64,000 bases of DNA from Desulfobacteraceae bacterium (GTDB taxonomy: Bacteria > Desulfobacterota > DSM-4660 > Desulfatiglandales > Desulfatiglandaceae). A model generated the notes under the pieces. It saw only the letters and a program-made list of their open reading frames with translations, did no database searches and was not told where the DNA came from. Location: contig JAUWMR010000022.1 in the NCBI GenBank assembly GCA_030613055.1, positions 1 through 64,000 on the forward strand, written 5' to 3'. Made by a program: the position numbers and the translations under genes. Position 1 is the first letter of the stretch; each line of letters opens with the position of its first letter. Below are positions 1 to 64,000 of the stretch, one piece after another.

Positions 1-1135
1 AGATGGTTATGATCGTTCCCACGATCACGTTCCCCAATGACATGATGGTGAGATAAATAACACCGTAGTGAAGGACATCTTTATCATTGCTGAATACTCC
101 GATTAAAAAGTCAGGGAACATCCAGCATAAAATGGTGCCGGTAATCATGACTCCAGAAGAAATTGTCCACCCGGTCCGGAGCGTTTTTTGTATTCTCACA
201 TAATGGCCTGCCCCATAGTTTTGACCTATAATGGCTGCCATGGCCGAAGTGACTGCGATTACGGGCATATATATGGACTGGATAATGCGGAATCCGATTC
301 CGATGGAGGCTAAGGCCGCAATGCCGAATACACTCACGACCCGGTAGGTAATCAACATATTAAGGGCGAGCAGGAAATAGGTCAAACCAGAGGGGAGCCC
401 AATAGAAAGGCTCCTCTTGATGATGCTCAGGTCCGGCCACCAGGGTCCTTTTATCTTCAGATGTTGACCTCTTATTAAGATCATGTAGATATAGATTGCA
501 AGAGCAATAAGCTGGGACAAAAGTGAGGCGATGGCTGCCCCTTGTACTCCGAGACGAGGGAAACCCAGCAGACCGAAGATAAGGATGGGATCCAGGATAA
601 TGTTGAGGACCGTGGATAGAACTATTATGATCATGGGTGTCCTGGTATCTCCCATGCCTCGATAGCAGGGGCCTATTACATGGAGCAGAAGAACAAAGAA
701 AAAAGAGATGGAAAAGATCCGGAAATATTCTACTCCCCACTCCAAAGACAGTCCTGTTCCTCCAAAAAAGGCGATGTAAGGATGGGCAATGAACAACCCC
801 ACAAGAGTGGCGACAACACCAACCAATATAGCAAGAATCAGGCTCTGCTTATATACCTTTGCGGCCTCCTCATAGTCTCTCCTTCCGAATGCCTGGGCAA
901 TGAGGGCCATGCCCCCGATCCCAAGGACAAATGAGAGACCCAGGATCACAAAGAATGCATTACCTGAAATGGAAACCGCTGCAACGGCGTCCGGTCCTAA
1001 CCTGCCCACAAAATATAGGTCTACCATGAGATAGAGGGTGAACATGAGCATGGAAAAGACTATGGGGCCGGAAAGCCTGAGCAATAGCTTTGGGATGGAC
1101 CCCGTAGTAAGATCTATACGAGCGGTCGTTTTCAT
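1..1135 (-). CDS. MATE-family efflux transporter (C-terminus beyond window)
   Basis: I translated this frame directly because the reading frame is open from the ATG at 1135 to the window edge, giving about 378 residues. The product is strongly hydrophobic with many membrane helices and has MATE-typical stretches: a start rich in LLRLSGPIV, then VDLYFVGRLGPDAVAA near residue 40, GMGDTRTPM near 160 and LGVQGAAIAS near 195. MATE proteins of this type export drugs or organic cations using Na+ or H+ gradients. It starts 4 bases after the nitroreductase stop, so the two are almost certainly co-transcribed and belong to the PadR-controlled set upstream. Full-length members have about 450 residues, so roughly 70 are missing. 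The substrate is unknown. Confidence 0.9.
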   Translation of the reverse strand, partial: MKTTARIDLTTGSIPKLLLRLSGPIVFSMLMFTLYLMVDLYFVGRLGPDAVAAVSISGNAFFVILGLSFVLGIGGMALIAQAFGRRDYEEAAKVYKQSLILAILVGVVATLVGLFIAHPYIAFFGGTGLSLEWGVEYFRIFSISFFFVLLLHVIGPCYRGMGDTRTPMIIIVLSTVLNIILDPILIFGLLGFPRLGVQGAAIASLLSQLIALAIYIYMILIRGQHLKIKGPWWPDLSIIKRSLSIGLPSGLTYFLLALNMLITYRVVSVFGIAALASIGIGFRIIQSIYMPVIAVTSAMAAIIGQNYGAGHYVRIQKTLRTGWTISSGVMITGTILCWMFPDFLIGVFSNDKDVLHYGVIYLTIMSLGNVIVGTIITI

Positions 1136-1139
1136 AAAA

Positions 1140-2018
1140 TCAAATCCAGTTGATTTTCCTTTTTTCTCTTTTTATGGTTCTTTTATACTTATACTTGGGA
1201 TATCCGAGAATAAGAGACATGACCGCTTCATTTTCTTCAGGGATTTGAAAAAGATCTTTTATCTCTTTAACCTTGTTTATGGCCGGTGGTATAAGTCCAA
1301 TTATAGTTGCTCCAAGTCCAGATGATTGGGCTGCTAACATTGCATAGGTAACACAGATAATCGCGTCATGAGTATGTTCTTTAGCGCCTTTGTTTGCGTG
1401 AATAATCAATACTGCCGGAGCATTCCTCATGATATTGTCATTCCCGGATGTTGTGTTATAATGACCCTTTTCAGCGGCGGGTAATATATGATGTGTCAAT
1501 GTATTAAAGGTTTCCTGGGTTACGTTACGTTTGATCATATACCGGGAAATAGGGTTCTTTAACCACTTAACCAGATTATCGTAGAAATTAGACATTAATG
1601 TTAAAGTTTTTTCTAATATTTCTTTGTTTTGAACCATTGTAATCATAAGATTTTCTGGTGATCCGCCATACGGGGCATACGAAGTAGCATCTATTATTTT
1701 ATTTAATATTTCTTTTGGGATTTCCTTATCTTTGAAATTTCTTATTGACCTGCGATTTGCCAGGAAATTTGTAAAACTGTCCGAATCGATATTGGTTTCC
1801 AGAAGGTCATAAAAATTATTATCGTATGACAACCCTTCGATAGTAATCGATTTTGATTTACAAATTGCCATACAATGACCGCATTTCATGCAAAATTCAA
1901 TTTTTTCGGGATTTAAAAATATTTGATCCGATTCATCTTTTTCAAATATTTTATAAGGACAAACAGCGATACACAAAAGACATTGATTACAAGTTTCCAG
2001 ATTAATCGTATTTTCCAT
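1140..2018 (-). CDS. ferredoxin-nitroreductase fusion
   Basis: 292 residues. The N-terminus carries two [4Fe-4S] motifs (CNQCLLCIAVC near residue 11 and CMKCGHCMAIC near 43). They are followed by a nitroreductase-like FMN domain beginning with the RRSIRNFKDKEIP motif near residue 90. Such fusions are common in anaerobes and reduce nitro groups, quinones or related substrates with electrons entering through the iron-sulfur domain; the natural substrate is not predictable. It lies between an MBL hydrolase (159-base gap) and the MATE exporter (4-base gap), in an arrangement that suggests detoxification plus export. Start ATG 2018 is preceded by an AAGAAGA ribosome site. Confidence 0.88.
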   Translation of the reverse strand: MENTINLETCNQCLLCIAVCPYKIFEKDESDQIFLNPEKIEFCMKCGHCMAICKSKSITIEGLSYDNNFYDLLETNIDSDSFTNFLANRRSIRNFKDKEIPKEILNKIIDATSYAPYGGSPENLMITMVQNKEILEKTLTLMSNFYDNLVKWLKNPISRYMIKRNVTQETFNTLTHHILPAAEKGHYNTTSGNDNIMRNAPAVLIIHANKGAKEHTHDAIICVTYAMLAAQSSGLGATIIGLIPPAINKVKEIKDLFQIPEENEAVMSLILGYPKYKYKRTIKREKRKINWI

Positions 2019-2177
2019 TATTAATCTTCTTTCTTATAGGGTTTTTAAGAATATGTTTTTGGGGACACAGATTTTCGCAGATAAAAACAGGATTTCAAAA
2101 TATTTTACAATCCGTGCTACTCACGCCGTAGGCGGATAAATCTGTGTTCATCCGTGTCCGAATATTTTTTTGAGAGC

Positions 2178-2852
2178 CTACAAACTTTTTCGAATTATCT
2201 CTGCGGAAAAAGGATTACCATGCGCGGGATAAACCATCTTCGCGCCCTTATCCAATAGCAACTTCCAACTGTCTTTTACTTTCTGTATGTCGTCAGCAAA
2301 TATTGGCAGACCCGGGCTGAGACGCAACGGGAACGAGTTCATTGCCAAATCCCCAACAAAAACATCACCTGTCTCTAACAAGATACTGACCGATCCTGAA
2401 GAATGGCCGGGAGTATGAATAATTTTTCCGGGAATCCCGAATTCGACCAGGGAAAACTCTTCATTTTCCAGAATTATGTCGACATCGGTTGATGGAATAT
2501 TAACTAAAGGTATGAACCTTGCCATTATCTTAGTTAAAATATGGGCCCAGCGATTAACTGCCGGGGGTATAGGCTTTAGAGACTTTTCAAGGCAGTCCTT
2601 TTCCAGCCGGTGCATGGCAATTTTCGCGCCGGTGATTCCTTTGATCTCTTTTGCTGATCCTATATGGTCCCAATGACCGTGTGTTAGAATTATAAGTTTG
2701 ATGTGCTCCGGTTTTATTGAAATTTTATTGATACTTTTAATGAATTTCTTACCTTTGTTTGGAGAGCCGCTATCGATCATTATGATCCCTTTTTCCCGGA
2801 TAATATAGCACCGGTCAGGCCCTAAAGGGATCGGATGAATATCGATTCCCAT
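2178..2852 (-). CDS. MBL-fold metallo-hydrolase
   Basis: 224 residues from the ATG at 2852. An in-frame GTG at 2861 sits too close to the AAGGGGG ribosome site, whereas the ATG is 8 bases from it. The metal-binding signature THGHWDH lies near residue 60, a further His is in TPGHSSGS near 150, and an Asp is in VFVGDLA near 165. This fits a two-metal metallo-beta-lactamase-fold hydrolase of the glyoxalase II/lactonase-like general class. The substrate cannot be read from sequence. It follows padR by 32 bases and probably belongs to the same transcript. Confidence 0.85.
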   Translation of the reverse strand: MGIDIHPIPLGPDRCYIIREKGIIMIDSGSPNKGKKFIKSINKISIKPEHIKLIILTHGHWDHIGSAKEIKGITGAKIAMHRLEKDCLEKSLKPIPPAVNRWAHILTKIMARFIPLVNIPSTDVDIILENEEFSLVEFGIPGKIIHTPGHSSGSVSILLETGDVFVGDLAMNSFPLRLSPGLPIFADDIQKVKDSWKLLLDKGAKMVYPAHGNPFSAEIIRKSL

Positions 2853-2884
2853 TTTTTTCACCCCCTTATAGATTCTATTGAGCT

Positions 2885-3442
2885 TTACTCCGCTTCCTGC
2901 TCCATCCTTCTGAGTTCAGTCAGGGTCTCTTTAGACCACCGAAGAAATGCCCTGTTTACATACTGCCCGTATCTTACAGTCATCAACCAGTACCTTAGAT
3001 TCGGGTTATCTTTGTAATAAGCTTTCAGCATCTCTTCAGTAGCTTTTATTTCTTTCAGCTTTTGAGACTGAAGTTCCCGGAAGTGTTCTACCTGACGGAT
3101 GTTATCCTCCAGCGAAACCTGGTGCCCAAAAAACAGCTTCAATAGAATTTCATGACGTCCTATCAGTCGCCCGACGGGCTGGATCATCCATTCCTGTAAC
3201 GCTTTTCGACCTTTGTCCGTCAACGCGTAAATATGACGGTCCGGTTTGCCCGTCTGCTTCTTGATTGATCTGGTGGCAAGCCCTTGTTTGGCCAGGTTTT
3301 TTAGAATGGGATATATCTGGCCGTAGCTTTCGCTCCAAAAATAAGAAAGGCTTTTTTCAAACCTTTTTTTGATGTCATAGCCTGACATGGGCCCCATGCT
3401 CAGGATGCCCATAACTGCATATTTGCTCTTGTTCTCTTTCAC
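2885..3442 (-). CDS. PadR-family transcriptional regulator
   Basis: 185 residues. The N-terminal winged helix-turn-helix has the PadR pattern (ILSMGPMSGYDIKKRF, then YGQIYPILKNLAKQGL, then PDRHIYALTDKGRKALQEW). The C-terminal part (about 95-185) is the helical dimerisation region of the longer PadR subgroup (Vir_act_alpha_C). The start is GTG at 3442 with an AAAGGAG ribosome site 6 bases upstream. Family members usually repress a linked exporter or detoxification gene and are relieved by small hydrophobic ligands. Here the downstream MBL, nitroreductase and MATE genes are the obvious targets, and a perfect palindrome lies just upstream. Confidence 0.9.
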   Translation of the reverse strand: MKENKSKYAVMGILSMGPMSGYDIKKRFEKSLSYFWSESYGQIYPILKNLAKQGLATRSIKKQTGKPDRHIYALTDKGRKALQEWMIQPVGRLIGRHEILLKLFFGHQVSLEDNIRQVEHFRELQSQKLKEIKATEEMLKAYYKDNPNLRYWLMTVRYGQYVNRAFLRWSKETLTELRRMEQEAE

Positions 3443-3469
3443 GGCCCACTCCTTTGGGTATATAGTTCA

Positions 3470-3483
3470 AAGATATATATCTT
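3470..3483. promoter_or_regulatory. palindrome, candidate PadR operator
   Basis: AAGATATATATCTT is a perfect 14-base palindrome located 28 bases upstream of the padR GTG. A further copy-like TATAGATAT follows it. PadR proteins normally bind inverted repeats overlapping their own promoter. The site is AT-only apart from one G and one C, so it could also be promoter sequence; assignment to PadR is inference. Confidence 0.4.
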
Positions 3484-3648
3484 ATAGATATAACAATGTC
3501 AAGAAAAAAAGAAGAATCCCGTGATTTTGCGGATGGACAATTATGAGGCTTGTAATGATGGAATTAATGGTATACTTATTGTGACTACTCAAGTAGTCAG
3601 GCTGAAGGTGTTTAGACTGAAGACTGAAGGGGAAAGAGAACCTAAGGC

Positions 3649-3697
3649 GGGAATCCAGACAAACAAGAAAATTCGACTTTTTACGAAGCCGTCAAAT
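3649..3697. repeat. right half of the GACTTTTTACGA repeat element
   Basis: GGCGGGAATCCAG followed by GACTTTTTACGAAGCCGTCAA matches the right end of the complete elements at 11740-11836 and 52532-52678. No matching left arm is evident here, so this is a solo end or a degraded copy. Confidence 0.5.
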
Positions 3698-3711
3698 ATG
3701 TGATAGTGATT

Positions 3712-4083
3712 ATGGATATTTTCAGTAAAATCGTTGAGAAAAAAATAGGAGAGGCACAGGAACAGGGTGCATTCGATAATCTTCCCGGCAGCGGTGAGCC
3801 CCTTGAGATTGAGGATGACAGCCATGTCCCTGATGACCTCAGGCTGGTCCATAAGATTTTGAAAAACGCGGATTGCCTGCCGCCCGAACTCCAGTTGAGG
3901 AAAGAAATCAGGCAAATGGAGGATATGTTAGAAAGCATTCCTGATGAGAAAGAAAAATACCGTCAAATCAAGAAAATTAACTATAAAATCATGCAGTTGA
4001 ATATGATGGGTAAAAAGTCACCGCTTTTAGAGGAAACGCAAGTATATTACAGAAAACTTGTTGACAAGACAGGGCATAAATGA
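3712..4083 (+). CDS. DUF1992 (DnaJ-homologue subfamily C28-like) protein
   Basis: 123 residues from the ATG at 3712; the frame also opens with a GTG at 3700, but homologues start at MDIFSKIVEKKI. The conserved core EAQEQGAFDNLPGSGEPL (about residues 15-32) followed by PPELQLRKEI identifies the DUF1992 family, a soluble helical protein of unknown function found in many bacteria. It is a single-domain protein of usual length. It lies just upstream of the Liv transporter on the same strand (52-base gap), but nothing links it functionally. Confidence 0.85.
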   Translation: MDIFSKIVEKKIGEAQEQGAFDNLPGSGEPLEIEDDSHVPDDLRLVHKILKNADCLPPELQLRKEIRQMEDMLESIPDEKEKYRQIKKINYKIMQLNMMGKKSPLLEETQVYYRKLVDKTGHK

Positions 4084-4135
4084 TGTTTATTGATACCGTG
4101 TATTTATCGTCGCTGCGCAAGGGGTAAATCAGACC

Positions 4136-5185
4136 ATGGACATGAAAAGGGACTATTACGAGGATATTCAGCTTTTAGACAGTAGGATCCTCTGGTTCTG
4201 GTTTATAATGCTTGTTGCATCACTGGCTATTTTTCCATTTCTGGCTCCCAATTACTATATTTATATGGCCAATTATATGGCTATACACGTCATTGTAACC
4301 GTGGGCTTGAATATACTCGTGGGTTATACGGGCCAGATATCATTGGGTCACGCCGGATTTTTCGCAATCGGTGCCTACGGGACAGTACTTTCGATGACCG
4401 CCCTCCACCTTCCATTTCCCATAGCCCTGTTGGCGGGAGCCTTTATTGCGGCCTTTTTCGGTTTTATTTTAGGGCTCCCGGCCCTGAGGCTTGAAGGGCC
4501 CTATCTTGCCATCGCGACCTTGGGTTTCGGCATGGCCATTACCCAGGTGATCGGCCGCTGGCAGGTCTTCGGGGGAAGAATGGGCATCGAAGCACCTGAT
4601 CTCAGCATTGGTTCCTACATCCTGGAAAGTGACAGGCAATTATATTTCTTGATCGTGACGGTCGCATTTCTCCTGACCTTAGCGGCCCGCAACCTGATGA
4701 AAACGAGGGTGGGAAGGGCGTTTATTGCCATCAGGGACAGTGACATCGCGGCAGAGACTATGGGCGTCAACCTGACGTTTTACAAGACCTTAGCCTTCGC
4801 GGTAAGCGCCTTTTATGCCGGTATTGCAGGTGGTCTAATGGCCTTCCTTCTCGGATTTATAAACCCGAGTTCCTTTAATTTTATCCTTTCCATCTATTTT
4901 TTGGCATTTGTTATAGTGGGGGGATTGGGTTCTATCTTTGGTTCAATTATGGGCGGGGTGTTCATGACGTGGCTCATGCTGACGCTGGATAAAGTCCAGG
5001 AACTCCCGTATCTTGGGAGCATCCTGATAACATTTTCCGAGAGGTGGATGAATCTCACAGGGCTTCCTAATATCGCAAGCATTATATTCGGTCTGATTGT
5101 TGTTCTGCTTGTTGTATTTGAACCCCTCGGCCTGTATGGTTTCTGGATAAGGACCAAGATCTACTGGAAGACATGGCCGTTTTAA
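4136..5185 (+). CDS. livM: LivM-type branched-chain ABC transporter permease
   Basis: 349 residues with about 8-10 hydrophobic segments. The family signature GYTGQISLGHAGFFAIGAYG is at about residues 62-81, and a short cytoplasmic loop with ARNLMKTRVGRAFIAIRDS near 190-205 is the ATPase-contact (EAA-like) region. It forms the inner-membrane channel together with LivH. The start ATG 4136 has an AAGGGG ribosome site. In most genomes livH precedes livM; here livM comes first. The linked acyl-CoA ligase suggests the imported solute may be a carboxylic acid rather than leucine or valine, but that is inference. Confidence 0.93.
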   Translation: MDMKRDYYEDIQLLDSRILWFWFIMLVASLAIFPFLAPNYYIYMANYMAIHVIVTVGLNILVGYTGQISLGHAGFFAIGAYGTVLSMTALHLPFPIALLAGAFIAAFFGFILGLPALRLEGPYLAIATLGFGMAITQVIGRWQVFGGRMGIEAPDLSIGSYILESDRQLYFLIVTVAFLLTLAARNLMKTRVGRAFIAIRDSDIAAETMGVNLTFYKTLAFAVSAFYAGIAGGLMAFLLGFINPSSFNFILSIYFLAFVIVGGLGSIFGSIMGGVFMTWLMLTLDKVQELPYLGSILITFSERWMNLTGLPNIASIIFGLIVVLLVVFEPLGLYGFWIRTKIYWKTWPF

Positions 5186-5272
5186 AAGGATGTTGCGGGT
5201 TGCGGGTTGCGAGCAAAGAAAGTGTTTTTAGCTGTTAAGAATAGGGATTTTTTTCCAATTTGAGGTAGCCGA

Positions 5273-6145
5273 ATGTTTTTACAACTCGTTATAAGCGGAA
5301 TTTCCTTTGGAAGCTTATATGCCCTGGTGGCCCTTGCCATGGTGATCATCTACAAGACCTCGGAGGTCCCCAACTTCGGCCAGGGTGAGATGTCCATGCT
5401 GTCTACTTTCGTGGCCTATGCGCTTCTTGTTACCCATAGTCACTCCTTTATATTTTCCTTTATCGGCGCACTCCTGTTTGCTGCCGCATTAGGAATATTT
5501 CTGGAATTTGTCTTTTTAAGAAGAGCCAAGGATCCGAACATCCTGAGCCTTATTCTCATCACATTGGGCTTCCAGATGATGCTTTACGGTCTGGCGAGCT
5601 GGAAATGGGGCGCCGACCAGAGAGACCTGCCTTTCCCTGTATCCGATTTTGATGTCATCAATTTAGGGACTGCTGTTATCAGTTATCTGAATATTGCCAC
5701 TATCCTCATTACATTGGTATTGATGTTTATGCTCTTTCTCTTTTTCAAATACACCAAGGTGGGAATTGCCATGAAAGCGACACAGCAGAATGTAATGGCC
5801 GCCCGTATCAATGGCATTCGCACCAACCGCATACTGTCTCTTACCTGGGCAATGAGTTCAATGATAGGGGCTGTGGCCGGTATCTTGTTAGCACCTATCG
5901 CCACATTGGATCCGAATCTGATGCTTGATCCACTTTTAAAAGGTTTTGCCGCGGCAGTGCTTGGCGGGATGACCACCCTGGTTGGCGCTGCTCTCGGGGG
6001 GTATATGTTGGGGGTTATCGAGAACCTTTTTGGCGGCTATATCTCACTTGAATTTAAATCGGTTGTCGCATTTGGAATTATCGTGCTGGTTCTTTGTTTT
6101 AAGCCGAGCGGGCTGTTTGCCAAGCACTATGTGAGGAAAGTGTAA
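5273..6145 (+). CDS. livH: LivH-type branched-chain ABC transporter permease
   Basis: 290 residues, the usual LivH length, with about 8 membrane segments. It begins with the typical GISFGSLYALVALAMVIIYK and FGQGEMSMLSTFVAYAL, and carries the YTKVGIAMKATQQNVMAARI loop near residues 160-180, which contacts the ATPases. It is the partner permease of LivM in the inner membrane. An 87-base gap separates it from livM. A short tandem repeat and a 115-base gap precede livG. Confidence 0.93.
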   Translation: MFLQLVISGISFGSLYALVALAMVIIYKTSEVPNFGQGEMSMLSTFVAYALLVTHSHSFIFSFIGALLFAAALGIFLEFVFLRRAKDPNILSLILITLGFQMMLYGLASWKWGADQRDLPFPVSDFDVINLGTAVISYLNIATILITLVLMFMLFLFFKYTKVGIAMKATQQNVMAARINGIRTNRILSLTWAMSSMIGAVAGILLAPIATLDPNLMLDPLLKGFAAAVLGGMTTLVGAALGGYMLGVIENLFGGYISLEFKSVVAFGIIVLVLCFKPSGLFAKHYVRKV

Positions 6146-6152
6146 AACGGAG

Positions 6153-6194
6153 GTCAGAAGTCAGAAGCCAGAAGTCAGAAGTCAGAAGTCAAGA
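6153..6194 (+). repeat. short tandem repeat, GTCAGAA x ~6
   Basis: Six near-identical copies of a 7-base unit (GTCAGAA, one GCCAGAA, the last one degenerate) lie between livH and livG. A similar AGAAGTCAG-rich stretch lies at 49855-49900 before mnmA. There are no spacers and no protein-coding role; this looks like slippage-prone intergenic sequence. Confidence 0.8.
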
Positions 6195-6260
6195 GAATGA
6201 TACTGACACCTGAAATTTTATCTCTGACTTCTAATATTGGATGCAAGGGACAAATAGTAA

Positions 6261-7043
6261 ATGCCTACTACTTACCAATTTTTTAACATAGAAAACCTGA
6301 GCATCAGCTTTGGTGGCCTGATGGCCGTAGACAAGGTCGGTTTTGTCGTGGAACAGGGTTCTATATTTTCCATTATCGGTCCTAACGGCGCTGGTAAGAC
6401 CACTATTTTTAACTGTATCAGTGGCCTATACAGGCCTGATTCAGGGAAAATCAATTTCAGCGGAGAGGATATAATCGGCCTTAAGCCCCATACTATTGCA
6501 AGACTTGGAATCGCAAGAACCTTTCAGAATATTGAGCTTTTCTCCAGGATGACCACCATGGAAAACCTGATGTTAGGTCGCCATATCCATATGAAAACAG
6601 GTATCTGGAGCGGTGCAACGTTTTACAGGAGAGGTTCCAGGGCGGCTCAGGATGAGATAAAGCACAGGGAGCATGTGGAGGAGATCATAGATCTCCTCGA
6701 TCTGCAGGCGGCAAGAAATCAGTTTGTGGGAGGCCTTCCTTACGGCACTCAGAAGCTTATAGAATTAGGAAGGGCCCTGGCATTAGAGCCTAAGCTCCTT
6801 CTTCTTGATGAGCCCTCCGCGGGCATGAATTCGGAGGAAAAGCAGGACCTGATCTTCTGGATAAAAGATATACAGGATGAACTCGGCGTCACGATCCTGT
6901 TGATAGAACATGACATGAAGTTGATTATGGATATATCTGACCGTATCCTGGCCATCAATTTCGGCAAACCCATTATGGAAGGAACCCCTGCCGAGGTGCA
7001 AAAACACCCGGAGGTTTTGAAGGCATATCTGGGAGAGGACTAA
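6261..7043 (+). CDS. livG: LivG-type ABC transporter ATPase
   Basis: 260 residues. Walker A is GPNGAGKTTIF near 40-50, and the Q-loop region is IARTFQNIELF near 85. The signature is GLPYGTQKLIELGRAL, in which YGTQ replaces the canonical LSGGQ as is usual in LivG. Walker B is LLLLDEPSAGMN near 178, with the switch His in IEHDM near 210. It is a cytoplasmic ATPase that pairs with LivF to power LivHM. The stop at 7043 lies 4 bases before livF, indicating tight coupling. Confidence 0.95.
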   Translation: MPTTYQFFNIENLSISFGGLMAVDKVGFVVEQGSIFSIIGPNGAGKTTIFNCISGLYRPDSGKINFSGEDIIGLKPHTIARLGIARTFQNIELFSRMTTMENLMLGRHIHMKTGIWSGATFYRRGSRAAQDEIKHREHVEEIIDLLDLQAARNQFVGGLPYGTQKLIELGRALALEPKLLLLDEPSAGMNSEEKQDLIFWIKDIQDELGVTILLIEHDMKLIMDISDRILAINFGKPIMEGTPAEVQKHPEVLKAYLGED

Positions 7044-7047
7044 GTCA

Positions 7048-7821
7048 TTGGCACTGCTTGAGATAAAAAATATTGAAACCTTCTATACCTTGATCTATGC
7101 CCTGCGCGGTGTATCCCTGACCGTGGAAGAAGGAACCATTACCGCCATCTTAGGAAATAATGGAGCAGGGAAATCGACCATTCTAAAGACGGTTATGGGG
7201 CTTTTAGACGACCAGCCGGACAAAGGCACAATTGAGTTCATGGGAAAAAGGATTGACGGCAAGGACCCTGAGGTGATCGTAAGGATGGGAATATCTTATG
7301 TGCCTGAAGGGAGAGAGGTCTTTGAAGAACTCAGTGTAAAAGAAAACCTCCTTATGGGTGCCTATATAAGAAAGGACCGGGCGGCGATTAAGAAAGATTT
7401 TAATCAGATATACAAGTATTTCCCTGTTCTCAAGGAAAGAGAGGAACAGTGGGCCGGGACACTGTCAGGGGGTGAACAGCAGATGTTAGCCATTGGCAGG
7501 GCACTTATGAACCGGCCAAAACTCCTTTTTCTTGACGAACCTTCATTAGGCCTTTCCCCTATTTTGGTAAAGGAGATTTTTGAGATTATTAAGACTATAA
7601 ATCAGGAAGGTGCCACTATATTGTTGGTGGAACAGAACGCCCGCATGGCCCTGTCCATCTCGGATATTGGCCTTATAATAGAAAACGGACGGTTTGTAAT
7701 GAAGGGAAAGTCAAAGGAACTTATGGAAGACAAGGATGTCCAGGAGTTTTATATGGGGATGAGGTCGGAAGAATCCGCCAAAGGGTATCAGCGCTGGAAG
7801 AGGAAGAAAAGATGGAGATAA
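7048..7821 (+). CDS. livF: LivF-type ABC transporter ATPase
   Basis: 257 residues, starting with TTG at 7048; the frame matches the family from the first residues (ALLEIKNIETFY). Walker A is GNNGAGKSTIL near 35, the signature LSGGEQQMLAIGRAL near 140, Walker B LLFLDEPSLGLSP near 160 and the switch His position reads VEQN, as normal for LivF. The C-terminal tail after residue 235 is rich in Lys/Arg and slightly longer than usual. It is followed 7 bases later by the acyl-CoA ligase, so the two are co-transcribed. Confidence 0.95.
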   Translation: MALLEIKNIETFYTLIYALRGVSLTVEEGTITAILGNNGAGKSTILKTVMGLLDDQPDKGTIEFMGKRIDGKDPEVIVRMGISYVPEGREVFEELSVKENLLMGAYIRKDRAAIKKDFNQIYKYFPVLKEREEQWAGTLSGGEQQMLAIGRALMNRPKLLFLDEPSLGLSPILVKEIFEIIKTINQEGATILLVEQNARMALSISDIGLIIENGRFVMKGKSKELMEDKDVQEFYMGMRSEESAKGYQRWKRKKRWR

Positions 7822-7828
7822 ATCTAGA

Positions 7829-9634
7829 ATGACGGTTGAAACGGTCCCTCAGATATTTAAGAAGACCGCCGAAAAATATGGCGACAGGGTGGCCATGCGC
7901 AAGAAGGAATATGGCCTGTGGCATGATATCTCATGGAATAATTTTTACAGAGATGTCAAATACATAGGCTTGGCCCTGATATCTATGGGTCTCAAAAAAG
8001 GCGAATGTGTCTCCATTATCGGGGATAACTGTCCTGAATGGTCCATAATAGATCTGGGTATCCAGTGTGTCGGTGGAGTGGCAGTCGGCGTGTATTCCAC
8101 AAGTGCCTGGCCCCAGGTGGAGTATGTGGTAGAAAACTCCGAATCCATATTTTTCTTTGTGGAAAATGAGGAACAATTAGACAAATGGCTTCAATTCAGG
8201 GATAAAGCCGTACGTATAAAGAAGGTGATCGTCTGGGACCTGGAAGGTCTGAGGCATTTTGAGGACCCCATGGTCATGACCTATGACGACATCCTCAAAA
8301 TGGGTCGTCAGGTCTTGGAAGATGATCCCGACCTGTTTGAGAAACGTATGTCCGAGATCACCCCTGAGGATCTCTCGGTTCTCATCTATACCTCGGGCAC
8401 AACAGGACCACCAAAAGGGGCCATGCTGACACACAGAAACGTCACATGGATGGGTCGGGCCATTATAGAGGACAACCCCGTGTATGATACGGATGAGGTA
8501 ATGTCTTTTCTGCCCCTGTGTCATATCTTTGAGCGCCTGTTTTCTGTTTTTGCCCAGATTACCCATGGATACACGGTCAATTTTATTGAAAGCCTGGATA
8601 CGGTGATGGATAATATGCGGGAAATATCACCGACCGTGGGCTATGCTGTTCCCCGTATCTGGGAAAAATACATGTCTGCCGTGTATATCAAAATGTCGGA
8701 TGCCACCTGGTTTAAGAGGCTCGTTTTTGGCATTGCATATAAAATAGGGAAAAAGCGGGCTACACTGAGGATGAATTTCAAGGATGTCCCATTTTATATT
8801 GAGATTCTATACCAGGTTGCCTATTTTACTGTCTTCCGCAAGCTCAAAGAAAGGCTCGGATTTGACCGGATGCGTATGGCCTATTCGGGCGCTGCACCAA
8901 TTGCGCCGGACGTATTACATTTTTTCCAGTCCATCGGTATTAATTTAATGGAGGGCTACGGCCAGACCGAAGACACTGGAGTCACCTGCGTTTCCCCGGC
9001 AGGAAGGGTCAAATTCGGAAGCGTAGGCCCACCCCTTCCAGGTACGGAGGTTAAAATAGCAGAGGATGGAGAGATACTGGTAAAATCCCCTTCGGTGTTT
9101 AAGGGATATTACGGCGATCCAAAGTCAACTGCGGAGACTATTAAGGATGGATGGCTTTACTCAGGGGACGTGGGAGAGCTTGATGAGGATGGATATCTGA
9201 AGATCACCGACCGCAAAAAGGATATTATCGTCACTGCGGGTGGTAAGAATATCACGCCCCAGTATATAGAAAACAAGCTGAAAGCCAGCCCCTATATAAA
9301 TGACGCCGTTGTGATCGGCGATAAAAGAAAATTTATAAGTTGTCTGATCATGATTGATGAGGACAATGTTGTAAAATACGCCCAGGATAATAAAATCCAG
9401 TTTTCCACTTATAAGGACCTGACTCAGAGCCCCGATATCGTAAAGTTTATTCAGGGTGAAATGAATAATGTGAATGAAACTCTGTCCCGCGTGGAGCAGG
9501 TAAAGAAGTTTACAATTCTTCCCAAGAAACTTTACGAGGAAGATGGTGAGGTCACTCCGACCATGAAGGTCAAAAGAAAATACGTAAACGAGGCATTCAC
9601 AGATCTCATTGAAGCCATGTACAAAAGGAGATAG
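7829..9634 (+). CDS. AMP-forming long-chain-type acyl-CoA synthetase
   Basis: 601 residues. The ATP-binding P-loop is YTSGTTGPPKGAMLTHRN near 190-207. The A5 motif GYGQTEDTG is near 380, and the A7/A8 motifs YSGDVGELDEDGYLKITDRK are near 450-470, followed by the hinge. The family is COG1022-like acyl-CoA ligases, which activate carboxylic acids to CoA thioesters with ATP and cannot be assigned a chain length from sequence. It sits between livF and the binding-protein gene. A Liv transporter plus acyl-CoA ligase is a recurrent arrangement in Desulfobacterota and suggests uptake and activation of an organic acid, which is inference. Confidence 0.92.
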   Translation: MTVETVPQIFKKTAEKYGDRVAMRKKEYGLWHDISWNNFYRDVKYIGLALISMGLKKGECVSIIGDNCPEWSIIDLGIQCVGGVAVGVYSTSAWPQVEYVVENSESIFFFVENEEQLDKWLQFRDKAVRIKKVIVWDLEGLRHFEDPMVMTYDDILKMGRQVLEDDPDLFEKRMSEITPEDLSVLIYTSGTTGPPKGAMLTHRNVTWMGRAIIEDNPVYDTDEVMSFLPLCHIFERLFSVFAQITHGYTVNFIESLDTVMDNMREISPTVGYAVPRIWEKYMSAVYIKMSDATWFKRLVFGIAYKIGKKRATLRMNFKDVPFYIEILYQVAYFTVFRKLKERLGFDRMRMAYSGAAPIAPDVLHFFQSIGINLMEGYGQTEDTGVTCVSPAGRVKFGSVGPPLPGTEVKIAEDGEILVKSPSVFKGYYGDPKSTAETIKDGWLYSGDVGELDEDGYLKITDRKKDIIVTAGGKNITPQYIENKLKASPYINDAVVIGDKRKFISCLIMIDEDNVVKYAQDNKIQFSTYKDLTQSPDIVKFIQGEMNNVNETLSRVEQVKKFTILPKKLYEEDGEVTPTMKVKRKYVNEAFTDLIEAMYKRR

Positions 9635-9806
9635 ATAATCGAGTAAAGTAATACCTGGTGGATATATAACTCAACGGCTAAACAACTTAACAACTCAACC
9701 ATTACTTTACATCCAATTGCTCCTTGTTTTTATTAAAGATACAGGGGTTTAGAATTAGACAATATAATCATAAACAGTTGATAAAAAAATCAAAAGGAGG
9801 ATGAAA

Positions 9807-11018
9807 ATGAAGAAAAAGAACTGGATTATTATGGTGGTTTGCGCCGTGCTCATGTCATTAGTCTTCATTCCTGCTGCATTAGCAGAAAGGGGAGTTACTG
9901 ATACGGAGATCCGTATCGGACAGTGGGGGCCCCAGACAGGCCCGGCTGCCCTGTGGGGCGCAGTGGCAAGGGGAACCGGCTGTTATTTTAATATGATTAA
10001 CGCTGAGGGCGGAATCCATGGCCGAAAAATCAAATATTTTTTAAGAGATGATGGCTATATGCCCCCCAGAACCAAGGCCATTGCCAAGGAACTGGTGGAG
10101 GACAAGAAGATTTTTGCATTTGCCTCGGGTGTGGGAAGTGCTACAGGCATGGCCGTCAAGAAATACCTGCATAAAAACAAGGTGCCCTGGGTAGGACCTG
10201 CAGCCGGGTCAACGCACTGGGCATATCCGCCAACAAAGTATCTTTTTGCTACTTATCCGCTATATTGTAATGAGGCTTCTATTTTAGTTAACTACGCGAT
10301 CAAAAAGATGGGCAAAAAGAAAATCGCCTTTTTCTATCAGAATGATGATTACGGTAAAGAGGGCCTCTACGGTGCACAGCTTGCCCTTGAAAAACTTGGC
10401 ATGAAACTGGTTGCTGAGGTATCCGCAGAGGTATTGGATACGGACCTGAGCGCTCACTGCATGAAGCTGAAGGCTGCAAATCCTGATTGTGTCATCAATT
10501 GGCTACTTCCCAAGCAGGGGGCCATAATATTAGGAACCGCCGCCAAGATGGGCTTTAAACCCCAGTGGATGACCTCAAGTACACTGAGCGATACTGCCGT
10601 CATGTTCAAGATCACTAAGGGGCTCTACAAGGATGTGTACTATACGTGCTTTGCCGAGGCCCCTGATTCGCCCCACCCACTTATGAGAAAGTATAAGGAG
10701 GCCCAGGAAAAATATGCGCCCAAGGACCGGTGGGGTATCTTTTTCTATGCCGGCTTCTATTTTGTGGAACCTATGGTGGAGGCGCTCAAAAGATGCGGCA
10801 GGGACCTCACAGCGGAAAAATTTATTAAGGCCATGGAAGGCATCAAGGATTTTCAGGGGATCGGCCCCAAGATCTCTTATGGTCCGAACAAGAGACAGGG
10901 TACAAGTGCTTCTTTTGTCGGCAAATGTGGAGACGGAGGCAAGTTCCTGCGTATTTCCGATTGGATGCCTTCTGATATTAATGTAAAGCAGGTTATAAAG
11001 AGGGCCTACAACAGATAA
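9807..11018 (+). CDS. LivK-type periplasmic substrate-binding protein
   Basis: 403 residues from the ATG at 9807. An in-frame ATG at 9801 directly abuts the AAAGGAGG ribosome site, so the second, 6 bases away, is preferred. It has a signal peptide of about 24 residues (MKKKNWIIMVV to PAALA). The mature protein starts with DTEIRIGQWGPQTGPAA, the type-I periplasmic-binding-protein (Peripla_BP_6) signature for Liv systems. It captures the solute and delivers it to LivHM. The 172-base gap after the ligase gene may hold its own promoter, allowing higher expression. Confidence 0.93.
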   Translation: MKKKNWIIMVVCAVLMSLVFIPAALAERGVTDTEIRIGQWGPQTGPAALWGAVARGTGCYFNMINAEGGIHGRKIKYFLRDDGYMPPRTKAIAKELVEDKKIFAFASGVGSATGMAVKKYLHKNKVPWVGPAAGSTHWAYPPTKYLFATYPLYCNEASILVNYAIKKMGKKKIAFFYQNDDYGKEGLYGAQLALEKLGMKLVAEVSAEVLDTDLSAHCMKLKAANPDCVINWLLPKQGAIILGTAAKMGFKPQWMTSSTLSDTAVMFKITKGLYKDVYYTCFAEAPDSPHPLMRKYKEAQEKYAPKDRWGIFFYAGFYFVEPMVEALKRCGRDLTAEKFIKAMEGIKDFQGIGPKISYGPNKRQGTSASFVGKCGDGGKFLRISDWMPSDINVKQVIKRAYNR

Positions 11019-11097
11019 ACGGTTTTGCTCAGGCAGCCTTTCCGTCTTTAAAGGAGTGGAAAGGGTTTGGGCCTGACTTCCTAAGGGGGTGAAAATA

Positions 11098-11664
11098 ATG
11101 AATATCACTAAAGGATTGTTTGCCAGATGGATATTTGTAACCGGGTTGGTTTTTCTTGTGTTAGGGTTTGTGTCCTCCGGTTGTACGCTACCGGAAAAGG
11201 AATTTGATCCGAATATTAAAGGTCCACAGGTAATTGCCCACCCGGAAATTATCAGCCTTGGTGTGGCCGCCCTGACCAAGACTCCTCTTGTTTTTAAGGG
11301 AAAAGGGTTCCTGCCCGGGGATTCGGTTTTCATAAGTCTATTAGGGGTTAAAAAGAAAGATAAAGCAGTAGATCTCGCCATTGCAGATGCGAATATTGAT
11401 AAGAACGGGTATTTCACTGCAAAAGTAAGCACATTGGTCAAGGTGAGTGAATTACTGCAGGCCAAGATCGGATCCAACAAAAAGATGGAAAATATTATCG
11501 TTATTACCCAGCCGCCGATACCAGCCGGAACATATACTGTTCGGGCCGTAAGTATGGAATCCGACAAAAAGGCCGAATGCAAACTCGTGATCAATAAGCC
11601 TTCCCTGTTTGAAAGGTTTAAGGACTGGCTCGGTATTAAGATGGGAAAAATTGTAGAAAAGTAG
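11098..11664 (+). CDS. putative lipoprotein linked to the Liv transporter
   Basis: 188 residues from the ATG at 11098, 8 bases from an AAGGGGG ribosome site; an upstream GTG at 11089 overlaps that site. The N-terminal hydrophobic stretch ends in FVSSGCTLP, a plausible but imperfect lipobox. The remainder is a beta-rich extracytoplasmic domain (pattern LVFKGKGFLPGDSV, then PPIPAGTYTVRAVS) resembling Ig/IPT-like folds. I do not recognise a named family. Its place after the binding protein and before the terminator suggests an accessory role in the same system. Confidence 0.7.
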   Translation: MNITKGLFARWIFVTGLVFLVLGFVSSGCTLPEKEFDPNIKGPQVIAHPEIISLGVAALTKTPLVFKGKGFLPGDSVFISLLGVKKKDKAVDLAIADANIDKNGYFTAKVSTLVKVSELLQAKIGSNKKMENIIVITQPPIPAGTYTVRAVSMESDKKAECKLVINKPSLFERFKDWLGIKMGKIVEK

Positions 11665-11684
11665 ACAGTTTAAAATAATCAACT

Positions 11685-11718
11685 AAAAAAGCCCCTTGAT
11701 ATTTGAGGGGCTTTTTTG
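11685..11718 (+). terminator. intrinsic terminator of the Liv operon
   Basis: AAAAAAGCCCCT, a TGATATTTG loop and AGGGGCTTTTTT form a 12-base-pair stem that merges into a T-run. It is 21 bases after the lipoprotein stop and closes the plus-strand block that begins at 3712 or 4136. Confidence 0.92.
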
Positions 11719-11739
11719 CTTCCCTCCAACTTTTCATGA

Positions 11740-11836
11740 ACTCGTAGAAAGTCAAAATCACGTCACTCCCGCCCCGCATCAAGTGCGGGGCAGGAATGAC
11801 AGATAAGGTCAAATCCGACTTTTTACGAGACCATCA
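11740..11836. repeat. MITE-like element, copy A
   Basis: The left arm ACTCGTAGAAAGTC (11740-11753) mirrors the right arm GACTTTTTACGAG (11817-11829), followed by ACCATCAAG. The interior contains a palindrome of the CCCGCCCCGCATCAAGTGCGGGG kind. It shares both ends with the element at 52532-52678. Confidence 0.65.
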
Positions 11837-11962
11837 AGCTGGTTTTTGGTATATTGATTTGTAACTGATCATGTTGTTTACCCTACTGTTGAATAAACAA
11901 CATGGTTAGTATTATTAAAAACCTTCTAAATACCTACTGTCCGTCTGCCTGAGTAGTTGCGA

Positions 11963-12331
11963 TTACATTAGGCTTGGATGGTCGCGGATTTCCAGTTCAA
12001 ATTCGTCAGGCTCAGGGGAATTATAGCGGACGATGTTTTGAAGATGGAAGAGGCTGTCGGGATCTATATGGGTGAATTTGACGGCGATGGCTTTTGGGTC
12101 GCATCGGATGATAGTCCCATTGACTTTTATACTGACTTCGCTGCTTGTTCCACTCAGAAGAATTTTCATTCGGCACACGGTCCCAGGTTTCAGATCAGCC
12201 TTAACTGGTAAAAGACAGCCTCCGACGCCGAGATTAGTGATCTCCCCGGCGTTGTACAAGATGCCGTTGACCATCATTTCCGCATTGACCCTGAAAGGAA
12301 CCCTGCTGAATCGCCGCTTATCCTTTATCAT
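11963..12331 (-). CDS. PilZ-domain protein
   Basis: 122 residues from the ATG at 12331, which has a GGAG ribosome site 8 bases upstream. The longer frame opening at 12418 would be translated through a long hairpin, so I reject it. The c-di-GMP-binding motifs of PilZ are present: KDKRRFSRVPFR at residues 3-14 (RxxxR) and NLGVGGCLL near 40 (the [D/N]xSxxG position, with G in place of S). It is a stand-alone PilZ domain, likely a c-di-GMP effector for motility, envelope or chemotaxis. It lies downstream of cheR on the same strand. Confidence 0.85.
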   Translation of the reverse strand: MIKDKRRFSRVPFRVNAEMMVNGILYNAGEITNLGVGGCLLPVKADLKPGTVCRMKILLSGTSSEVSIKVNGTIIRCDPKAIAVKFTHIDPDSLFHLQNIVRYNSPEPDEFELEIRDHPSLM

Positions 12332-12365
12332 ATGTAAATCTCCGCTAACTACACAGGTATTTATT

Positions 12366-12404
12366 AGACAGGATGACCCCGCGTTCCGCGGGGTCATCCT
12401 GTCT
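12366..12404. repeat. perfect 18-bp inverted repeat in the pilZ leader
   Basis: AGACAGGATGACCCCGCG (12366-12383) is exactly mirrored at 12387-12404 around a 3-base loop. There is no T-run 3' of it on the pilZ strand, so it is not a standard terminator for that strand; the A-run lies on the other side. It sits 35 bases upstream of the pilZ ATG, between cheR and pilZ. Confidence 0.85.
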
Positions 12405-12453
12405 AAAAAAAGAGACACCTGAATAGTAACGATCTCCGTATAATAGCGCCTAT

Positions 12454-13212
12454 TTAGACTTTTTTGTAGATGCTCGGTTTTACATACTTGTATCTATGGT
12501 TAAGGTTGTTCAGGCTCTCTGCGCCGCCTATGACAAAATAGCCATTCAATTTCAGCACGCTATATAGCTTGTTAATTATTTTTTCTTTCACCATGCTGTC
12601 GAAATATATCAACACGTTTCTGCAAAAAACAACGTCAAGCTCTCGAAGTGGAGGCGACTCGGTCAAAAGATTAAATCTTTTATATATCACCATTTTTTTT
12701 AACTCATCCTTAACCTTGATATGCCCCTCCCATTTGCCCTGTCCCTTTTGAAAATATCTCCTCAATATACGTGAAGATACATTCTTCGCCCTTTCAACAG
12801 GATAGACACCTCTCTCCCCTAATCGCAATACGTTTGTTGATATATCGGTCGCAAGGATGGTGGGTCTGAATCCCTTCTCTAAGCAATATATGGCTATTGA
12901 ATAGGGCTCCTCACCACTTGAACATGCAGCACACCATATTTTTAAATGACTATTTTCAAGACATTCAAAATGATGGCTCTCTCTAAAAAAGAAGGTGTGA
13001 TTTGTTGATATGGCATCTATGAAATCAATTAGTTCCTGATTGTCATTCCCCAGCAGTTTGATATATTCATCAACTGAATTAATCCCTGTACTACGCAATC
13101 TCTTTGCAAGACGGGCCTTGAGCAGTTGCTCTTTGCCATCATGGAGGTTGATCCCGCACTCATTATATACCAGGTCACTAAAATTTTTAAATTGTTTAGC
13201 CGTTATATTCAT
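12454..13212 (-). CDS. cheR: CheR-type chemoreceptor methyltransferase
   Basis: 252 residues. The N-terminal CheR helical domain (about 1-75) ends in ISTNHTFFFRESHHFE. The SAM-binding domain has IWCAACSSGEEPYSIA (motif I) near 93-108, LATDIS near 120 and DVVFCRNVLIYFD near 195. It transfers methyl groups from SAM to glutamates on methyl-accepting chemotaxis proteins. No other che genes are nearby; the neighbour is a PilZ protein. Length is slightly shorter than the usual 270-290 residues, and the loop between the two domains is compact. Confidence 0.92.
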   Translation of the reverse strand: MNITAKQFKNFSDLVYNECGINLHDGKEQLLKARLAKRLRSTGINSVDEYIKLLGNDNQELIDFIDAISTNHTFFFRESHHFECLENSHLKIWCAACSSGEEPYSIAIYCLEKGFRPTILATDISTNVLRLGERGVYPVERAKNVSSRILRRYFQKGQGKWEGHIKVKDELKKMVIYKRFNLLTESPPLRELDVVFCRNVLIYFDSMVKEKIINKLYSVLKLNGYFVIGGAESLNNLNHRYKYVKPSIYKKV

Positions 13213-13754
13213 TTAATTTAAAAAAAATTTATGATGAACAAATACAAGGTGCAGGTTAATCCGCCAAAGGCGGACAAGGGTTAATTCCCCGCAGCTTGCT
13301 GCGTTACATTTTCTAGTCTTGATACCTCGTAGCTTGCTGCGAGGTAGTTCATTCCCAAACGACTGCTTGGCCCCTTTTAGGGGCCTTCCTCAAGCCTCCT
13401 AGTGGTGGTTGGTAACCACTTCCATTAATACAGCAAAAAAGGTGCCAATAGGGGGTATGCGGGATGGCTCGGGATGCAAAACGACTAAATATAAATAAAT
13501 TCAATAAGATATGGTTCCATTATTGTTTTGTTGGGCGGGGAGAATCGGACTGAAGGAAACCGTACGGAACTTTAGGTTGCGGTTTCTGTTGTCAGAGTTT
13601 TGACAGGTATGAAAAGAAAATTGACGAATTCCTTAGATGAAGATGACAAAAAACCATGTAAGGCAGGATTCTTTGGCAGGATTGAATGGAGATTAATAAA
13701 AGAAAGGAAGGAAATTTTATTGGGTCGGTGTGGAAAGGGGGAGATAAACAGTCA
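13213..13754. other. gene-free spacer with small inverted repeats
   Basis: No convincing gene is seen. The stretch holds several short inverted repeats, for example CCGCCAAAGGCGG (13261-13273), GCCCCTTTTAGGGGC and GTGGTTGGTAACCAC, plus repeated 'CGTAGCTTGCTGCG' phrases. A 76-codon plus-strand frame at 13600-13830 runs into the convergent purF-like gene and has no ribosome site. Confidence 0.6.
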
Positions 13755-15230
13755 TTATTTCCGAGAACGCTTGTATTTATCAAATTCTAACTTGAGCCAG
13801 TCAGGCCAGAATTCTTCATCAATGGGATAACTTGCATCCAGCGCCTGAAAGGAACCTTTGCCTGCAATTTTCAGAATATTTTCCTGAAGGTTATACCTTA
13901 CCTCATCAACACCAATTAATTTTGCGACCGCACTGTTTAACTCTTCAAGTGTTTTGTCATAAGGGTTGTCATCCGCAAATGCCCTCTGTACGGCAAGTTC
14001 GTCCAAACACTCAATGCCGCGGTGCCATTCCTTGAATGAAGGGAAAAACATGGGGCCGTAAGATATCCAGAACTCGATGAATTTAGCGCCTGAGTTGTAT
14101 ACGACCCAGACAGAACCACCCTCGCTTACACTCCCTCTTACAATGCTGTCATCTCCCATTGCGATGTTCTTGTCTTTTAACAGCGAGTCAATACCACCGA
14201 ACTTCAGCCCGACTTCCTGAGATCTTGTCTGTTGCGCGCCTTCTTGAAATGTCCTGACGGCCTGAGGGAGTTTTATAAGGGCAGGAAATAGTTTTTTCTT
14301 AAGACCTTCTGCAACACCTACGGTAACGCCCCAGCCTGATTCAGGGTTTGGAATGACAACATCGGCCCTTGAATTTTTGTAATAATCAGTCAATTTCAGG
14401 CCCAGTTCTCGCCTAATCTGGAATATTTCTTTCCCTCTAAATAGTGAACCCACATTGCCATAATAAACACCCTGGAATATGTCCGGCATCATGGTTTCTT
14501 CTCTTAATCTTTTTGTTTCATTTCCTTTTGATGAGCATATGGTCATTTCCGCGCCGTCATATTCCTTTTCGGTCAGGCCATTCAGTCTTCTGTGAGAACA
14601 GGATTCGGAACTGACAACAAAGGCCCCATCTATTGTTGAATAACAGAAAGGCTCAAACGCCTTTGAATCGTTTAAGGCAATCAGGTATATCTCCTTGCCG
14701 TCATGAACCAGGGCAGTTAAGGCAAAAGTTGCCCTGCCATGCAGTTTATTGACAAGTTTTTCACCCGCTTCGAATGTGATGCCATCCTGTATAACGTACT
14801 TATGTAACAGGGCACCAACAACCTCCGTTTTATTATCAGTCTGAAGACTGTAATCCATTTCAAGCTCGGTCCTAAGATCATCATCCTTGATAAGATACCC
14901 GTCCATGGTCAAGACAATCTTGAATTTAGAATAGGTTTTTGGATAGATCTCTATTGGCTCGGAATTAATTTTTTCGGCTATTTTTCTTTTCGTATAACCG
15001 ATGTTTCCGATAGCCGCGACAGGTTCTAAATCCTGAAAGGTTTTGATCGTATTGTAGTCTATTACTTCGGCGATCCTGCCCAGACCTTTGTGAACATATA
15101 TCCCCTTACGATTCGCTATGGCCAATCCGGTGCTGGCCTTGCCCCTGTGCTGACAGGCACCTGTTGCTAAAAATGTCTTGTTTACCAGTTCATTGTCATC
15201 CGGACTATAAATACCAACAATTCCGTCCAT
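13755..15230 (-). CDS. PurF-like phosphoribosyltransferase paralogue without glutaminase residues
   Basis: 491 residues. The whole length aligns with the PurF plan: N-terminal Ntn-type amidotransferase domain (about 1-240) and C-terminal phosphoribosyltransferase domain with the PRPP loop GDDSIVRGSV near residues 357-366. PurF starts Met-Cys-Gly-Ile-Val-Gly and uses that Cys as nucleophile. Here the start is Met-Asp-Gly-Ile-Val-Gly, the usual GHVRY reads GNIGY (Arg lost, residue 78) and the usual HNG reads MDG (Asn lost, residue 110). Glutamine hydrolysis is therefore unlikely, while PRPP binding looks possible. It follows carB by 39 bases with a GGGGAG ribosome site. It could use free ammonia or have a regulatory role; the function is not known to me. 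Confidence 0.85.
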   Translation of the reverse strand: MDGIVGIYSPDDNELVNKTFLATGACQHRGKASTGLAIANRKGIYVHKGLGRIAEVIDYNTIKTFQDLEPVAAIGNIGYTKRKIAEKINSEPIEIYPKTYSKFKIVLTMDGYLIKDDDLRTELEMDYSLQTDNKTEVVGALLHKYVIQDGITFEAGEKLVNKLHGRATFALTALVHDGKEIYLIALNDSKAFEPFCYSTIDGAFVVSSESCSHRRLNGLTEKEYDGAEMTICSSKGNETKRLREETMMPDIFQGVYYGNVGSLFRGKEIFQIRRELGLKLTDYYKNSRADVVIPNPESGWGVTVGVAEGLKKKLFPALIKLPQAVRTFQEGAQQTRSQEVGLKFGGIDSLLKDKNIAMGDDSIVRGSVSEGGSVWVVYNSGAKFIEFWISYGPMFFPSFKEWHRGIECLDELAVQRAFADDNPYDKTLEELNSAVAKLIGVDEVRYNLQENILKIAGKGSFQALDASYPIDEEFWPDWLKLEFDKYKRSRK

Positions 15231-15269
15231 TTTTGCTTTCTCCCCTGATAAAATCGTGAAACGATTTTA

Positions 15270-18200
15270 TTATTTTATATCAGCATGATAGCTCTGAAGC
15301 GATTTGACGCTTCCGTGACCGAGACGATTTCTTTCAATTCCCCTTGCGGCCGCTAAGGCAGCGGCTAACGTGGTGATATAAGGAATCTTGTATTTGATGG
15401 CCGACTTCCGGATATATGAATCGTCATGTTTGCTCAATTTGCCGCTGGGTGTGTTTATGACTAATTGAATTTCAAAATTCTTGATGCCGTCAACTATATT
15501 GGGGCGGCCTTCATGCATCTTGGAGACAGTCTCCGACTTAATGCCGTGTTCCGCAAAGAATCTATGGGTGCCATCAGTGGCCTTGATCATAAAACCTAAT
15601 TTGTCGAACTTGCGGGCTACTTCAAGGACTGCCGGCCTGTCATTTTCCGACACAGTGATCAGAACAGCCCCCTCGTTAGGAAGGGTCTGCTGAGCAGCTT
15701 CCTGGGCCTTGTAGAAAGCGAGGCCGAAAGAGTCTGCCATCCCTAAGACTTCCCCGGTGGATCGCATTTCAGGCCCTAAAATAGGATCTACCTCGGGAAA
15801 CATGTTAAATGGGAAGACAGACTCCTTAACCCCGAAGTGAGGAATCGATTTGGGTTTGATGTCAAGATCGGCTAATTTTTTGCCCAACATGAGTTGGGTA
15901 GCGATACGCGCCATGGATATGTTGCATACCTTCGAAACAAGCGGAACGGTGCGGGATGCGCGTGGATTGGCTTCGAGGATATAAACCGTATCATTTGCAA
16001 TGGCATACTGGATGTTCATCAAACCGACGACATTTAGTTCAATTGCAATCTTTTTTGTGTATTCGTAAATAGTATCAAGATGCTTGGCCGGTATGCTGAT
16101 TGGGGGAATCACACAGGCGGAGTCCCCTGAATGGACACCGGCCAATTCGATATGTTCCATAACTGCCGGCACAAAGGCATCAGTGCCGTCGGAAATGGCA
16201 TCAGCCTCCGCCTCAATGGCGTTTTCAAGAAATTTGTCGATCAGGATCGGGCGTTCAGGCGAAACATCTACGGCGGCGGCCACATAACGCTGGAGCATTT
16301 CCTCGTCGTGAATAACCTCCATGGCCCTGCCGCCCAGGACATAAGAAGGCCTGACCATCAAGGGATAGCCTATCCTTTCAGCCACTTTAAGGGCCTCTTT
16401 AAGAGTGCTGGCCATGCCTGATTCGGGTTCGGGTATGCCTAATTTGTGCATCATTTTGCGGAAGCGGTCACGATCCTCAGCAAGGTCAATAGTATCCGGG
16501 GATGTCCCGATGATCTTGACCCCGGCACCGGCCAGTTCACCGGCAATATTGAGGGGGGTCTGCCCACCAAACTGTACAATAACGCCCTCGGGCTTTTCTT
16601 TCTCGTAAATGCTCAAGACGTCCTCTACCGTGAGCGGCTCAAAGTAGAGTTTGTCCGAGGTGTCATAATCGGTAGACACGGTCTCGGGATTACAGTTGAC
16701 CATGATAGACTCAAAGCCTTCATCCCGGAGCGCAAAGGCGGCATGAACACAGCAATAGTCGAACTCAATACCCTGCCCGATCCTGTTTGGTCCCCCGCCT
16801 AATATCATAATCTTGCGTCTGTCGCTGGATTCTACTTTGTCAGGTGCATTATAGGTGGAGAAATAATAGGCAGCGTTTTCCACACCACTTACGGGAATCG
16901 GCTCCCATCCCTCTACAACATCGAGGGCGCAGCGTTCTGTCCTGATTTCCTTTTCCGGAAGCCGGAGCAGTTGTGAAAGGTACCGGTCGGAAAAACCGTC
17001 CTTTTTTGCCTGGGTGAGCAAATTATCCGGGAGTTTTTTGCCCCTGTACCTGATTATCTTTTCTTCCAGGTCTACCAGTTCCTTCATCTGCTCAATAAAC
17101 CATGGCTTTATATAGGTTTTTTCATACAGGGTCTGGATGCCGGCACCTTTTCTGATGGCCTCGTACATGATAAATTGCCGTTCACTGGTGGGTTCTGCTA
17201 AGAGGTCCAAAAGATCGTCAAGGGGTTTTTCATGAAAGTCCCTGGCAAACCCCAGGCCGTACCTCCCTATTTCAAGGGACCGGATGGCCTTCTGGAATGC
17301 CTCTTTGTAATTCTTGCCGATACTCATGACCTCGCCCACAGCCCGCATCTGTGTGCCAAGTTTGTCTTCGGCCCCCACAAACTTTTCAAAGGCCCAGCGG
17401 GCGAATTTAACTACCACGTAATCCCCTGACGGTGTGTATTTATCCAGGGTGCCCTCCCTCCAGTAGGGGATTTCATCCAAGGTCATACCGCCCGCTAACA
17501 TGGCGGAGATCAGGGCAATGGGAAAACCTGTGGCCTTGGAGGCCAGGGCAGATGACCTGGATGTTCTGGGATTGATCTCAATGACCACTACCTGGCCGGT
17601 CTTGGGATCATGGGCAAATTGTATGTTGGTGCCGCCTATTACTTTTATGGCCTCAACAATGTCATAGGAGTATTTCTGAAGCCGCTGTTGAAGCTCAGGG
17701 TCTATGGTAAGCATGGGGGCTGTGCAATAGGAGTCGCCCGTGTGAACGCCCATGGCATCCACATTTTCGATAAAGCAGACCGTGATCATCTGGTTCTTTT
17801 CATCGCGCACAACCTCGAGCTCCAACTCCTCCCATCCCAACACCGATTCCTCAACAAGAATCTGGCCCACAAGGCTCGCAGATAGTCCCCGGCTGGCGAT
17901 TATGCGCAGCTCTTCAACGTTATATACCAGTCCGCCGCCGGTTCCTCCCATAGTGTAGGCGGGACGGATTACTACCGGATATCCAAGATCGTCGGCTATT
18001 TTTTCGGCCTCCTCCACGCTGAAGGCCGGATCACTTTTGGGCATTTCAATGCCTAAGCTGTTCATGGTTTCCTTAAAGGCGATCCGGTCTTCTCCGCGCT
18101 TGATCGCATCAACCTCAACCCCGATTATCCTGACACCGTATTTTTCAAGCACACCGGTGCGGGCTAATTCCGAGGAAAGGTTGAGGCCGGACTGTCCTCC

Positions 18201-18470
18201 AAGATTGGGGAGCAGGGCATCAGGCCGCTCCTTCTCGATGATCTCTGTCATGGTCTCCAGATTGAGGGGCTCTATATAGGTTGCTTCGGCCATGCCAGGA
18301 TCGGTCATGATGGTTGCAGGGTTGGAATTGGCCAGGACAATCTCGTAACCCAACTTCCGAAGGGCCTTGCATGCCTGGGTCCCCGAATAATCGAACTCAC
18401 ATGCCTGACCGATAACGATTGGCCCGGAACTGATAATCATTACTTTTTTGATATCTTCACGTCGTGGCAT
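15270..18470 (-). CDS. carB: carbamoyl-phosphate synthase large subunit
   Basis: 1066 residues, normal length. There are two homologous ATP-grasp halves (about 1-545 and 546-930), each starting with a nucleotide-binding motif (IISSGPIVIGQACEFDYSGTQ near 12; ILGGGPNRIGQGIEFDY near 555). A C-terminal MGS-like allosteric domain (about 935-1066) follows. The enzyme makes carbamoyl phosphate for pyrimidines and arginine from bicarbonate, ATP and ammonia delivered by CarA. carA is not in this window; instead the PurF-like gene follows 39 bases downstream. ATG 18470 has an AAGGAG site 6 bases upstream. Confidence 0.97.
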   Translation of the reverse strand: MPRREDIKKVMIISSGPIVIGQACEFDYSGTQACKALRKLGYEIVLANSNPATIMTDPGMAEATYIEPLNLETMTEIIEKERPDALLPNLGGQSGLNLSSELARTGVLEKYGVRIIGVEVDAIKRGEDRIAFKETMNSLGIEMPKSDPAFSVEEAEKIADDLGYPVVIRPAYTMGGTGGGLVYNVEELRIIASRGLSASLVGQILVEESVLGWEELELEVVRDEKNQMITVCFIENVDAMGVHTGDSYCTAPMLTIDPELQQRLQKYSYDIVEAIKVIGGTNIQFAHDPKTGQVVVIEINPRTSRSSALASKATGFPIALISAMLAGGMTLDEIPYWREGTLDKYTPSGDYVVVKFARWAFEKFVGAEDKLGTQMRAVGEVMSIGKNYKEAFQKAIRSLEIGRYGLGFARDFHEKPLDDLLDLLAEPTSERQFIMYEAIRKGAGIQTLYEKTYIKPWFIEQMKELVDLEEKIIRYRGKKLPDNLLTQAKKDGFSDRYLSQLLRLPEKEIRTERCALDVVEGWEPIPVSGVENAAYYFSTYNAPDKVESSDRRKIMILGGGPNRIGQGIEFDYCCVHAAFALRDEGFESIMVNCNPETVSTDYDTSDKLYFEPLTVEDVLSIYEKEKPEGVIVQFGGQTPLNIAGELAGAGVKIIGTSPDTIDLAEDRDRFRKMMHKLGIPEPESGMASTLKEALKVAERIGYPLMVRPSYVLGGRAMEVIHDEEMLQRYVAAAVDVSPERPILIDKFLENAIEAEADAISDGTDAFVPAVMEHIELAGVHSGDSACVIPPISIPAKHLDTIYEYTKKIAIELNVVGLMNIQYAIANDTVYILEANPRASRTVPLVSKVCNISMARIATQLMLGKKLADLDIKPKSIPHFGVKESVFPFNMFPEVDPILGPEMRSTGEVLGMADSFGLAFYKAQEAAQQTLPNEGAVLITVSENDRPAVLEVARKFDKLGFMIKATDGTHRFFAEHGIKSETVSKMHEGRPNIVDGIKNFEIQLVINTPSGKLSKHDDSYIRKSAIKYKIPYITTLAAALAAARGIERNRLGHGSVKSLQSYHADIK

Positions 18471-18824
18471 AAAGGACTCCTTAATTGTAGTGTAGCTAAT
18501 GGATATGGGTTGGGCTAAAGATTTACTTATTTCTGACTCTGGCGAATATAGGAAACTAACGATTTCAAGTCAAGGTGGAATGAGAAATAGGAGGTCGGAT
18601 GTTGTAATTAATCTGATTCATTCCCAGCCCTAATGACTGACTGTCAACGCCAGGGACTAAAAAAATTCGACCTGTGGGGTTGGCATCCTATTTGTGTCTC
18701 AGAGTCATGAGGTCGTAGTGGCCTTAGAAACGACATAGGACGCAGAAAAACGCAGATATTCAGGATCAATATCCAATCCGCGTCCATCTGTGCCGATCTG
18801 CGTCCCATTTAGCCGGAACTCAGT
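18471..18824. other. gene-free spacer upstream of carB
   Basis: No gene is seen. The distal half (about 18725-18805) holds 'GACGCAGAAAAACGCAGAT ... ATCTGCGTCC' sequence, one of several dispersed copies of this imperfect inverted repeat (others near 2080-2160, 38698-38770 and 57076-57145). The carB promoter must lie within the first part, but no strong consensus stands out. Confidence 0.5.
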
Positions 18825-19955
18825 TCACTCCAGAATATGAATGTTCTTCTTCTTGCAAATGTCCTTGAGTACCTTTGGCCATACGCTGATGCTCACCTCT
18901 CCAAGGTGTGCCTTTTTTAAGAGAAGCATGAAAGTACGGGACTGCCCAATACCACCACCGATGCTGAGCGGTATATGGTTGTTTATTATTGCTTGATGGT
19001 ATGGGAAATTTAGGAAATCAAGCTGGCCGGTGATCTCTAATTGCTTCTTGAGCGTTTCTGCGTTGACGCGGATACCCATAGATGTGAGCTCATGACGGCG
19101 CTCCGTAACCGGGTTCCACACAAGAATATCACCGTTAAGGCCATGCATTGGTCTACCGTCTTGAGACTGTGTCTCTATGACCCAATCGTCATAGTCCGGG
19201 GCCCTGAGTTCGTGTGGGTAGCCGTCCTTGAGGGTCCATCCAATGCCATAAATGAAGACTGCCGTGTATTTTTTTGCAATCTCTGTCTCGCGCTCCTTAC
19301 GTGGCAGGTCGGGGTACATGTCAAGGATATCCTCGGCATGCAGGAATGTAAGCTTCTCGGGCAAGTCGGGGTACTTTTCGGTCTTCAACTGGGGAAAAAG
19401 CTTCTGGACATGGATTTCGGCGCCCTTGAGGACTTTCCACAATTTCTCAACAACTTCTGTCAGATACTCCAGGTTGCGCTGCTCATTTGTTATCACCAGT
19501 TCCCAGTCCCACTGGTCCACATATGCGCTGTGATCATGGTCAAGGAAGTAGTCCTTGCGCACAGCGTGCATATCGGTGTACAGGCCCTCCCCCACTTCCA
19601 TTCCAAATTGCTTAAGCGCCATACGTTTCCACTTGGTTGCTGCCTGCACTACCTGGGCATCAATTGGATTTTTGTCATAATCGTTTGAAATGTGGAACTG
19701 GACCGGGGTACGTGAGCCATCGCGGTCTAAGAGATCGTTCAATCCGCTCTCAACGTCCACTATCAGGGGTACTGTAACCCTTATCAGGTTGAGCTCTTTG
19801 CACAGATTCTCCTCGATATAGTTTTTCAGCGCAGTGATAGCTTCCTGTGTTTCCTTTGGGTCTAATAAAGAACCATAGTCCTGTGGCAGGATTTTCTCCA
19901 GCTCGTCATAGTCTCCGATGCCGGGTCCGGCCAGGTCCGCCTTTTTATCTGACAT
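18825..19955 (-). CDS. asnA: aspartate--ammonia ligase (asparagine synthetase A)
   Basis: 376 residues from the ATG at 19955; a TTG at 19964 is too close to the AAGGAGG ribosome site. It matches AsnA throughout: KWKRMALKQFGMEVGEGLYT, YVDQWDWE, ELRAPDYDDW, GLNGDILVWNPV, SMGIRV and the C-terminal GGGIGQSR. The enzyme is related to class II aminoacyl-tRNA synthetases and makes asparagine from aspartate, ATP and free ammonia. It is about 45 residues longer than the E. coli enzyme, mainly at the N-terminus. It begins 15 bases after gdhA, so two ammonia-consuming enzymes are co-transcribed. Confidence 0.96.
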   Translation of the reverse strand: MSDKKADLAGPGIGDYDELEKILPQDYGSLLDPKETQEAITALKNYIEENLCKELNLIRVTVPLIVDVESGLNDLLDRDGSRTPVQFHISNDYDKNPIDAQVVQAATKWKRMALKQFGMEVGEGLYTDMHAVRKDYFLDHDHSAYVDQWDWELVITNEQRNLEYLTEVVEKLWKVLKGAEIHVQKLFPQLKTEKYPDLPEKLTFLHAEDILDMYPDLPRKERETEIAKKYTAVFIYGIGWTLKDGYPHELRAPDYDDWVIETQSQDGRPMHGLNGDILVWNPVTERRHELTSMGIRVNAETLKKQLEITGQLDFLNFPYHQAIINNHIPLSIGGGIGQSRTFMLLLKKAHLGEVSISVWPKVLKDICKKKNIHILE

Positions 19956-19970
19956 TGTGTTCAATCCTCC

Positions 19971-21320
19971 TTACACTAACCCCTGATCCAGCATGGCATT
20001 CACTACCTTCACAAAACCTGCAATGTTTGCTCCTGCCATGTAATTGCCGGATACGCCATGCTCGGCGGCCGCATCCACGCAGCTTTGGTGGATGTTTTTC
20101 ATGATTATTCTAAGCCGGCTGTCCACTTCTTCCTTGGGCCAGGTCAGGCGCATGCTGTTCTGGGCCATTTCAAGACCCGATACAGCCACACCCCCGGCAT
20201 TTGCCGCTTTTCCAGGTGCATAAAGGAGGTTGTTGTCCAAAAAGATATCAATGGCTTGTGGTGTGGAGGGCATGTTTGCACCCTCACCGACCAGTTTTAC
20301 CCCGTTATTGACCAGGTTTTGGGCGTCCTTTTGGTTGATCTCATTCTGGGTGGCGCTTGGAAAGGCGCAGTCGGCCTTATGGTTCCATAACGGATTGTAA
20401 TCCAGGGTAGAATCAACTTCCGTGTAAACCGATGCTGAATACTTATCAACATACTCCTTGATCCTGCCCCGTTTGATGTTCTTTAGCCTCATTACGAAGG
20501 CAAGTTTGTCTTTGTTTATGCCCTCTTCATCATAAATATAGCCGGATGAATCGGATAGTGTAACCACTTTGCCGCCTAATTCTATTATTTTTTCCACGGT
20601 GTACTGTGCAACGTTTCCTGCACCTGATACAAGACAGGTTTTGCCTTTAAGGCTGTTGTCCTGCACGGCTAACATTTCTGCGGCAAAATAGACACAACCG
20701 TATCCGGTTGCCTCAGGCCGGACAAGACTGCCTCCCCAGCCAAGTCCTTTACCGGTAATTACGCCGGTGAATTCGTTGCTTATTCTCTTATAAGCCCCAA
20801 ACAGATAGCCGACTTCTCTGGCTCCTACACCAATGTCGCCGGCGGGAATATCGATATTGGGGCCTATATGCCGAGAAAGCTCTGTCATGAAAGACTGACA
20901 AAACCGCATGACTTCATTATCAGATTTTCCCTTGGGATCAAAATCAGACCCGCCTTTTGCTCCTCCCATGGACAGGGTGGTCAGAGCGTTCTTAAAGACC
21001 TGTTCAAATGCAAGAAATTTCAGAATGGAAAGATTGACAGAGGGATGAAAGCGAAGTCCTCCCTTGAAAGGTCCTAAAGCACTGTTCATTTGTACCCTGA
21101 AGCCTCTGTTTATGTGAATCTCTCCACTGTCATCCATCCAGGGTACGCGAAACATAATAACCCTTCTCGGTTCAGCTATTCTTTCTAATATCTTGGCATG
21201 ACGGTATTCGGGATTTCGATCAAGTACCGGCTGAACCGTTTCTACGACCTCTTGCACGGCCTGGTGAAATTCCTTTTCACCGGGATCTCTCGCCTTTACT
21301 ATTTCTAAAATGTCCGACAT
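19971..21320 (-). CDS. gdhA: NADP-type glutamate dehydrogenase
   Basis: 449 residues, the normal length for hexameric small GDH. Conserved catalytic and binding blocks are FKGGLRFHPSVNLSILKFLAFEQ near 85-107, MGGAKGGSDFDPKGKSD near 118-135 (catalytic Lys region) and PAGDIGVGAREVGYLFG near 160-176. The Rossmann part has CLVSGAGNVAQY near 236 and an Asp/Ser-rich VTLSDSSGY at the cofactor-selecting position, typical for NADP enzymes. It fixes ammonia onto 2-oxoglutarate. ATG 21320 has a strong AGGAGG site. It heads the gdhA-asnA pair. Confidence 0.95.
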   Translation of the reverse strand: MSDILEIVKARDPGEKEFHQAVQEVVETVQPVLDRNPEYRHAKILERIAEPRRVIMFRVPWMDDSGEIHINRGFRVQMNSALGPFKGGLRFHPSVNLSILKFLAFEQVFKNALTTLSMGGAKGGSDFDPKGKSDNEVMRFCQSFMTELSRHIGPNIDIPAGDIGVGAREVGYLFGAYKRISNEFTGVITGKGLGWGGSLVRPEATGYGCVYFAAEMLAVQDNSLKGKTCLVSGAGNVAQYTVEKIIELGGKVVTLSDSSGYIYDEEGINKDKLAFVMRLKNIKRGRIKEYVDKYSASVYTEVDSTLDYNPLWNHKADCAFPSATQNEINQKDAQNLVNNGVKLVGEGANMPSTPQAIDIFLDNNLLYAPGKAANAGGVAVSGLEMAQNSMRLTWPKEEVDSRLRIIMKNIHQSCVDAAAEHGVSGNYMAGANIAGFVKVVNAMLDQGLV

Positions 21321-21417
21321 AATAACCTCCTGTTTGATATTTTATTTTCGATTCCTGATTGAAGATTGAAAAAAGGATTTTCTAAGTCGTCAATCGTCAA
21401 TTATTAATGGCAAACGC

Positions 21418-24400
21418 TTAGTCCCCAATAATTACGCATTTAGATTTCCTGCCGTCGATCTTAAGTGTCAATGGTTTTGCCGATCTCACATGCCTTAAAA
21501 AAGCCGTTTCCTGCATAGCGGGCAGTGAACTTACCCATTTCCAGTCAAAGTGATCTTCCGAATCCGGCCCTTCGGTGACCGTTATGTAATGGATGCCAAG
21601 GGATGTGATGTTCTGGAAAAAATGAGAACCCTGGGAAGGATCGGCCTTTAGTTTTTCATTCCTGAGTTCAATAATGGCACCAACACCGGATATATTCCGC
21701 CATTGGACCGGAATGCCAAGCCACCTGTCAGCAGAACCCCACCTTCCGGGACCGACCAGGAGGTATGGACGCTTTTCCTTAAGCAAACCCGCGTTTATCC
21801 GGCCTATTTCCTCGGCCATCTGAAAGGTGGATTCCGGCCTGAAATCATCTGGTTTGACATAGATGATATCCGCTATTTTCTCATTTTTTCCATTTCCAAG
21901 AGCCTGGTTGGAGCGACAGAAGGCCCTTTCATATTCCTCCTGGGTAATTTGTACTTCGAAACGTTCTTCATCAGCGACCATTGGTCTCATCTGAAGAAGA
22001 TAAAAATCACTTTTGCGTTTTTTATCAGGACTCAGATTTACGGAGAACTCTATTTCAATAGGGCATCCCATTCCCCTGCGCCCGAGTTCCAGCAAATCGG
22101 ATAATAAGTTTGGCAAAGGAAAAATATTGTATTTTAGTATCTGGGCAAATGTTAAGATCTTGGGCCCCAGTATATAGGCAGTATCCCTGATGCGGTGTTC
22201 TTCAGGTACATACGTACTGGCAAGTGTCATTACGGGAAACTCTGTTTCCGCATCATCAACTTCCCTTTTTTCCAGATTGGAATATTCCTCGAAGTTGAGA
22301 TCATCGGGATAATCCTTGATTTTCAGCGCGTAAAAGAAACGCTGGGCGCCTGCTAAAATGTCATCAACAGTGGAGAATTGTGGCATAATGCCCGGATACT
22401 TGGGAGAAAAGCGCAAGGTTTTTTCTCCTTCCACAACGGTTTTGCCCAAGGCTAAGGCGATGTGGGCAATTCCTTCTTCAGATTTCATATGGGAAATCGG
22501 ATAAAAATTGTGGGACTGGGCTACGCCGGAAATAGCAGGATAGAAATAATTACCATATTCCTTTCCGGCCAACTGCTGGATAATGACGGCCATTGCCTCT
22601 GCATGGGGCTGATTCAATGTGTTTCTGGAAAATGCCTTGGGGCCTTCATAATACGTGGAAGCGTATACCAGTTTTATGGCTGTGATGAGATGTCGAAGCC
22701 GTTTGGAAGGTTCGGGATGATTGTTGGGTATCATATAGGTTTCGTAAAGCCCTGCGTAAGGCTGGAACTGGGCATCTTCCAGCAGACTGGATGAACGCAC
22801 GGAAAGTGGTATTTTGACCTGAGCTACAAATGCTTCGAGTTCGTTTGTAAGCCACTCTGGCATGTGTGCATCAAGAAAGCCTTTTGTAACTTCTTCATCG
22901 GTAAAATCTTCCTTGGCAAATCGTTCCAGGTGGTTCTGTGTTACAAAAGACTCAAAACCGTCCGTAGTGATGACCAGGGTTTTAGGAATCCTGATATTGA
23001 TTTCCGAGTATTTTTTGTTAAGTTTGGAATTTTGTTGAAGCAGGGCGGACATAAAGGCCAGGCCGCGTGCTTTTCCTCCTAAGGAGCCTTCGCCGATTTT
23101 AAGAAAATCCATGATGTATGGATCGAAATTGGCACGATTGAATTTGGCAACCACGCCTTTTTGACGCCATTTGCGTAATGCGCGGATGTTGGAAATAATA
23201 TACTGCCGCATATCATCGACGCTTTTAAAATCCGATGCCTTGACCTCGCGAAATGTGGAGGCAAGAGTAAATTCGGAACGGGTCATGATCCATCTGGAAA
23301 AGTGATTTTGTTCAGCATGATAAGAAAGACATTCATCCGGTACATGTGCAACTTTGGCCTCGAGTGTACGAAGGTCTGGGGCCCGGTCAATTTCCGTGCC
23401 GTCGGGCATGCGGAAAATGAAATCTCCAAAACCCAGATGAGTCAGGAAAAAATCGTGTAATTCCGCAAGGAGATTTGGAGAGTTCTTGTCAAGGAACATT
23501 GCTGGAATTTGACTTGCCTTATCCTTGTTTATGGGCTCAGCACTCAGCAGAAGCAGGGGAAGGTCAGGAATCTCTTCTCTGACTTGAGAAAGTAAATGAA
23601 ATCCTGCATCAACATCCATTTCACCATTTTTTGGGAGGCGGGCATCAGATATTATGCCAAAAAGAAAAGAGCGATATTTCTTGCAAAGCTCCCTTCCTTC
23701 CTCATAGTTTTCAGCCATTAATATTTTGGGTCTTGCCCGCATTGTGACGAGCCTGTGTTCTTCGTTGAGTCCGACTTCAAGTACTGCCTGGGTCTGTCTT
23801 ACGATTTCTTTGTAGATAAGGGGAAGAAAAGATGAGTAATATACAGGGGAATCCTCTACTAAGATCAGGACGCGGACATTGGCTCTCTGGGTATCAAAAT
23901 CAACATTAAGGCGGTCTTCCGCGTTTTTAACGAGGGCAAGAAGCAGGTCGGAATTGCCTGACCAGATAAAGAGCTTATCAATTCCGCTGCAATCCCTGTT
24001 TTCCGGAGGCGGGTAAAAGCCTCTGGGGTTATGAGCCAGAAGAATGACAGGCAGATTTGGCCTTATCTTTTTTATCTCCAGACCGAAAGAGAAGGCATCC
24101 ATTTCATCCAGATGCGGCATGGTAATAACCATATCAAATTCTTTCTTATTTAAAACCGCCAGGGCCTCATAAGCCGAAGAAGTGCGGGTCACACGGGGTG
24201 GTTGGCTCAGGTTCAGCCCGCTGTATTCATTTATGATCCTTGATGCAAGACTTGTATCTTCCTCCATTATGAATGCATCATAGGGACTGGAGACCAGGAG
24301 GATTTCTCGAATCTTGATGGACATCAATTCGTGAAATACTTTGAAATCAACATAGAATTCACCGGATAAATTATTGCTTCTTGGAGTCATATTAAGACCC

Positions 24401-24510
24401 GGATTAACACGTGATTTTGATAAAAAGGCCTCAGAAAGAAGGCTATAAAGTTGATGTTCAAACCAGGCGCGAGCTGCCTGCGGACCGCACCCGCCGGTTT
24501 TAGCCTCCAA
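21418..24510 (-). CDS. receiver-like / PEP-synthase ATP-grasp domain protein
   Basis: 1030 residues if the TTG at 24510 is used; a later ATG at 24387 is possible. Two response-regulator-like regions occupy about residues 55-200 and 210-365 (KIREILLVSSPYDAFIMEED; VRVLILVEDSPVYYS). The ATP/PEP-pyruvate-binding N domain of PPDK/PEP synthase then spans about 470-860 (EGSLGGKARGLAFM; RSSSLLEDAQFQPYAGLYET). The phosphohistidine domain and the PEP-binding TIM barrel of true PEP synthase are absent, so it cannot catalyse the full reaction alone. Similar proteins occur in Bacteroidetes and Desulfobacterota with no proven role. It follows the FMN protein by 11 bases and so shares the ANTAR-type leader. 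Confidence 0.8.
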   Translation of the reverse strand: MEAKTGGCGPQAARAWFEHQLYSLLSEAFLSKSRVNPGLNMTPRSNNLSGEFYVDFKVFHELMSIKIREILLVSSPYDAFIMEEDTSLASRIINEYSGLNLSQPPRVTRTSSAYEALAVLNKKEFDMVITMPHLDEMDAFSFGLEIKKIRPNLPVILLAHNPRGFYPPPENRDCSGIDKLFIWSGNSDLLLALVKNAEDRLNVDFDTQRANVRVLILVEDSPVYYSSFLPLIYKEIVRQTQAVLEVGLNEEHRLVTMRARPKILMAENYEEGRELCKKYRSFLFGIISDARLPKNGEMDVDAGFHLLSQVREEIPDLPLLLLSAEPINKDKASQIPAMFLDKNSPNLLAELHDFFLTHLGFGDFIFRMPDGTEIDRAPDLRTLEAKVAHVPDECLSYHAEQNHFSRWIMTRSEFTLASTFREVKASDFKSVDDMRQYIISNIRALRKWRQKGVVAKFNRANFDPYIMDFLKIGEGSLGGKARGLAFMSALLQQNSKLNKKYSEINIRIPKTLVITTDGFESFVTQNHLERFAKEDFTDEEVTKGFLDAHMPEWLTNELEAFVAQVKIPLSVRSSSLLEDAQFQPYAGLYETYMIPNNHPEPSKRLRHLITAIKLVYASTYYEGPKAFSRNTLNQPHAEAMAVIIQQLAGKEYGNYFYPAISGVAQSHNFYPISHMKSEEGIAHIALALGKTVVEGEKTLRFSPKYPGIMPQFSTVDDILAGAQRFFYALKIKDYPDDLNFEEYSNLEKREVDDAETEFPVMTLASTYVPEEHRIRDTAYILGPKILTFAQILKYNIFPLPNLLSDLLELGRRGMGCPIEIEFSVNLSPDKKRKSDFYLLQMRPMVADEERFEVQITQEEYERAFCRSNQALGNGKNEKIADIIYVKPDDFRPESTFQMAEEIGRINAGLLKEKRPYLLVGPGRWGSADRWLGIPVQWRNISGVGAIIELRNEKLKADPSQGSHFFQNITSLGIHYITVTEGPDSEDHFDWKWVSSLPAMQETAFLRHVRSAKPLTLKIDGRKSKCVIIGD

Positions 24511-24521
24511 GTTTAGGCGCT

Positions 24522-26105
24522 TCAGGAATCAATAATCCCAAGGGCCTCATCCCTGTATGCGTCCATTACATAGGGAATGCCGGTAACTTTTGCACATTCC
24601 TCAGTAAGAGCGAAGATGTCTTTCCTACTGATATATTGGACTTCCCAGTTCCTTGACCCGGCCATTATCTGCTGGAGGCCTACTTTGATTTTATCCGTGG
24701 CACTGAATAAGCCAACTGCACCTAATGGAAGGTTATCTGCTTCAGACCCGTACTTTTCCTTCAGGACTTCATAATTCATAAATATTTCTTCTTTGGTAGA
24801 TCCGAATCTCGAGACAGTGGCAGGAAGCCCGCCATCTTCTCCTCTCAACCACTTCTCGGCGTTTTTGCCCACCATACCCGGGATCATCAATGCCCTGCCC
24901 ATGCATACGGCCTTGCAATAAGGTGCACCTAATGCCAGCGCCTTGAAAACATGATCTTCAGAAGAAAAACCGCCTGCAAATGCGATATCCGGCACCCATT
25001 TACCCTTGCCTGCCAGCCGATCACACAACTCGTAGGCCATGGAATGGAGGTATATAGAGGGAATGCCCCATTCGTTCATCATTCTCCACGGGCTCATGCC
25101 CGTGCCGCCTGGAGCGCCGTCAATGGTTAAAAGGTCTATTTTAGCATCGCTGGACCAGCGTATGGCCATGGCAAGTTCTCTCATCGGGTAAGCGCCTGTT
25201 TTAAGTGTTATACGTTTGGCGCCTAATTTGCGTATCCTTTCCACCTCATTCATAAAGCCCTCTTGATCGATGAACCCGAGGCGGGAATGGCGCTCGAATT
25301 GCTTCAGTGGGCCAGCCTTGAAGGCCGCCTGGAAAGCAGGATCCTCCGGGTCCGGCGTTACGATATAGCCTCGTTTTTTCAGTTCTATGGCCCGTTCCAA
25401 TGAGTTTACCTTGATTTCCCCACCAATACACTTGGCTCCCTGGCCCCATTTTAACTCAATGGTCTCTACCCCCAGTTTATCTATGACATATTCTGCAACA
25501 CCATTTCGGGTGTCCTCAACGTTCATCTGGACGAGAATATCACCATAGCCTTCGTGATAGCGACGATATTCTTTTACACGACGGTCCATCTCCGGGGATT
25601 TCGCGACCTTGCCGTTTTTGTCAAGTTCCAACTGTGGATCAATTCCGACCACATTTTCACCGCAAACCAGGCTGATTCCGCTTATTGCGGCACCTATTGC
25701 AAAATGTTCCCAGTTTCTGCGAGCAATATCAGTGCTGCCAAGGGCACCTGTGAATATGGGCACCTTCATTTTTACTTTGTCTGTAGCGCCATAAGACGTT
25801 TCAGTATTTACCGCCGGAAAAGTAGCCTTATCAGGATCAGCGTCTATTCCTTTTGCCCCGAGGGCATATCCCATGATATTGAGATGGGAATAGTCAACGG
25901 GATAGTCCTTATCCGCACCGGCAGTTACGCTGCCGAAGGGTTCCGGATAAAGGAGTTCTCTCCCCCTGAATGTTGCCCTGAACATATCGCAGTTTCCCTT
26001 GCATCCGTCAACGCATCTGCTGCATATGCCGGATTGGGGCGCGACATCTCGAGAACGGTTTTTTGTTTGAAGAGCTTCATTAGAATTGGGTCTTTGTAGG
26101 TTCAT
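24522..26105 (-). CDS. FMN-binding glutamate synthase-like protein (GltB2-type), copy 1
   Basis: 527 residues from the ATG at 26105, 6 bases from a GGGAGG site; an ATG at 26120 lies upstream of that site. The body matches the FMN/2-oxoglutarate domain of glutamate synthase: VETIELKWGQGAKCIGGE near 220, ITLKTGAYPMRELA near 310 and DGAPGGTGMSPWRMM near 335. The N-terminus has a Cys cluster C-x2-C-x3-C-x3-C at 28/31/35/39. The C-terminal Cys motif that binds [3Fe-4S] in GltB (CHxNxCPxG) is missing, as are the glutaminase and GXGXG domains. It may make glutamate with a partner or do something else. Its leader carries an ANTAR-type attenuator. Confidence 0.88.
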   Translation of the reverse strand: MNLQRPNSNEALQTKNRSRDVAPQSGICSRCVDGCKGNCDMFRATFRGRELLYPEPFGSVTAGADKDYPVDYSHLNIMGYALGAKGIDADPDKATFPAVNTETSYGATDKVKMKVPIFTGALGSTDIARRNWEHFAIGAAISGISLVCGENVVGIDPQLELDKNGKVAKSPEMDRRVKEYRRYHEGYGDILVQMNVEDTRNGVAEYVIDKLGVETIELKWGQGAKCIGGEIKVNSLERAIELKKRGYIVTPDPEDPAFQAAFKAGPLKQFERHSRLGFIDQEGFMNEVERIRKLGAKRITLKTGAYPMRELAMAIRWSSDAKIDLLTIDGAPGGTGMSPWRMMNEWGIPSIYLHSMAYELCDRLAGKGKWVPDIAFAGGFSSEDHVFKALALGAPYCKAVCMGRALMIPGMVGKNAEKWLRGEDGGLPATVSRFGSTKEEIFMNYEVLKEKYGSEADNLPLGAVGLFSATDKIKVGLQQIMAGSRNWEVQYISRKDIFALTEECAKVTGIPYVMDAYRDEALGIIDS

Positions 26106-26136
26106 AATTTCCTCCCTCATTGCAAATTAACAAAAC

Positions 26137-26176
26137 AAAAAAAGGCATCTTTCCTCAATGGGATAAAGACGCCTTT
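26137..26176 (-). terminator. leader terminator (attenuator) before the FMN glutamate synthase-like gene
   Basis: The minus-strand stem AAAGGCGUCUUU (26176-26165) pairs with AAAGAUGCCUUU (26152-26141) through 12 pairs including one GU, with a 12-base loop, and runs straight into a U-tract. It lies 31 bases upstream of the ATG at 26105, so it is an attenuator and not the end of another gene. Confidence 0.9.
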
Positions 26177-26220
26177 GTCTCAGGTATACAGAAAAGCTCC
26201 GCACTCCTTTGTGCGATGCT
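26137..26220 (-). promoter_or_regulatory. ANTAR-type antiterminator RNA in leader of the FMN glutamate synthase-like gene
   Basis: Read on the minus strand, the leader forms hairpin P1 (26199-26216, stem UCGCAC/GUGCGG, extended by AGC/GCU) with the hexaloop AAAGGA. Seventeen bases later comes hairpin P2 (26166-26181, stem GAGAC/GUCUU with one GU pair) with the hexaloop AAAGGC. Both loops have A at position 1 and G at position 4, the known ANTAR-protein recognition pattern. The loop and 3' arm of P2 are also the 5' arm of the terminator at 26141-26176, so the two folds exclude each other. Binding by a dimeric ANTAR regulator would stabilise P1/P2 and allow read-through. A GAF-ANTAR protein is encoded at 33019-33729. 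Confidence 0.82.
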
Positions 26221-26242
26221 TTCTATTACATTAAAACAAAAA

Positions 26243-26271
26243 ATGATAATCTTTTTTATTCTATTTGTCAA
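26243..26271 (-). promoter_or_regulatory. sigma-70 promoter for the ANTAR leader
   Basis: On the minus strand TTGACA (26271-26266), a 17-base spacer and TATCAT (26248-26243) form a near-consensus promoter. Transcription would start around 26236, about 15 bases before hairpin P1. Confidence 0.8.
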
Positions 26272-26316
26272 GAGCTTTTTTTTAAACTGTGTTTTTTTTA
26301 TGCAGCCCCTTTCTTC

Positions 26317-26344
26317 TTGACATGCAAGCCTGTCTTTTCATAAT
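26317..26344 (+). promoter_or_regulatory. sigma-70 promoter for the nuoE-like cluster
   Basis: TTGACA (26317-26322), a 16-base spacer and CATAAT (26339-26344) lie about 73 bases upstream of the nuoE-like ATG. It is divergent from, and about 45 bases from, the minus-strand promoter, so a regulator bound between them could affect both. I see no ANTAR-like hairpin pair in this plus-strand leader. Confidence 0.65.
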
Positions 26345-26416
26345 AGAAAGTAAATTTTTATCGCTATCATTCGCACTTTCGGTTTATTTGAAAGGCATTT
26401 ATTTAAAGGAAGCAAT

Positions 26417-27265
26417 ATGAAAGAAGAAAATTTCCTCAGTATCATAGGGAAGCACCAAGCGCATCAGGGCGGACTGATTTCAATACTTGAAGATATACAA
26501 ACAAGATACAGCTATCTTCCGGAACAGGCCCTTAGAATAGTGGCCCAAGAAACGGGATTTTCTTTGGTCGATATATATGGAGTCGCTACTTTCTATAAAT
26601 TGTTCAGTTTGAAGCCCAGGGGAAAACATCTCATCTCAGTGTGCTCTGGAACTGCCTGCCATGTCCGCGCCTCGTCTGGCGTCATTGAAGAGTTTGAACA
26701 AAGGCTCCAGGTTAATGCAGGTGAAACCACTCCGGATGGTGAAATCACGCTTGTGACAGTGAACTGCCTCGGGGCCTGCGCACTTGGACCCATTGTAGTG
26801 GTAGATGGATACTACTTTTCGAATGTTAACAGGCAAATGGTTGGGAAAATCATTGATAATGCCAGGGCAGGGATTGACAGGGTAGATGTTGATACAGACG
26901 AGAGAATATTTCCGCTCGAGGTCAGCTGTCCGCATTGCAACCGCAGCCTGATAGATAAAAACTTCTATATCGATGGATATCCTTCGATACGTGTGACCGT
27001 CTCTTTCGGGCGAAGACACGGTTGGGTCAGGCTGTCCTGCCTTTACGGAAGCTATTCTGTTGAACAGGAATATGAAGTGCCGATTGACACTGTTGTCAAT
27101 TTTTTCTGTCCCCATTGCCATGCTGAACTCAGCGGAGTATTGGACTGTACGTCCTGCGGTGCTCCGATGGTTTCGGCGTTCATACGGGGAGGCGGTGTTT
27201 TGCACATCTGTTCCCGCCGTGGGTGCAAGGCTCACATGCTGGATCTTCACGGCGCCAGTCTTTGA
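26417..27265 (+). CDS. NuoE-like [2Fe-2S] subunit with C-terminal zinc-ribbon extension
   Basis: 282 residues. Residues 1-155 are a normal NuoE/HoxE-type thioredoxin-fold ferredoxin, with cluster ligands Cys76, Cys81, Cys117 and Cys121 (CSGTAC and CLGAC). Such subunits work with NuoF-type flavoproteins in NADH oxidation by complex I-like, hydrogenase or formate dehydrogenase complexes. Residues 165-282 are unusual: CPHC pairs at 171/174 and 231/234, a further CTSC at 244/247 and Cys265/Cys270, like zinc ribbons. Normal NuoE stops near 160. Start ATG 26417 has an AAGGAAG site. It heads the divergent redox cluster. Confidence 0.9.
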   Translation: MKEENFLSIIGKHQAHQGGLISILEDIQTRYSYLPEQALRIVAQETGFSLVDIYGVATFYKLFSLKPRGKHLISVCSGTACHVRASSGVIEEFEQRLQVNAGETTPDGEITLVTVNCLGACALGPIVVVDGYYFSNVNRQMVGKIIDNARAGIDRVDVDTDERIFPLEVSCPHCNRSLIDKNFYIDGYPSIRVTVSFGRRHGWVRLSCLYGSYSVEQEYEVPIDTVVNFFCPHCHAELSGVLDCTSCGAPMVSAFIRGGGVLHICSRRGCKAHMLDLHGASL

Positions 27266-27308
27266 CAAGGGGAAGTTTCAGGAAAAGAGCAAGACTGCTT
27301 AAACTGAA

Positions 27309-30300
27309 ATGGCACAGGCATATGCTATGAAACGACGAAGATCAATAGAGGATTTTGAGGCTTTGCAAAGTCGCATAATGACTGACCATGACGACGCTGT
27401 CCCCACCATTGTTATTCCGGCGGGCACTTGTTGCCAGGCAAGTGGTGCGAACGACCTGATTCGTGTAGCAAAACGAGAACTGCTGGACAAAAAACTGACA
27501 GACACTGTCCGGTTGCGCATTACTGGTTGCCAGGGATTCTGCCAGATGGAACCTTCTGTACTCGTGGAGCCACGTGGAACCTTCTACCCAAAGGTGGGAA
27601 TGAAGACTATGGCTCGAATCGTCGAGAGTGTAGCCAGAGATGAGATTCTGGCAGATGAGCTCTTCATAACCCCGGATACGGGGGAACAGATCGAAAGACA
27701 GGAAGACATCCCGTTTTTCAGGAATCAGGTTCGCACAATTCTGAGCAGGAACGAGAAAATAGATCCGCTCTTTGTATATGACTACATTATCAACCAGGGG
27801 TATTCGACCCTGGCAAAAGTGTTCAAAATGGCCGATCCTGATTGGGTTATAAATGAGGTCAAGGTTGCCGGGCTCCGAGGCCGTGGCGGTGCAGGCTTCC
27901 CTACGGGCCTTAAGTGGGAGTTCCTGGCAAATCAAGCGAATGGTCATGGCAAATTCCTGGTATGTAACGCGGATGAAGGGGACCCGGGTGCATATATGGA
28001 CCGCAGCGTCATTGAAGGGAATCCCCATGGCGTTATCGAAGGAATGATCATTGGCGCCTATGCGACGGGATCAACCGGGGGTGTGATCTATGTCCGCAAC
28101 GAATACCCCCTTGCCATCAAACATCTGATTATTGCACTCCGCCAGGCGCGTGAAGTGGGGCTTCTGGGAGAAAATATTCTGGGAACCGGCTTTTCCTTTG
28201 ACATCAACCTGGTCAAGGGGGCCGGGGCTTTTGTATGCGGCGAGGAGACGGCATTGATCCGTTCAATAGAAGGGAAAATGGGCGAGCCGCGGCAACGTCC
28301 TCCCTTTCCCGTGCAGAAGGGAATCGAGGGAAAACCTACGGCAATCAACAATGTGGAGACATGGGCAAATATTCCAATCATTATCGAGAAGGGAGCCCAT
28401 GAGTTTGCCAAGATTGGCACTGAGAATAATTCAGGCACAAAGATCTTTAGTCTGGTCGGCAAGGCCAAATATACCGGTCTGGTGGAAGTACCCATGGGCA
28501 CCACCATTAAGCGTATCGTTTATGAGATTGGCGGCGGGCCTATAGACAATGCCCGGATCAAGGCAGTGCAAACGGGCGGGCCATCCGGCGGCTGCATTCC
28601 AGCCGAACTGTTTGACATTCCGGTCGATTACGACAGCCTGAGCAAGGCCGGATCGATCATGGGATCCGGCGGCATGATCGTTATGGACGACAACACCTGT
28701 ATGGTTGATATAGCGAAATACTTCATGAATTTTTTAAAGGATGAGTCGTGCGGCAAGTGCTTCACCTGTCGCAAGGGTACCCAGCGGATGTACGAAATAT
28801 TGGACGATATTTCGCAGGGTCATGGAACGTTGGAACAACTGCAGCTCCTCGAAGAACTGGCGCATGTGGTAAAGGACACGACCATGTGCGGCCTGGGACA
28901 GACAGCTTCAAACCCCGTGCTTTCCACATTGCGTTATTTCCGGGAGGAGTACCTAGAGCACATCCTTGAGAAGCACTGCTCGGCCGTGGTGTGCTCTGGT
29001 CTCTACAAAGCTCCCTGCCAGCACGCCTGCCCGGTGGAAATGGACATTCCGAGCTATGTCGCGTTGATTCGCGCCGGTCGGCTTGACGATGCTTACAAGG
29101 TTCTTATCAAGACGAATCCTTTCCCCAGCGTATGTGGCAGAGTGTGTGACAAAAAGTGTGAATACAAGTGTAGCCGAGCAATGCTGGATGGCCCCGTTCA
29201 CATCAAGTACCTCAAACGGTTCGTTACAGATAACGCTACAAGACCTATGGTAGAGAAGGTGCCGGTGACCCGGAAAGAGAAAATAGCAGTCATTGGCGCT
29301 GGACCCTCGGGAATGACGGCTGCCAGAGACCTTGCCTTAAAGGGTTTCCACGTAACGGTCTTCGAGGCTTTCGAGGAAGCAGGTGGAATGCTTCGGTGGG
29401 GGATCCCGGACTATCGGCTTCCCAGGGAAATTCTCAACGTTGAGATCCGGGACATTCTGGCTCAGGGCGTTGAACTCCGTTGCGAAACAAAGGTAGGGGA
29501 AGACGTCTCATGGGATCAAATTAAGGAGGAGTTCGATGCTATCTATATGGCCATTGGGGCCAGCAGCAATATGCGCCTCGGTGTGGAAGGTGAAGATTTG
29601 AAAGGGGTTTCCGGAGCCATTCAGTTTCTGCGCGACGTTAACCTGGGGCAGAAGCTGCAGGTGGGCAAGCATGTGGCGGTTATTGGTGGAGGTAATTCGG
29701 CCATTGATGCTGCACGCTCTGCCGTGAGGCTCGGCGCCGAGAAGGTTAGTATCCTTTATAGAAGGACCAGGCCAGAAATGCCGGCCCAGGAAGAGGAAAT
29801 CCTTGCCGCTGAAGAAGAAGGAGTGAAAATTCAATGTCTTGTGTCGCCCATCAGATTTCAGGGCAAAAACGGGCATGTGCAAAAGATCATCTGCCAGAAG
29901 ATGGCCTTGGGTGACTTTGATGCCAGCGGACGTAGGAAGCCCGTGCCTTCTCTGGGGAATTATCTAACTTCGGACGCTCATGAAGTCATTGTGGCGATCG
30001 GACAACAGCTGGCTCTCCCCTTTCCTGCACAAAGCAGAGATGTGAAGGTTTCGAAGAAAGGCTTCATTGAGATTCGTGCAAAGGCACGCACCCGTGTAAG
30101 CGAGGAGTTGATTTTCGCAGGTGGTGATGCCGTTAGAGGACCGGACACGGTCATAGGTGCAATCGCAGCCGGTCGTTGGGCGGCCAAAGAGATAGACGCG
30201 GCCATTCGGAAGCGGAATCAGGAGCCTGCTTACATGGAAATGCCTGGAGAAGAGATCGAAATTCCCCGGGTAATTGATGAGCAGATCCGGGAGAAATCTC

Positions 30301-30437
30301 GGGCTTCCATGCATCAGACTCCAGTGGCGGAAAGGATCAAAGATTTTAGGGAGGTGGAAATGGGTTTCTCTCAAGAGGTTGCGATGGAGGAAGCCTGCCG
30401 GTGCCTTCGCTGCGATATATCAAACGAAGAAACATAG
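27309..30437 (+). CDS. NuoF-GltD fusion: NADH-binding flavoprotein plus glutamate synthase small-subunit-like oxidoreductase
   Basis: 1042 residues with three parts. About 30-115 is a thioredoxin-fold [2Fe-2S] domain (Cys41/42, Cys74, Cys78). About 130-560 is NuoF, with the GRGGAGFPTG FMN/NADH motif at 191-200, an SLBB region and the [4Fe-4S] motif ESCGKCFTCRKG near 478. About 565-1042 is GltD-like: Cys-rich N-terminal ferredoxin domain (CQHACPV, CGRVCDKKC), an FAD motif VIGAGPSGMTAA near 660 and an NAD(P) motif VIGGGNSAIDAA near 790. This plan is known from HylB-like flavoproteins that link NAD(P)H to other carriers. A C-terminal CLRCD is followed by a TAG stop, with a ferredoxin-like remnant in frame after it. 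Confidence 0.92.
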   Translation: MAQAYAMKRRRSIEDFEALQSRIMTDHDDAVPTIVIPAGTCCQASGANDLIRVAKRELLDKKLTDTVRLRITGCQGFCQMEPSVLVEPRGTFYPKVGMKTMARIVESVARDEILADELFITPDTGEQIERQEDIPFFRNQVRTILSRNEKIDPLFVYDYIINQGYSTLAKVFKMADPDWVINEVKVAGLRGRGGAGFPTGLKWEFLANQANGHGKFLVCNADEGDPGAYMDRSVIEGNPHGVIEGMIIGAYATGSTGGVIYVRNEYPLAIKHLIIALRQAREVGLLGENILGTGFSFDINLVKGAGAFVCGEETALIRSIEGKMGEPRQRPPFPVQKGIEGKPTAINNVETWANIPIIIEKGAHEFAKIGTENNSGTKIFSLVGKAKYTGLVEVPMGTTIKRIVYEIGGGPIDNARIKAVQTGGPSGGCIPAELFDIPVDYDSLSKAGSIMGSGGMIVMDDNTCMVDIAKYFMNFLKDESCGKCFTCRKGTQRMYEILDDISQGHGTLEQLQLLEELAHVVKDTTMCGLGQTASNPVLSTLRYFREEYLEHILEKHCSAVVCSGLYKAPCQHACPVEMDIPSYVALIRAGRLDDAYKVLIKTNPFPSVCGRVCDKKCEYKCSRAMLDGPVHIKYLKRFVTDNATRPMVEKVPVTRKEKIAVIGAGPSGMTAARDLALKGFHVTVFEAFEEAGGMLRWGIPDYRLPREILNVEIRDILAQGVELRCETKVGEDVSWDQIKEEFDAIYMAIGASSNMRLGVEGEDLKGVSGAIQFLRDVNLGQKLQVGKHVAVIGGGNSAIDAARSAVRLGAEKVSILYRRTRPEMPAQEEEILAAEEEGVKIQCLVSPIRFQGKNGHVQKIICQKMALGDFDASGRRKPVPSLGNYLTSDAHEVIVAIGQQLALPFPAQSRDVKVSKKGFIEIRAKARTRVSEELIFAGGDAVRGPDTVIGAIAAGRWAAKEIDAAIRKRNQEPAYMEMPGEEIEIPRVIDEQIREKSRASMHQTPVAERIKDFREVEMGFSQEVAMEEACRCLRCDISNEET

Positions 30438-30473
30438 GTTTGGTTTAGGGCATTATCCAATGTTCACGTATGA

Positions 30474-30587
30474 TTTCGAAGATCCAAGCATAGCCCAAAA
30501 GAACGTCACTTCGTAGACCAGAGCAAATGCATAAAGTGTGGGGCTTGCAAGAGTGTTTGTAAACTGGACGCCATAGACGTGGTCTAA
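30474..30587 (+). pseudogene. in-frame ferredoxin-motif remnant after the NuoF-GltD stop
   Basis: In the same reading frame as the NuoF-GltD gene, after TAG (30435) and TGA (30471), an open stretch encodes RHFVDQSKCIKCGACKSVC and then KLDAIDVV before TAA at 30585. CxxCxxCxxxC is a perfect [4Fe-4S] motif and resembles the C-terminal ferredoxin tail of hydrogenase-type NuoF proteins. There is no start codon in the stretch, so it is probably a lost C-terminal domain and not a separate gene. Sequence error or stop read-through cannot be excluded. Confidence 0.6.
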
Positions 30588-30621
30588 CGATCAGACGAAT
30601 TATAGTGAAAGGAAAAGAGCA

Positions 30622-31299
30622 ATGATAGATCTTATCATAAATGGATTGTCTGTCTCAGTGGAGGAAGGGGCGACGCTCCTGGAAGCGGCAAGATTTTTGG
30701 GTTTCCCCATCCCGACCCTGTGTTACATGGACGGGCTTTCCCCTTATGGCGCCTGCAGGCTCTGCGTAGTAGAGATCGGTGAAGGACCAAGAGCAAAACT
30801 GGTTACTGCGTGCACGTATCCGGCAGAGGAGGGGCTCAAGGTGAGAACCGCGTCTTCACGGGTCATAAAAGCACGTAAGATGATTCTGGAACTTCACCTG
30901 GCCTCCTGCCCGCAGTCCAAAACAATTCAGGATCTTGCTGCGGCCCACGGAGTGCGCCAACAGCGCTTCAGGCAGGAGTATGAGGACTGTATCCTCTGCG
31001 GTCTTTGCGTGCGTATGTGCGAGGAACAGATGATGGCAAAGGCCATCGGGTTTCGTGGAAGAGGCCAGAACAGAAGCATTGGCACGCCATTTGATATTCA
31101 ATCAGATGTCTGCAGGCTCTGTGGCGGCTGTATGTACATCTGCCCGGCCTGCCAGCTCCGGTGCACCTATACGGAGCCTGAAAAGGCCGTGTGCGGCGGG
31201 TGTGAGAATCTAAGCCCGCCATGTCTCGAGAAGGAGCAATTCGATGACATGATGTGCTTCATGGACCCCTGTGTGGCCTGTGAGATAGCTAAAGATTAG
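30622..31299 (+). CDS. NuoG/HoxU-like ferredoxin subunit
   Basis: 225 residues. The N-terminal plant-type [2Fe-2S] domain has ligands Cys34, Cys45, Cys48 and Cys64. The region that normally binds the His-ligated [4Fe-4S] cluster reads HLASCPQSKT and lacks most ligands. Two [4Fe-4S] motifs follow (CILCGLCVRMC at 123-133 and CRLCGGCMYIC at 164-174). A further ten Cys are spread over 177-220, beyond the HoxU pattern. Such subunits carry electrons between the NuoEF flavoprotein and a catalytic partner; no hydrogenase or formate dehydrogenase gene is adjacent, so the FMN protein 20 bases downstream is the nearest partner. ATG 30622 has an AAAGGA site. Confidence 0.88.
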   Translation: MIDLIINGLSVSVEEGATLLEAARFLGFPIPTLCYMDGLSPYGACRLCVVEIGEGPRAKLVTACTYPAEEGLKVRTASSRVIKARKMILELHLASCPQSKTIQDLAAAHGVRQQRFRQEYEDCILCGLCVRMCEEQMMAKAIGFRGRGQNRSIGTPFDIQSDVCRLCGGCMYICPACQLRCTYTEPEKAVCGGCENLSPPCLEKEQFDDMMCFMDPCVACEIAKD

Positions 31300-31319
31300 A
31301 AATAAGAAAGGAGAATTCT

Positions 31320-32516
31320 GTGATGTCACTATCAAGTATAAACGCCTCGGCTGCAACGCTGACGAAGAACAGAACAGAAGGATCGGTCGTACCGTCCTCG
31401 GGTATGTGCGTGACATGCGTGGACGGCTGCATCGGCATGTGCGAGATCGGCAAGTCCGCGTACCGGGGTCATGAGGTAATTTACCCCCAGCCCTTTGGCG
31501 TGATAACCACCGCTGGTGAGAAGGAATATCCTGTGGACTATTCGCACTTCAACATCATGGGGAGCACGGTTGGCGCTTATGGCATCGAAGCTGACAGCGA
31601 TAAGGCAATATTTCCGGCCGTCGACCTTGAGGTGATTATCGGCCATGATAAAGGTCTAAAATTCCGTTATCCATGGATCATCCCCGGGTTAGGTTCCACC
31701 AACATTGCCAAGCAAAACTGGGAAGGTTTGGCCATCGGATCCGCACTGGCCGGAACCGGCCTGACTATTGGCGAGAATGTTGTGGGCATGGACCCTGAAG
31801 CAGTGATAAAGAATCATCGGGTGGTTGACACAGTGGACCTTAAGCATCGGGTACAGCTTTACAAGGATCACCAGCGTGACGGCTATGGGGCCATCATTGT
31901 TCAGGCAAACATCGAAGACACACGCCTGGGTGTGCATGAGTATGCCATTGAAAAACTTGGGGTTGAATGCGTTGAACTTAAATGGGGCCAGGGCGCCAAG
32001 AGCATTGGGGGCGAGGTCAAGATCAGAGACCTGAAGAGGGCACAAATGCTTCAGGAACGGGGGTATATTGTATTGCCGGACCCGAGCGATCCGGTGGTAA
32101 TAAATGCCTTCGAGCGGGGTGCGTTTAAGGAGTTTGAACGACATTCCCGCGTTGGCATGGTATCGGAAGAGCTGTTTGCAAAACGGATAGCAGAATTGCG
32201 CAAAGCAGGCGCTCGATACATTTCGCTCAAAACCGGCGCTTATCGCCCTGCCGACCTGGCGTTGGCAATCTCCTTCGCCTCAAAATACGAATTAGACTAT
32301 CTTACTGTTGACGGTGCGGGCGGTGGCACAGGCATGAGCCCGTGGCGCATGATGAATGAGTGGGGTATACCAGCTGTTCACTTACACTCGCTTCTCCATA
32401 ACTATGCGAAATATCTGGCTGACAAAGGCAGGTACGTGCCATCCCTTATATTGGCTGGCGGTTTTCCCTGGAAGATCATATTTTCAAGGGTCTTGCTCTC
32501 GGCTCACCCTTTGTGA
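31320..32516 (+). CDS. FMN-binding glutamate synthase-like protein, copy 2, N-terminal part (frameshifted)
   Basis: 398 residues as read, of which about the first 381 match copy 1. It starts with GTG at 31320 or ATG at 31323, both served by an AAGGAG site. The Cys cluster C-x2-C-x3-C-x3-C is at 30/33/37/41. FMN-domain motifs are VECVELKWGQGAKSIGGEV near 215, ISLKTGAYRPADLA near 300 and DGAGGGTGMSPWRMM near 327. At 32462-32465 a run of four T where copy 1 logic needs five (GGF-S-x-E-D-H) shifts the frame, and the reading ends in an unrelated tail. One added base would restore a single gene of about 528 codons ending at 32905. Confidence 0.85.
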   Translation: MMSLSSINASAATLTKNRTEGSVVPSSGMCVTCVDGCIGMCEIGKSAYRGHEVIYPQPFGVITTAGEKEYPVDYSHFNIMGSTVGAYGIEADSDKAIFPAVDLEVIIGHDKGLKFRYPWIIPGLGSTNIAKQNWEGLAIGSALAGTGLTIGENVVGMDPEAVIKNHRVVDTVDLKHRVQLYKDHQRDGYGAIIVQANIEDTRLGVHEYAIEKLGVECVELKWGQGAKSIGGEVKIRDLKRAQMLQERGYIVLPDPSDPVVINAFERGAFKEFERHSRVGMVSEELFAKRIAELRKAGARYISLKTGAYRPADLALAISFASKYELDYLTVDGAGGGTGMSPWRMMNEWGIPAVHLHSLLHNYAKYLADKGRYVPSLILAGGFPWKIIFSRVLLSAHPL

Positions 32517-32905
32517 AGCTCATAGGTATGGCCCGGAGCCCACTTGCGGCCGCCATGGTTGGGAAAACAATCGGCCGTGCAATTAATGATCATCAACTTC
32601 CCGTATATATTGAACGTTTCGGTCAGTCCAGGGACGAAATATTTATAACGGCTGCTTCCCTGCGAAAGGAACTAGGAGACAAAGAATTCGAAAAACTGCC
32701 AACAGGTGCCATTGGGCTCTATACCTACTATGAACGACTCGCTCATGGGCTGCGCCAACTCCTGGCAGGCGCCCGTAAGTTTTCACTTGAGCAGACCTCT
32801 CGCGACGATATAACTGCCCTGACTGAAGAGGCTGCCAAAGTCAGCGGTATCCAATATGTGTTAGATGTGGATAAAGACAGGGTTGAGGGGATTCTTAACG
32901 GCTAG
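32513..32905 (+). CDS. FMN-binding glutamate synthase-like protein, copy 2, C-terminal part (frameshifted)
   Basis: 130 residues from an internal ATG that need not be a real start. The true homologous frame begins earlier, at about 32469 (GAAGATCATATTTTC encodes EDHIF as in copy 1). It matches the last 130 residues of copy 1: a region around IERFGQSRDEIF, LPTGAIGLY and a final FSLEQTSRDDITALTEEAAK. The first part equals the region that lacks the [3Fe-4S] cysteines. Whether the cell makes a working protein depends on whether the frameshift at 32462-32465 is real. Confidence 0.8.
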   Translation: MKLIGMARSPLAAAMVGKTIGRAINDHQLPVYIERFGQSRDEIFITAASLRKELGDKEFEKLPTGAIGLYTYYERLAHGLRQLLAGARKFSLEQTSRDDITALTEEAAKVSGIQYVLDVDKDRVEGILNG

Positions 32906-32966
32906 GGGCCGCACGAGAGGTTAAAGTCGCCAAGCTTCCGGAGTATAAGTTTTAATTCAAAACAGA

Positions 32967-32991
32967 AATCCAGGTCCTCTGGGCCTGGATT
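32967..32991. terminator. hairpin between convergent units
   Basis: AATCCAGGTCC, loop TCT, GGGCCTGGATT forms an 11-pair stem with one GT pair, flanked by CTTT on one side and AAA on the other. It lies between the end of the plus-strand redox cluster (32905) and the end of the minus-strand GAF-ANTAR gene (33019), so it could stop transcription from both sides. The T-tracts are short. Confidence 0.6.
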
Positions 32992-33018
32992 CTTTGCAAC
33001 ACAGCTTACAGGAAAGCG

Positions 33019-33729
33019 TCAAAAATCATCTGAAAGCATGATTGCCTCGGCCACATGCAGCATGGATTTGCGGGAGTCCATGCTGCGTTTTTGGATCCAG
33101 CGGTATGCTTGCTCACCGGTCATATTTCGCCGGCGCATAAGGACCTCTTTTGCCCGTTCTACTAACTTTCGTGTTTCCAACTCCTCCTGGATTACCCTGG
33201 TCTTTACCAGGAGTTCCGTATTCAGGATGGCGACTGCTGCCTGGTTGGCCACGGCCGTAATTAGGTTTACCTCTGTTTCGGAAAATTCATGGGGTTCGGC
33301 AGTAAAACAGTTGAGGACCCCGATTACCTTTTCATCCTTTACCTGAAGCGGCACACTGGCCATAGATACCAGGCCAACTTTTCTGGCCATTTCCTTTTCC
33401 TTGAACCGGGGTTCTTTTAAGACATCCCTTACAATAAGTGGTTGGTTATGTGTGGCTACAAAACCCACCACGCCTTCGTACATATTCAGGGAGCGGTCCT
33501 TTACATAGTCAGGATCAATGGTTTGCGTGGCCTTTAGCCGGATCTTGTTCGGGCTTTCATTTTCGTCTATAAGCCATAAAGAACAGATTTCAACACCTGT
33601 CACCTTAGCCGTGACCATCACTATCAGCTTGAGAATATCTTCCAAATATTGATCGGAAGTAATGGCCCTGCTGATGTCGGTAATGGCCTTGATGTATTTG
33701 TCGTATGTTTCGGGAGTACTTTTTTCCAT
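33019..33729 (-). CDS. GAF-ANTAR antitermination regulator
   Basis: 236 residues. Residues about 15-165 form a GAF sensor domain (LKLIVMVTAKVTGVEICSLW; GVVGFVATHNQPLIVRDV; SVPLQVKDEKVIGVLNCF). After a coiled linker (about 165-180), residues 180-236 are an ANTAR RNA-binding domain (ERAKEVLMRRRNMTGEQAYRW, then SRKSMLHVAEAI). ANTAR proteins bind paired hexaloop hairpins in mRNA leaders and prevent termination, mostly at nitrogen genes. A matching leader lies at 26137-26220. The ATG overlaps the methyltransferase stop as TAATG, so it is translationally coupled to that gene. The GAF ligand is unknown. Confidence 0.92.
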   Translation of the reverse strand: MEKSTPETYDKYIKAITDISRAITSDQYLEDILKLIVMVTAKVTGVEICSLWLIDENESPNKIRLKATQTIDPDYVKDRSLNMYEGVVGFVATHNQPLIVRDVLKEPRFKEKEMARKVGLVSMASVPLQVKDEKVIGVLNCFTAEPHEFSETEVNLITAVANQAAVAILNTELLVKTRVIQEELETRKLVERAKEVLMRRRNMTGEQAYRWIQKRSMDSRKSMLHVAEAIMLSDDF

Positions 33730-36221
33730 TAGAACAACAATCCCTGAATATTTAAAGGAGTCGATTTTTTTTGTGGCATGGCTTTTTTATCTAACAAACT
33801 GTAAATATCTATTCTTGCCTTTTGTTTTGTGTATGCAATTCTGAGGGTATCAAAATATATCAGTTTCCAGTTTTCATTCTCAAAATGATCTTTAAAGAGC
33901 GGAGAGGTCATTTTGGTTTTGAGCTGACCTTCCCGTTCCTCCGGCAAGACCATAAATTTATCAACTTTCTCATCTACATTCGATCCCCGCATCAAGGCGC
34001 TGGTCATGGCGGTGGTTGACTCCACTTCAAAGATGGCCTTAATCTCTCTATCCTTGATCCATATAAGGTCAATATTCTCAATCACCTTCTGGTTCGTTGC
34101 ATTGACGACCTTCAATTGTTTAACCGTTATATACTCTTTAAGGGTCTTCCCCTTTGACACGACTCCACTATCTGTTTCATGCTGTTCCCTTTTGCCGATC
34201 CAGATATCATACCCCTTTTTCTTTCCGACAAGGGCTAAGATTGCAATAATTTCACTGTGCTGGTCGACACGTTGATGTATCTCAGGTTTTAAAAGCCAGT
34301 ATCCCCCGGAAACCGGCCTTGCATAGATACCAAGGGCATCCTTGATACTCGTGCTGTCAGATGTGAGGGAGTTGGGAAACGCCGTGCTTACGGCATCCCA
34401 CATCTCGGTAAACGTCACCCTGCCCGCCTGAAGGAGCTTTCTGTAGACCGTCTGTTCCACCCTTTCTGTCAATGGTATTTCATTAAGCCTGGGCACAATG
34501 GATGTGTCCTTAAACCACCAGAGCTTGCCCTCTGCTTTGCCCACCTTTACCGGAAGTAAGACAAATTCTTTGTTGAGGTGTTTTTTAAGCACTGTATTTA
34601 TGTCAAGCCCGGTATGGAGACTTCCGAAAAAGCCATGTTTTGCGAGCACAGGGTCTATGTAGTTGATAATAATTGTGTACGGCGTGGGCTCGGCCCTCTC
34701 TGCAAGGAGGCCAATGGTTGTTTCAACTACAATGTTTTCAAATCTGACCTCATCAATCTCATCAGGCCGGCCTGCGGCATCCTGCATGGGCGGCCTTCTA
34801 AACCTGAGGTAAAAGTCTCCCTGGGCCGACCCAAAAGGTTGCAGTAAAGACTTTGCAGAAGGCCTTGCAAGCTCCTGGTGGTGTATTTTTTGAAATTCAA
34901 AACCGGCAAATACCCCAGCCCTGATTGTGGCATTACGAACCTTGAATGTAGGGTTATGGAAAGTAAGGGTCAGATAATGTTCAGGCCTTAGGACTTTAAA
35001 CATTCTTTGAAAGCTGCTTGAGAGAAGGGCATAATATGAACCGAAGTCTTTATGCTGGCGTTCATTCCTGACAATCTCATTTGCCAAAATCTTCTTTATA
35101 TAATTACTGTTCATCCTGAGCCACGAGACCCACATATAGGAAAGCTCGCCGAACTGAATCGAGGCATCGTATGGTGGGTCTGTGAATATATAATCAACCG
35201 CCCCTTCCGGTATCTTTTGCATCAGGTCGAGACAGGAACCATTGTAGATATATACATCTGCTTCTCCTGAAAGGACTTGATTAAAAGAAGACGCGATCCT
35301 GACATCCTTAAAAACCTTGTTTGACTCGGCCTTTGCCTTTATAAGTCCCTGATGACCATTAATGGCTCTATCAAATTTCCGCCAGACATTTTGTTCCATA
35401 AAAGGACCTGACGGATACCAATAGCTATGCTGTACCCATGCAGAACTATATGGTGTAAAATGACCAGCTTCAGAAATGGGGTTCATCCTCGAATATAAAT
35501 GATTCATTGAAGAAAACCCAATTTTTAAGAAATCCCTCAAATCCCTTTTTGGTTCTTCTTCTATAGCCTCCATGAGCCATGCAAGGGCCTGAAGGTTTCT
35601 CTTGGTGAAGAGTTCGTCGACGGATTCGTATTTCTCTTTCTTAATAAATGGCCTTCCGTCTGGGTAATAGAGGGGATTTGTAGGATACCATTCCTTAATC
35701 CTTCTTTTTTCAATCTTTTTAAGGAGGTCTTTATCATATCCGGAAGGTTTGCAGTCTTTTTCCTGCCTGTCCCCGCAGTGTGGACATGATTGATAGCGGA
35801 TTTCAAAACACTCTTCTCCTTTCCATATTGCGCAATCAAAAACAATCTCTTTACGGCACTTCCGGCATTTAGTCAGATAAAGGTCCTCAATCTTTCTCTT
35901 TACCTTTTCTTTCACCAGGGTAAATGCTTCATAGAGAAGGATTTCATTAACCGGCTTAATAGTAAGACGTGTGATCTCGGTGGCAATGGGAACCAGGTCG
36001 CAGACAATGGCCCGCCTTCCATTTTTTAATGCCTCCATTGCGGTAATGCCGCTACCTGCAAAAGGGTCAAAGACAATCCCGCCCTCAGGACAATACGTCT
36101 TGATATATTCCCCCACCACGTTCCATGTCTTCCTTGACCAGTACTTGTGCCAGACATACATGGAGGTATGGGCAAGCGGGGGGACCTGGCGGTTCAGGTG
36201 GCTCCCTTGTTCCTTTCCCAT
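33729..36221 (-). CDS. DNA methyltransferase with zinc-finger and possible C-terminal nuclease-like domain
   Basis: 830 residues from the ATG at 36221 with a GAGG site; a TTG at 36269 lies further up without one. SAM motif I is VFDPFAGSGITAMEAL near 51-66, then comes a CxxC...CxxC zinc-binding insert near 115-150, then catalytic DPPY near 345. The order motif I, target region, DPPY is that of alpha-class N6-adenine/N4-cytosine methyltransferases. The C-terminal 130 residues contain IDLIWIKDREIKAIFEVES, which fits the D...ExE core of PD-(D/E)XK-like nuclease folds; that call is tentative. It lies between a RadC-type HhH protein (34-base gap) and the coupled GAF-ANTAR gene. Confidence 0.85.
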   Translation of the reverse strand: MGKEQGSHLNRQVPPLAHTSMYVWHKYWSRKTWNVVGEYIKTYCPEGGIVFDPFAGSGITAMEALKNGRRAIVCDLVPIATEITRLTIKPVNEILLYEAFTLVKEKVKRKIEDLYLTKCRKCRKEIVFDCAIWKGEECFEIRYQSCPHCGDRQEKDCKPSGYDKDLLKKIEKRRIKEWYPTNPLYYPDGRPFIKKEKYESVDELFTKRNLQALAWLMEAIEEEPKRDLRDFLKIGFSSMNHLYSRMNPISEAGHFTPYSSAWVQHSYWYPSGPFMEQNVWRKFDRAINGHQGLIKAKAESNKVFKDVRIASSFNQVLSGEADVYIYNGSCLDLMQKIPEGAVDYIFTDPPYDASIQFGELSYMWVSWLRMNSNYIKKILANEIVRNERQHKDFGSYYALLSSSFQRMFKVLRPEHYLTLTFHNPTFKVRNATIRAGVFAGFEFQKIHHQELARPSAKSLLQPFGSAQGDFYLRFRRPPMQDAAGRPDEIDEVRFENIVVETTIGLLAERAEPTPYTIIINYIDPVLAKHGFFGSLHTGLDINTVLKKHLNKEFVLLPVKVGKAEGKLWWFKDTSIVPRLNEIPLTERVEQTVYRKLLQAGRVTFTEMWDAVSTAFPNSLTSDSTSIKDALGIYARPVSGGYWLLKPEIHQRVDQHSEIIAILALVGKKKGYDIWIGKREQHETDSGVVSKGKTLKEYITVKQLKVVNATNQKVIENIDLIWIKDREIKAIFEVESTTAMTSALMRGSNVDEKVDKFMVLPEEREGQLKTKMTSPLFKDHFENENWKLIYFDTLRIAYTKQKARIDIYSLLDKKAMPQKKSTPLNIQGLLF

Positions 36222-36255
36222 TGCGGAAACCTCAGATTTTCTTTTGGTTTTTAAC

Positions 36256-36819
36256 CTATTCCTTTTCAAGTGCCCTCACAATCCTGCATGCCACCTCAAG
36301 TGAAGCGGCAATTCTGACCACCCTGACGTCACCTAATCCATCAATCATTGCCATCTTATAGAGTTTTTGCCCCATCAAACCGCTTATGGAGCCAAATTTG
36401 TCCAATAACTCTTTTGAAAGGTCTTTTGCCGTCTTTTTTTTGTGCCTGCCCCCGATAAGAACGGCTATGACATCCACATCGGATAGTTCCGGTAATCCAA
36501 GTTTTATAAGCCTCCTGTTAGGGATTTTCCATTTATTTTTATCGAAAATCCTCTTTACCATTTCAAACGAAGCCGAAATCCTCGCAATCTTGCCGTCCTT
36601 GAGACCCTTGATAATTGAGAGATCTGAGGACGTTTTACCCAATAGCCCGGCTATCGAATAGTACTTAAACAGCAATGCTTTTGCAATAGCCTGTGCGCTC
36701 ACCCCTTTATACCCGCTGCCGATCAGGATGGCGAGGAGTTCTTCATCTTTCAGTGACATTGGGCCAAGCTCAATGAGTTTGCCACCCGGGTGATCCCATT
36801 CCGGCCTGGATTCTTCCAT
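36256..36819 (-). CDS. tandem RadC-type helix-hairpin-helix protein lacking the MPN domain
   Basis: 187 residues made of two copies of the N-terminal UPF0758/RadC helical DNA-binding module. They are GPMSLKDEELLAILIGSGYKG with GLLGKTSSDLSIIKGLKDGK at about 19-75, and GLPELSDVDVIAVLIGGRHKK with GLMGQKLYKMAMIDGLGDVR at about 107-175. RadC proper has one such module followed by a JAB/MPN metalloprotease-like domain, which is absent here. The start ATG 36819 has a GGAAGAAG site. It heads the operon with the DNA methyltransferase, so a DNA-recognition role for that enzyme is a reasonable guess. I do not know a described counterpart. Confidence 0.75.
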   Translation of the reverse strand: MEESRPEWDHPGGKLIELGPMSLKDEELLAILIGSGYKGVSAQAIAKALLFKYYSIAGLLGKTSSDLSIIKGLKDGKIARISASFEMVKRIFDKNKWKIPNRRLIKLGLPELSDVDVIAVLIGGRHKKKTAKDLSKELLDKFGSISGLMGQKLYKMAMIDGLGDVRVVRIAASLEVACRIVRALEKE

Positions 36820-36936
36820 AGACTTCTTCCTTTTTTGAAGGAAATGAATTCGTTTCAGTCCAAAGTAGAATAGGACAAAAGCTCTTGTGTGTCAAGAAAT
36901 CAGTCATCACAAGATATGGTATTAGACTTTTTATAT

Positions 36937-36961
36937 TTGTGGTTTCGTAAAAGTCGGATTC
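36937..36961. repeat. left end of the MITE-like element (solo)
   Basis: ATTTGTGGTTTCGTAAAAGTC resembles the left end (AAATTTGACAGACTCGTAAAAAGTC) of the element at 52532-52678. No right end follows. It is in the 228-base spacer between mpl and the radC-like gene, where a 90-codon frame (36770-37042) has no family resemblance and is rejected. Confidence 0.4.
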
Positions 36962-37047
36962 GGTGAGTGTGTTATTTGAATCCTGCCAGAAGCGGGATTT
37001 GGGCCGGTATGGGTTTGAAACGTTGGGACAAAGTGGAAGCACATTGG

Positions 37048-38475
37048 TTATAGACGTTCCAGCAGTCTGCGGGGCAGGTTATCGAATACGCCATTTGACA
37101 TGATCAGGATTACATCTTGCGTCCGTACTTCTGCAAGCATTGCCTTCAACATCTTGTCTGTATCCGGAAAGTAAAATGCGTCAAGGTCTCTGCTTTTAAG
37201 GTCACTCACCAGGCGTTGGGAGGAAAAACGTTCTGATTGTGGAATTTTTTCCATCATAGGGGGTTCGGGGATCATGACGAGGTCCGCGTTATCAAATGAT
37301 GAGGCATACCGCGCCTGAAACACGTTTCGCCTGCTGGAATTGGATCTGGGTTCGAATGCTGTGATCAGGCGACGGTCGCCGTATTTTTCCTTGACAGCCT
37401 TGATGGTTTCTTTTACAGCGGTCGGGTGATGGGCAAAATCATCCAAGATGAGAATGCCTCGCTTCTCTCCAATGATTTCCTGCCTTCGTCTGATACCTTC
37501 AAAGGTTTTAACCGCCTCTGAGAGGGTAGGGGGCTCTATCCCCAATGAATCGGCCAAAACAATTGCGGACAGGAGATTGGATATGTTGTGACGGCCATAT
37601 ATAGGTGTTGAAAGGCCCGTGTATTCTATCCCTTGCTTGATAATCCTGACTGCCGTATGGTTTTTTTTAACCGATATGTCCACTGCCTGCCAGTGTGCAT
37701 TATTGGATAAGGCATAGGTGACTACCTGGCATTTTGCACTCTTGACTTCATTTGCGACTATTTTGTCATCCGCATTAGCAATGAGCATACCATCTACCGG
37801 GATGAGGTCTATCAGGCTTCTGAAACTTTTTATGACATGGTCGAGGTCCTGGTATATGTCGGCATGATCAAATTCTATGCTTGTCAGGATCGCGATCAGG
37901 GGGGCATAGTGTAAAAATTTTGGTCCCTTATCAAAAAAGGCCGTATCGTACTCGTCTCCTTCTATTACAAAGTAATTGCCGCGCCCCAGTTTGAAGTTTT
38001 TCCGGAAGTTTCTGGGTATCCCGCCGATCATGAAACCCGGGTCCATGCCTGCCTTTTCCAAGATCCAGGCAATTAGGGCGGACGTGGTTGTTTTACCGTG
38101 AGTGCCGCTGATTACAATGGAATGTTTTCCTTTCAGGGCGAAATATTTAAGGGCCTGTGGAAAGGAGAGATAGTGGAGCTTCTTATGCGAAAGCTCAACA
38201 GCTTCGGGATTGTCTTTTGTGATTACGTTCCCCACAATTACCAGGTCCGGGTTGGGTTCAAGGTTTTGGGGACCGTAGCCTTCGATAACAGGGATGGACA
38301 GTGCTTCAAGAAACTGGCTCATGGGCGGATAGACATTTGCATCCGAACCGGTTACCAGATATCCTTTTTCTTTTAGCATACCGGCAAGAGAGGCCATCCC
38401 TGTTCCGCAGATTCCCATCAGGTGGACGTGATGTAATCTGGCCGGAAGCCGGTTGAGATCTGTGGAAAGGGCCAT
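37048..38475 (-). CDS. mpl: UDP-MurNAc:L-Ala-gamma-D-Glu-meso-DAP ligase (Mpl)
   Basis: 475 residues. It has Mur-ligase architecture: N-terminal UDP-binding motif HLMGICGTGMASLAGMLK near 18-35, ATP P-loop VISGTHGKTTTSALI near 120-134, and a central domain with GRHNISNLLSAIV near 300 and a C-terminal domain with DDFAHHPTAVKETI near 345. The IGGIPRNF region and overall length point to Mpl, which re-attaches recycled murein tripeptide to UDP-MurNAc, and not MurC. The next coding region upstream is a divergent rpmB 321 bases away, so mpl probably has its own promoter. Confidence 0.92.
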   Translation of the reverse strand: MALSTDLNRLPARLHHVHLMGICGTGMASLAGMLKEKGYLVTGSDANVYPPMSQFLEALSIPVIEGYGPQNLEPNPDLVIVGNVITKDNPEAVELSHKKLHYLSFPQALKYFALKGKHSIVISGTHGKTTTSALIAWILEKAGMDPGFMIGGIPRNFRKNFKLGRGNYFVIEGDEYDTAFFDKGPKFLHYAPLIAILTSIEFDHADIYQDLDHVIKSFRSLIDLIPVDGMLIANADDKIVANEVKSAKCQVVTYALSNNAHWQAVDISVKKNHTAVRIIKQGIEYTGLSTPIYGRHNISNLLSAIVLADSLGIEPPTLSEAVKTFEGIRRRQEIIGEKRGILILDDFAHHPTAVKETIKAVKEKYGDRRLITAFEPRSNSSRRNVFQARYASSFDNADLVMIPEPPMMEKIPQSERFSSQRLVSDLKSRDLDAFYFPDTDKMLKAMLAEVRTQDVILIMSNGVFDNLPRRLLERL

Positions 38476-38796
38476 TATGTTTTCCGGTGACGCTTGCGTT
38501 TGAATGGAAATGCCTCCTTTCCGGGATACTGCTAAGTAAAGTATCCAGGCCCATCGAAGATCCCGCTATGCGGGGAAGGACATGGTTTTAAAATCGAAAT
38601 AAATAAGGTTGATTACCACGTTAGCGATAACATGGCAAAAAGAACTTGCAATTTTTTTCTGGTTTGTATAATTTACAAACTTTTGGTTTTTATGTTACAC
38701 AGATAAACATGCCGGAGGCTGAAAGACGCTGATGCATATCTTTTTTTGTCCGTGCTGTCGTCTGTGAATATGTTTGATTTCAAAGGAGACTCCAAA

Positions 38797-38985
38797 ATGT
38801 CCAGGGTATGTGAAATCTGCGGCAAAAGACCTGTGGTCGGATATAAGGTCAGTCATGCTCACAACAAAACCAAGAAGCGGTGGTATCCAAACCTTCAGCA
38901 TGTAAGATGCGTTCAAAACGGTCAGGTAAAAAGGATAAGGGCCTGTACGAGCTGTATTAGATCCGGTCGAGTAGTGAAGCCCTAA
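38797..38985 (+). CDS. rpmB: 50S ribosomal protein L28
   Basis: 62 residues from the ATG at 38797, with an AAAGGAG site. A frame opening upstream at 38746 is not needed. It is the zinc-binding form: CEICGKRP at residues 4-11 and CTSCIRSG at about 50-57 give two CxxC pairs. [17 protein letters not shown] is the classic L28 core. It is encoded alone, as usual for zinc-type L28. Confidence 0.95.
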
Positions 38986-39143
38986 TGTTTTAGTGACGCT
39001 TTGCCTCAAAAAGATGTTCCCTCGGGTGTCCACACACTGATCGACAAAAATTGATGCTTGTGATGTTGAATACTGGATATTTGATTTTCGAATTTTTTAC
39101 GGGACCATCAATTGTCAATCGTCAATCGAAAATCATCAATCGT

Positions 39144-41285
39144 TTAGAGCCTTTCTACAATCAAAACGTTTTTCACCTTTTTTAGGGCCACAATAATATC
39201 CTGAAGCTGTTTGCTATTTTGCACCTCAATAGTAAAAAGGGAGATACCTTTGCTATCCGTGGTTGTTTTGACATCGGCCTCGATAATATTAGCGTTTTTT
39301 TGTGTTATTATGGAACTCACGTCCGCTAAGATGCCCTTTCTTTCCTCACTTGTGACTCTCAATCTTGCAACGTAGATATCGTCTTTTGATGTTTCCCACG
39401 ATACCTCAACCAATCTGTCGGGTTCGCTCTTAACGACATGCGAGCAATTTTTGTGGTGGATTGTAATACCACGGCCCCGGGTAATAAACCCGATCACAGG
39501 ATCACCAGGGATAGGGTGGCAGCAGTTGGCAAAACGGACAAGCATGTCACTTACGCCCTTGACCTTGATGCCATGGTCCAATCTTCGCCGTTTTATACGG
39601 TCAACCATTTTGGTAACAATGCCGGCAGGTTTTTCCTCTTTGATCCCCAGCTTAGGTTTTAAGCGACCGATTATCTGTTTTGGTGAAATCTTGCCAAGAC
39701 CGATCTGGGCGAGCAGATCCTCTACCGAATGAAATGAGAGTTCGCCGGCAATGGCAGAGAGCTGTTCACTTTTGAGGATATTGGTAAGGTTCAGGTGCTG
39801 CCGCGCAAGGGCCTTTTCCAGCAGGCTTTTGCCTAAGTTAATCCCTTCGTCTTTTTCCTGCCTGTTTATCCAGCTTCTGATTTTAGTCTTTGCCCTGGGT
39901 GTTTTTACAAATTCCAGCCAGTCCTTGCTCGGATGCTGCTTTGGTGAAGTGATAATCTCCACGATATATCCGTTTTTTAACTGGGACCTTAAGGGAACCA
40001 TTTTTCCATTGACCCTGGCCCCCATGCATTTTTCCCCCACCTCGGAGTGGATGCTGTAAGCATAATCAATCATGGTTGACCCCTTGGGAAACGCCTTTAC
40101 TTCTCCTATAGGTGTGAATACGTAGACCTCGTCAGGGAAAAGGTCCATCCTGACGGTTTCTAAAAACTCAACAGGGTCTTTGAGGCTCTTTTGCCATTCC
40201 AAGAGCTGGCGGAGCCAGGCAAACTGCTTATCATCGGTCTTACTGGCGAACGGTCCCTCCTTATACTTCCAGTGAGCGGCAATGCCCTCTTCTGCAACCC
40301 TGTCCATTTCCCATGTCCTGATCTGAACCTCCATTCTCTGTCCTAATGGGCCGATTACGGAAGTATGAAGTGATTGATACATATTTACCTTTGGAACGGA
40401 GACATAGTCCTTAAACCTGCCCTGAACCGGTTTGAACATGGAATGTATGTGCCCAAGTACTTCATAGCATTCCTTTATTGAGTTCACGATGACCCGGAAT
40501 GCCAGGATATCATATACCTGGTTGACCGTGAGGTTTTGATCTGACATCTTTTTGTAGATACTGTAAAAGTGCTTGTCTCTGACCTTTATGCTGGCCTTGA
40601 TATTAAATTCGGCAAGTTTTTCAAAAAGCAGTTCTTTCATTTCCCTGAGGAATTTTTCTCTTTCGCCCTTCTTCTGAGCAACCTCATTTCTTATCTTTTC
40701 GTAAATTTCCGGTTCGAGATAATACAGGGAGAGGTCTTCCAGGCTGGATTTGATCCAGTTGATGCCCATTCTGCCGGCTAATGGTGCGTATATATCAAGG
40801 GTCTCTGCGGCAATATATCTCTGCTTTTCTGGCCGTTGGTATCCTAATGTCCTCATATTATGCAGTCGGTCGGCCAATTTAACCAGGATCACGCGAATAT
40901 CTGAAGACATTGCAAGGATCATCTTCCGGATATTTTCGGCCTGTTGTTGTTTACGGCTGGAGAACTGCATCTTGCTGATTTTTGTGACCCCACCAACAAT
41001 ATTGGCCGTTTCCTCACCGAACAGACGTCTTATTTCCTCCAGTTCAACATCAGTATCTTCGATCGTATCATGAAGGAGCCCTGCCACAACGCAGATGACG
41101 TCCATCTTCATTTGGGTGAGGATATACGCCGCCTCAAGGAGGTGAGAAAGGTAGGGTTCACCTGAAAGGCGAATTTGCCCCTGGTGAACCTTTGCCGAAT
41201 AGACATAGGCCTTTTCAACCAGTTCTATATTGGCCTTCGGGTGATATGTGAGAATCTGTGAGGTGATATCATTTAAGCGAATCAT
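39144..41285 (-). CDS. bifunctional (p)ppGpp synthetase/hydrolase (RelA/SpoT)
   Basis: 713 residues from the ATG at 41285; the frame is open further up but homologues start near [12 protein letters not shown]. Domains in order: HD hydrolase (about 35-180, with HDTIEDTD near 77-84 intact), RelA_SpoT synthetase (about 225-345, [11 protein letters not shown]), TGS (about 385-445, [18 protein letters not shown]), a C-terminal Zn/helical region with CCHPIPGDP, and ACT (about 640-713). An intact HD motif predicts both synthesis and hydrolysis. It overlaps the end of proS by 17 bases, so the two are coupled. Confidence 0.95.
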
Positions 41286-42996
41286 AGAGATCTTTAATCT
41301 TTTCTTTAATAAAGGCAGGGGCATCTTTAACTGGCATGTCCACACTTTCGGATTCGGCACGAAGTTTTATCTCTACCTGCCCGTTTTTTACCCCGCGCAG
41401 CCCGACAGTGACACGAACGGGTATCCCAAGGAGATCTGCGTCTGTGAATTTGACACCCGCCCGTTCATCCCTGTCATCAATAAGCACATCAACATTGTTA
41501 TCTAAGAGGTGTTTATATATTTTTTCCGCAATTTCCACCACGGTTGTTTCATGCATCTGGAGCGGCAGGATGGTGACTTCAAACGGTGAGACGGGTATAG
41601 GAAAAACAATGCCGTTTTTGTCATGGTTCTGTTCGATGGCTGCCGCCACGGTTCTCCCAACACCTATACCGTAGCACCCCATGATAATCGGCCTCTCTTT
41701 TCCCTTTTCGTCAAGAAACATGGCCTTTAACGCTTTGCTGTATTTTGTGCCTAACTTGAAAACATGTCCCACCTCGATGCCCCTGCCGAACCGTATTTCT
41801 CCACCGCATTTTGGGCACAAATCCCCCGGTGTGATATTACGTAGATCGGCAAAACGATTCACTTTGAAGTCTTTTTTGAGATTTACATTTTTAAGATGAA
41901 GGTCTTTTTTATTGCCACCTGTTACGAAGTTATTCATGCCCTTTATTGCGTAATCAGCCACTATTTTTATATTGAGACCCACGGGTCCGGCAAACCCCAT
42001 GGGAGCGCCGGTGATTTCCGTCACAATATCCGCATCTGCCAGTTCAATCTTTTGAGCGCCAAGGAGGGCGGTCAGTTTTGCCTCATTTATTTCATGATCT
42101 CCTCTCACCAGCGCGGCCACTACTTCTTCGTCGCTTACAAAGATAAGGGTCTTGATGAGCTGATCCGGTGTGATATCAAGAAAGGATGTCACCTCTTCGA
42201 CGGTCTTTATATCGGGGGTGTCCACCGGCACAACAGGATTTATGTCCTGTTCGCCGTGTTCAGGCACGTTTTCGGGCGGCCTGATTTCTGCCTTCTCCAG
42301 GTTTGCCGCGTATTCGCAATTCGTGCAACTTATGATCTGATCTTCCCCTGTATCGGCCAGGACCATGAATTCGTGGGAAAAACTGCCACCAATGGCCCCC
42401 GTGTCCGCCTCAACGGCCCGGAATTTTAGGCCGCACCGCATAAATATCCTGGTGTATGCCTCATGCATGATCTCGTAGCTGTGATTGGCTGATTTATCAT
42501 CAATATCAAAGCTGTAGGCATCTTTCATTATGAATTCACGTCCGCGCATGAGACCGAACCTGGGGCGTATTTCGTCCCTGAATTTTGTCTGAATCTGGTA
42601 AAAGTTGATCGGCATCTGTTTGTAGGATTGTATCTCCTTTCGCACAAGATCTGTAATAACCTCTTCATGAGTGGGCCCCAGACAGGCATCATGATTATGT
42701 CGGTCTTTAAATCTTAAAAGTTCGCGGCCATAATAATCCCATCTGCCGCTCTCCTGCCAGAGTTCCGCCGGCTGGACAGCGGGCATTAATATCTCTATTG
42801 CTCCGGCCCTGTTCATCTCTTCTCTTATGATGTTTTCCACCTTTTTTATGGAACGGAGACCTGCCGGAAGATAGGTGTAAATGCCGGAAGCGAGCTTTCG
42901 GATCATGCCCGCCCTGAGCATTAGCTGGTGGCTGATGACCTCCGCGTCCGATGGGGTTTCCTTATATGTGGGGATGTAATATTTAGAATAGCGCAT
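41269..42996 (-). CDS. proS: prolyl-tRNA synthetase
   Basis: 575 residues, the usual bacterial-type length that includes the INS editing domain between motifs 2 and 3. Blocks seen are [24 protein letters not shown] near 37-60 (motif 1), [15 protein letters not shown] near 107 and [22 protein letters not shown] near 136-157 (motif 2). [17 protein letters not shown] near 445 is motif 3, and an anticodon-binding domain ends at LYDSLK. It charges tRNA-Pro with proline. It lies between ispG (105-base spacer) and relA (17-base overlap). Confidence 0.97.
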
Positions 42997-43019
42997 AATT
43001 AAGACCTGTCTCCTTGTTA

Positions 43020-43112
43020 GTTAAGTGGTCAAGTGGTTAAGTGGTTGAGTAGTTTGGATTCAAAAGGGTATTTTTATCCATTCGACCACTCAACTAATCA
43101 ACTAATTGACCA
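43020..43112. repeat. imperfect inverted repeat between ispG and proS
   Basis: AGTTAAGTGGTCAAGTGGTTAAGTGGTT (43019-43046, given here as three AAGTGGT units) is mirrored by CGACCACTCAACTAATCAAC and TTGACCA at 43082-43112. The right side runs into the 3' end of ispG. It is probably a mobile or slippage-type intergenic repeat; it may also act as an mRNA hairpin. Confidence 0.5.
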
Positions 43113-44169
43113 ATTTTTTGACTTCACTGATCAAAATCCCTGCCAGTTCGTGCTCCGGGACTTTTTTAATGATCTCTCCCTTTCTGAAGAGAATGCCATG
43201 ACCTTTGCCACCTGCAACGCCGATATCAGCCTCTTTTGCCTCGCCCGGGCCGTTTACCACACACCCCATTATGGCTACTTTAGGTGAAGTCTTAATGCCT
43301 GACAGGGCCTTTTCCACTTTTTCCACAAGATCAAAAAGATTTATCTCGCATCTGCCACAGGTGGGGCAGGAAATGATCTCAGGCCCCCGATGTCTCAGGT
43401 CAAGGGCCCTTAGAATTTCATAGGCGACAACAACCTCTTCCACGGGATCTCTGGTCAGTGACACTCGAAAGGTATCGCCAATGCCTCCGGCCAACAAATA
43501 CCCGATGCCTATAGCGCTTTTTACTGTGCCTGATATGAGTGTGCCTGCCTCAGTCACTCCTAAATGCAGCGGATAATCGACCTTTTCGCTCAGGAGTTCA
43601 TAGGCCCTTATTGTATTCATTACATGGGAAGATTTCAAAGATATCTTGATCAGTTCAAACCCCAGGCTCTCGAGGATTGTCACGTGTGCCAGCGCGCTTT
43701 CCACCATTGCCTCTGGCGTCGGATGGCCGTATTTCTGAAGGATATCCTTTTGCAGGGAGCCAGCGTTGACCCCTATGCGTATAGGCACTTTCAGATCACC
43801 GGCCGCCTTAACAACTTTTGTGACTGCCTTTTCACTGCCAATATTGCCGGGATTTATTCTTAAGCCGTCCGCACCGGCATCTAAGGCCGCAAGCGCCAGG
43901 CGGTGATCAAAATGAACGTCGGCAATCAGCGGCGTTTCAACCTTTGATTTTATTTGATTGAAAGCGATTGCAGCTTCTTTGTCGGGAACCGCCAGACGTA
44001 CAATTTCGCATCCTGCCTCATGAAGCCGGTTGATCTGATCAACCGTTGAAGAAACATTCCGTGTATCGGTATTGGTCATAGATTGGACCGCTATGGGCGC
44101 CCCACCACCGATGGGGACATCTCCGATATATATTCTGCGTGTGGTTTTTCTTTTATAATGTATGGGCAT
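43102..44169 (-). CDS. ispG: 4-hydroxy-3-methylbut-2-enyl-diphosphate synthase
   Basis: 355 residues. The N-terminal TIM-barrel part opens with PIGGGAPIAVQSMTNTDT, followed by PLIADVHFDHRLALAA and LRINPGNIG. The C-terminal [4Fe-4S] domain has CPTCGRCEINL near 262-272 and CVVNGPGEAKEADIG near 297, giving the three ligands typical of IspG. It converts MEcPP to HMBPP in the non-mevalonate isoprenoid pathway. Start ATG 44169; the promoter lies in the repeat-rich spacer to the right. Confidence 0.96.
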   Translation of the reverse strand: MPIHYKRKTTRRIYIGDVPIGGGAPIAVQSMTNTDTRNVSSTVDQINRLHEAGCEIVRLAVPDKEAAIAFNQIKSKVETPLIADVHFDHRLALAALDAGADGLRINPGNIGSEKAVTKVVKAAGDLKVPIRIGVNAGSLQKDILQKYGHPTPEAMVESALAHVTILESLGFELIKISLKSSHVMNTIRAYELLSEKVDYPLHLGVTEAGTLISGTVKSAIGIGYLLAGGIGDTFRVSLTRDPVEEVVVAYEILRALDLRHRGPEIISCPTCGRCEINLFDLVEKVEKALSGIKTSPKVAIMGCVVNGPGEAKEADIGVAGGKGHGILFRKGEIIKKVPEHELAGILISEVKKLVN

Positions 44170-45354
44170 ATGGAATTCCAGAAAAGGGCAAAAACTCCTT
44201 TGCCCTCCTTTAAGAAAGGGCAGAATAAACCTTTTCCCCCCTTTAATAAAGGGGGATTAAGGGGGGATTTTAAAAGAGGGCTTTAAAAAACCGCTTTTGG
44301 ATAAGAGTGAGTATCGGAATTTCCTTATTCCAAGCGGCCTGCCTGCGCCTGCCTGTGCGTGTCCGCACGCAGACAGGTGCGTGGACGCACAGGCAGGCGA
44401 AGTCCCGCCTATGCGGGATTATATAAAGTTGTACAGCGATTTTATTAGTTAATACAGGAACATCGGCTTCCCGCCAACATGCATTATTTTAGTCCGGTAT
44501 TCTTCAACATCATAAAATTCTCTCACATCCACTCTTTTTTGACCAGTAGTAATTGTACGTTTCGGAAATTGTATCCCGCCAAGGCGGGATTGAAATAAAT
44601 TTATTGATCTTGAGCTATTACTCCGGCAACTAAATACACTAAAGAACGTCATTCCCGCGAAGGCGGGAATCCAGAATTGCACTGGATGCCGGATCAAGTC
44701 CGGCATGACGGTTTTCGTATATTAAATTGCCAGGTTAATATATAGACGCCCCCTGGTGTACTGTCCCTTAATTAAGTTGTCATCTCGACCGAAGGGAGAG
44801 ATCTTTAAACGTATTGTTATAATAAAGATTTCTCGCGCAGTTTATCCCGCCAACGGGGCGGGGCTCGAAATGACATTTGTGTAAGTTATTTGTGGGACAA
44901 AACACTATTCAATAGTCATTAATATCCAGTAAGGTGGCAAATGTCAAAAACAGCCTATATGACTAAAAGAACAGATTGGCGCTGTCAAGACGATTTCATC
45001 CTGGCTGCCTCACCTGTTGTGGCTACACCACGGGCGGTATAGTGAATAATCGGTTTTATGTTGACAAGTGTGATTAAAAAGTTATGGTTTACAGGTACCC
45101 TATTCATATTCCGCTAACAAATGTAGCGCACGGCTTTAGTCCCGCTTTAGCGGGACCATGGCCTAAGCAGGGCTGAAGCCCTGCGCTACACAGATTTCGG
45201 GTTTATGTCATAATTTTTAAATACCAAATGAACTACCTCTTAGCAAGCTATGGGGAATTAAACCCCTGCCTGCCTCTGGCTGGCTTGTCCGCCTTTGGCG
45301 GATTAAATTTGAATAAGATACGTTTACTTCTAATAAATCTCAAGGAGGATCATC
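44170..45354. other. gene-free, repeat-rich spacer
   Basis: About 1.2 kb without a convincing gene. It holds at least four different inverted-repeat elements. They are CCTTTAATAAAGG-type repeats near 44205-44275; a 15-bp perfect repeat CGCCTGCCTGTGCGT/ACGCACAGGCAGGCG at 44346-44399; a GTCATTCCCGCGAAGGCGGG element with a second CCGGATCAAGTCCGG hairpin at 44648-44711; and TGTCATCTCGACCGAAGG ... CTCGAAATGACA at about 44778-44875. TGTAGCGCA ... TGCGCTACA at 45122-45190 is a fifth. A minus-strand 85-codon frame at 44449-44706 is partly repeat sequence and is not called. The promoters of ispG and of the aminotransferase must lie at its ends. Confidence 0.8.
45122..45190. repeat. TGTAGCGCA/TGCGCTACA inverted-repeat element
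   Basis: Nine-base outer arms are perfectly complementary. Inside them GGCTTTAGTCCCGC, TTTAGCGGGACC and AGGGCTGAAGCCCT form nested hairpins. It is a REP-like element of the 'GCAGGGCTGAAGCCCTGC' type. Confidence 0.7.
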
Positions 45355-46533
45355 ATGGCTGTTGCCCGGAAAATCCATGAATCAATACAAAACGCTTCCT
45401 GGATCAGGAGAATATTTGAGGAGGGCAGAGAAAGAAAGGAAAAATACGGGGCAGGGAATGTTTTTGATTTTAGTTTGGGAAACCCTAACCTGGAACCCCC
45501 TCCCAAGTTTAAACAGGTTCTAAGTAAACTGATAAGTGAAGATGCCCATGGTCAGCATGGATATATGCTGAATGCCGGAATCGTGAAAACCAGAAATGCT
45601 GTTGCCGACCATCTCAACAAGTCTAACAGGGCTACATTTACGGCTGATGATATCGTGATGACCGTTGGGGCAGGAGGCGCCCTGAATGTGGTCTTTAAAA
45701 CCATTCTGAACCCGGGAGAAGAGGTTATTATTCCAAAACCCTATTTCGTGGAATATGATAACTATCTGGATAATCATCAGGGATTGTCCAGGCTGGTGGG
45801 AACAAGGCCGGATTTCTCGCTTGATTTTGACACCATATCGGAGGCCATCACAGAAAAGACAAAAGCCGTTATGATTAATTCTCCGAATAATCCCACTGGT
45901 AATGTTTACCATGAAGCAGAGTTAAATGAGTTGGCCAACCTTCTTTCCCATTACAGTGAAAAATCAGGACAGACCATATACCTGATCTCTGATGAACCTT
46001 ACCGGAAAATTGTATATGACGGCATCACGGTTCCGAGCATTTTCGACCTCTATGACGAAAGCTTTGTCGTGACATCGTTTTCCAAGGATCTCTCGATCGC
46101 AGGGGAGAGGATCGGCTATGTGGCTGCCCACCCTGATATGTCTGACAAGAAAATAATTATGACAGGCCTGTCCCTCTGCAACCGGACCCTTGGCTATACA
46201 AACGCGCCTGCCTTCATGCAGCGGGCCATTTCCCACCTGTTAGAGGACAGTGTTGATATTTCAATCTATCAGAAAAAGAGGGATCTGCTTTGTGACGGGC
46301 TTGCCTCTTTCGGGTATGATTTTGTCAAGCCAAAGGGTGCCTTTTACCTCTTCCTGAAAACACCCATTGACGATGATTTTGTCTTTATGAGGGCGCTACA
46401 GGAGGAGAATATCCTTACGGTACCGGGAAGCGGGTTTGGTGGCCCGGGTCATCTAAGAATCGCATACTGTGTCTCGGATGAGACCATTGAAAAGGCGCTG
46501 CCGGGGTTTGAGAGGGTCATTAAGAAATATTGA
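45355..46533 (+). CDS. PLP-dependent class I/II aminotransferase, copy 1
   Basis: 392 residues of fold-type I aminotransferase. Conserved blocks are FSLGNPNLEPP near 40, TVGAGGALNVVFKTIL near 105, NSPNNPTGNVY near 176 (substrate/PLP Asn), ISDEPYRKIVYDG near 208 and SFSKDLSIAGERIGY near 239, where the Lys forms the Schiff base. The C-terminal Arg region is GGPGHLRIAYCVS. It transfers amino groups between an amino acid and a 2-oxo acid; the AspC/AraT-like group is too broad to give the substrate. It is followed 61 bases later by a NIL-ferredoxin gene. Copy 2 at 51115-52296 is closely similar. AAGGAGG precedes the ATG. Confidence 0.92.
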   Translation: MAVARKIHESIQNASWIRRIFEEGRERKEKYGAGNVFDFSLGNPNLEPPPKFKQVLSKLISEDAHGQHGYMLNAGIVKTRNAVADHLNKSNRATFTADDIVMTVGAGGALNVVFKTILNPGEEVIIPKPYFVEYDNYLDNHQGLSRLVGTRPDFSLDFDTISEAITEKTKAVMINSPNNPTGNVYHEAELNELANLLSHYSEKSGQTIYLISDEPYRKIVYDGITVPSIFDLYDESFVVTSFSKDLSIAGERIGYVAAHPDMSDKKIIMTGLSLCNRTLGYTNAPAFMQRAISHLLEDSVDISIYQKKRDLLCDGLASFGYDFVKPKGAFYLFLKTPIDDDFVFMRALQEENILTVPGSGFGGPGHLRIAYCVSDETIEKALPGFERVIKKY

Positions 46534-46594
46534 ATTAAGATAAAACCTCGCGTAATTTTTTTTAGTTTCACAGAGGTCTATGGAGGAATTGATC

Positions 46595-47020
46595 ATGTAC
46601 TCCAAAATGCTTTCATTGAGGTTCCCAAAAACGATCGTCAACGAGCCTGTTACAGTCAATCTTGTCAAAAAGTTTGACCTCTCCTTTAATATACTCAAGG
46701 CAACCATTTACCCCAGAAAAGAAGGCCTTATGGTGCTGGAGTTGAGCGGGCACCGCAAGAATTTTCAAAGGGGTATTCGTTACCTCAAGGGCCTTGGCGT
46801 CAAGGTGGAGAGCATCGGGCAGGATATTAGACGGGATGAGGATAAATGTTTCCAGTGCGGGGCCTGCACTGCTGTCTGTCCTACGGGGGCCCTCTATATT
46901 GAGAGACCGGAAATGGCGGTAATTTTTGACAGGGAAAAATGCAGTGCCTGTGAATTATGCGTTTCCGCATGTCTGGCCCGTGCAATGGAGGTAAGATTTA
47001 ACAAGAGCCTGCTTTACTGA
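46595..47020 (+). CDS. NIL-domain 4Fe-4S ferredoxin
   Basis: 141 residues from the ATG at 46595, which has a TGGAGGA site; the ATG at 46580 is the site's neighbour. Residues about 1-75 form a NIL domain (SLRFPKTIVNEPVTVNLVKKF). They are followed by two [4Fe-4S] motifs, CFQCGACTAVC near 87-97 and CSACELCVSAC near 117-127. In methanogens a NIL-ferredoxin (MA1822) works with a COG1900 protein in homocysteine formation from aspartate semialdehyde and sulfide, and Desulfobacterota carry related genes; no COG1900 gene is in this window. The neighbouring aminotransferase fits amino-acid metabolism. Confidence 0.88.
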   Translation: MYSKMLSLRFPKTIVNEPVTVNLVKKFDLSFNILKATIYPRKEGLMVLELSGHRKNFQRGIRYLKGLGVKVESIGQDIRRDEDKCFQCGACTAVCPTGALYIERPEMAVIFDREKCSACELCVSACLARAMEVRFNKSLLY

Positions 47021-47028
47021 CCCTACCG

Positions 47029-48279
47029 TTAGGGTAAACCCACCCCGGGCAAAACCATAAGCCCTAAGCTGTTTTTAAGTTTTTCAATGTCGGTTTCGTG
47101 GACGCTGCATTTGTTAAAGTGAGTTTGCCACTGCCCTACGACACTTTGTAGGTTTGTGATGATTTGCCGTGCTTGAGTTGGTTGCAGGTTAAAGTAGACA
47201 CAGGAGGCAACTGCGTTTTCAAGGGTTGCTTCTTTATTCCCACCCGGCCCTATGGCGCAACCCAGATAGCGGCTTTCCCCTACCACCGCAGCGGGTATGA
47301 CGTCATATAGGGGCGAGAGTTCCCATTTCTGTTTTCCCACATACAAAAGACCGTGGTTTCGGTAGTGGTCGTCATTGTTATATACAAGTATGTTGAACAC
47401 CATGCGCTTGTACAGTTCTTTTTTATCCTTATCAGGGTCTTTGCACAGCCAGGTAATGGCGTCACACAACCTGCGGTAACTGAAGCTTTTGAAATCGGAT
47501 TCATGCACTCCGGTGGCAGTTAGTGCTGAAATGAATGGTATTGGTTCTTCTCTTTGGGTTTTGCTGTTGCAGTGGCGATCAAATCTTTGGATCAGAAAAA
47601 CATCCCGGTCCAGTACGCGGGCTTTATCAATGACCGGTACGTTGATGCCGCACTTTTTGGCCAACGTCATGGTGGCGTACTCAATCAGCGGTTCATTGCG
47701 CCGATCATGGGACACGGAAAATTTAGCAATATAGGGTTTGCCCTGCCAGTTAGCAGTGGTTTTGGGCCGCGTGCCGCCTAACGAAGGGCCGTATTGGAGG
47801 AAATCCTTGAGTTGTTCGGTGTCTTCATCTTCGATGACATCGTGAATGGCGCTTGCGGCTTTTCCCAGGTCAAACCGTTTTTGGCTTAATGGAACAAAAC
47901 CTTGAGGAGAAAAGCTTTTCGGAACCTGGCCCGGATCATCTCCGAAGGCCAGGGCCCCCACACGGTCACAACTGGTGGCGAGGATATAATCAAGTTCATC
48001 CGTGTTTGAAAACCGTTTGTTGATCAGATAACGGCCCCATTGATCCGGCCCGGCATCCCTTATTCCATTAAATATCTCAAAGCCGGCCGTCGTATGGAAT
48101 TCGCCGGAACCGAGGGGAAGTTGAACAGGGTCGAGGCTCAATGCCTCGGGGTCTTCGAGATATTTTTTTCCGTAAGCGAACACACTGTAAGACTGGCGGC
48201 CCCGGGAAAAATACTTTAAACGGCCAGCCGGAACCCACTTGCCATTGAGGAAAATAAAAACTGTTACCGGTGCTTCCAT
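47029..48279 (-). CDS. hipA: HipA-type serine/threonine kinase toxin
   Basis: 416 residues. HipA signatures are the Gly-rich SLGGTRPKTTA near 168, PYIAKFSVSHD near 187 with the ATP Lys, the catalytic NILVYNNDDHYRNHG near 310, and LSPLYDVIP near 335. HipA kinases phosphorylate tRNA synthetases (GltX in E. coli) to halt growth, and they are neutralised by HipB. The ATG overlaps the hipB stop as TAATG. It ends 8 bases from the NIL-ferredoxin stop, so the two are convergent with no terminator between them. Confidence 0.92.
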   Translation of the reverse strand: MEAPVTVFIFLNGKWVPAGRLKYFSRGRQSYSVFAYGKKYLEDPEALSLDPVQLPLGSGEFHTTAGFEIFNGIRDAGPDQWGRYLINKRFSNTDELDYILATSCDRVGALAFGDDPGQVPKSFSPQGFVPLSQKRFDLGKAASAIHDVIEDEDTEQLKDFLQYGPSLGGTRPKTTANWQGKPYIAKFSVSHDRRNEPLIEYATMTLAKKCGINVPVIDKARVLDRDVFLIQRFDRHCNSKTQREEPIPFISALTATGVHESDFKSFSYRRLCDAITWLCKDPDKDKKELYKRMVFNILVYNNDDHYRNHGLLYVGKQKWELSPLYDVIPAAVVGESRYLGCAIGPGGNKEATLENAVASCVYFNLQPTQARQIITNLQSVVGQWQTHFNKCSVHETDIEKLKNSLGLMVLPGVGLP

Positions 48280-48632
48280 TAGAAATCCAGCTCGCTATCT
48301 GAAAACACCCGCTGTGACGGTTTCCCGAGTGCTTTGCGGGCCTCCAGGCGGGCGGCCTGGTGATCGTGTTCTGGCGCCAAAAAAGCATTCAATCCTTCTA
48401 ACATGCCAAGCAGATCCAACACCTGAACAAGGGCGCCTAAGGTGACCGTAGGGTCCCCTTTTTCAATTTTTGAGATGATTCTTGGAGTTACCCCGATTCG
48501 ACCAGCCAGTTCATAAACCCCGATACGGCGACGTTTTCGAGCGATTTGAATGTTGCGGCCCAGGGCTTTGAGTTCTTCTTCTGCGTTCAGGGTAAGAGTT
48601 CTGTGAGTCCATGATCGAGTTTTTCTTGCCAT
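48279..48632 (-). CDS. hipB: HipB-type HTH antitoxin
   Basis: 117 residues from the ATG at 48632; the frame is open further up but would read through the operator. An XRE/Cro helix-turn-helix lies at about 28-80 (LGRNIQIARKRRRIGVYELAGRIGVTPRIISKIEKGD). It binds HipA and the operator to repress the operon. Overlap with hipA by one base couples translation, with antitoxin made first. The tail (RVFSDSELDF) is typical of the flexible HipB C-terminus that is degraded by proteases. Confidence 0.9.
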   Translation of the reverse strand: MARKTRSWTHRTLTLNAEEELKALGRNIQIARKRRRIGVYELAGRIGVTPRIISKIEKGDPTVTLGALVQVLDLLGMLEGLNAFLAPEHDHQAARLEARKALGKPSQRVFSDSELDF

Positions 48633-48637
48633 ATATA

Positions 48638-48653
48638 ATGCCTTATAAAGCGT
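48638..48653. promoter_or_regulatory. candidate HipB operator 1
   Basis: ATGCCTTATAAAGCGT is an imperfect palindrome centred on TTATAA (6 of 8 pairs). It lies immediately before the hipB ATG and covers its ribosome site. A close copy lies 83 bases further up. Confidence 0.5.
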
Positions 48654-48720
48654 ATTTTTTACCAATTTAAGCAATAAAATACATCAACAAAAATCAGAAG
48701 TCAAGGAGTATTTATAAAAC

Positions 48721-48736
48721 ATGCCTTATAAAACAT
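48721..48736. promoter_or_regulatory. candidate HipB operator 2
   Basis: ATGCCTTATAAAACAT is a palindrome with 6 of 8 pairs around TTATAA. The first 12 bases are identical to operator 1. A minus-strand promoter, TTGACT, 17 bases, TATTTT, fits between the two sites. The 83-base spacing is about eight helical turns, so both sites would face the same side. Confidence 0.5.
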
Positions 48737-48866
48737 ATATTATATTAATTTAAGTATTGTAATGCGTAAAGACCATAACATCATGAGCCGGCTATCCTTG
48801 ACGTACAAGGCCAATTCCCCCATACTCCTTTCCTAAAAAGGACTTTTTATCAATTATGTTTCCCTA

Positions 48867-49641
48867 TTAACGAAACTCTATCGTATCATTCTCCACTTCA
48901 GGATAAATACCGTCAATCTCGTTTTGAATCTCAATCGTCTTTTGGATGGCCGTGGCAATCCTGCAATAGTGCTTGATATCGTCCGTTGATAGAGTTCTTC
49001 CTTTTCGGTCCTTGAGCCATTTATCACAAACCTGATATCCACCAATTTGATACTCCCACACTTCCGTTGCGATTCCTTCAAAATATTGGCCCTGGTTGAA
49101 ATAGACCCGTCTTCCCATTTTATCATACCTTAACTTCTCAACGGCGCCTTCACCTTTTCCCCGGAATTTCGCGATGGGCTGATTGAGTTCTGATGATTGA
49201 AGCAGGTGCAATTGGGCGAGTCTTTCCCCATGTGTGGCCATATTGGAAAATAATTTTAGGTTTTTCGTGAACGGAACCCTTGGGAAATCGGACTTAAGGA
49301 ACTCTGTATATTTTGTGCGATAGATGTTTGTGTACAGGATAGCATAAACATAAAAGAAGATTTCTTCAGGTGTTGGCGTCTTTCCAAAACTCTTTTTTAG
49401 CTGTTTCACTATATTAGGAGACAGATTCGGAGTCTTTGAACCATATTCTGCCTCCGGTTCAAAGAGCATCAGTGTGCTGCCAGAGGTCCTTTTTGGGGAG
49501 CGTGGTGATGTGGACCTTCTTTTTGCCAACGGATTCCGCATATTGATTGAGGAGTCCACCAAGAATCGAGTAGTAGCTCTCTTCTCTGGCATCCCCCTGT
49601 CTGGCAATTTTAGAGATGTTCTTGAGGTATGCTTTCAGCAT
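48867..49641 (-). pseudogene. remnant of a type ISP restriction-modification gene (internal deletion)
   Basis: Two pieces of one gene survive. The first (49641 to about 49500) encodes the typical start of a large type ISP-like enzyme (YLKNISKIARQGDAREESYY, then GKKKVHITTLPKK). In another frame, from about 49480 to 48867, a C-terminal specificity-domain region begins LMLFEPEAEYG and continues with TPEEIFFYVYAILYTNIYR and ATHGERLAQLHLL. The nuclease, helicase and methyltransferase parts, which would need about 2.5 kb, are missing, and the join is out of frame. The frame read as a 246-residue protein at 48867-49607 begins with about 45 unrelated residues. It is a dead restriction system next to hipBA. 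Confidence 0.75.
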
Positions 49642-49944
49642 GCAGGCTCTCCCCCGTATGATGCGAACAAAATATATTTTATTGATTTAATTGTCAATAT
49701 TGTCAGTAACTGATAATCTTCATTTCGATTTTAAAACCATGTCCTTTCTCGCATAGCGGGATTTTCGATGGGCGTGGATGCTTTACTAAAATATTGTAAA
49801 TAGTAAATTAAATTGAAAATTGATAAAGTTGTTGACATGATGCAAGTAAATTGAAGTCAGAAGTGAGGAGTCAAAGGTGAGAAGTCAGGAGCCGGGAGCC
49901 GGAATGAAAAAAAGACCTATTAAGCGAGCGCTGGGGTTGAATAT
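49642..49944. other. gene-free spacer before mnmA
   Basis: AT-rich sequence without a gene. The stretch 49855-49900 has AGAAGTCAG/GGAGTC phrases like the tandem repeat at 6153-6194. No clear promoter or structure was found. Confidence 0.5.
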
Positions 49945-51039
49945 ATGAAAGCAAAGCCTGCGTCAGTGGTGGTGGCATTAAGCGGGGGATTGGACAGTTC
50001 CTTTGCCGCCTTGTTATTGAAAAACGCTGGCTGGGAGGTCCATGGCCTCCATTTTATTGTTCCTTCATATCCCTCAGTTAGAGAGAAAAAGATAAACACG
50101 TGTAAAAGGCTTGCCGAATACCTGCAGATCCCCCTTGAGATATCGGACATTAGTGAAGACTTCAACCGGCAGATCATTGTTCCATTTATCGAATCATATC
50201 TGAAGGGTTTTACGCCCAATCCGTGTGTCAGTTGCAATGAGTTGGTCAAGTTTTCCGGACTTCTTAAGTATGCAAATGAAAACGATATCCACTCCCTGGC
50301 AACAGGGCACTATGTCAGGAGCAAGACAGGACATAATGATTCCCCTGTGGAACTCTATCGGGGAAAGGACACGCGAAAGGAACAGTCCTATTTCCTTCAC
50401 CGGCTTAGCCAGGAGTGTCTTTCAAGGGCATTATTCCCTTTGGGGGAGTTGACCAAGGATGAGGTAAAAGATCAGGCCGATGAAGCGGGACTTCCTGTTC
50501 GTTCTATCCCTGAAAGCCAGGAGATCTGTTTTGTGCCGGATAGTGACTATCGCCTTTTTGTTGAAAACCAGAGAGGAATTGGGATTACAGGGACCGGGAG
50601 TATCGTGGATAGCAAAGGGCAAGTACTCGGAGAACATGGGGGGGCATATAGATATACAATTGGCCAGAGACATGGCCTTGGTATTGCTTCGTCCCGCCCT
50701 TATTATGTTAAGGAGATTAGGCCGGACGTAAACGAAGTTGTGGTGGGCAGAAAAGAGGAGCTTTACTCCGGCCGTGTAGATGCGAAGGATTTTAACTGGA
50801 TCACAGGATTCCCGTCATTTAAGGTCATCAAGGCCAGAGCCCAGGTCCGGTATAGGCACATGGCGGCTACCGGGCAATTGGAGGTTATGTCCTCTGACAG
50901 GGTAAGGTTTATGTTTGATGAACCACAATGGGCCATTACACCGGGACAGGCCCTTGTTTGTTATGAAGAGGAACGGGTCATAGGTGGAGGGTGGATAAGC
51001 AAGGGATTCGGGAAACGGAAAAACAACGGTCGTCCCTGA
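49945..51039 (+). CDS. mnmA: tRNA-specific 2-thiouridylase MnmA
   Basis: 364 residues. The PP-loop ATP-pyrophosphatase motif ALSGGLDSSFAA is at 12-23. The catalytic Cys is in FTPNPCVSCNELVKF near 93, with the second active Cys in SQEICFVPDSDY near 190. GAYRYTIGQRHGLGIA near 230 and a C-terminal beta-barrel complete the family plan. It puts sulfur on U34 of Lys, Glu and Gln tRNAs, with ATP and a sulfur relay. A GGGGTTGAATAT segment gives a modest ribosome site. It is convergent with the downstream aminotransferase. Confidence 0.95.
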   Translation: MKAKPASVVVALSGGLDSSFAALLLKNAGWEVHGLHFIVPSYPSVREKKINTCKRLAEYLQIPLEISDISEDFNRQIIVPFIESYLKGFTPNPCVSCNELVKFSGLLKYANENDIHSLATGHYVRSKTGHNDSPVELYRGKDTRKEQSYFLHRLSQECLSRALFPLGELTKDEVKDQADEAGLPVRSIPESQEICFVPDSDYRLFVENQRGIGITGTGSIVDSKGQVLGEHGGAYRYTIGQRHGLGIASSRPYYVKEIRPDVNEVVVGRKEELYSGRVDAKDFNWITGFPSFKVIKARAQVRYRHMAATGQLEVMSSDRVRFMFDEPQWAITPGQALVCYEEERVIGGGWISKGFGKRKNNGRP

Positions 51040-51083
51040 TCCCTGATCCCCGGTCACCGCGAACTGCCGAATGCTGACCGCTT

Positions 51084-51110
51084 CCAATTGAGCGTTTTTC
51101 GCTCAATTGG
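51084..51110. terminator. bidirectional hairpin between mnmA and aminotransferase 2
   Basis: CCAATTGAGCG, loop TTTTT, CGCTCAATTGG is a perfect 11-bp stem located 4 bases from the aminotransferase stop and 45 bases after mnmA. It lacks a long T-tract, so it may stop transcription weakly or protect mRNA ends. Confidence 0.65.
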
Positions 51111-51114
51111 AATG

Positions 51115-52296
51115 TTACCTGTATTTCTTAATTGTCCGTGCAAATCCGAAGAGTGACCTTTTGATTGTCTGATCATCCACACAATAGGCAATCCTGAAAT
51201 GACCGGGCCCGCCAAATGCCGACCCTGGTACTGTCAGGATATTTTCCTCCTGCAGGGCAATTACAAATGCCACGTCATCAGGGATCGGGCTTTTAGGAAA
51301 AAGATAAAAGGTACCATCCGGTATCTCAAATTCATAACCAAATTCTTTAAGGCCATCCGTTAGTGTATTCCTCTTGTTTTCATAGAGGCCTATGTCAACG
51401 CTGTCGCTCAACAAAAACGGCATTGCCCGTTGCATCAGGGCCGGTGCATTGACATAGCCAAGGATTCTATTGCAGAGGCTGAGCAAATCGATAATAATAT
51501 TTTTTTCATCGATCTCGGGATTTACTGCGATATATCCGATACGCTCTCCGGCCAACGAGAGGTCTTTTGAAAAGGATGTCGCTAAGAAGCTTTCCTTATA
51601 CGCATCGAAGACAGACGGACACACACACCCATTATAAATGATCTTGCTGTAGGGTTCGTCGGAAATCAAATAGATTGACTCCCCGTATTTCTCACTATAC
51701 CGGGCTAACACCTTTCCTAACTGATCCATTTTTTCCTTTGAGTATACCTTTCCCGTTGGGTTGTTGGGGTTGTTGACCAGCACCGCTTTTGTATTGGAAT
51801 TGATCGCGTTTTCAATGCTTGCAATATCCAGGGAAAAATCCGGATGTGTATTAACAATCTTTGGAATACCGCCATTATTATCTATGTAAAAATCGTATTC
51901 CATGAAATAGGGTTTTGGGATAATAACCTCATTGCCCGGATTAAGAATTGTCTTCAGAAGGACATTTAATGCCCCGGCTGCCCCGACCGTCATTATGATA
52001 TCCTCAGGACCAAAGGAATGATGATTCAGATCAGTCAGATATTTTGCTACAGCCTCCCTTGTTTCAAGAAGTCCGGCATTCGGCATATAGCCATGCACGC
52101 CTGAAGGATCGTCAGAAATCAGTTTTATCAGGACTTCGTTTAGCCTGACCGGGGGGCTAAGATTGGGGTTGCCCAGGCTGAAATCAAAGACATTTTCCGC
52201 GCCATATTTTTCTTTTCTGAGGGCACCCTCTTCAAACATTCTCCTTACCCATGAAGCTTTTTCATATGCTTTAATCATTTTTTTTGAAACAGACAT
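51115..52296 (-). CDS. PLP-dependent class I/II aminotransferase, copy 2
   Basis: 393 residues from the ATG at 52296, which has an AAAGGAG site; a frame opening at 52347 runs through a terminator hairpin and is not used. It is a close paralogue of copy 1 along the whole length: FDFSLGNPNLSPP, TVGAAGALNVLLKTILNPG, NNPNNPTGKVYS, ISDEPYSKIIYNG, SFSKDLSLAGERIGYIA with the PLP Lys, and GGPGHFRIAYCVDD. Its substrate is undetermined. Unlike copy 1, it is preceded by an attenuator-like leader, so the two may be made under different conditions. Confidence 0.92.
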   Translation of the reverse strand: MSVSKKMIKAYEKASWVRRMFEEGALRKEKYGAENVFDFSLGNPNLSPPVRLNEVLIKLISDDPSGVHGYMPNAGLLETREAVAKYLTDLNHHSFGPEDIIMTVGAAGALNVLLKTILNPGNEVIIPKPYFMEYDFYIDNNGGIPKIVNTHPDFSLDIASIENAINSNTKAVLVNNPNNPTGKVYSKEKMDQLGKVLARYSEKYGESIYLISDEPYSKIIYNGCVCPSVFDAYKESFLATSFSKDLSLAGERIGYIAVNPEIDEKNIIIDLLSLCNRILGYVNAPALMQRAMPFLLSDSVDIGLYENKRNTLTDGLKEFGYEFEIPDGTFYLFPKSPIPDDVAFVIALQEENILTVPGSAFGGPGHFRIAYCVDDQTIKRSLFGFARTIKKYR

Positions 52297-52320
52297 TTCC
52301 AATTCTCCTTTTTTTAGGGT

Positions 52321-52394
52321 AAAAAAAAGGCCGTGGAACTCTTCCACGGCCTTAAAATCGAAATATTGTTATCTTCAATCAGGGCCGTGGGCAT
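52321..52394 (-). promoter_or_regulatory. attenuator-like leader with possible leader peptide before aminotransferase 2
   Basis: On the minus strand a perfect 12-bp stem AAGGCCGTGGAA/TTCCACGGCCTT (52353-52327, 3-base loop) ends in a T-run 25 bases before the gene's ATG. Upstream, CCACGGCC (52390-52383) can pair fully with GGCCGTGG of the stem's 5' arm, giving an alternative antiterminator fold. A GGGGAGG site and ATG at 52394 open a 26-codon frame that reads Met-Pro-Thr-Ala-Leu and runs through both arms to a TAA at 52314. I cannot name the signal; codon runs for a single amino acid are absent. Confidence 0.6.
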
Positions 52395-52486
52395 ACACCT
52401 CCCCAAAAAAATAAAAGCTAAAATAGACGCTGATTGAAAAATATAATTTGCTGACCACTTCTTTTCCCCTGAAAATCAATAATATC

Positions 52487-52515
52487 AATTTATATAACAA
52501 AAAAAGGTTTGTCAA
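52487..52515 (-). promoter_or_regulatory. possible sigma-70 promoter for aminotransferase 2
   Basis: TTGACA (52515-52510 on the minus strand) is followed by AACC, seven T, GT and a TATATAAATT stretch that provides several -10 choices with 15-17 base spacers. It would give a leader of about 180 bases that includes the attenuator. Confidence 0.5.
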
Positions 52516-52531
52516 CAAAAAAAAATAATAT

Positions 52532-52678
52532 CAAATTTGACAGACTCGTAAAAAGTCAAAAAACACCCGTTTTCGTCATTCCCGCGAAGGCGGGAATCCA
52601 GGAAAGTCAACCACTTGTGGACTCCCGCCTTCGCGGGAGTGACGGCCATGGAGACTTTTTACGAGACCATCAAATTTT
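52532..52678. repeat. MITE-like element, copy B (complete)
   Basis: The element has terminal inverted repeats of about 25 bases, with few mismatches: the left end AAATTTGACAGACTCG plus TAAAAAGTC, the right end GACTTTTTACGAG plus ACCATCAAATTT. The interior (about 95 bases) has GTCATTCCCGCGAAGGCGGG and a second CCCGCCTTCGCGGGA hairpin. It encodes no protein. Similar ends are at 11740-11836, 3649-3697, 36937-36961 and 39090-39112. Confidence 0.75.
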
Positions 52679-52919
52679 ATTCCTTCAAAACTCATTTTTT
52701 TTAGCCTAATATTGGTTTTCAGAAAATGGATTCGGGCTTTTTTAAGATCGGTAAGAGTTTTGCCGCAGCACGTTGGAATCAACCGGCATAAGGCGTAAAG
52801 TAAAGGACTTGTGCCATGAGCCCTGCGCCTTGAGCCTTTGCGTAAACCTCAAAATCATGGAAATGCAGACTATTTATAAATATTAACCATTTTATTTATG
52901 CAACGATAGGGTTTATACC

Positions 52920-54224
52920 ATGTCAAAAAAATTCAGGATCATAACATTAGGTTGCAAGGTCAACCAGTATGAATCCGCATATATCACGGAATCATTGATT
53001 CACGCGGGATGGAACCGGGCCGGTGAGGGGGAGAAGGCAGATGTTGCAGTTATAAATACCTGCATTGTCACTCAACGGGCCGCCCACCAGTCGAGGCAGG
53101 AGATTCGAAAGGCAATAAGGAAAAATCCGAACGGGATGGTTGCGGCTATCGGCTGTTATGCACAAGTTTACGCGGACGAGCTTTCAGAAATACAGGGAAT
53201 CGGGATTATTGCCGACAACACGGTAAAGGGCCGGGTCCCTGAGCTTCTTTTGGATACAGTACATCCAAGTAATAAGTCGAATATTTCAAACAAGTTCAAT
53301 CCGGGTATGCCCTTTGAGTTTCTTCCCATAAGGTGTTACCCGGGCAGGACCCGTGCCTATTTAAAGATCCAGGACGGGTGTGAGTCTTTTTGCTCATACT
53401 GTATAGTGGCCTTCGCCAGGGGGCCTTATCGAAGCCTTTCCCCTGAAAAGGTTATGTCTATGATCGAATCCCTTGCCAAAGAGGGCTACAGGGAGATTGT
53501 GCTTACAGGTATCCATCTCGGAAAGTATGGTGTGGATTTGGAAGGAGGGATGAATCTCAAGCGTCTTCTCAGGATGATTGGAAGGGAGGGCTTTCCCGCG
53601 AGGATCAGGCTCAGTTCCCTTGAGCCCAATGAGATAGATCGTGATTTTATTGAAATGATGGCCCCTGGTACATGGTTTTGCCGGCATTTTCATATACCGC
53701 TTCAGAGTGGTGATGACAGGGTCCTGAAAAGGATGAATAGACATTATACTGCTAAAGAGTTTGGCAAACTCATCCGGTCCATACACGCGGAAATCCCCCT
53801 TGCGGCCATAGGTATTGATATCATGTGCGGATTTCCGGGAGAAGATTCAGGGGCACACAAAAACACATGTGCGCTTATCAAAGACTTGCCCGTGTCCTAC
53901 CTTCATGTCTTTCCCTTTTCACCACGTAAGGGAACTGCCGCCTTCGACTTTGATGGCCGGAATAACCCGGAGGTGATTAAGGAGAGGGCCGCGGAGCTAA
54001 GGGGTATCGGCCAGGACAAAAGAGCTGGATTTTATGGCAGGTGCCTTGAAAAACAGTTCCCGGTGCTTGTCGAAAGATGGTATTCAAAAGATGAGGAAAT
54101 GGTCATGGGGACAAGTGATAATTACCTGCCGGTCATATTTGCTTCTCCTGAAGATCTGAAAAATCGGATTGTCCATGTGCGCATTGAGCGGATCGAGAAC
54201 AACAGGGTGATCGGCAGCAAGTAA
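52920..54224 (+). CDS. mtaB: tRNA t6A37 methylthiotransferase MtaB
   Basis: 434 residues with the MiaB/MtaB plan. The N-terminal UPF0004 domain has CKVNQYES near 12-19 with NTC near 47 and GCYAQ near 80 (second [4Fe-4S]). The radical SAM domain has CESFCSYCIVAFARGPYRS near 160-178, giving CxxxCxxC. RHFHIPLQSGDDRVLKRMNR is near 258, and a C-terminal TRAM-like segment ends the protein. The fourth residue of the radical-SAM motif line (CESFCSYC) and the IHLGKYG block suit MtaB, which adds a methylthio group to t6A37 of tRNA. It is followed 41 bases later by a dehydrogenase gene. Confidence 0.92.
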   Translation: MSKKFRIITLGCKVNQYESAYITESLIHAGWNRAGEGEKADVAVINTCIVTQRAAHQSRQEIRKAIRKNPNGMVAAIGCYAQVYADELSEIQGIGIIADNTVKGRVPELLLDTVHPSNKSNISNKFNPGMPFEFLPIRCYPGRTRAYLKIQDGCESFCSYCIVAFARGPYRSLSPEKVMSMIESLAKEGYREIVLTGIHLGKYGVDLEGGMNLKRLLRMIGREGFPARIRLSSLEPNEIDRDFIEMMAPGTWFCRHFHIPLQSGDDRVLKRMNRHYTAKEFGKLIRSIHAEIPLAAIGIDIMCGFPGEDSGAHKNTCALIKDLPVSYLHVFPFSPRKGTAAFDFDGRNNPEVIKERAAELRGIGQDKRAGFYGRCLEKQFPVLVERWYSKDEEMVMGTSDNYLPVIFASPEDLKNRIVHVRIERIENNRVIGSK

Positions 54225-54265
54225 ACGTGGTCAGGTTTTTAGCAGGAGAGACGGGGGTTAGAAAA

Positions 54266-55603
54266 ATGAAAACAAAAAGCATATTTAATCTCATGGGCAA
54301 GGAAGGTCTTACTACACTGGAGATTTTCTACTATCAGAGAGAGAACAAATTCCTTATAAGGGGAATGAAAGAATGGGATGATGATCTCCAGTTTAGTAAA
54401 TATACATCTGATTTTACTCATCTTGATGTTCTAACCGAGGACTATGAAGCAGCAGGCACCCAAAAAATATATTCCTGCTTTAAAAAAGCGGGTTTAGGGG
54501 ATTACCTTGAGCTAATTGAGCAGCTTCTTAGAGACGGAAGGCATGATGGCATTGAGTTTTTTTATCATCGCAAGAAGAATATCAGGGTTACCTTCTGTAA
54601 ACATAGTGTTATTACTGCCCTTGGTAATAGACAGCATGCTATACGTGCTGGAGCCATGCGCCGACATGAACTCGATGCCCCAGAGATAGATGTTATTATG
54701 GATGGCCTTAATCTCTCCAGAGCAATGACATATAAAAATATAATAGCTTCCATACCTTACGGCGGCTGCAAGACTGTAATCCAATGCGATCCAGTTCAAT
54801 TAGACGATTTTGAGACTATGGGCTTTCTTAGCTATGTAGTTGATAGGTGCCGGAATTTTGCAGGGGCCGACATGGGACTTGATGAGGAGATGGTGGATGT
54901 TATACGCAAAAAGTATACACGGAACTTTATTGGCGGCACAAAGAGCCCCCTGGTTTCAACCGGAACTCCTACTGCCTACGGGGAGTTCCTGGCAATAAAA
55001 GAGGCATGTGATTTCTTATATGGCGGTAAAGACCTTTCGACTAAAAGGATAGCAATTCAGGGGTTAGGCCACGTTGGCTACCCATTAGCCGAGTATCTTC
55101 TCAATGATGGTGCCAGGCTTGTGGTCGCCGACATAGACTCGTCCAAGGTGCATAAACTGCAGCAGAAGTACGGCTCAGATTTAGCCGAATGTGTGGCGCC
55201 GGATGATATATACACAGTAAATGCAGACATTTTTTCTCCTTGTGCTATGGGTGGTATCATAAACGAGGATAGGCTACGTCAGTTCAAGTTCAAAATTATA
55301 ATTGGTGCGGCCAATAACCAGCTTAAGGTAACATGTAAAAAGGACGAGATAGAGCTGGCAAAAAAGATTGCTGATATCGGCATTCTCTTTGTTGTTGGTT
55401 GGGCACACAATACTGGTGGCGTCATAGCTGCCTCTGTGTTATGGCAGTTACAGGAGGAGGCGACTGAGGAACAGTTAAAACCGAAAATTGAACTGCCGTG
55501 CCGCACTAACTTTAGAAAACTCCTCGAGGAAGCAAAGGAAACAGGGAAAACGCCAACCGAATTAGTGTATGAAAAGGTAGAAGGTATAATCTATTCCGAA
55601 TAG
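54266..55603 (+). CDS. Glu/Leu/Phe/Val dehydrogenase-family protein
   Basis: 445 residues from the ATG at 54266, with a GGGGG site 9 bases upstream. Domain plan: N-terminal oligomerisation/catalytic domain and C-terminal Rossmann domain (IQGLGHVGYPLAEYLLNDGARLVVADID near 267). The Gly-rich loop at the catalytic Lys reads PYGGCKTVI where leucine dehydrogenases have PYGGGKAVI. The family oxidises amino acids to oxo acids with NAD. Compared with Leu dehydrogenase (about 365 residues) the N-terminus is longer by about 80 residues, so substrate and even catalysis are uncertain. Confidence 0.85.
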   Translation: MKTKSIFNLMGKEGLTTLEIFYYQRENKFLIRGMKEWDDDLQFSKYTSDFTHLDVLTEDYEAAGTQKIYSCFKKAGLGDYLELIEQLLRDGRHDGIEFFYHRKKNIRVTFCKHSVITALGNRQHAIRAGAMRRHELDAPEIDVIMDGLNLSRAMTYKNIIASIPYGGCKTVIQCDPVQLDDFETMGFLSYVVDRCRNFAGADMGLDEEMVDVIRKKYTRNFIGGTKSPLVSTGTPTAYGEFLAIKEACDFLYGGKDLSTKRIAIQGLGHVGYPLAEYLLNDGARLVVADIDSSKVHKLQQKYGSDLAECVAPDDIYTVNADIFSPCAMGGIINEDRLRQFKFKIIIGAANNQLKVTCKKDEIELAKKIADIGILFVVGWAHNTGGVIAASVLWQLQEEATEEQLKPKIELPCRTNFRKLLEEAKETGKTPTELVYEKVEGIIYSE

Positions 55604-55789
55604 GCAGGACATCTTCTTAATCTTGGCGCTCGATGATAACTCTGGCATCAACTCATCTGTTTGATTCATCACCTTCGTTTACCTCTCCTCATTTTCCTGG
55701 CGTCTTCCTTCCATCCCTTGCGTCTCTTACCTTTGAACGGATATAGGGGACAATCCTATATTCTCCTGTCAAGTAAAAAATAGAAATAA

Positions 55790-55828
55790 TGCACAGAAAA
55801 TTGTGCACGATGCACAATATTTTGTGCA
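55790..55828. promoter_or_regulatory. paired 18-bp palindromes, candidate enhancer sites
   Basis: TGCACAGAAAATTGTGCA (55790-55807) and TGCACAATATTTTGTGCA (55811-55828) share TGCACA-N6-TGTGCA. They are 21 bases apart, that is two helical turns. They lie about 180-215 bases upstream of the sigma-54-like promoter at 56004, the usual distance for NtrC-type activators. The pattern resembles the NtrC site but is one base longer, so the regulator is not assigned. Confidence 0.65.
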
Positions 55829-56003
55829 TGGTCATCTTTTTTCACTTCTAAAAAACCACCTGCCTTCACGCAATTCTCAAATAATTTTTCATTGATTCAT
55901 CATATCATGCACCCCTGAAACGTACATAAAATAAGGGTATCCGGAGACAACGTGATGGAGTTATCCATCTAAACCGGGGTTTTTCTTGCCTTAAATGAGG
56001 TTC

Positions 56004-56018
56004 TGGCACGTATGTTGT
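56004..56018 (+). promoter_or_regulatory. sigma-54-like promoter
   Basis: TGGCAC-GTATG-TTGT matches the -24/-12 consensus TGGCAC-N5-TTGC except for the final C, which is the more conserved base. The transcript would start near 56030 and run into the HEAT-protein gene at 56164. The paired palindromes upstream strengthen the call. Confidence 0.45.
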
Positions 56019-56163
56019 AGACAAGTAAAGGGAAACGGCATTTGAGTCATCCATAAAGGGCTGCCTTTATCCCAGACAAGAGATGACGAATGCACGGCAA
56101 GAATCATATCCAAATTAAGACTGCCTGTCCTTTTGAGTATGTGATTAACAAGGAGAAGAGAAC

Positions 56164-57072
56164 ATGAAGCATCGTATAAAGACAGGGCTTGTAATAGGGG
56201 CCATTATCCTTACGGCCTGTATCATTGTGTATATAACTGTAACTAAAAGGGCTCCTGTTACCACAACAAAGGCCCTGAAAACAAAAGCACCTGTTAAAAG
56301 AGACACGGCGTTGACCGGGAAGCCTTCCTTACCTGAGATCAGGCATACCGGGCCAACTGATCTTAAGGCCAGAGACATGCCAGCTTCCGAAAGATCAAGC
56401 CGGAAAGTAACAGCGGATAAGGCAAAGGAAAAGGTGAGCGCACTTATAAACCGTCTTGCAGATCCGGAACTGTCCGTGGTGGAGCGCAACCGTATTGAAC
56501 ACGTGCTTGGCGCAAGCAAGGACAAAAAGATCGCAAACAAGATAAGACTGATGCTTGAAGACGGGTTTCTTGACCTGTCTGATCAAAGCGGAACGGGAAA
56601 AGAAAGACTTATGAGCGCAATACGCATTGCCGGGTTAAGGGCTGACGGGGCATCCGTTGATAACATAATCCATATCTGCACACATGCGGGGGCAGATGAG
56701 GATGTGCGCATGTCAGGCTACGAGGCATTAGGGTATATCGGGGATGATACATCCAGGCAATTCTTAAGAAAGGAACTCTCATACGGGCGGGAAGGCTTTG
56801 TACAATCCCAGATCGTTCTTTCCCTGGCCAGTGCGGGAGACAGTAAAAGCTCCGGTCAGTTCATATCCTATCTCAAGAGTTCTGATCCTGATTTAAGGGA
56901 CAGCGCCATTATAGCCCTTGGCAGGATAAAGGAGACGAGCGCGGTTAAAGAATTCAAGAAGATGTATGAGGCAACCACGCAATCATCAAGGGTGCTTATT
57001 GCCCAGGCATTGAAGGACATCGATAGTCCCGATGCCAATGCCTTGATGGAACAACTAACAAAGAAAGAATAG
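56164..57072 (+). CDS. membrane-anchored HEAT-repeat protein
   Basis: 302 residues. One N-terminal membrane segment (KTGLVIGAIILTACIIVYITVT, about 6-27) is followed by a Lys/Thr/Pro-rich linker (about 28-80). HEAT/armadillo-like helical repeats cover about 85-300 (DEDVRMSGYEALGYIGDD; DPDLRDSAIIALGRIKET; SSRVLIAQALKDIDSPDA). There is no enzyme motif, so it is probably a periplasm-facing protein-binding scaffold. It is 104 bases upstream of the RHS gene on the same strand and likely shares its promoter. ATG 56164 has an AGGAGAAG site. Confidence 0.82.
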   Translation: MKHRIKTGLVIGAIILTACIIVYITVTKRAPVTTTKALKTKAPVKRDTALTGKPSLPEIRHTGPTDLKARDMPASERSSRKVTADKAKEKVSALINRLADPELSVVERNRIEHVLGASKDKKIANKIRLMLEDGFLDLSDQSGTGKERLMSAIRIAGLRADGASVDNIIHICTHAGADEDVRMSGYEALGYIGDDTSRQFLRKELSYGREGFVQSQIVLSLASAGDSKSSGQFISYLKSSDPDLRDSAIIALGRIKETSAVKEFKKMYEATTQSSRVLIAQALKDIDSPDANALMEQLTKKE

Positions 57073-57075
57073 TAT

Positions 57076-57145
57076 AGCCACAGACACACACAGACCGACA
57101 CAGACAAAACTAAATGTCAGTGTGTATCTGTGTGGGTCTGTGGCT
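57076..57145. repeat. inverted repeat between HEAT and RHS genes
   Basis: AGCCACAGACACACACAGACC (21-base arm, given as its first 19: AGCCACAGACACACACAGA) is mirrored by CTGTGTGGGTCTGTGGCT. It is the clearest copy of the dispersed CACAGAC/GTCTGTG family, and could form an mRNA hairpin that uncouples the two genes. Confidence 0.7.
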
Positions 57146-57176
57146 CCCCAAAAAATAATACAGGAAAGGGATTTCC

Positions 57177-60100
57177 ATGAAAAAGCTGTTCAGGTTATCC
57201 ATATTATCCATCCTCCTCCTTATCCCCAACTCGCTATTTGCCGAAGCTCCGGCCATCACGGCCCTTACCATCACTGATGGGCCCACGGAAGGTGCAAGCT
57301 ATGTTGGTATTTTGGGAACGGGTTTTACAAAAGACACGGTATTTCAGTTTGACAATGAGCGTGTCATATTCAAGCGGTTTATAGATCCTACCAGGGTATA
57401 TATCCTTACTGTTGAACATCTACAGGAAGGCCCTGTGGATGTAAGCGCCACCAATTCTGAAGGGACAGGTGTCCTGCCGTCCGCCTTTACCTTTCAAAAC
57501 ACAACCCCCGCTTTAAACAGGATCAACCTGGATAATGGTGTTACAGAGGGAAACACCTCTATCCATTTCTATGGCAGCCATTTTACATCTGACATGACTG
57601 TGACATTCGGTGACGGGGAATCTATTGTGCGCCGGTTTTATCACTCCCGCCGGATGAAATGCTTTACCCCTCCCCACAGCGCGGGCGCCGTGGATGTCAC
57701 CGTGACAAATATTCATGGAACGGATGTATTATCCGGGGCCTATACCTTTCAAAATGACCCGCCTGTTATCACGAGGATCTTGCCTGAAGAAGGGATTATC
57801 CAGGGCGGGACCCTAATCAGAATATGGGGCAGGAATTTCAGGGCAACAGACACATGGGACTTTGGGGGCTCTCCTTCAGAGCTTCAGACATTCACATATC
57901 CCGGAGGGGGCCAGCAGATAATTGATTCCAACTGTGTCAGGGTCATGACCACATCCCATGAAGTACCGGAACCAGTTTCCGTAAGCGTTATATCCCATGC
58001 AGGCACGACGAGTGTGGATGGTCTTTACACCTACACGGCATCACCGCCTGAGATCACCACCATATCACCCAACAAGGGATTCCCTGACGGGGGATCAAGC
58101 ACCTGGATATGGGGAAGCAATTTCACGGAAGATATGACAGTGGATTTTGGAGGTTCCCCCGCCACAATTACAAGGTTCAGGAACAGTTCCCTTGTAAGGG
58201 TCAGGACATCTGCACATGATCCCGGTCTTGTGAATGTGACGGCCACTACAGAGAATGGCTCGGTAATCAACCATAGCGGCTTTACGTATCTGGATACAAT
58301 TCCTGTTATTAGTTATCTCTGGCCCAATAACGGTGTGATTGAGGGAAACACCTATGTGACGATAAGGGGCAGGAACTTCAAGGAAAGCGGCACTACAGTA
58401 TGTTTTGGTGAGACAGAGCAGGAGGAAATAAATGTACGCAATTCAAATGCGCTCAGGCTCAAGACCGTGGCAGTGGCCGCACCCTGTGCCGTGGATGTTC
58501 ATGTCAATACGGATGAGGGAGAGGGTATTTTAGATAACGGCTTTGTATTTACACAAGAAAAACCCACCATCATCAGGGTGTATCCGCTTAAAGGATTAAC
58601 CTCGGGCAACCAGAGGCTTTATATCTATGGGGCTAATTTTACAGAGGACACCATCGTAAGGCTTGATAATGTGGTCCACCCCATAGATCGCTTCTATCAT
58701 TCAGACCGCTTGCGCATAAAGACCCTTGCCCACGAGGAGGGTAAGGTAGACGTGATCGTTGAAAACCCGAGAGGTTCATCAATCCTTGAAAAGGGATATG
58801 AATATTTAGGTGAAATGCCACCCGAGACCCCGGAAGGCGTGCCCTATATCCGCTATATAATCCCTGCCAAAGGACCTGTGTCAGGGGGCACCCTGGTCAC
58901 TATCGTAGGGGAAAACTTTTCCAGGGACATGATTAGCCTCTTTGGCAATGAACCGGTCAATCTACAGAGATATTACAATGACAAAAAGATAAGGATAATT
59001 ACACCTTCTGTATCTTCTTCAGGAACAGTGGACATCACCGTATCTGATGAGGATGGTTCCACAACCCTTACGGACGCGTTCAGATATACTAATGACCCGC
59101 CTGCTATAAATACCATCATCCCTGCACAGGGCTTTGTATACGGGGGCACATATGTAACGGTTTATGGAAACAACTTTTCAAAGGATATTGAACTGAGATT
59201 GGGAGGTATCAAGGCAAAGCTTCATAAATTTTATCACAGCGGGGCAGCACGGTTTTTGACATCTCCCGGCACAGAAGGGCCGTGTGATGTGACTATCACA
59301 ACAAAAGACGGCTCAGCCACATTAGATGACGGCTATATCTACGCGGTCTATGGCCCTCAAATAAGCAAGGTAAGCCCGAATCATGGCCCTCCCTCTGGTG
59401 GAAACAGGGTAGCTATCACGGGCTCATTCTTCACGCCTGATACCCGGGTCTATTTTGAAGACGTAGAAGCAACCAATATGCAATATCACCATACGCGCCG
59501 GATCAGTATGAGTGCGCCTGAAAAACCGGCAGAATCCACCCTGACCGTGGATATAACAGTACAGACATCCTTTGGCCAGACAACAGATGCCAATGCCTAT
59601 ACCTATGATACGACCGAACCCATGGTCAGCATAAGCGCTAATCCTGAGACTATCCAGACAGGCGGGTCTTCTACGCTTACGTGGTCTTCCACTGATGCCA
59701 ATTCATGCGTCATAGAACCCGGTATTGGTAGCGTTCCTGTAAACGGTTCAACCACAATATCACCCGCAGAGACTACTACGTATACCATCACGGCAACAGG
59801 TCCCGGCGGCACGGCTACTGACTCGGTGACCGTTACTGTGACCCATCCCCTACCAACGGTGAGTATATCAGCAAACCCTGAAACTGTCATGACAGGGGAA
59901 TCATCTATCCTCACCTGGACATCAACCAATGCCGATTCTGCCACCATTGATCAGGGTATTGGCAGCGTGCCTGTAAACGGTTCAACTTCAGTATCACCCA
60001 CAGAGACTACTACCTACACCATCACGGCCACGGGTCCCGGCGGCACGGCCACGGATTCTGCCATAGTGACGGTCATTACCTCTCCTGAAGATGTAGATTA

Positions 60101-63100
60101 CGGGCTTGACACGGATGAGCAGCAGGGCGGCGGAGGACTTGTGGGAGAGACCGTCCGGGTGCTGAACGGAAACGCCCTGGATAGCCGCACCGACCTCAGG
60201 TTCCCCTCCCCCCACAGGCTGGGCCTGGCCTTCCAGGCCGTGTACAATAGCCGGTCCGGTACTACAGGGTTTTTGGGCTATGGCTGGTCCCACATTTACG
60301 GGGCGGCCCTGGACCCCTCGTTCAACCACAACGGCGTCACCTACCTGAAGGTCGTGGATAGCACGGGCCGGGCCCGCTACTTCCTGGAGGGTGCGCCCGG
60401 TGAGTACGCCGGCGCGTTCAAGGAGCGGAGTCATGTGAAGTTGGAGTCGGGCGAGTATGTCTGGTATCGCCTGAACGGGACAAAGTATGGTTTTTCAGCT
60501 ACCGGTCAACTTTCCTGGATTGACGATGAAAAGGGAAACCGCTTGAACCTCGCCTATGATGCACAGGAGAGACCGCAGACGGTTACGGATGCAACAAGCG
60601 GCCGCACCCTGACCTTTAACTACAATGCGGACAGCAGGCTGGAGAGCATATCCGGTCCTGTGACAGCGGCAGTGCCGTCGGGGATCTGGGTGAGTTACGG
60701 GTATGACACAAATGGAAATCTTACCAGCGTAACCTACGCGGAGGGATCAGGGTTTGGCTATACCTATAATGATCCAAATGATATCCACAACCTCACGGAG
60801 AAGCTGGATAAGGCAGACCATCTATTAAATACATGGGCCTATGACAGTCAGGACCGGTGTGTCAATAATTTCAACGTCCGGGGCAGTGGGGTCAATATCA
60901 GCTATGTGAGTGAAAGCCAGGTGGGTGTGACAGATGCCTACGGTACTTTGCGGAGCTATACCCTGAACAGTATAGACGGCCGTAAAAGGGTGACTGCCAT
61001 GTCAGGCATTGCAGGAGCGCCTTACAGCGACAATAATGCCATCAGGTGGGTTTATGATACAGAAATGCGGCTTATTGAGGTTGAATATAAAGGAGGCACA
61101 ATAAACCGGTACCAGGACTATGATGACAGGGGCAATCCCGGAACTGTGAGACTTGCATCTGGCACGCCCGAGCAGAGGATAATCACATATACATTCCACC
61201 CGGAGATCAATGTACCCCTGACCCGCACCGAGGTCAGTGTCCTTGGTGGGGGGAACAAGGTGACCATATGGGATTATGACACTGACTACAATACAACCCC
61301 TAATGAAAACCCCGCTGCATTGCTTTCCCGGATCGTGGAACAGGGTTTTACCAAAAACAGCGCAGGGGGTGTTATATCGTATGAGCATGTCACAACATTG
61401 ACGTATAATGCCAAAGGCCAGGTGATTTCTATTGACGGGCCAAAGCCCGGAAATACTGATATTACAAATTTTTCATATGATGGGACAACAGGAAATCTTC
61501 TTTCTCTCACAAGACCCCTTATTGGCAGCACCACTTTTTCAGGCTATGATGCCTCAGGAAAGGTAGGTCTTATCACCGATGTAAACGGTCAATCAAAGGG
61601 ATTTTCCTATGATGGGAGGGGCAGGATTACCACCATTACCAATAATGCTGATTCAAGCTCGACCACTATTGCTTATAATACTGCCGGTCAACCACAATCC
61701 GTAACCGATCCTGATAGTATAACCAGGTCCTTTGACTATGATACGGACTATGGTAGACTGACAAGGATCACGGATATGGAAGGAGACTATATCGCCTATC
61801 AGTATGATGCCCAGGGAAACAAGATAGAGATGAGCAAGCATGCGGCATCAGGCACCCGTACCTACAGGAAAAGATGGGATTTTCAGCAACCTGACATGCC
61901 GGGCAAGCTTTTTAAGGAGATCAGGGCAGATGATACCTTTACAGGGTACGGGTATGACAATGACGGGAACATCGCTTCCGTGATCGATAACGAGGGCAAT
62001 ACTACCATGTATGATTACGATCCCCTCAACCGGCTTACCACGGTAACACAACCTGGAAATGCCGTTAGCTCCTACGGGTATGATACACATGGCAACCTGG
62101 TATCTGTTTCCGATGCGGAAGGACACCAGACCATATACAACTACGATGACATGGGCAGGGTGGTCTCCACAAGTTCACCTGACACAGGCACTGTGACCCA
62201 TGTCTACGATGAAGCGGGAAATCCCGTTGAAAAGACCGATGCAAAAGGGATCACGGTTACGTATACCTATGACATCCTTAACAGGATAATGGCTATCCAT
62301 TTTCCTGATTCAGCCCAGGATATTTCCTATACCTATGATGCAGGTGTTAACGGTATGGGAAGACGCACCGGCATAACTGATCCATCAGGGATAATGACAT
62401 TTGCATATGATGCAAGGGGAAGGCTCACGGGCAAGACCAGTGACGTATATAGCCACAGCTATACCGTAGGAACTACCTATTCTCCTGGTAACAGGGTGAT
62501 GAATGTGACGTATCCTTCAGGAAGGAGCATGGATTATACCCGTGACACCATGGGAAGGATGAAGGATTTAGCTACCACGTATGATGGAAACACCGTCACC
62601 CTAATAAGCAACATGACATATAACCCATTTGGAAGTCCAAAGGGTATAAGTACTGGTTCCGGCGGGGAGGTCGATAACGTTTCCGGGGAGTGTGGCTGTG
62701 TCACAGTAGCCAATCCTGGTGAGCAGATGGAGCGCACCTTTAACTATGATGGAAACAGTAATCTTACAAGTATAGTGGGAACTAACACTCCATGGTACAA
62801 CCAGACATTCACTTACGATGCCCTGAATCGCCTGATTAATGCCGAAGGTATGTACGGAACCATCGGTTATACTTATGATATGGTGGGTAACAGGGTGACC
62901 CGGACGGTGAATGATGACACAGAGAACTATTCATACCTCCCTGGAACTAATAAACTGGATACAATCACCGATCCTGGTGATACTGTGACGTATACCTATG
63001 ATGAAAACGGAAATATCACTGGCATAGGAGATAAGGTTCTCAGTTACAACCAGAACAACCGGCTCATACGGGTAGAAGAAGACTCGACGGTACTCGGAGA

Positions 63101-63989
63101 ATACACCTATAATGGATCAGGCCAAAGAGTGGTCAAGGCATCAAGTGGAGTCACCACAATTTACCACTATGACTTAAACGGCAAGTTGATAGCAGAGAGC
63201 GAGCCGGACGGCGCCATGACAAAAGAGTACCTGTACATGGGCAAGATTCGTACTGCAATGGTGGAAGTAAGCAGTGGTGCCATGTATTATTACCTCAATG
63301 ATCGTTTAGGCAGTCCGCTACTTATGACAGATGATACCGGTACTGTGGTCTGGGAGGCATACTACAAGCCCTTTGGTGAAGCTACCACAAATCCCAATTC
63401 TTCTGTGGTGAATAACATCAGGTTGCCCGGCCAATATTATGACCAGGAGACCGGTCTCCATTACAACTACCACCGTTACTATAATCCAAAGACGGGGAGG
63501 TATTTGAGAGCAGATCCGATTGGGTTGGTTGGTGGGATAAACCTCTATCCGTATGTTCAAAATAATCCTATATTATTAATTGATCCTTTAGGTCTAATAG
63601 ACTGGGATGAAATAAAGAAGGCATTTAAACGTCCCGAGGACTCCGCAATAAGGACTGCTGTTCAGCTACTTGATATTGTTCCGATACCTCATCCAGTTTA
63701 TCAGATTTCTATGGAGGTAAGTGCTGCCATTACAACAGGGATCGATATTTGGGTTGCGGATGTTTCTTGGTATAGGAAATTAGCCGCTGGAGCTGTAACA
63801 GTATATGGTTTGGGCGGGGCTTTTCAAATGGTGCCCACAGCTCCCACTATATTATTGGGTACTGCTGTTGATCTGTCAGCCTTTGTAGCCATTGCCTATC
63901 TGTTGGGAGACGATCCATGCGCTCTTATCGAAAGAATGATTGATAATTCAAAACTGTTTGATGAGAGTGAAAGCAGTCAATGTGAATAA
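57177..63989 (+). CDS. giant secreted IPT/TIG-RHS (YD-repeat) protein with variable C-terminal tip
   Basis: 2270 residues. Signal peptide at 1-22 (FRLSILSILLLIPNSLFA). Nine IPT/TIG Ig-like domains follow to about 810, each opening like PPVITRILPEEG with a GGT-x-x-x-I-x-G-x-N-F core. Two near-identical Ig-like modules (about 811-965) start VSISANPET and end GGTATDSVTVTV. The RHS part (about 978-2140) has an N-terminal DUF6531-like start (GNALDSRTDLRFPS) and many YD repeats (YDxxGNL/YDPLNRLT). The core RYYNPKTGRYLRADPIGL and NPILLIDPLG near 2097-2140 precedes a tip of 130 residues. RHS proteins are delivered toxins or adhesins; the tip is hydrophobic and unlike any toxin I know. An immunity gene, if any, would be beyond the window. 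Confidence 0.95.
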   Translation: MKKLFRLSILSILLLIPNSLFAEAPAITALTITDGPTEGASYVGILGTGFTKDTVFQFDNERVIFKRFIDPTRVYILTVEHLQEGPVDVSATNSEGTGVLPSAFTFQNTTPALNRINLDNGVTEGNTSIHFYGSHFTSDMTVTFGDGESIVRRFYHSRRMKCFTPPHSAGAVDVTVTNIHGTDVLSGAYTFQNDPPVITRILPEEGIIQGGTLIRIWGRNFRATDTWDFGGSPSELQTFTYPGGGQQIIDSNCVRVMTTSHEVPEPVSVSVISHAGTTSVDGLYTYTASPPEITTISPNKGFPDGGSSTWIWGSNFTEDMTVDFGGSPATITRFRNSSLVRVRTSAHDPGLVNVTATTENGSVINHSGFTYLDTIPVISYLWPNNGVIEGNTYVTIRGRNFKESGTTVCFGETEQEEINVRNSNALRLKTVAVAAPCAVDVHVNTDEGEGILDNGFVFTQEKPTIIRVYPLKGLTSGNQRLYIYGANFTEDTIVRLDNVVHPIDRFYHSDRLRIKTLAHEEGKVDVIVENPRGSSILEKGYEYLGEMPPETPEGVPYIRYIIPAKGPVSGGTLVTIVGENFSRDMISLFGNEPVNLQRYYNDKKIRIITPSVSSSGTVDITVSDEDGSTTLTDAFRYTNDPPAINTIIPAQGFVYGGTYVTVYGNNFSKDIELRLGGIKAKLHKFYHSGAARFLTSPGTEGPCDVTITTKDGSATLDDGYIYAVYGPQISKVSPNHGPPSGGNRVAITGSFFTPDTRVYFEDVEATNMQYHHTRRISMSAPEKPAESTLTVDITVQTSFGQTTDANAYTYDTTEPMVSISANPETIQTGGSSTLTWSSTDANSCVIEPGIGSVPVNGSTTISPAETTTYTITATGPGGTATDSVTVTVTHPLPTVSISANPETVMTGESSILTWTSTNADSATIDQGIGSVPVNGSTSVSPTETTTYTITATGPGGTATDSAIVTVITSPEDVDYGLDTDEQQGGGGLVGETVRVLNGNALDSRTDLRFPSPHRLGLAFQAVYNSRSGTTGFLGYGWSHIYGAALDPSFNHNGVTYLKVVDSTGRARYFLEGAPGEYAGAFKERSHVKLESGEYVWYRLNGTKYGFSATGQLSWIDDEKGNRLNLAYDAQERPQTVTDATSGRTLTFNYNADSRLESISGPVTAAVPSGIWVSYGYDTNGNLTSVTYAEGSGFGYTYNDPNDIHNLTEKLDKADHLLNTWAYDSQDRCVNNFNVRGSGVNISYVSESQVGVTDAYGTLRSYTLNSIDGRKRVTAMSGIAGAPYSDNNAIRWVYDTEMRLIEVEYKGGTINRYQDYDDRGNPGTVRLASGTPEQRIITYTFHPEINVPLTRTEVSVLGGGNKVTIWDYDTDYNTTPNENPAALLSRIVEQGFTKNSAGGVISYEHVTTLTYNAKGQVISIDGPKPGNTDITNFSYDGTTGNLLSLTRPLIGSTTFSGYDASGKVGLITDVNGQSKGFSYDGRGRITTITNNADSSSTTIAYNTAGQPQSVTDPDSITRSFDYDTDYGRLTRITDMEGDYIAYQYDAQGNKIEMSKHAASGTRTYRKRWDFQQPDMPGKLFKEIRADDTFTGYGYDNDGNIASVIDNEGNTTMYDYDPLNRLTTVTQPGNAVSSYGYDTHGNLVSVSDAEGHQTIYNYDDMGRVVSTSSPDTGTVTHVYDEAGNPVEKTDAKGITVTYTYDILNRIMAIHFPDSAQDISYTYDAGVNGMGRRTGITDPSGIMTFAYDARGRLTGKTSDVYSHSYTVGTTYSPGNRVMNVTYPSGRSMDYTRDTMGRMKDLATTYDGNTVTLISNMTYNPFGSPKGISTGSGGEVDNVSGECGCVTVANPGEQMERTFNYDGNSNLTSIVGTNTPWYNQTFTYDALNRLINAEGMYGTIGYTYDMVGNRVTRTVNDDTENYSYLPGTNKLDTITDPGDTVTYTYDENGNITGIGDKVLSYNQNNRLIRVEEDSTVLGEYTYNGSGQRVVKASSGVTTIYHYDLNGKLIAESEPDGAMTKEYLYMGKIRTAMVEVSSGAMYYYLNDRLGSPLLMTDDTGTVVWEAYYKPFGEATTNPNSSVVNNIRLPGQYYDQETGLHYNYHRYYNPKTGRYLRADPIGLVGGINLYPYVQNNPILLIDPLGLIDWDEIKKAFKRPEDSAIRTAVQLLDIVPIPHPVYQISMEVSAAITTGIDIWVADVSWYRKLAAGAVTVYGLGGAFQMVPTAPTILLGTAVDLSAFVAIAYLLGDDPCALIERMIDNSKLFDESESSQCE

Positions 63990-64000
63990 ATTCATTTTAT

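Follow-up and report, generated by a model that had tools for sequence, protein, structure and literature searches.

Four closely spaced genes on the minus strand of the 64-kb window (the whole stretch of DNA analysed), which comes from a bacterium of the sulfate-reducer type, form what appears to be an ammonia-assimilation operon, encoding a GltB2-like protein, a receiver-like protein with a PPDK_N (ATP-grasp) domain, a glutamate dehydrogenase and AsnA, the ammonia-dependent asparagine synthetase (Table 1). The gaps between them measure 11, 97 and 6 nt. The four genes are probably read as one transcript, and a scan for terminators inside the operon returned none that was convincing (10 matches versus 7.7 expected). 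A preliminary description of this DNA had named the FMN protein and the receiver/PEP-synthase-like gene as the controlled genes; both do belong to the operon, but it is wider and also takes in glutamate dehydrogenase and AsnA. The likely start of the first gene is the ATG at 26105, preceded by GAGGGAGG, rather than position 26120. Its product is GltB2-like by domain match, FMN binding and glutamate synthase activity being putative, and no structurally solved relative was found by sequence search. Orthologues of this protein are 78–94% identical, and the receiver/PPDK-N gene follows gene 1 in the orthologous operons too.

Table 1. Features of the leader, the operon and the regulator gene, in window coordinates.
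Feature	Position	Strand	Basis
Sigma-70-type promoter (predicted)	26243..26271	minus	TTGACA-N17-TATCAT; consensus scan
P1 hairpin	26193..26222	minus	hexaloop AAAGGA; core 26199-26216 plus lower stem; sequence, covariation
P2 hairpin (antiterminator)	26166..26181	minus	hexaloop AAAGGC; sequence, invariant stem in 18 leaders
Intrinsic terminator	26137..26176	minus	stem 26141-26176 plus U-tract 26137-26143; folding, covariation
Gene 1, GltB2-like (Glu_synthase domain) protein	24522..26105	minus	Pfam PF01645 E 4.8e-15; N-terminal Cys cluster motif
Gene 2, receiver-like + PPDK_N (ATP-grasp) protein	21418..24510	minus	PF01326 E 3.5e-36; PF00072 slightly below cut-off
Gene 3, glutamate dehydrogenase	19971..21320	minus	Pfam PF00208/PF02812; kept in orthologous operons
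Gene 4, AsnA, ammonia-dependent asparagine synthetase	18825..19964	minus	Pfam PF03590 E 1e-87
GAF-ANTAR regulator gene	33019..33729	minus	Pfam PF03861 68.5 bits (cut-off 27.3), GAF 77 bits

Two mutually exclusive structures in the leader

Upstream of gene 1, the minus strand carries at 26137-26225 two hexaloop hairpins, P1 and P2, and an intrinsic terminator that overlaps the second, an arrangement that had been noticed in the preliminary description and that we recovered by sequence inspection, folding and a descriptor search. The P1 core (26216-26199) reads TCGCAC[AAAGGA]GTGCGG and is lengthened by GC/GC and AAA/TTT pairings into a stem of about 26222-26193, and P2 (26181-26166) reads GAGAC[AAAGGC]GTCTT. 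Both loops have A at position 1 and G at position 4 (A1/G4) and are closed by a C-G pair, on stems of six core pairs in P1 and five in P2, where the motif asks for at least three. The P1 core and P2 lie 17 nt apart (11 nt for the extended P1), a spacing that is clustered in most elements and longer in a few. The terminator stem (26176-26141) had been described as having 12 pairs; the stem itself is there, but we count 14 pairs interrupted by one two-base bulge, followed by T7 at 26143-26137. Its 5′ arm starts within the P2 loop and it takes in this loop and the P2 3′ arm, so that bases 26166-26176 are common to both structures and only one of the two can form at a time. The promoter proposed earlier just upstream matches the consensus at 11 of 12 positions, and TTGACA recurs at a comparable distance in many orthologous leaders.

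Folding of the leader was better than that of shuffled sequences (z −4.6; 0/200 shuffles as good), with nearest-neighbour energies of −14.6 kcal/mol for P1, −3.0 kcal/mol for P2 and −16.4 kcal/mol for the terminator. Since P2 is weak and the terminator strong, and since P1 fits either state, termination should be the default and P2 should need help. A descriptor requiring two A1/G4 hexaloop hairpins 20–45 nt apart, a T-run and a terminator arm that begins within P2 matched exactly once in the window (both strands) and never in 40 dinucleotide shuffles. Rfam at gathering thresholds gave zero matches in the same 64 kb.

Orthologous loci were collected with 24522-26087 as query, which begins six codons inside the gene, so that upstream distances include 18 coding bases. 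Leaders lacking the paired A1/G4 hexaloops, which the preliminary description had named as the observation that would speak against it, failed to appear among the nine closest GltB2-like orthologues (90–93% identical, from Desulfobacteraceae and relatives): all nine keep the loops at the same place, on altered stems. Alignment of 18 orthologous leaders revealed compensatory both-side changes in 6 of 8 P1 pairs, and in 11 of 21 pairs when P1 and the terminator are taken together. In this alignment 89% of the cells were paired, versus 40–59% in slid controls, and the observed covariation was reached by 0/500 shuffles. Of the covarying P1 and P2 stems that the preliminary description had suggested looking for upstream of orthologues, P1 covaries, as does the terminator; the P2 segment GAC[loop]GTC is conserved without covariation of its own, being invariant across the 18 leaders, as expected of a segment serving two structures. 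When 65 distinct elements were aligned by fitting to the model, the terminator covaried as well, and base 5 of the P2 loop and its partner in the terminator arm were seen to exchange together, from G-C to A-U. One degenerate leader (L023) has the P1 loop GATAGC, which is not A1/G4. In the organism's own 4.26-Mb genome, the covariance model built from the 18 leaders picked out this site alone (E about 1e-16); the second match (E 0.6, at C87) proved to be a plain terminator without hexaloops and was rejected.

It is very improbable that the leader is a plain intrinsic terminator or attenuator under other control (a leader peptide, a ligand or another RNA-binding protein) in which the hexaloops are incidental. 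A1/G4 is kept in both loops in 57/65 distinct elements, the descriptor finds nothing in shuffled sequence, and the element is linked to ANTAR genes in relatives (see below); while terminator-forming leaders are common and the PyrR and amino-acid leaders of Rfam match weakly, these matches lie far under the curated scores.

A single GAF-ANTAR gene linked to the leader

The GAF-ANTAR protein encoded in the window is the sole ANTAR protein found in the genome (96% complete). The residues with which EutV contacts RNA have been named from a crystal structure (PMC8934654), and alignment to 6wsh indicates that Arg142, Lys143, Lys149, Tyr164, Met172 and Arg175 are identical in the GAF-ANTAR protein, with Glu160 changed to Gly, Arg168 to Gln, Asn173 to Asp and Arg177 to Ser. 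Its GAF domain resembles that of NifA; from this likeness and the target genes one may guess that the domain responds to a nitrogen- or carbon/nitrogen-status ligand, and it would be a guess only that the two GAF domains have a ligand in common.

In this genome the regulator gene is not adjacent to the leader, from which it is separated by 6.8 kb containing an opposite-strand NuoE/NuoF-GltD/GltB2-like cluster. A second GltB2-like gene, at 31320-32905 (+), is split into the overlapping frames 31320-32516 and 32513-32905, which suggests a frameshift or an assembly error.

The linkage is apparent in relatives. In a survey of 85 genomes of the order, an ANTAR gene was present in 57 and the element in 49. 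Within families f1 and f4, 43 genomes had both, 11 neither, 6 the element only and 3 the ANTAR gene only (Fisher p 5e-6, genomes being treated as independent of shared ancestry), and the mixed cases (6 + 3) were mostly fragmented assemblies. In 32 genomes the ANTAR gene immediately precedes the leader, 70–870 nt away and with the same orientation, and in the present genome and in G045 the two are 5–7 kb apart. Family f2 gave no match in the first survey, and at 5/5 loci examined a weak match (20–24 bits) lies some 70 nt beyond the ANTAR gene. The same order of ANTAR gene and element recurs in more distant families of the phylum; the weak phylum-wide matches (E 1e-6 to 1e-4) may include plain terminators. 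The preliminary description had paired this regulator with this leader, a pairing that is strongly supported at the sequence level by the co-occurrence of the two across the order, by the presence of only one ANTAR protein in the genome, and by the position of its orthologue next to the leader in relatives.

Among the named orthologous loci, the leader is found in 13/13 operons that contain the receiver/PPDK-N gene and have enough upstream DNA, and none of eight GltB2-GDH operons that lack this gene has it. In these loci, then, the ANTAR leader and the receiver/PPDK-N gene are present or absent together (L014-L019, L021 and L022 versus L003-L013).

The same dual-hexaloop terminator element also stands before MvhD-like, MetV and MetF genes (Pfam FlpD, DUF5981 and MTHFR) in many relatives (L155:5709-5800, L156, L157, L158, L160, L166-L173, L193 and L194), a one-carbon and not a nitrogen target, and further elements precede gltB or glutamate dehydrogenase. 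An element directly before a gene resembling aspartyl-tRNA synthetase (L165:4801-4884) would be an unusual ANTAR target. The present genome has two MvhD-MetV-MetF sets, neither with an element by covariance search and locus inspection. A literature search of incomplete coverage returned no paper that ties ANTAR regulation to methylenetetrahydrofolate reductase, and this recurrent target would widen ANTAR regulons past nitrogen genes. We tentatively raise the possibility, to which we give somewhat less than even chances, that a single GAF-ANTAR protein of Desulfobacterota uses the same antiterminator RNA to coordinate ammonia assimilation (GltB2, GDH, AsnA, GltB) with one-carbon reduction (MvhD-MetV-MetF), with the GAF domain as a sensor of carbon/nitrogen balance, and that the present genome kept the nitrogen target only.

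Predicted antitermination and known ANTAR systems

In our reading, the leader is very probably an ANTAR-controlled transcription attenuator of the ammonia-assimilation operon. We infer binding, antitermination and the direction of regulation as follows. RNA polymerase starting from the predicted promoter would transcribe P1 and then P2. As long as the GAF-ANTAR dimer is inactive, the terminator stem and its U-tract would form, and transcription would stop about 30 nt before gene 1. Upon a signal from the GAF domain, the ANTAR dimer would bind the A1/G4 hexaloops, first that of P1 and next that of P2, and, by holding P2, would prevent the terminator from forming, so that the GltB2-like, receiver/PPDK-N, glutamate dehydrogenase and AsnA genes could be expressed.

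Two further alternatives accept that the ANTAR protein binds the leader, and we regard each as slightly less probable still than the plain attenuator. Instead of gating the operon, the leader could serve mainly as a source of short terminated transcripts that titrate the ANTAR protein, for which EutX/rli55, described as sequestering an ANTAR protein (PMC8934654), offers a precedent; the best Rfam match is moreover P11, classed as a Pseudomonas sRNA (RF00625, 32 bits, E 1.4e-5, spanning 26144-26274). However, this match falls short of the 70 bits that Rfam sets as cut-off. The operon downstream is conserved, and its start codon lies 31 nt past the end of the terminator; with one element in the genome, there is also little else to titrate for. 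The other alternative, in which the ANTAR protein binds the leader and chiefly affects translation or the stability of the RNA, recalls the matches seen near ribosome-binding sites in other organisms by Ramesh et al. (PMC3369931), but the ribosome-binding site here (about 26118-26111) is not part of either the hairpins or the terminator, and the aligned leaders have a U-tract and a covarying terminator.

Transcription attenuation by the GAF-ANTAR protein would make this a one-regulator, one-RNA, one-operon system of sulfate reducers and their relatives. Such a system is a good test bed for GAF-ANTAR sensing, because GAF-ANTAR proteins have been named as a class and only two one-component ANTAR proteins, NasR (with a NIT domain) and PAL (with PAS and LOV domains), have been characterised (PMC7496416).

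The Rfam family P11 of Pseudomonas shares GACAAAGGCGUC P2 and the overlapping terminator with the present leader and differs in its P1 loop, in addition to the missed cut-off; although filed as an sRNA, it is probably itself an ANTAR (NasT-type) controlled leader. The type of RNA switch is already known, the present leader is a well-supported further instance, and Pelobacter, in which a case has been predicted, also belongs to Desulfobacterota. The ANTAR dual-hairpin RNA motif was defined by Ramesh et al. (2012; PMC3369931), whose predictions place it before glutamate synthase genes of Desulfotomaculum reducens and, in Pelobacter carbinolicus, before those for nitrogenase; they concluded that the main role of ANTAR regulons is in nitrogen metabolism. 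The preliminary description knew of no described ANTAR regulon with this target class and has to be corrected on this point. Akin to EutV/eutP, NasR/nasF and AmiR/amiE (PMC3369931), the present leader has two A1/G4 hexaloop hairpins with C-G closing pairs, a P2 that overlaps an intrinsic terminator and a nitrogen-related target; as opposed to these, its predicted regulator is a one-component GAF-ANTAR protein, and its P1 has a long stable lower stem. With the Desulfotomaculum reducens and Pelobacter carbinolicus predictions it has in common the motif and the functional theme, including a glutamate synthase target, whereas here the operon consists of GltB2-like, receiver/PPDK-N, glutamate dehydrogenase and AsnA genes, and the linked GAF-ANTAR gene is kept across many families.
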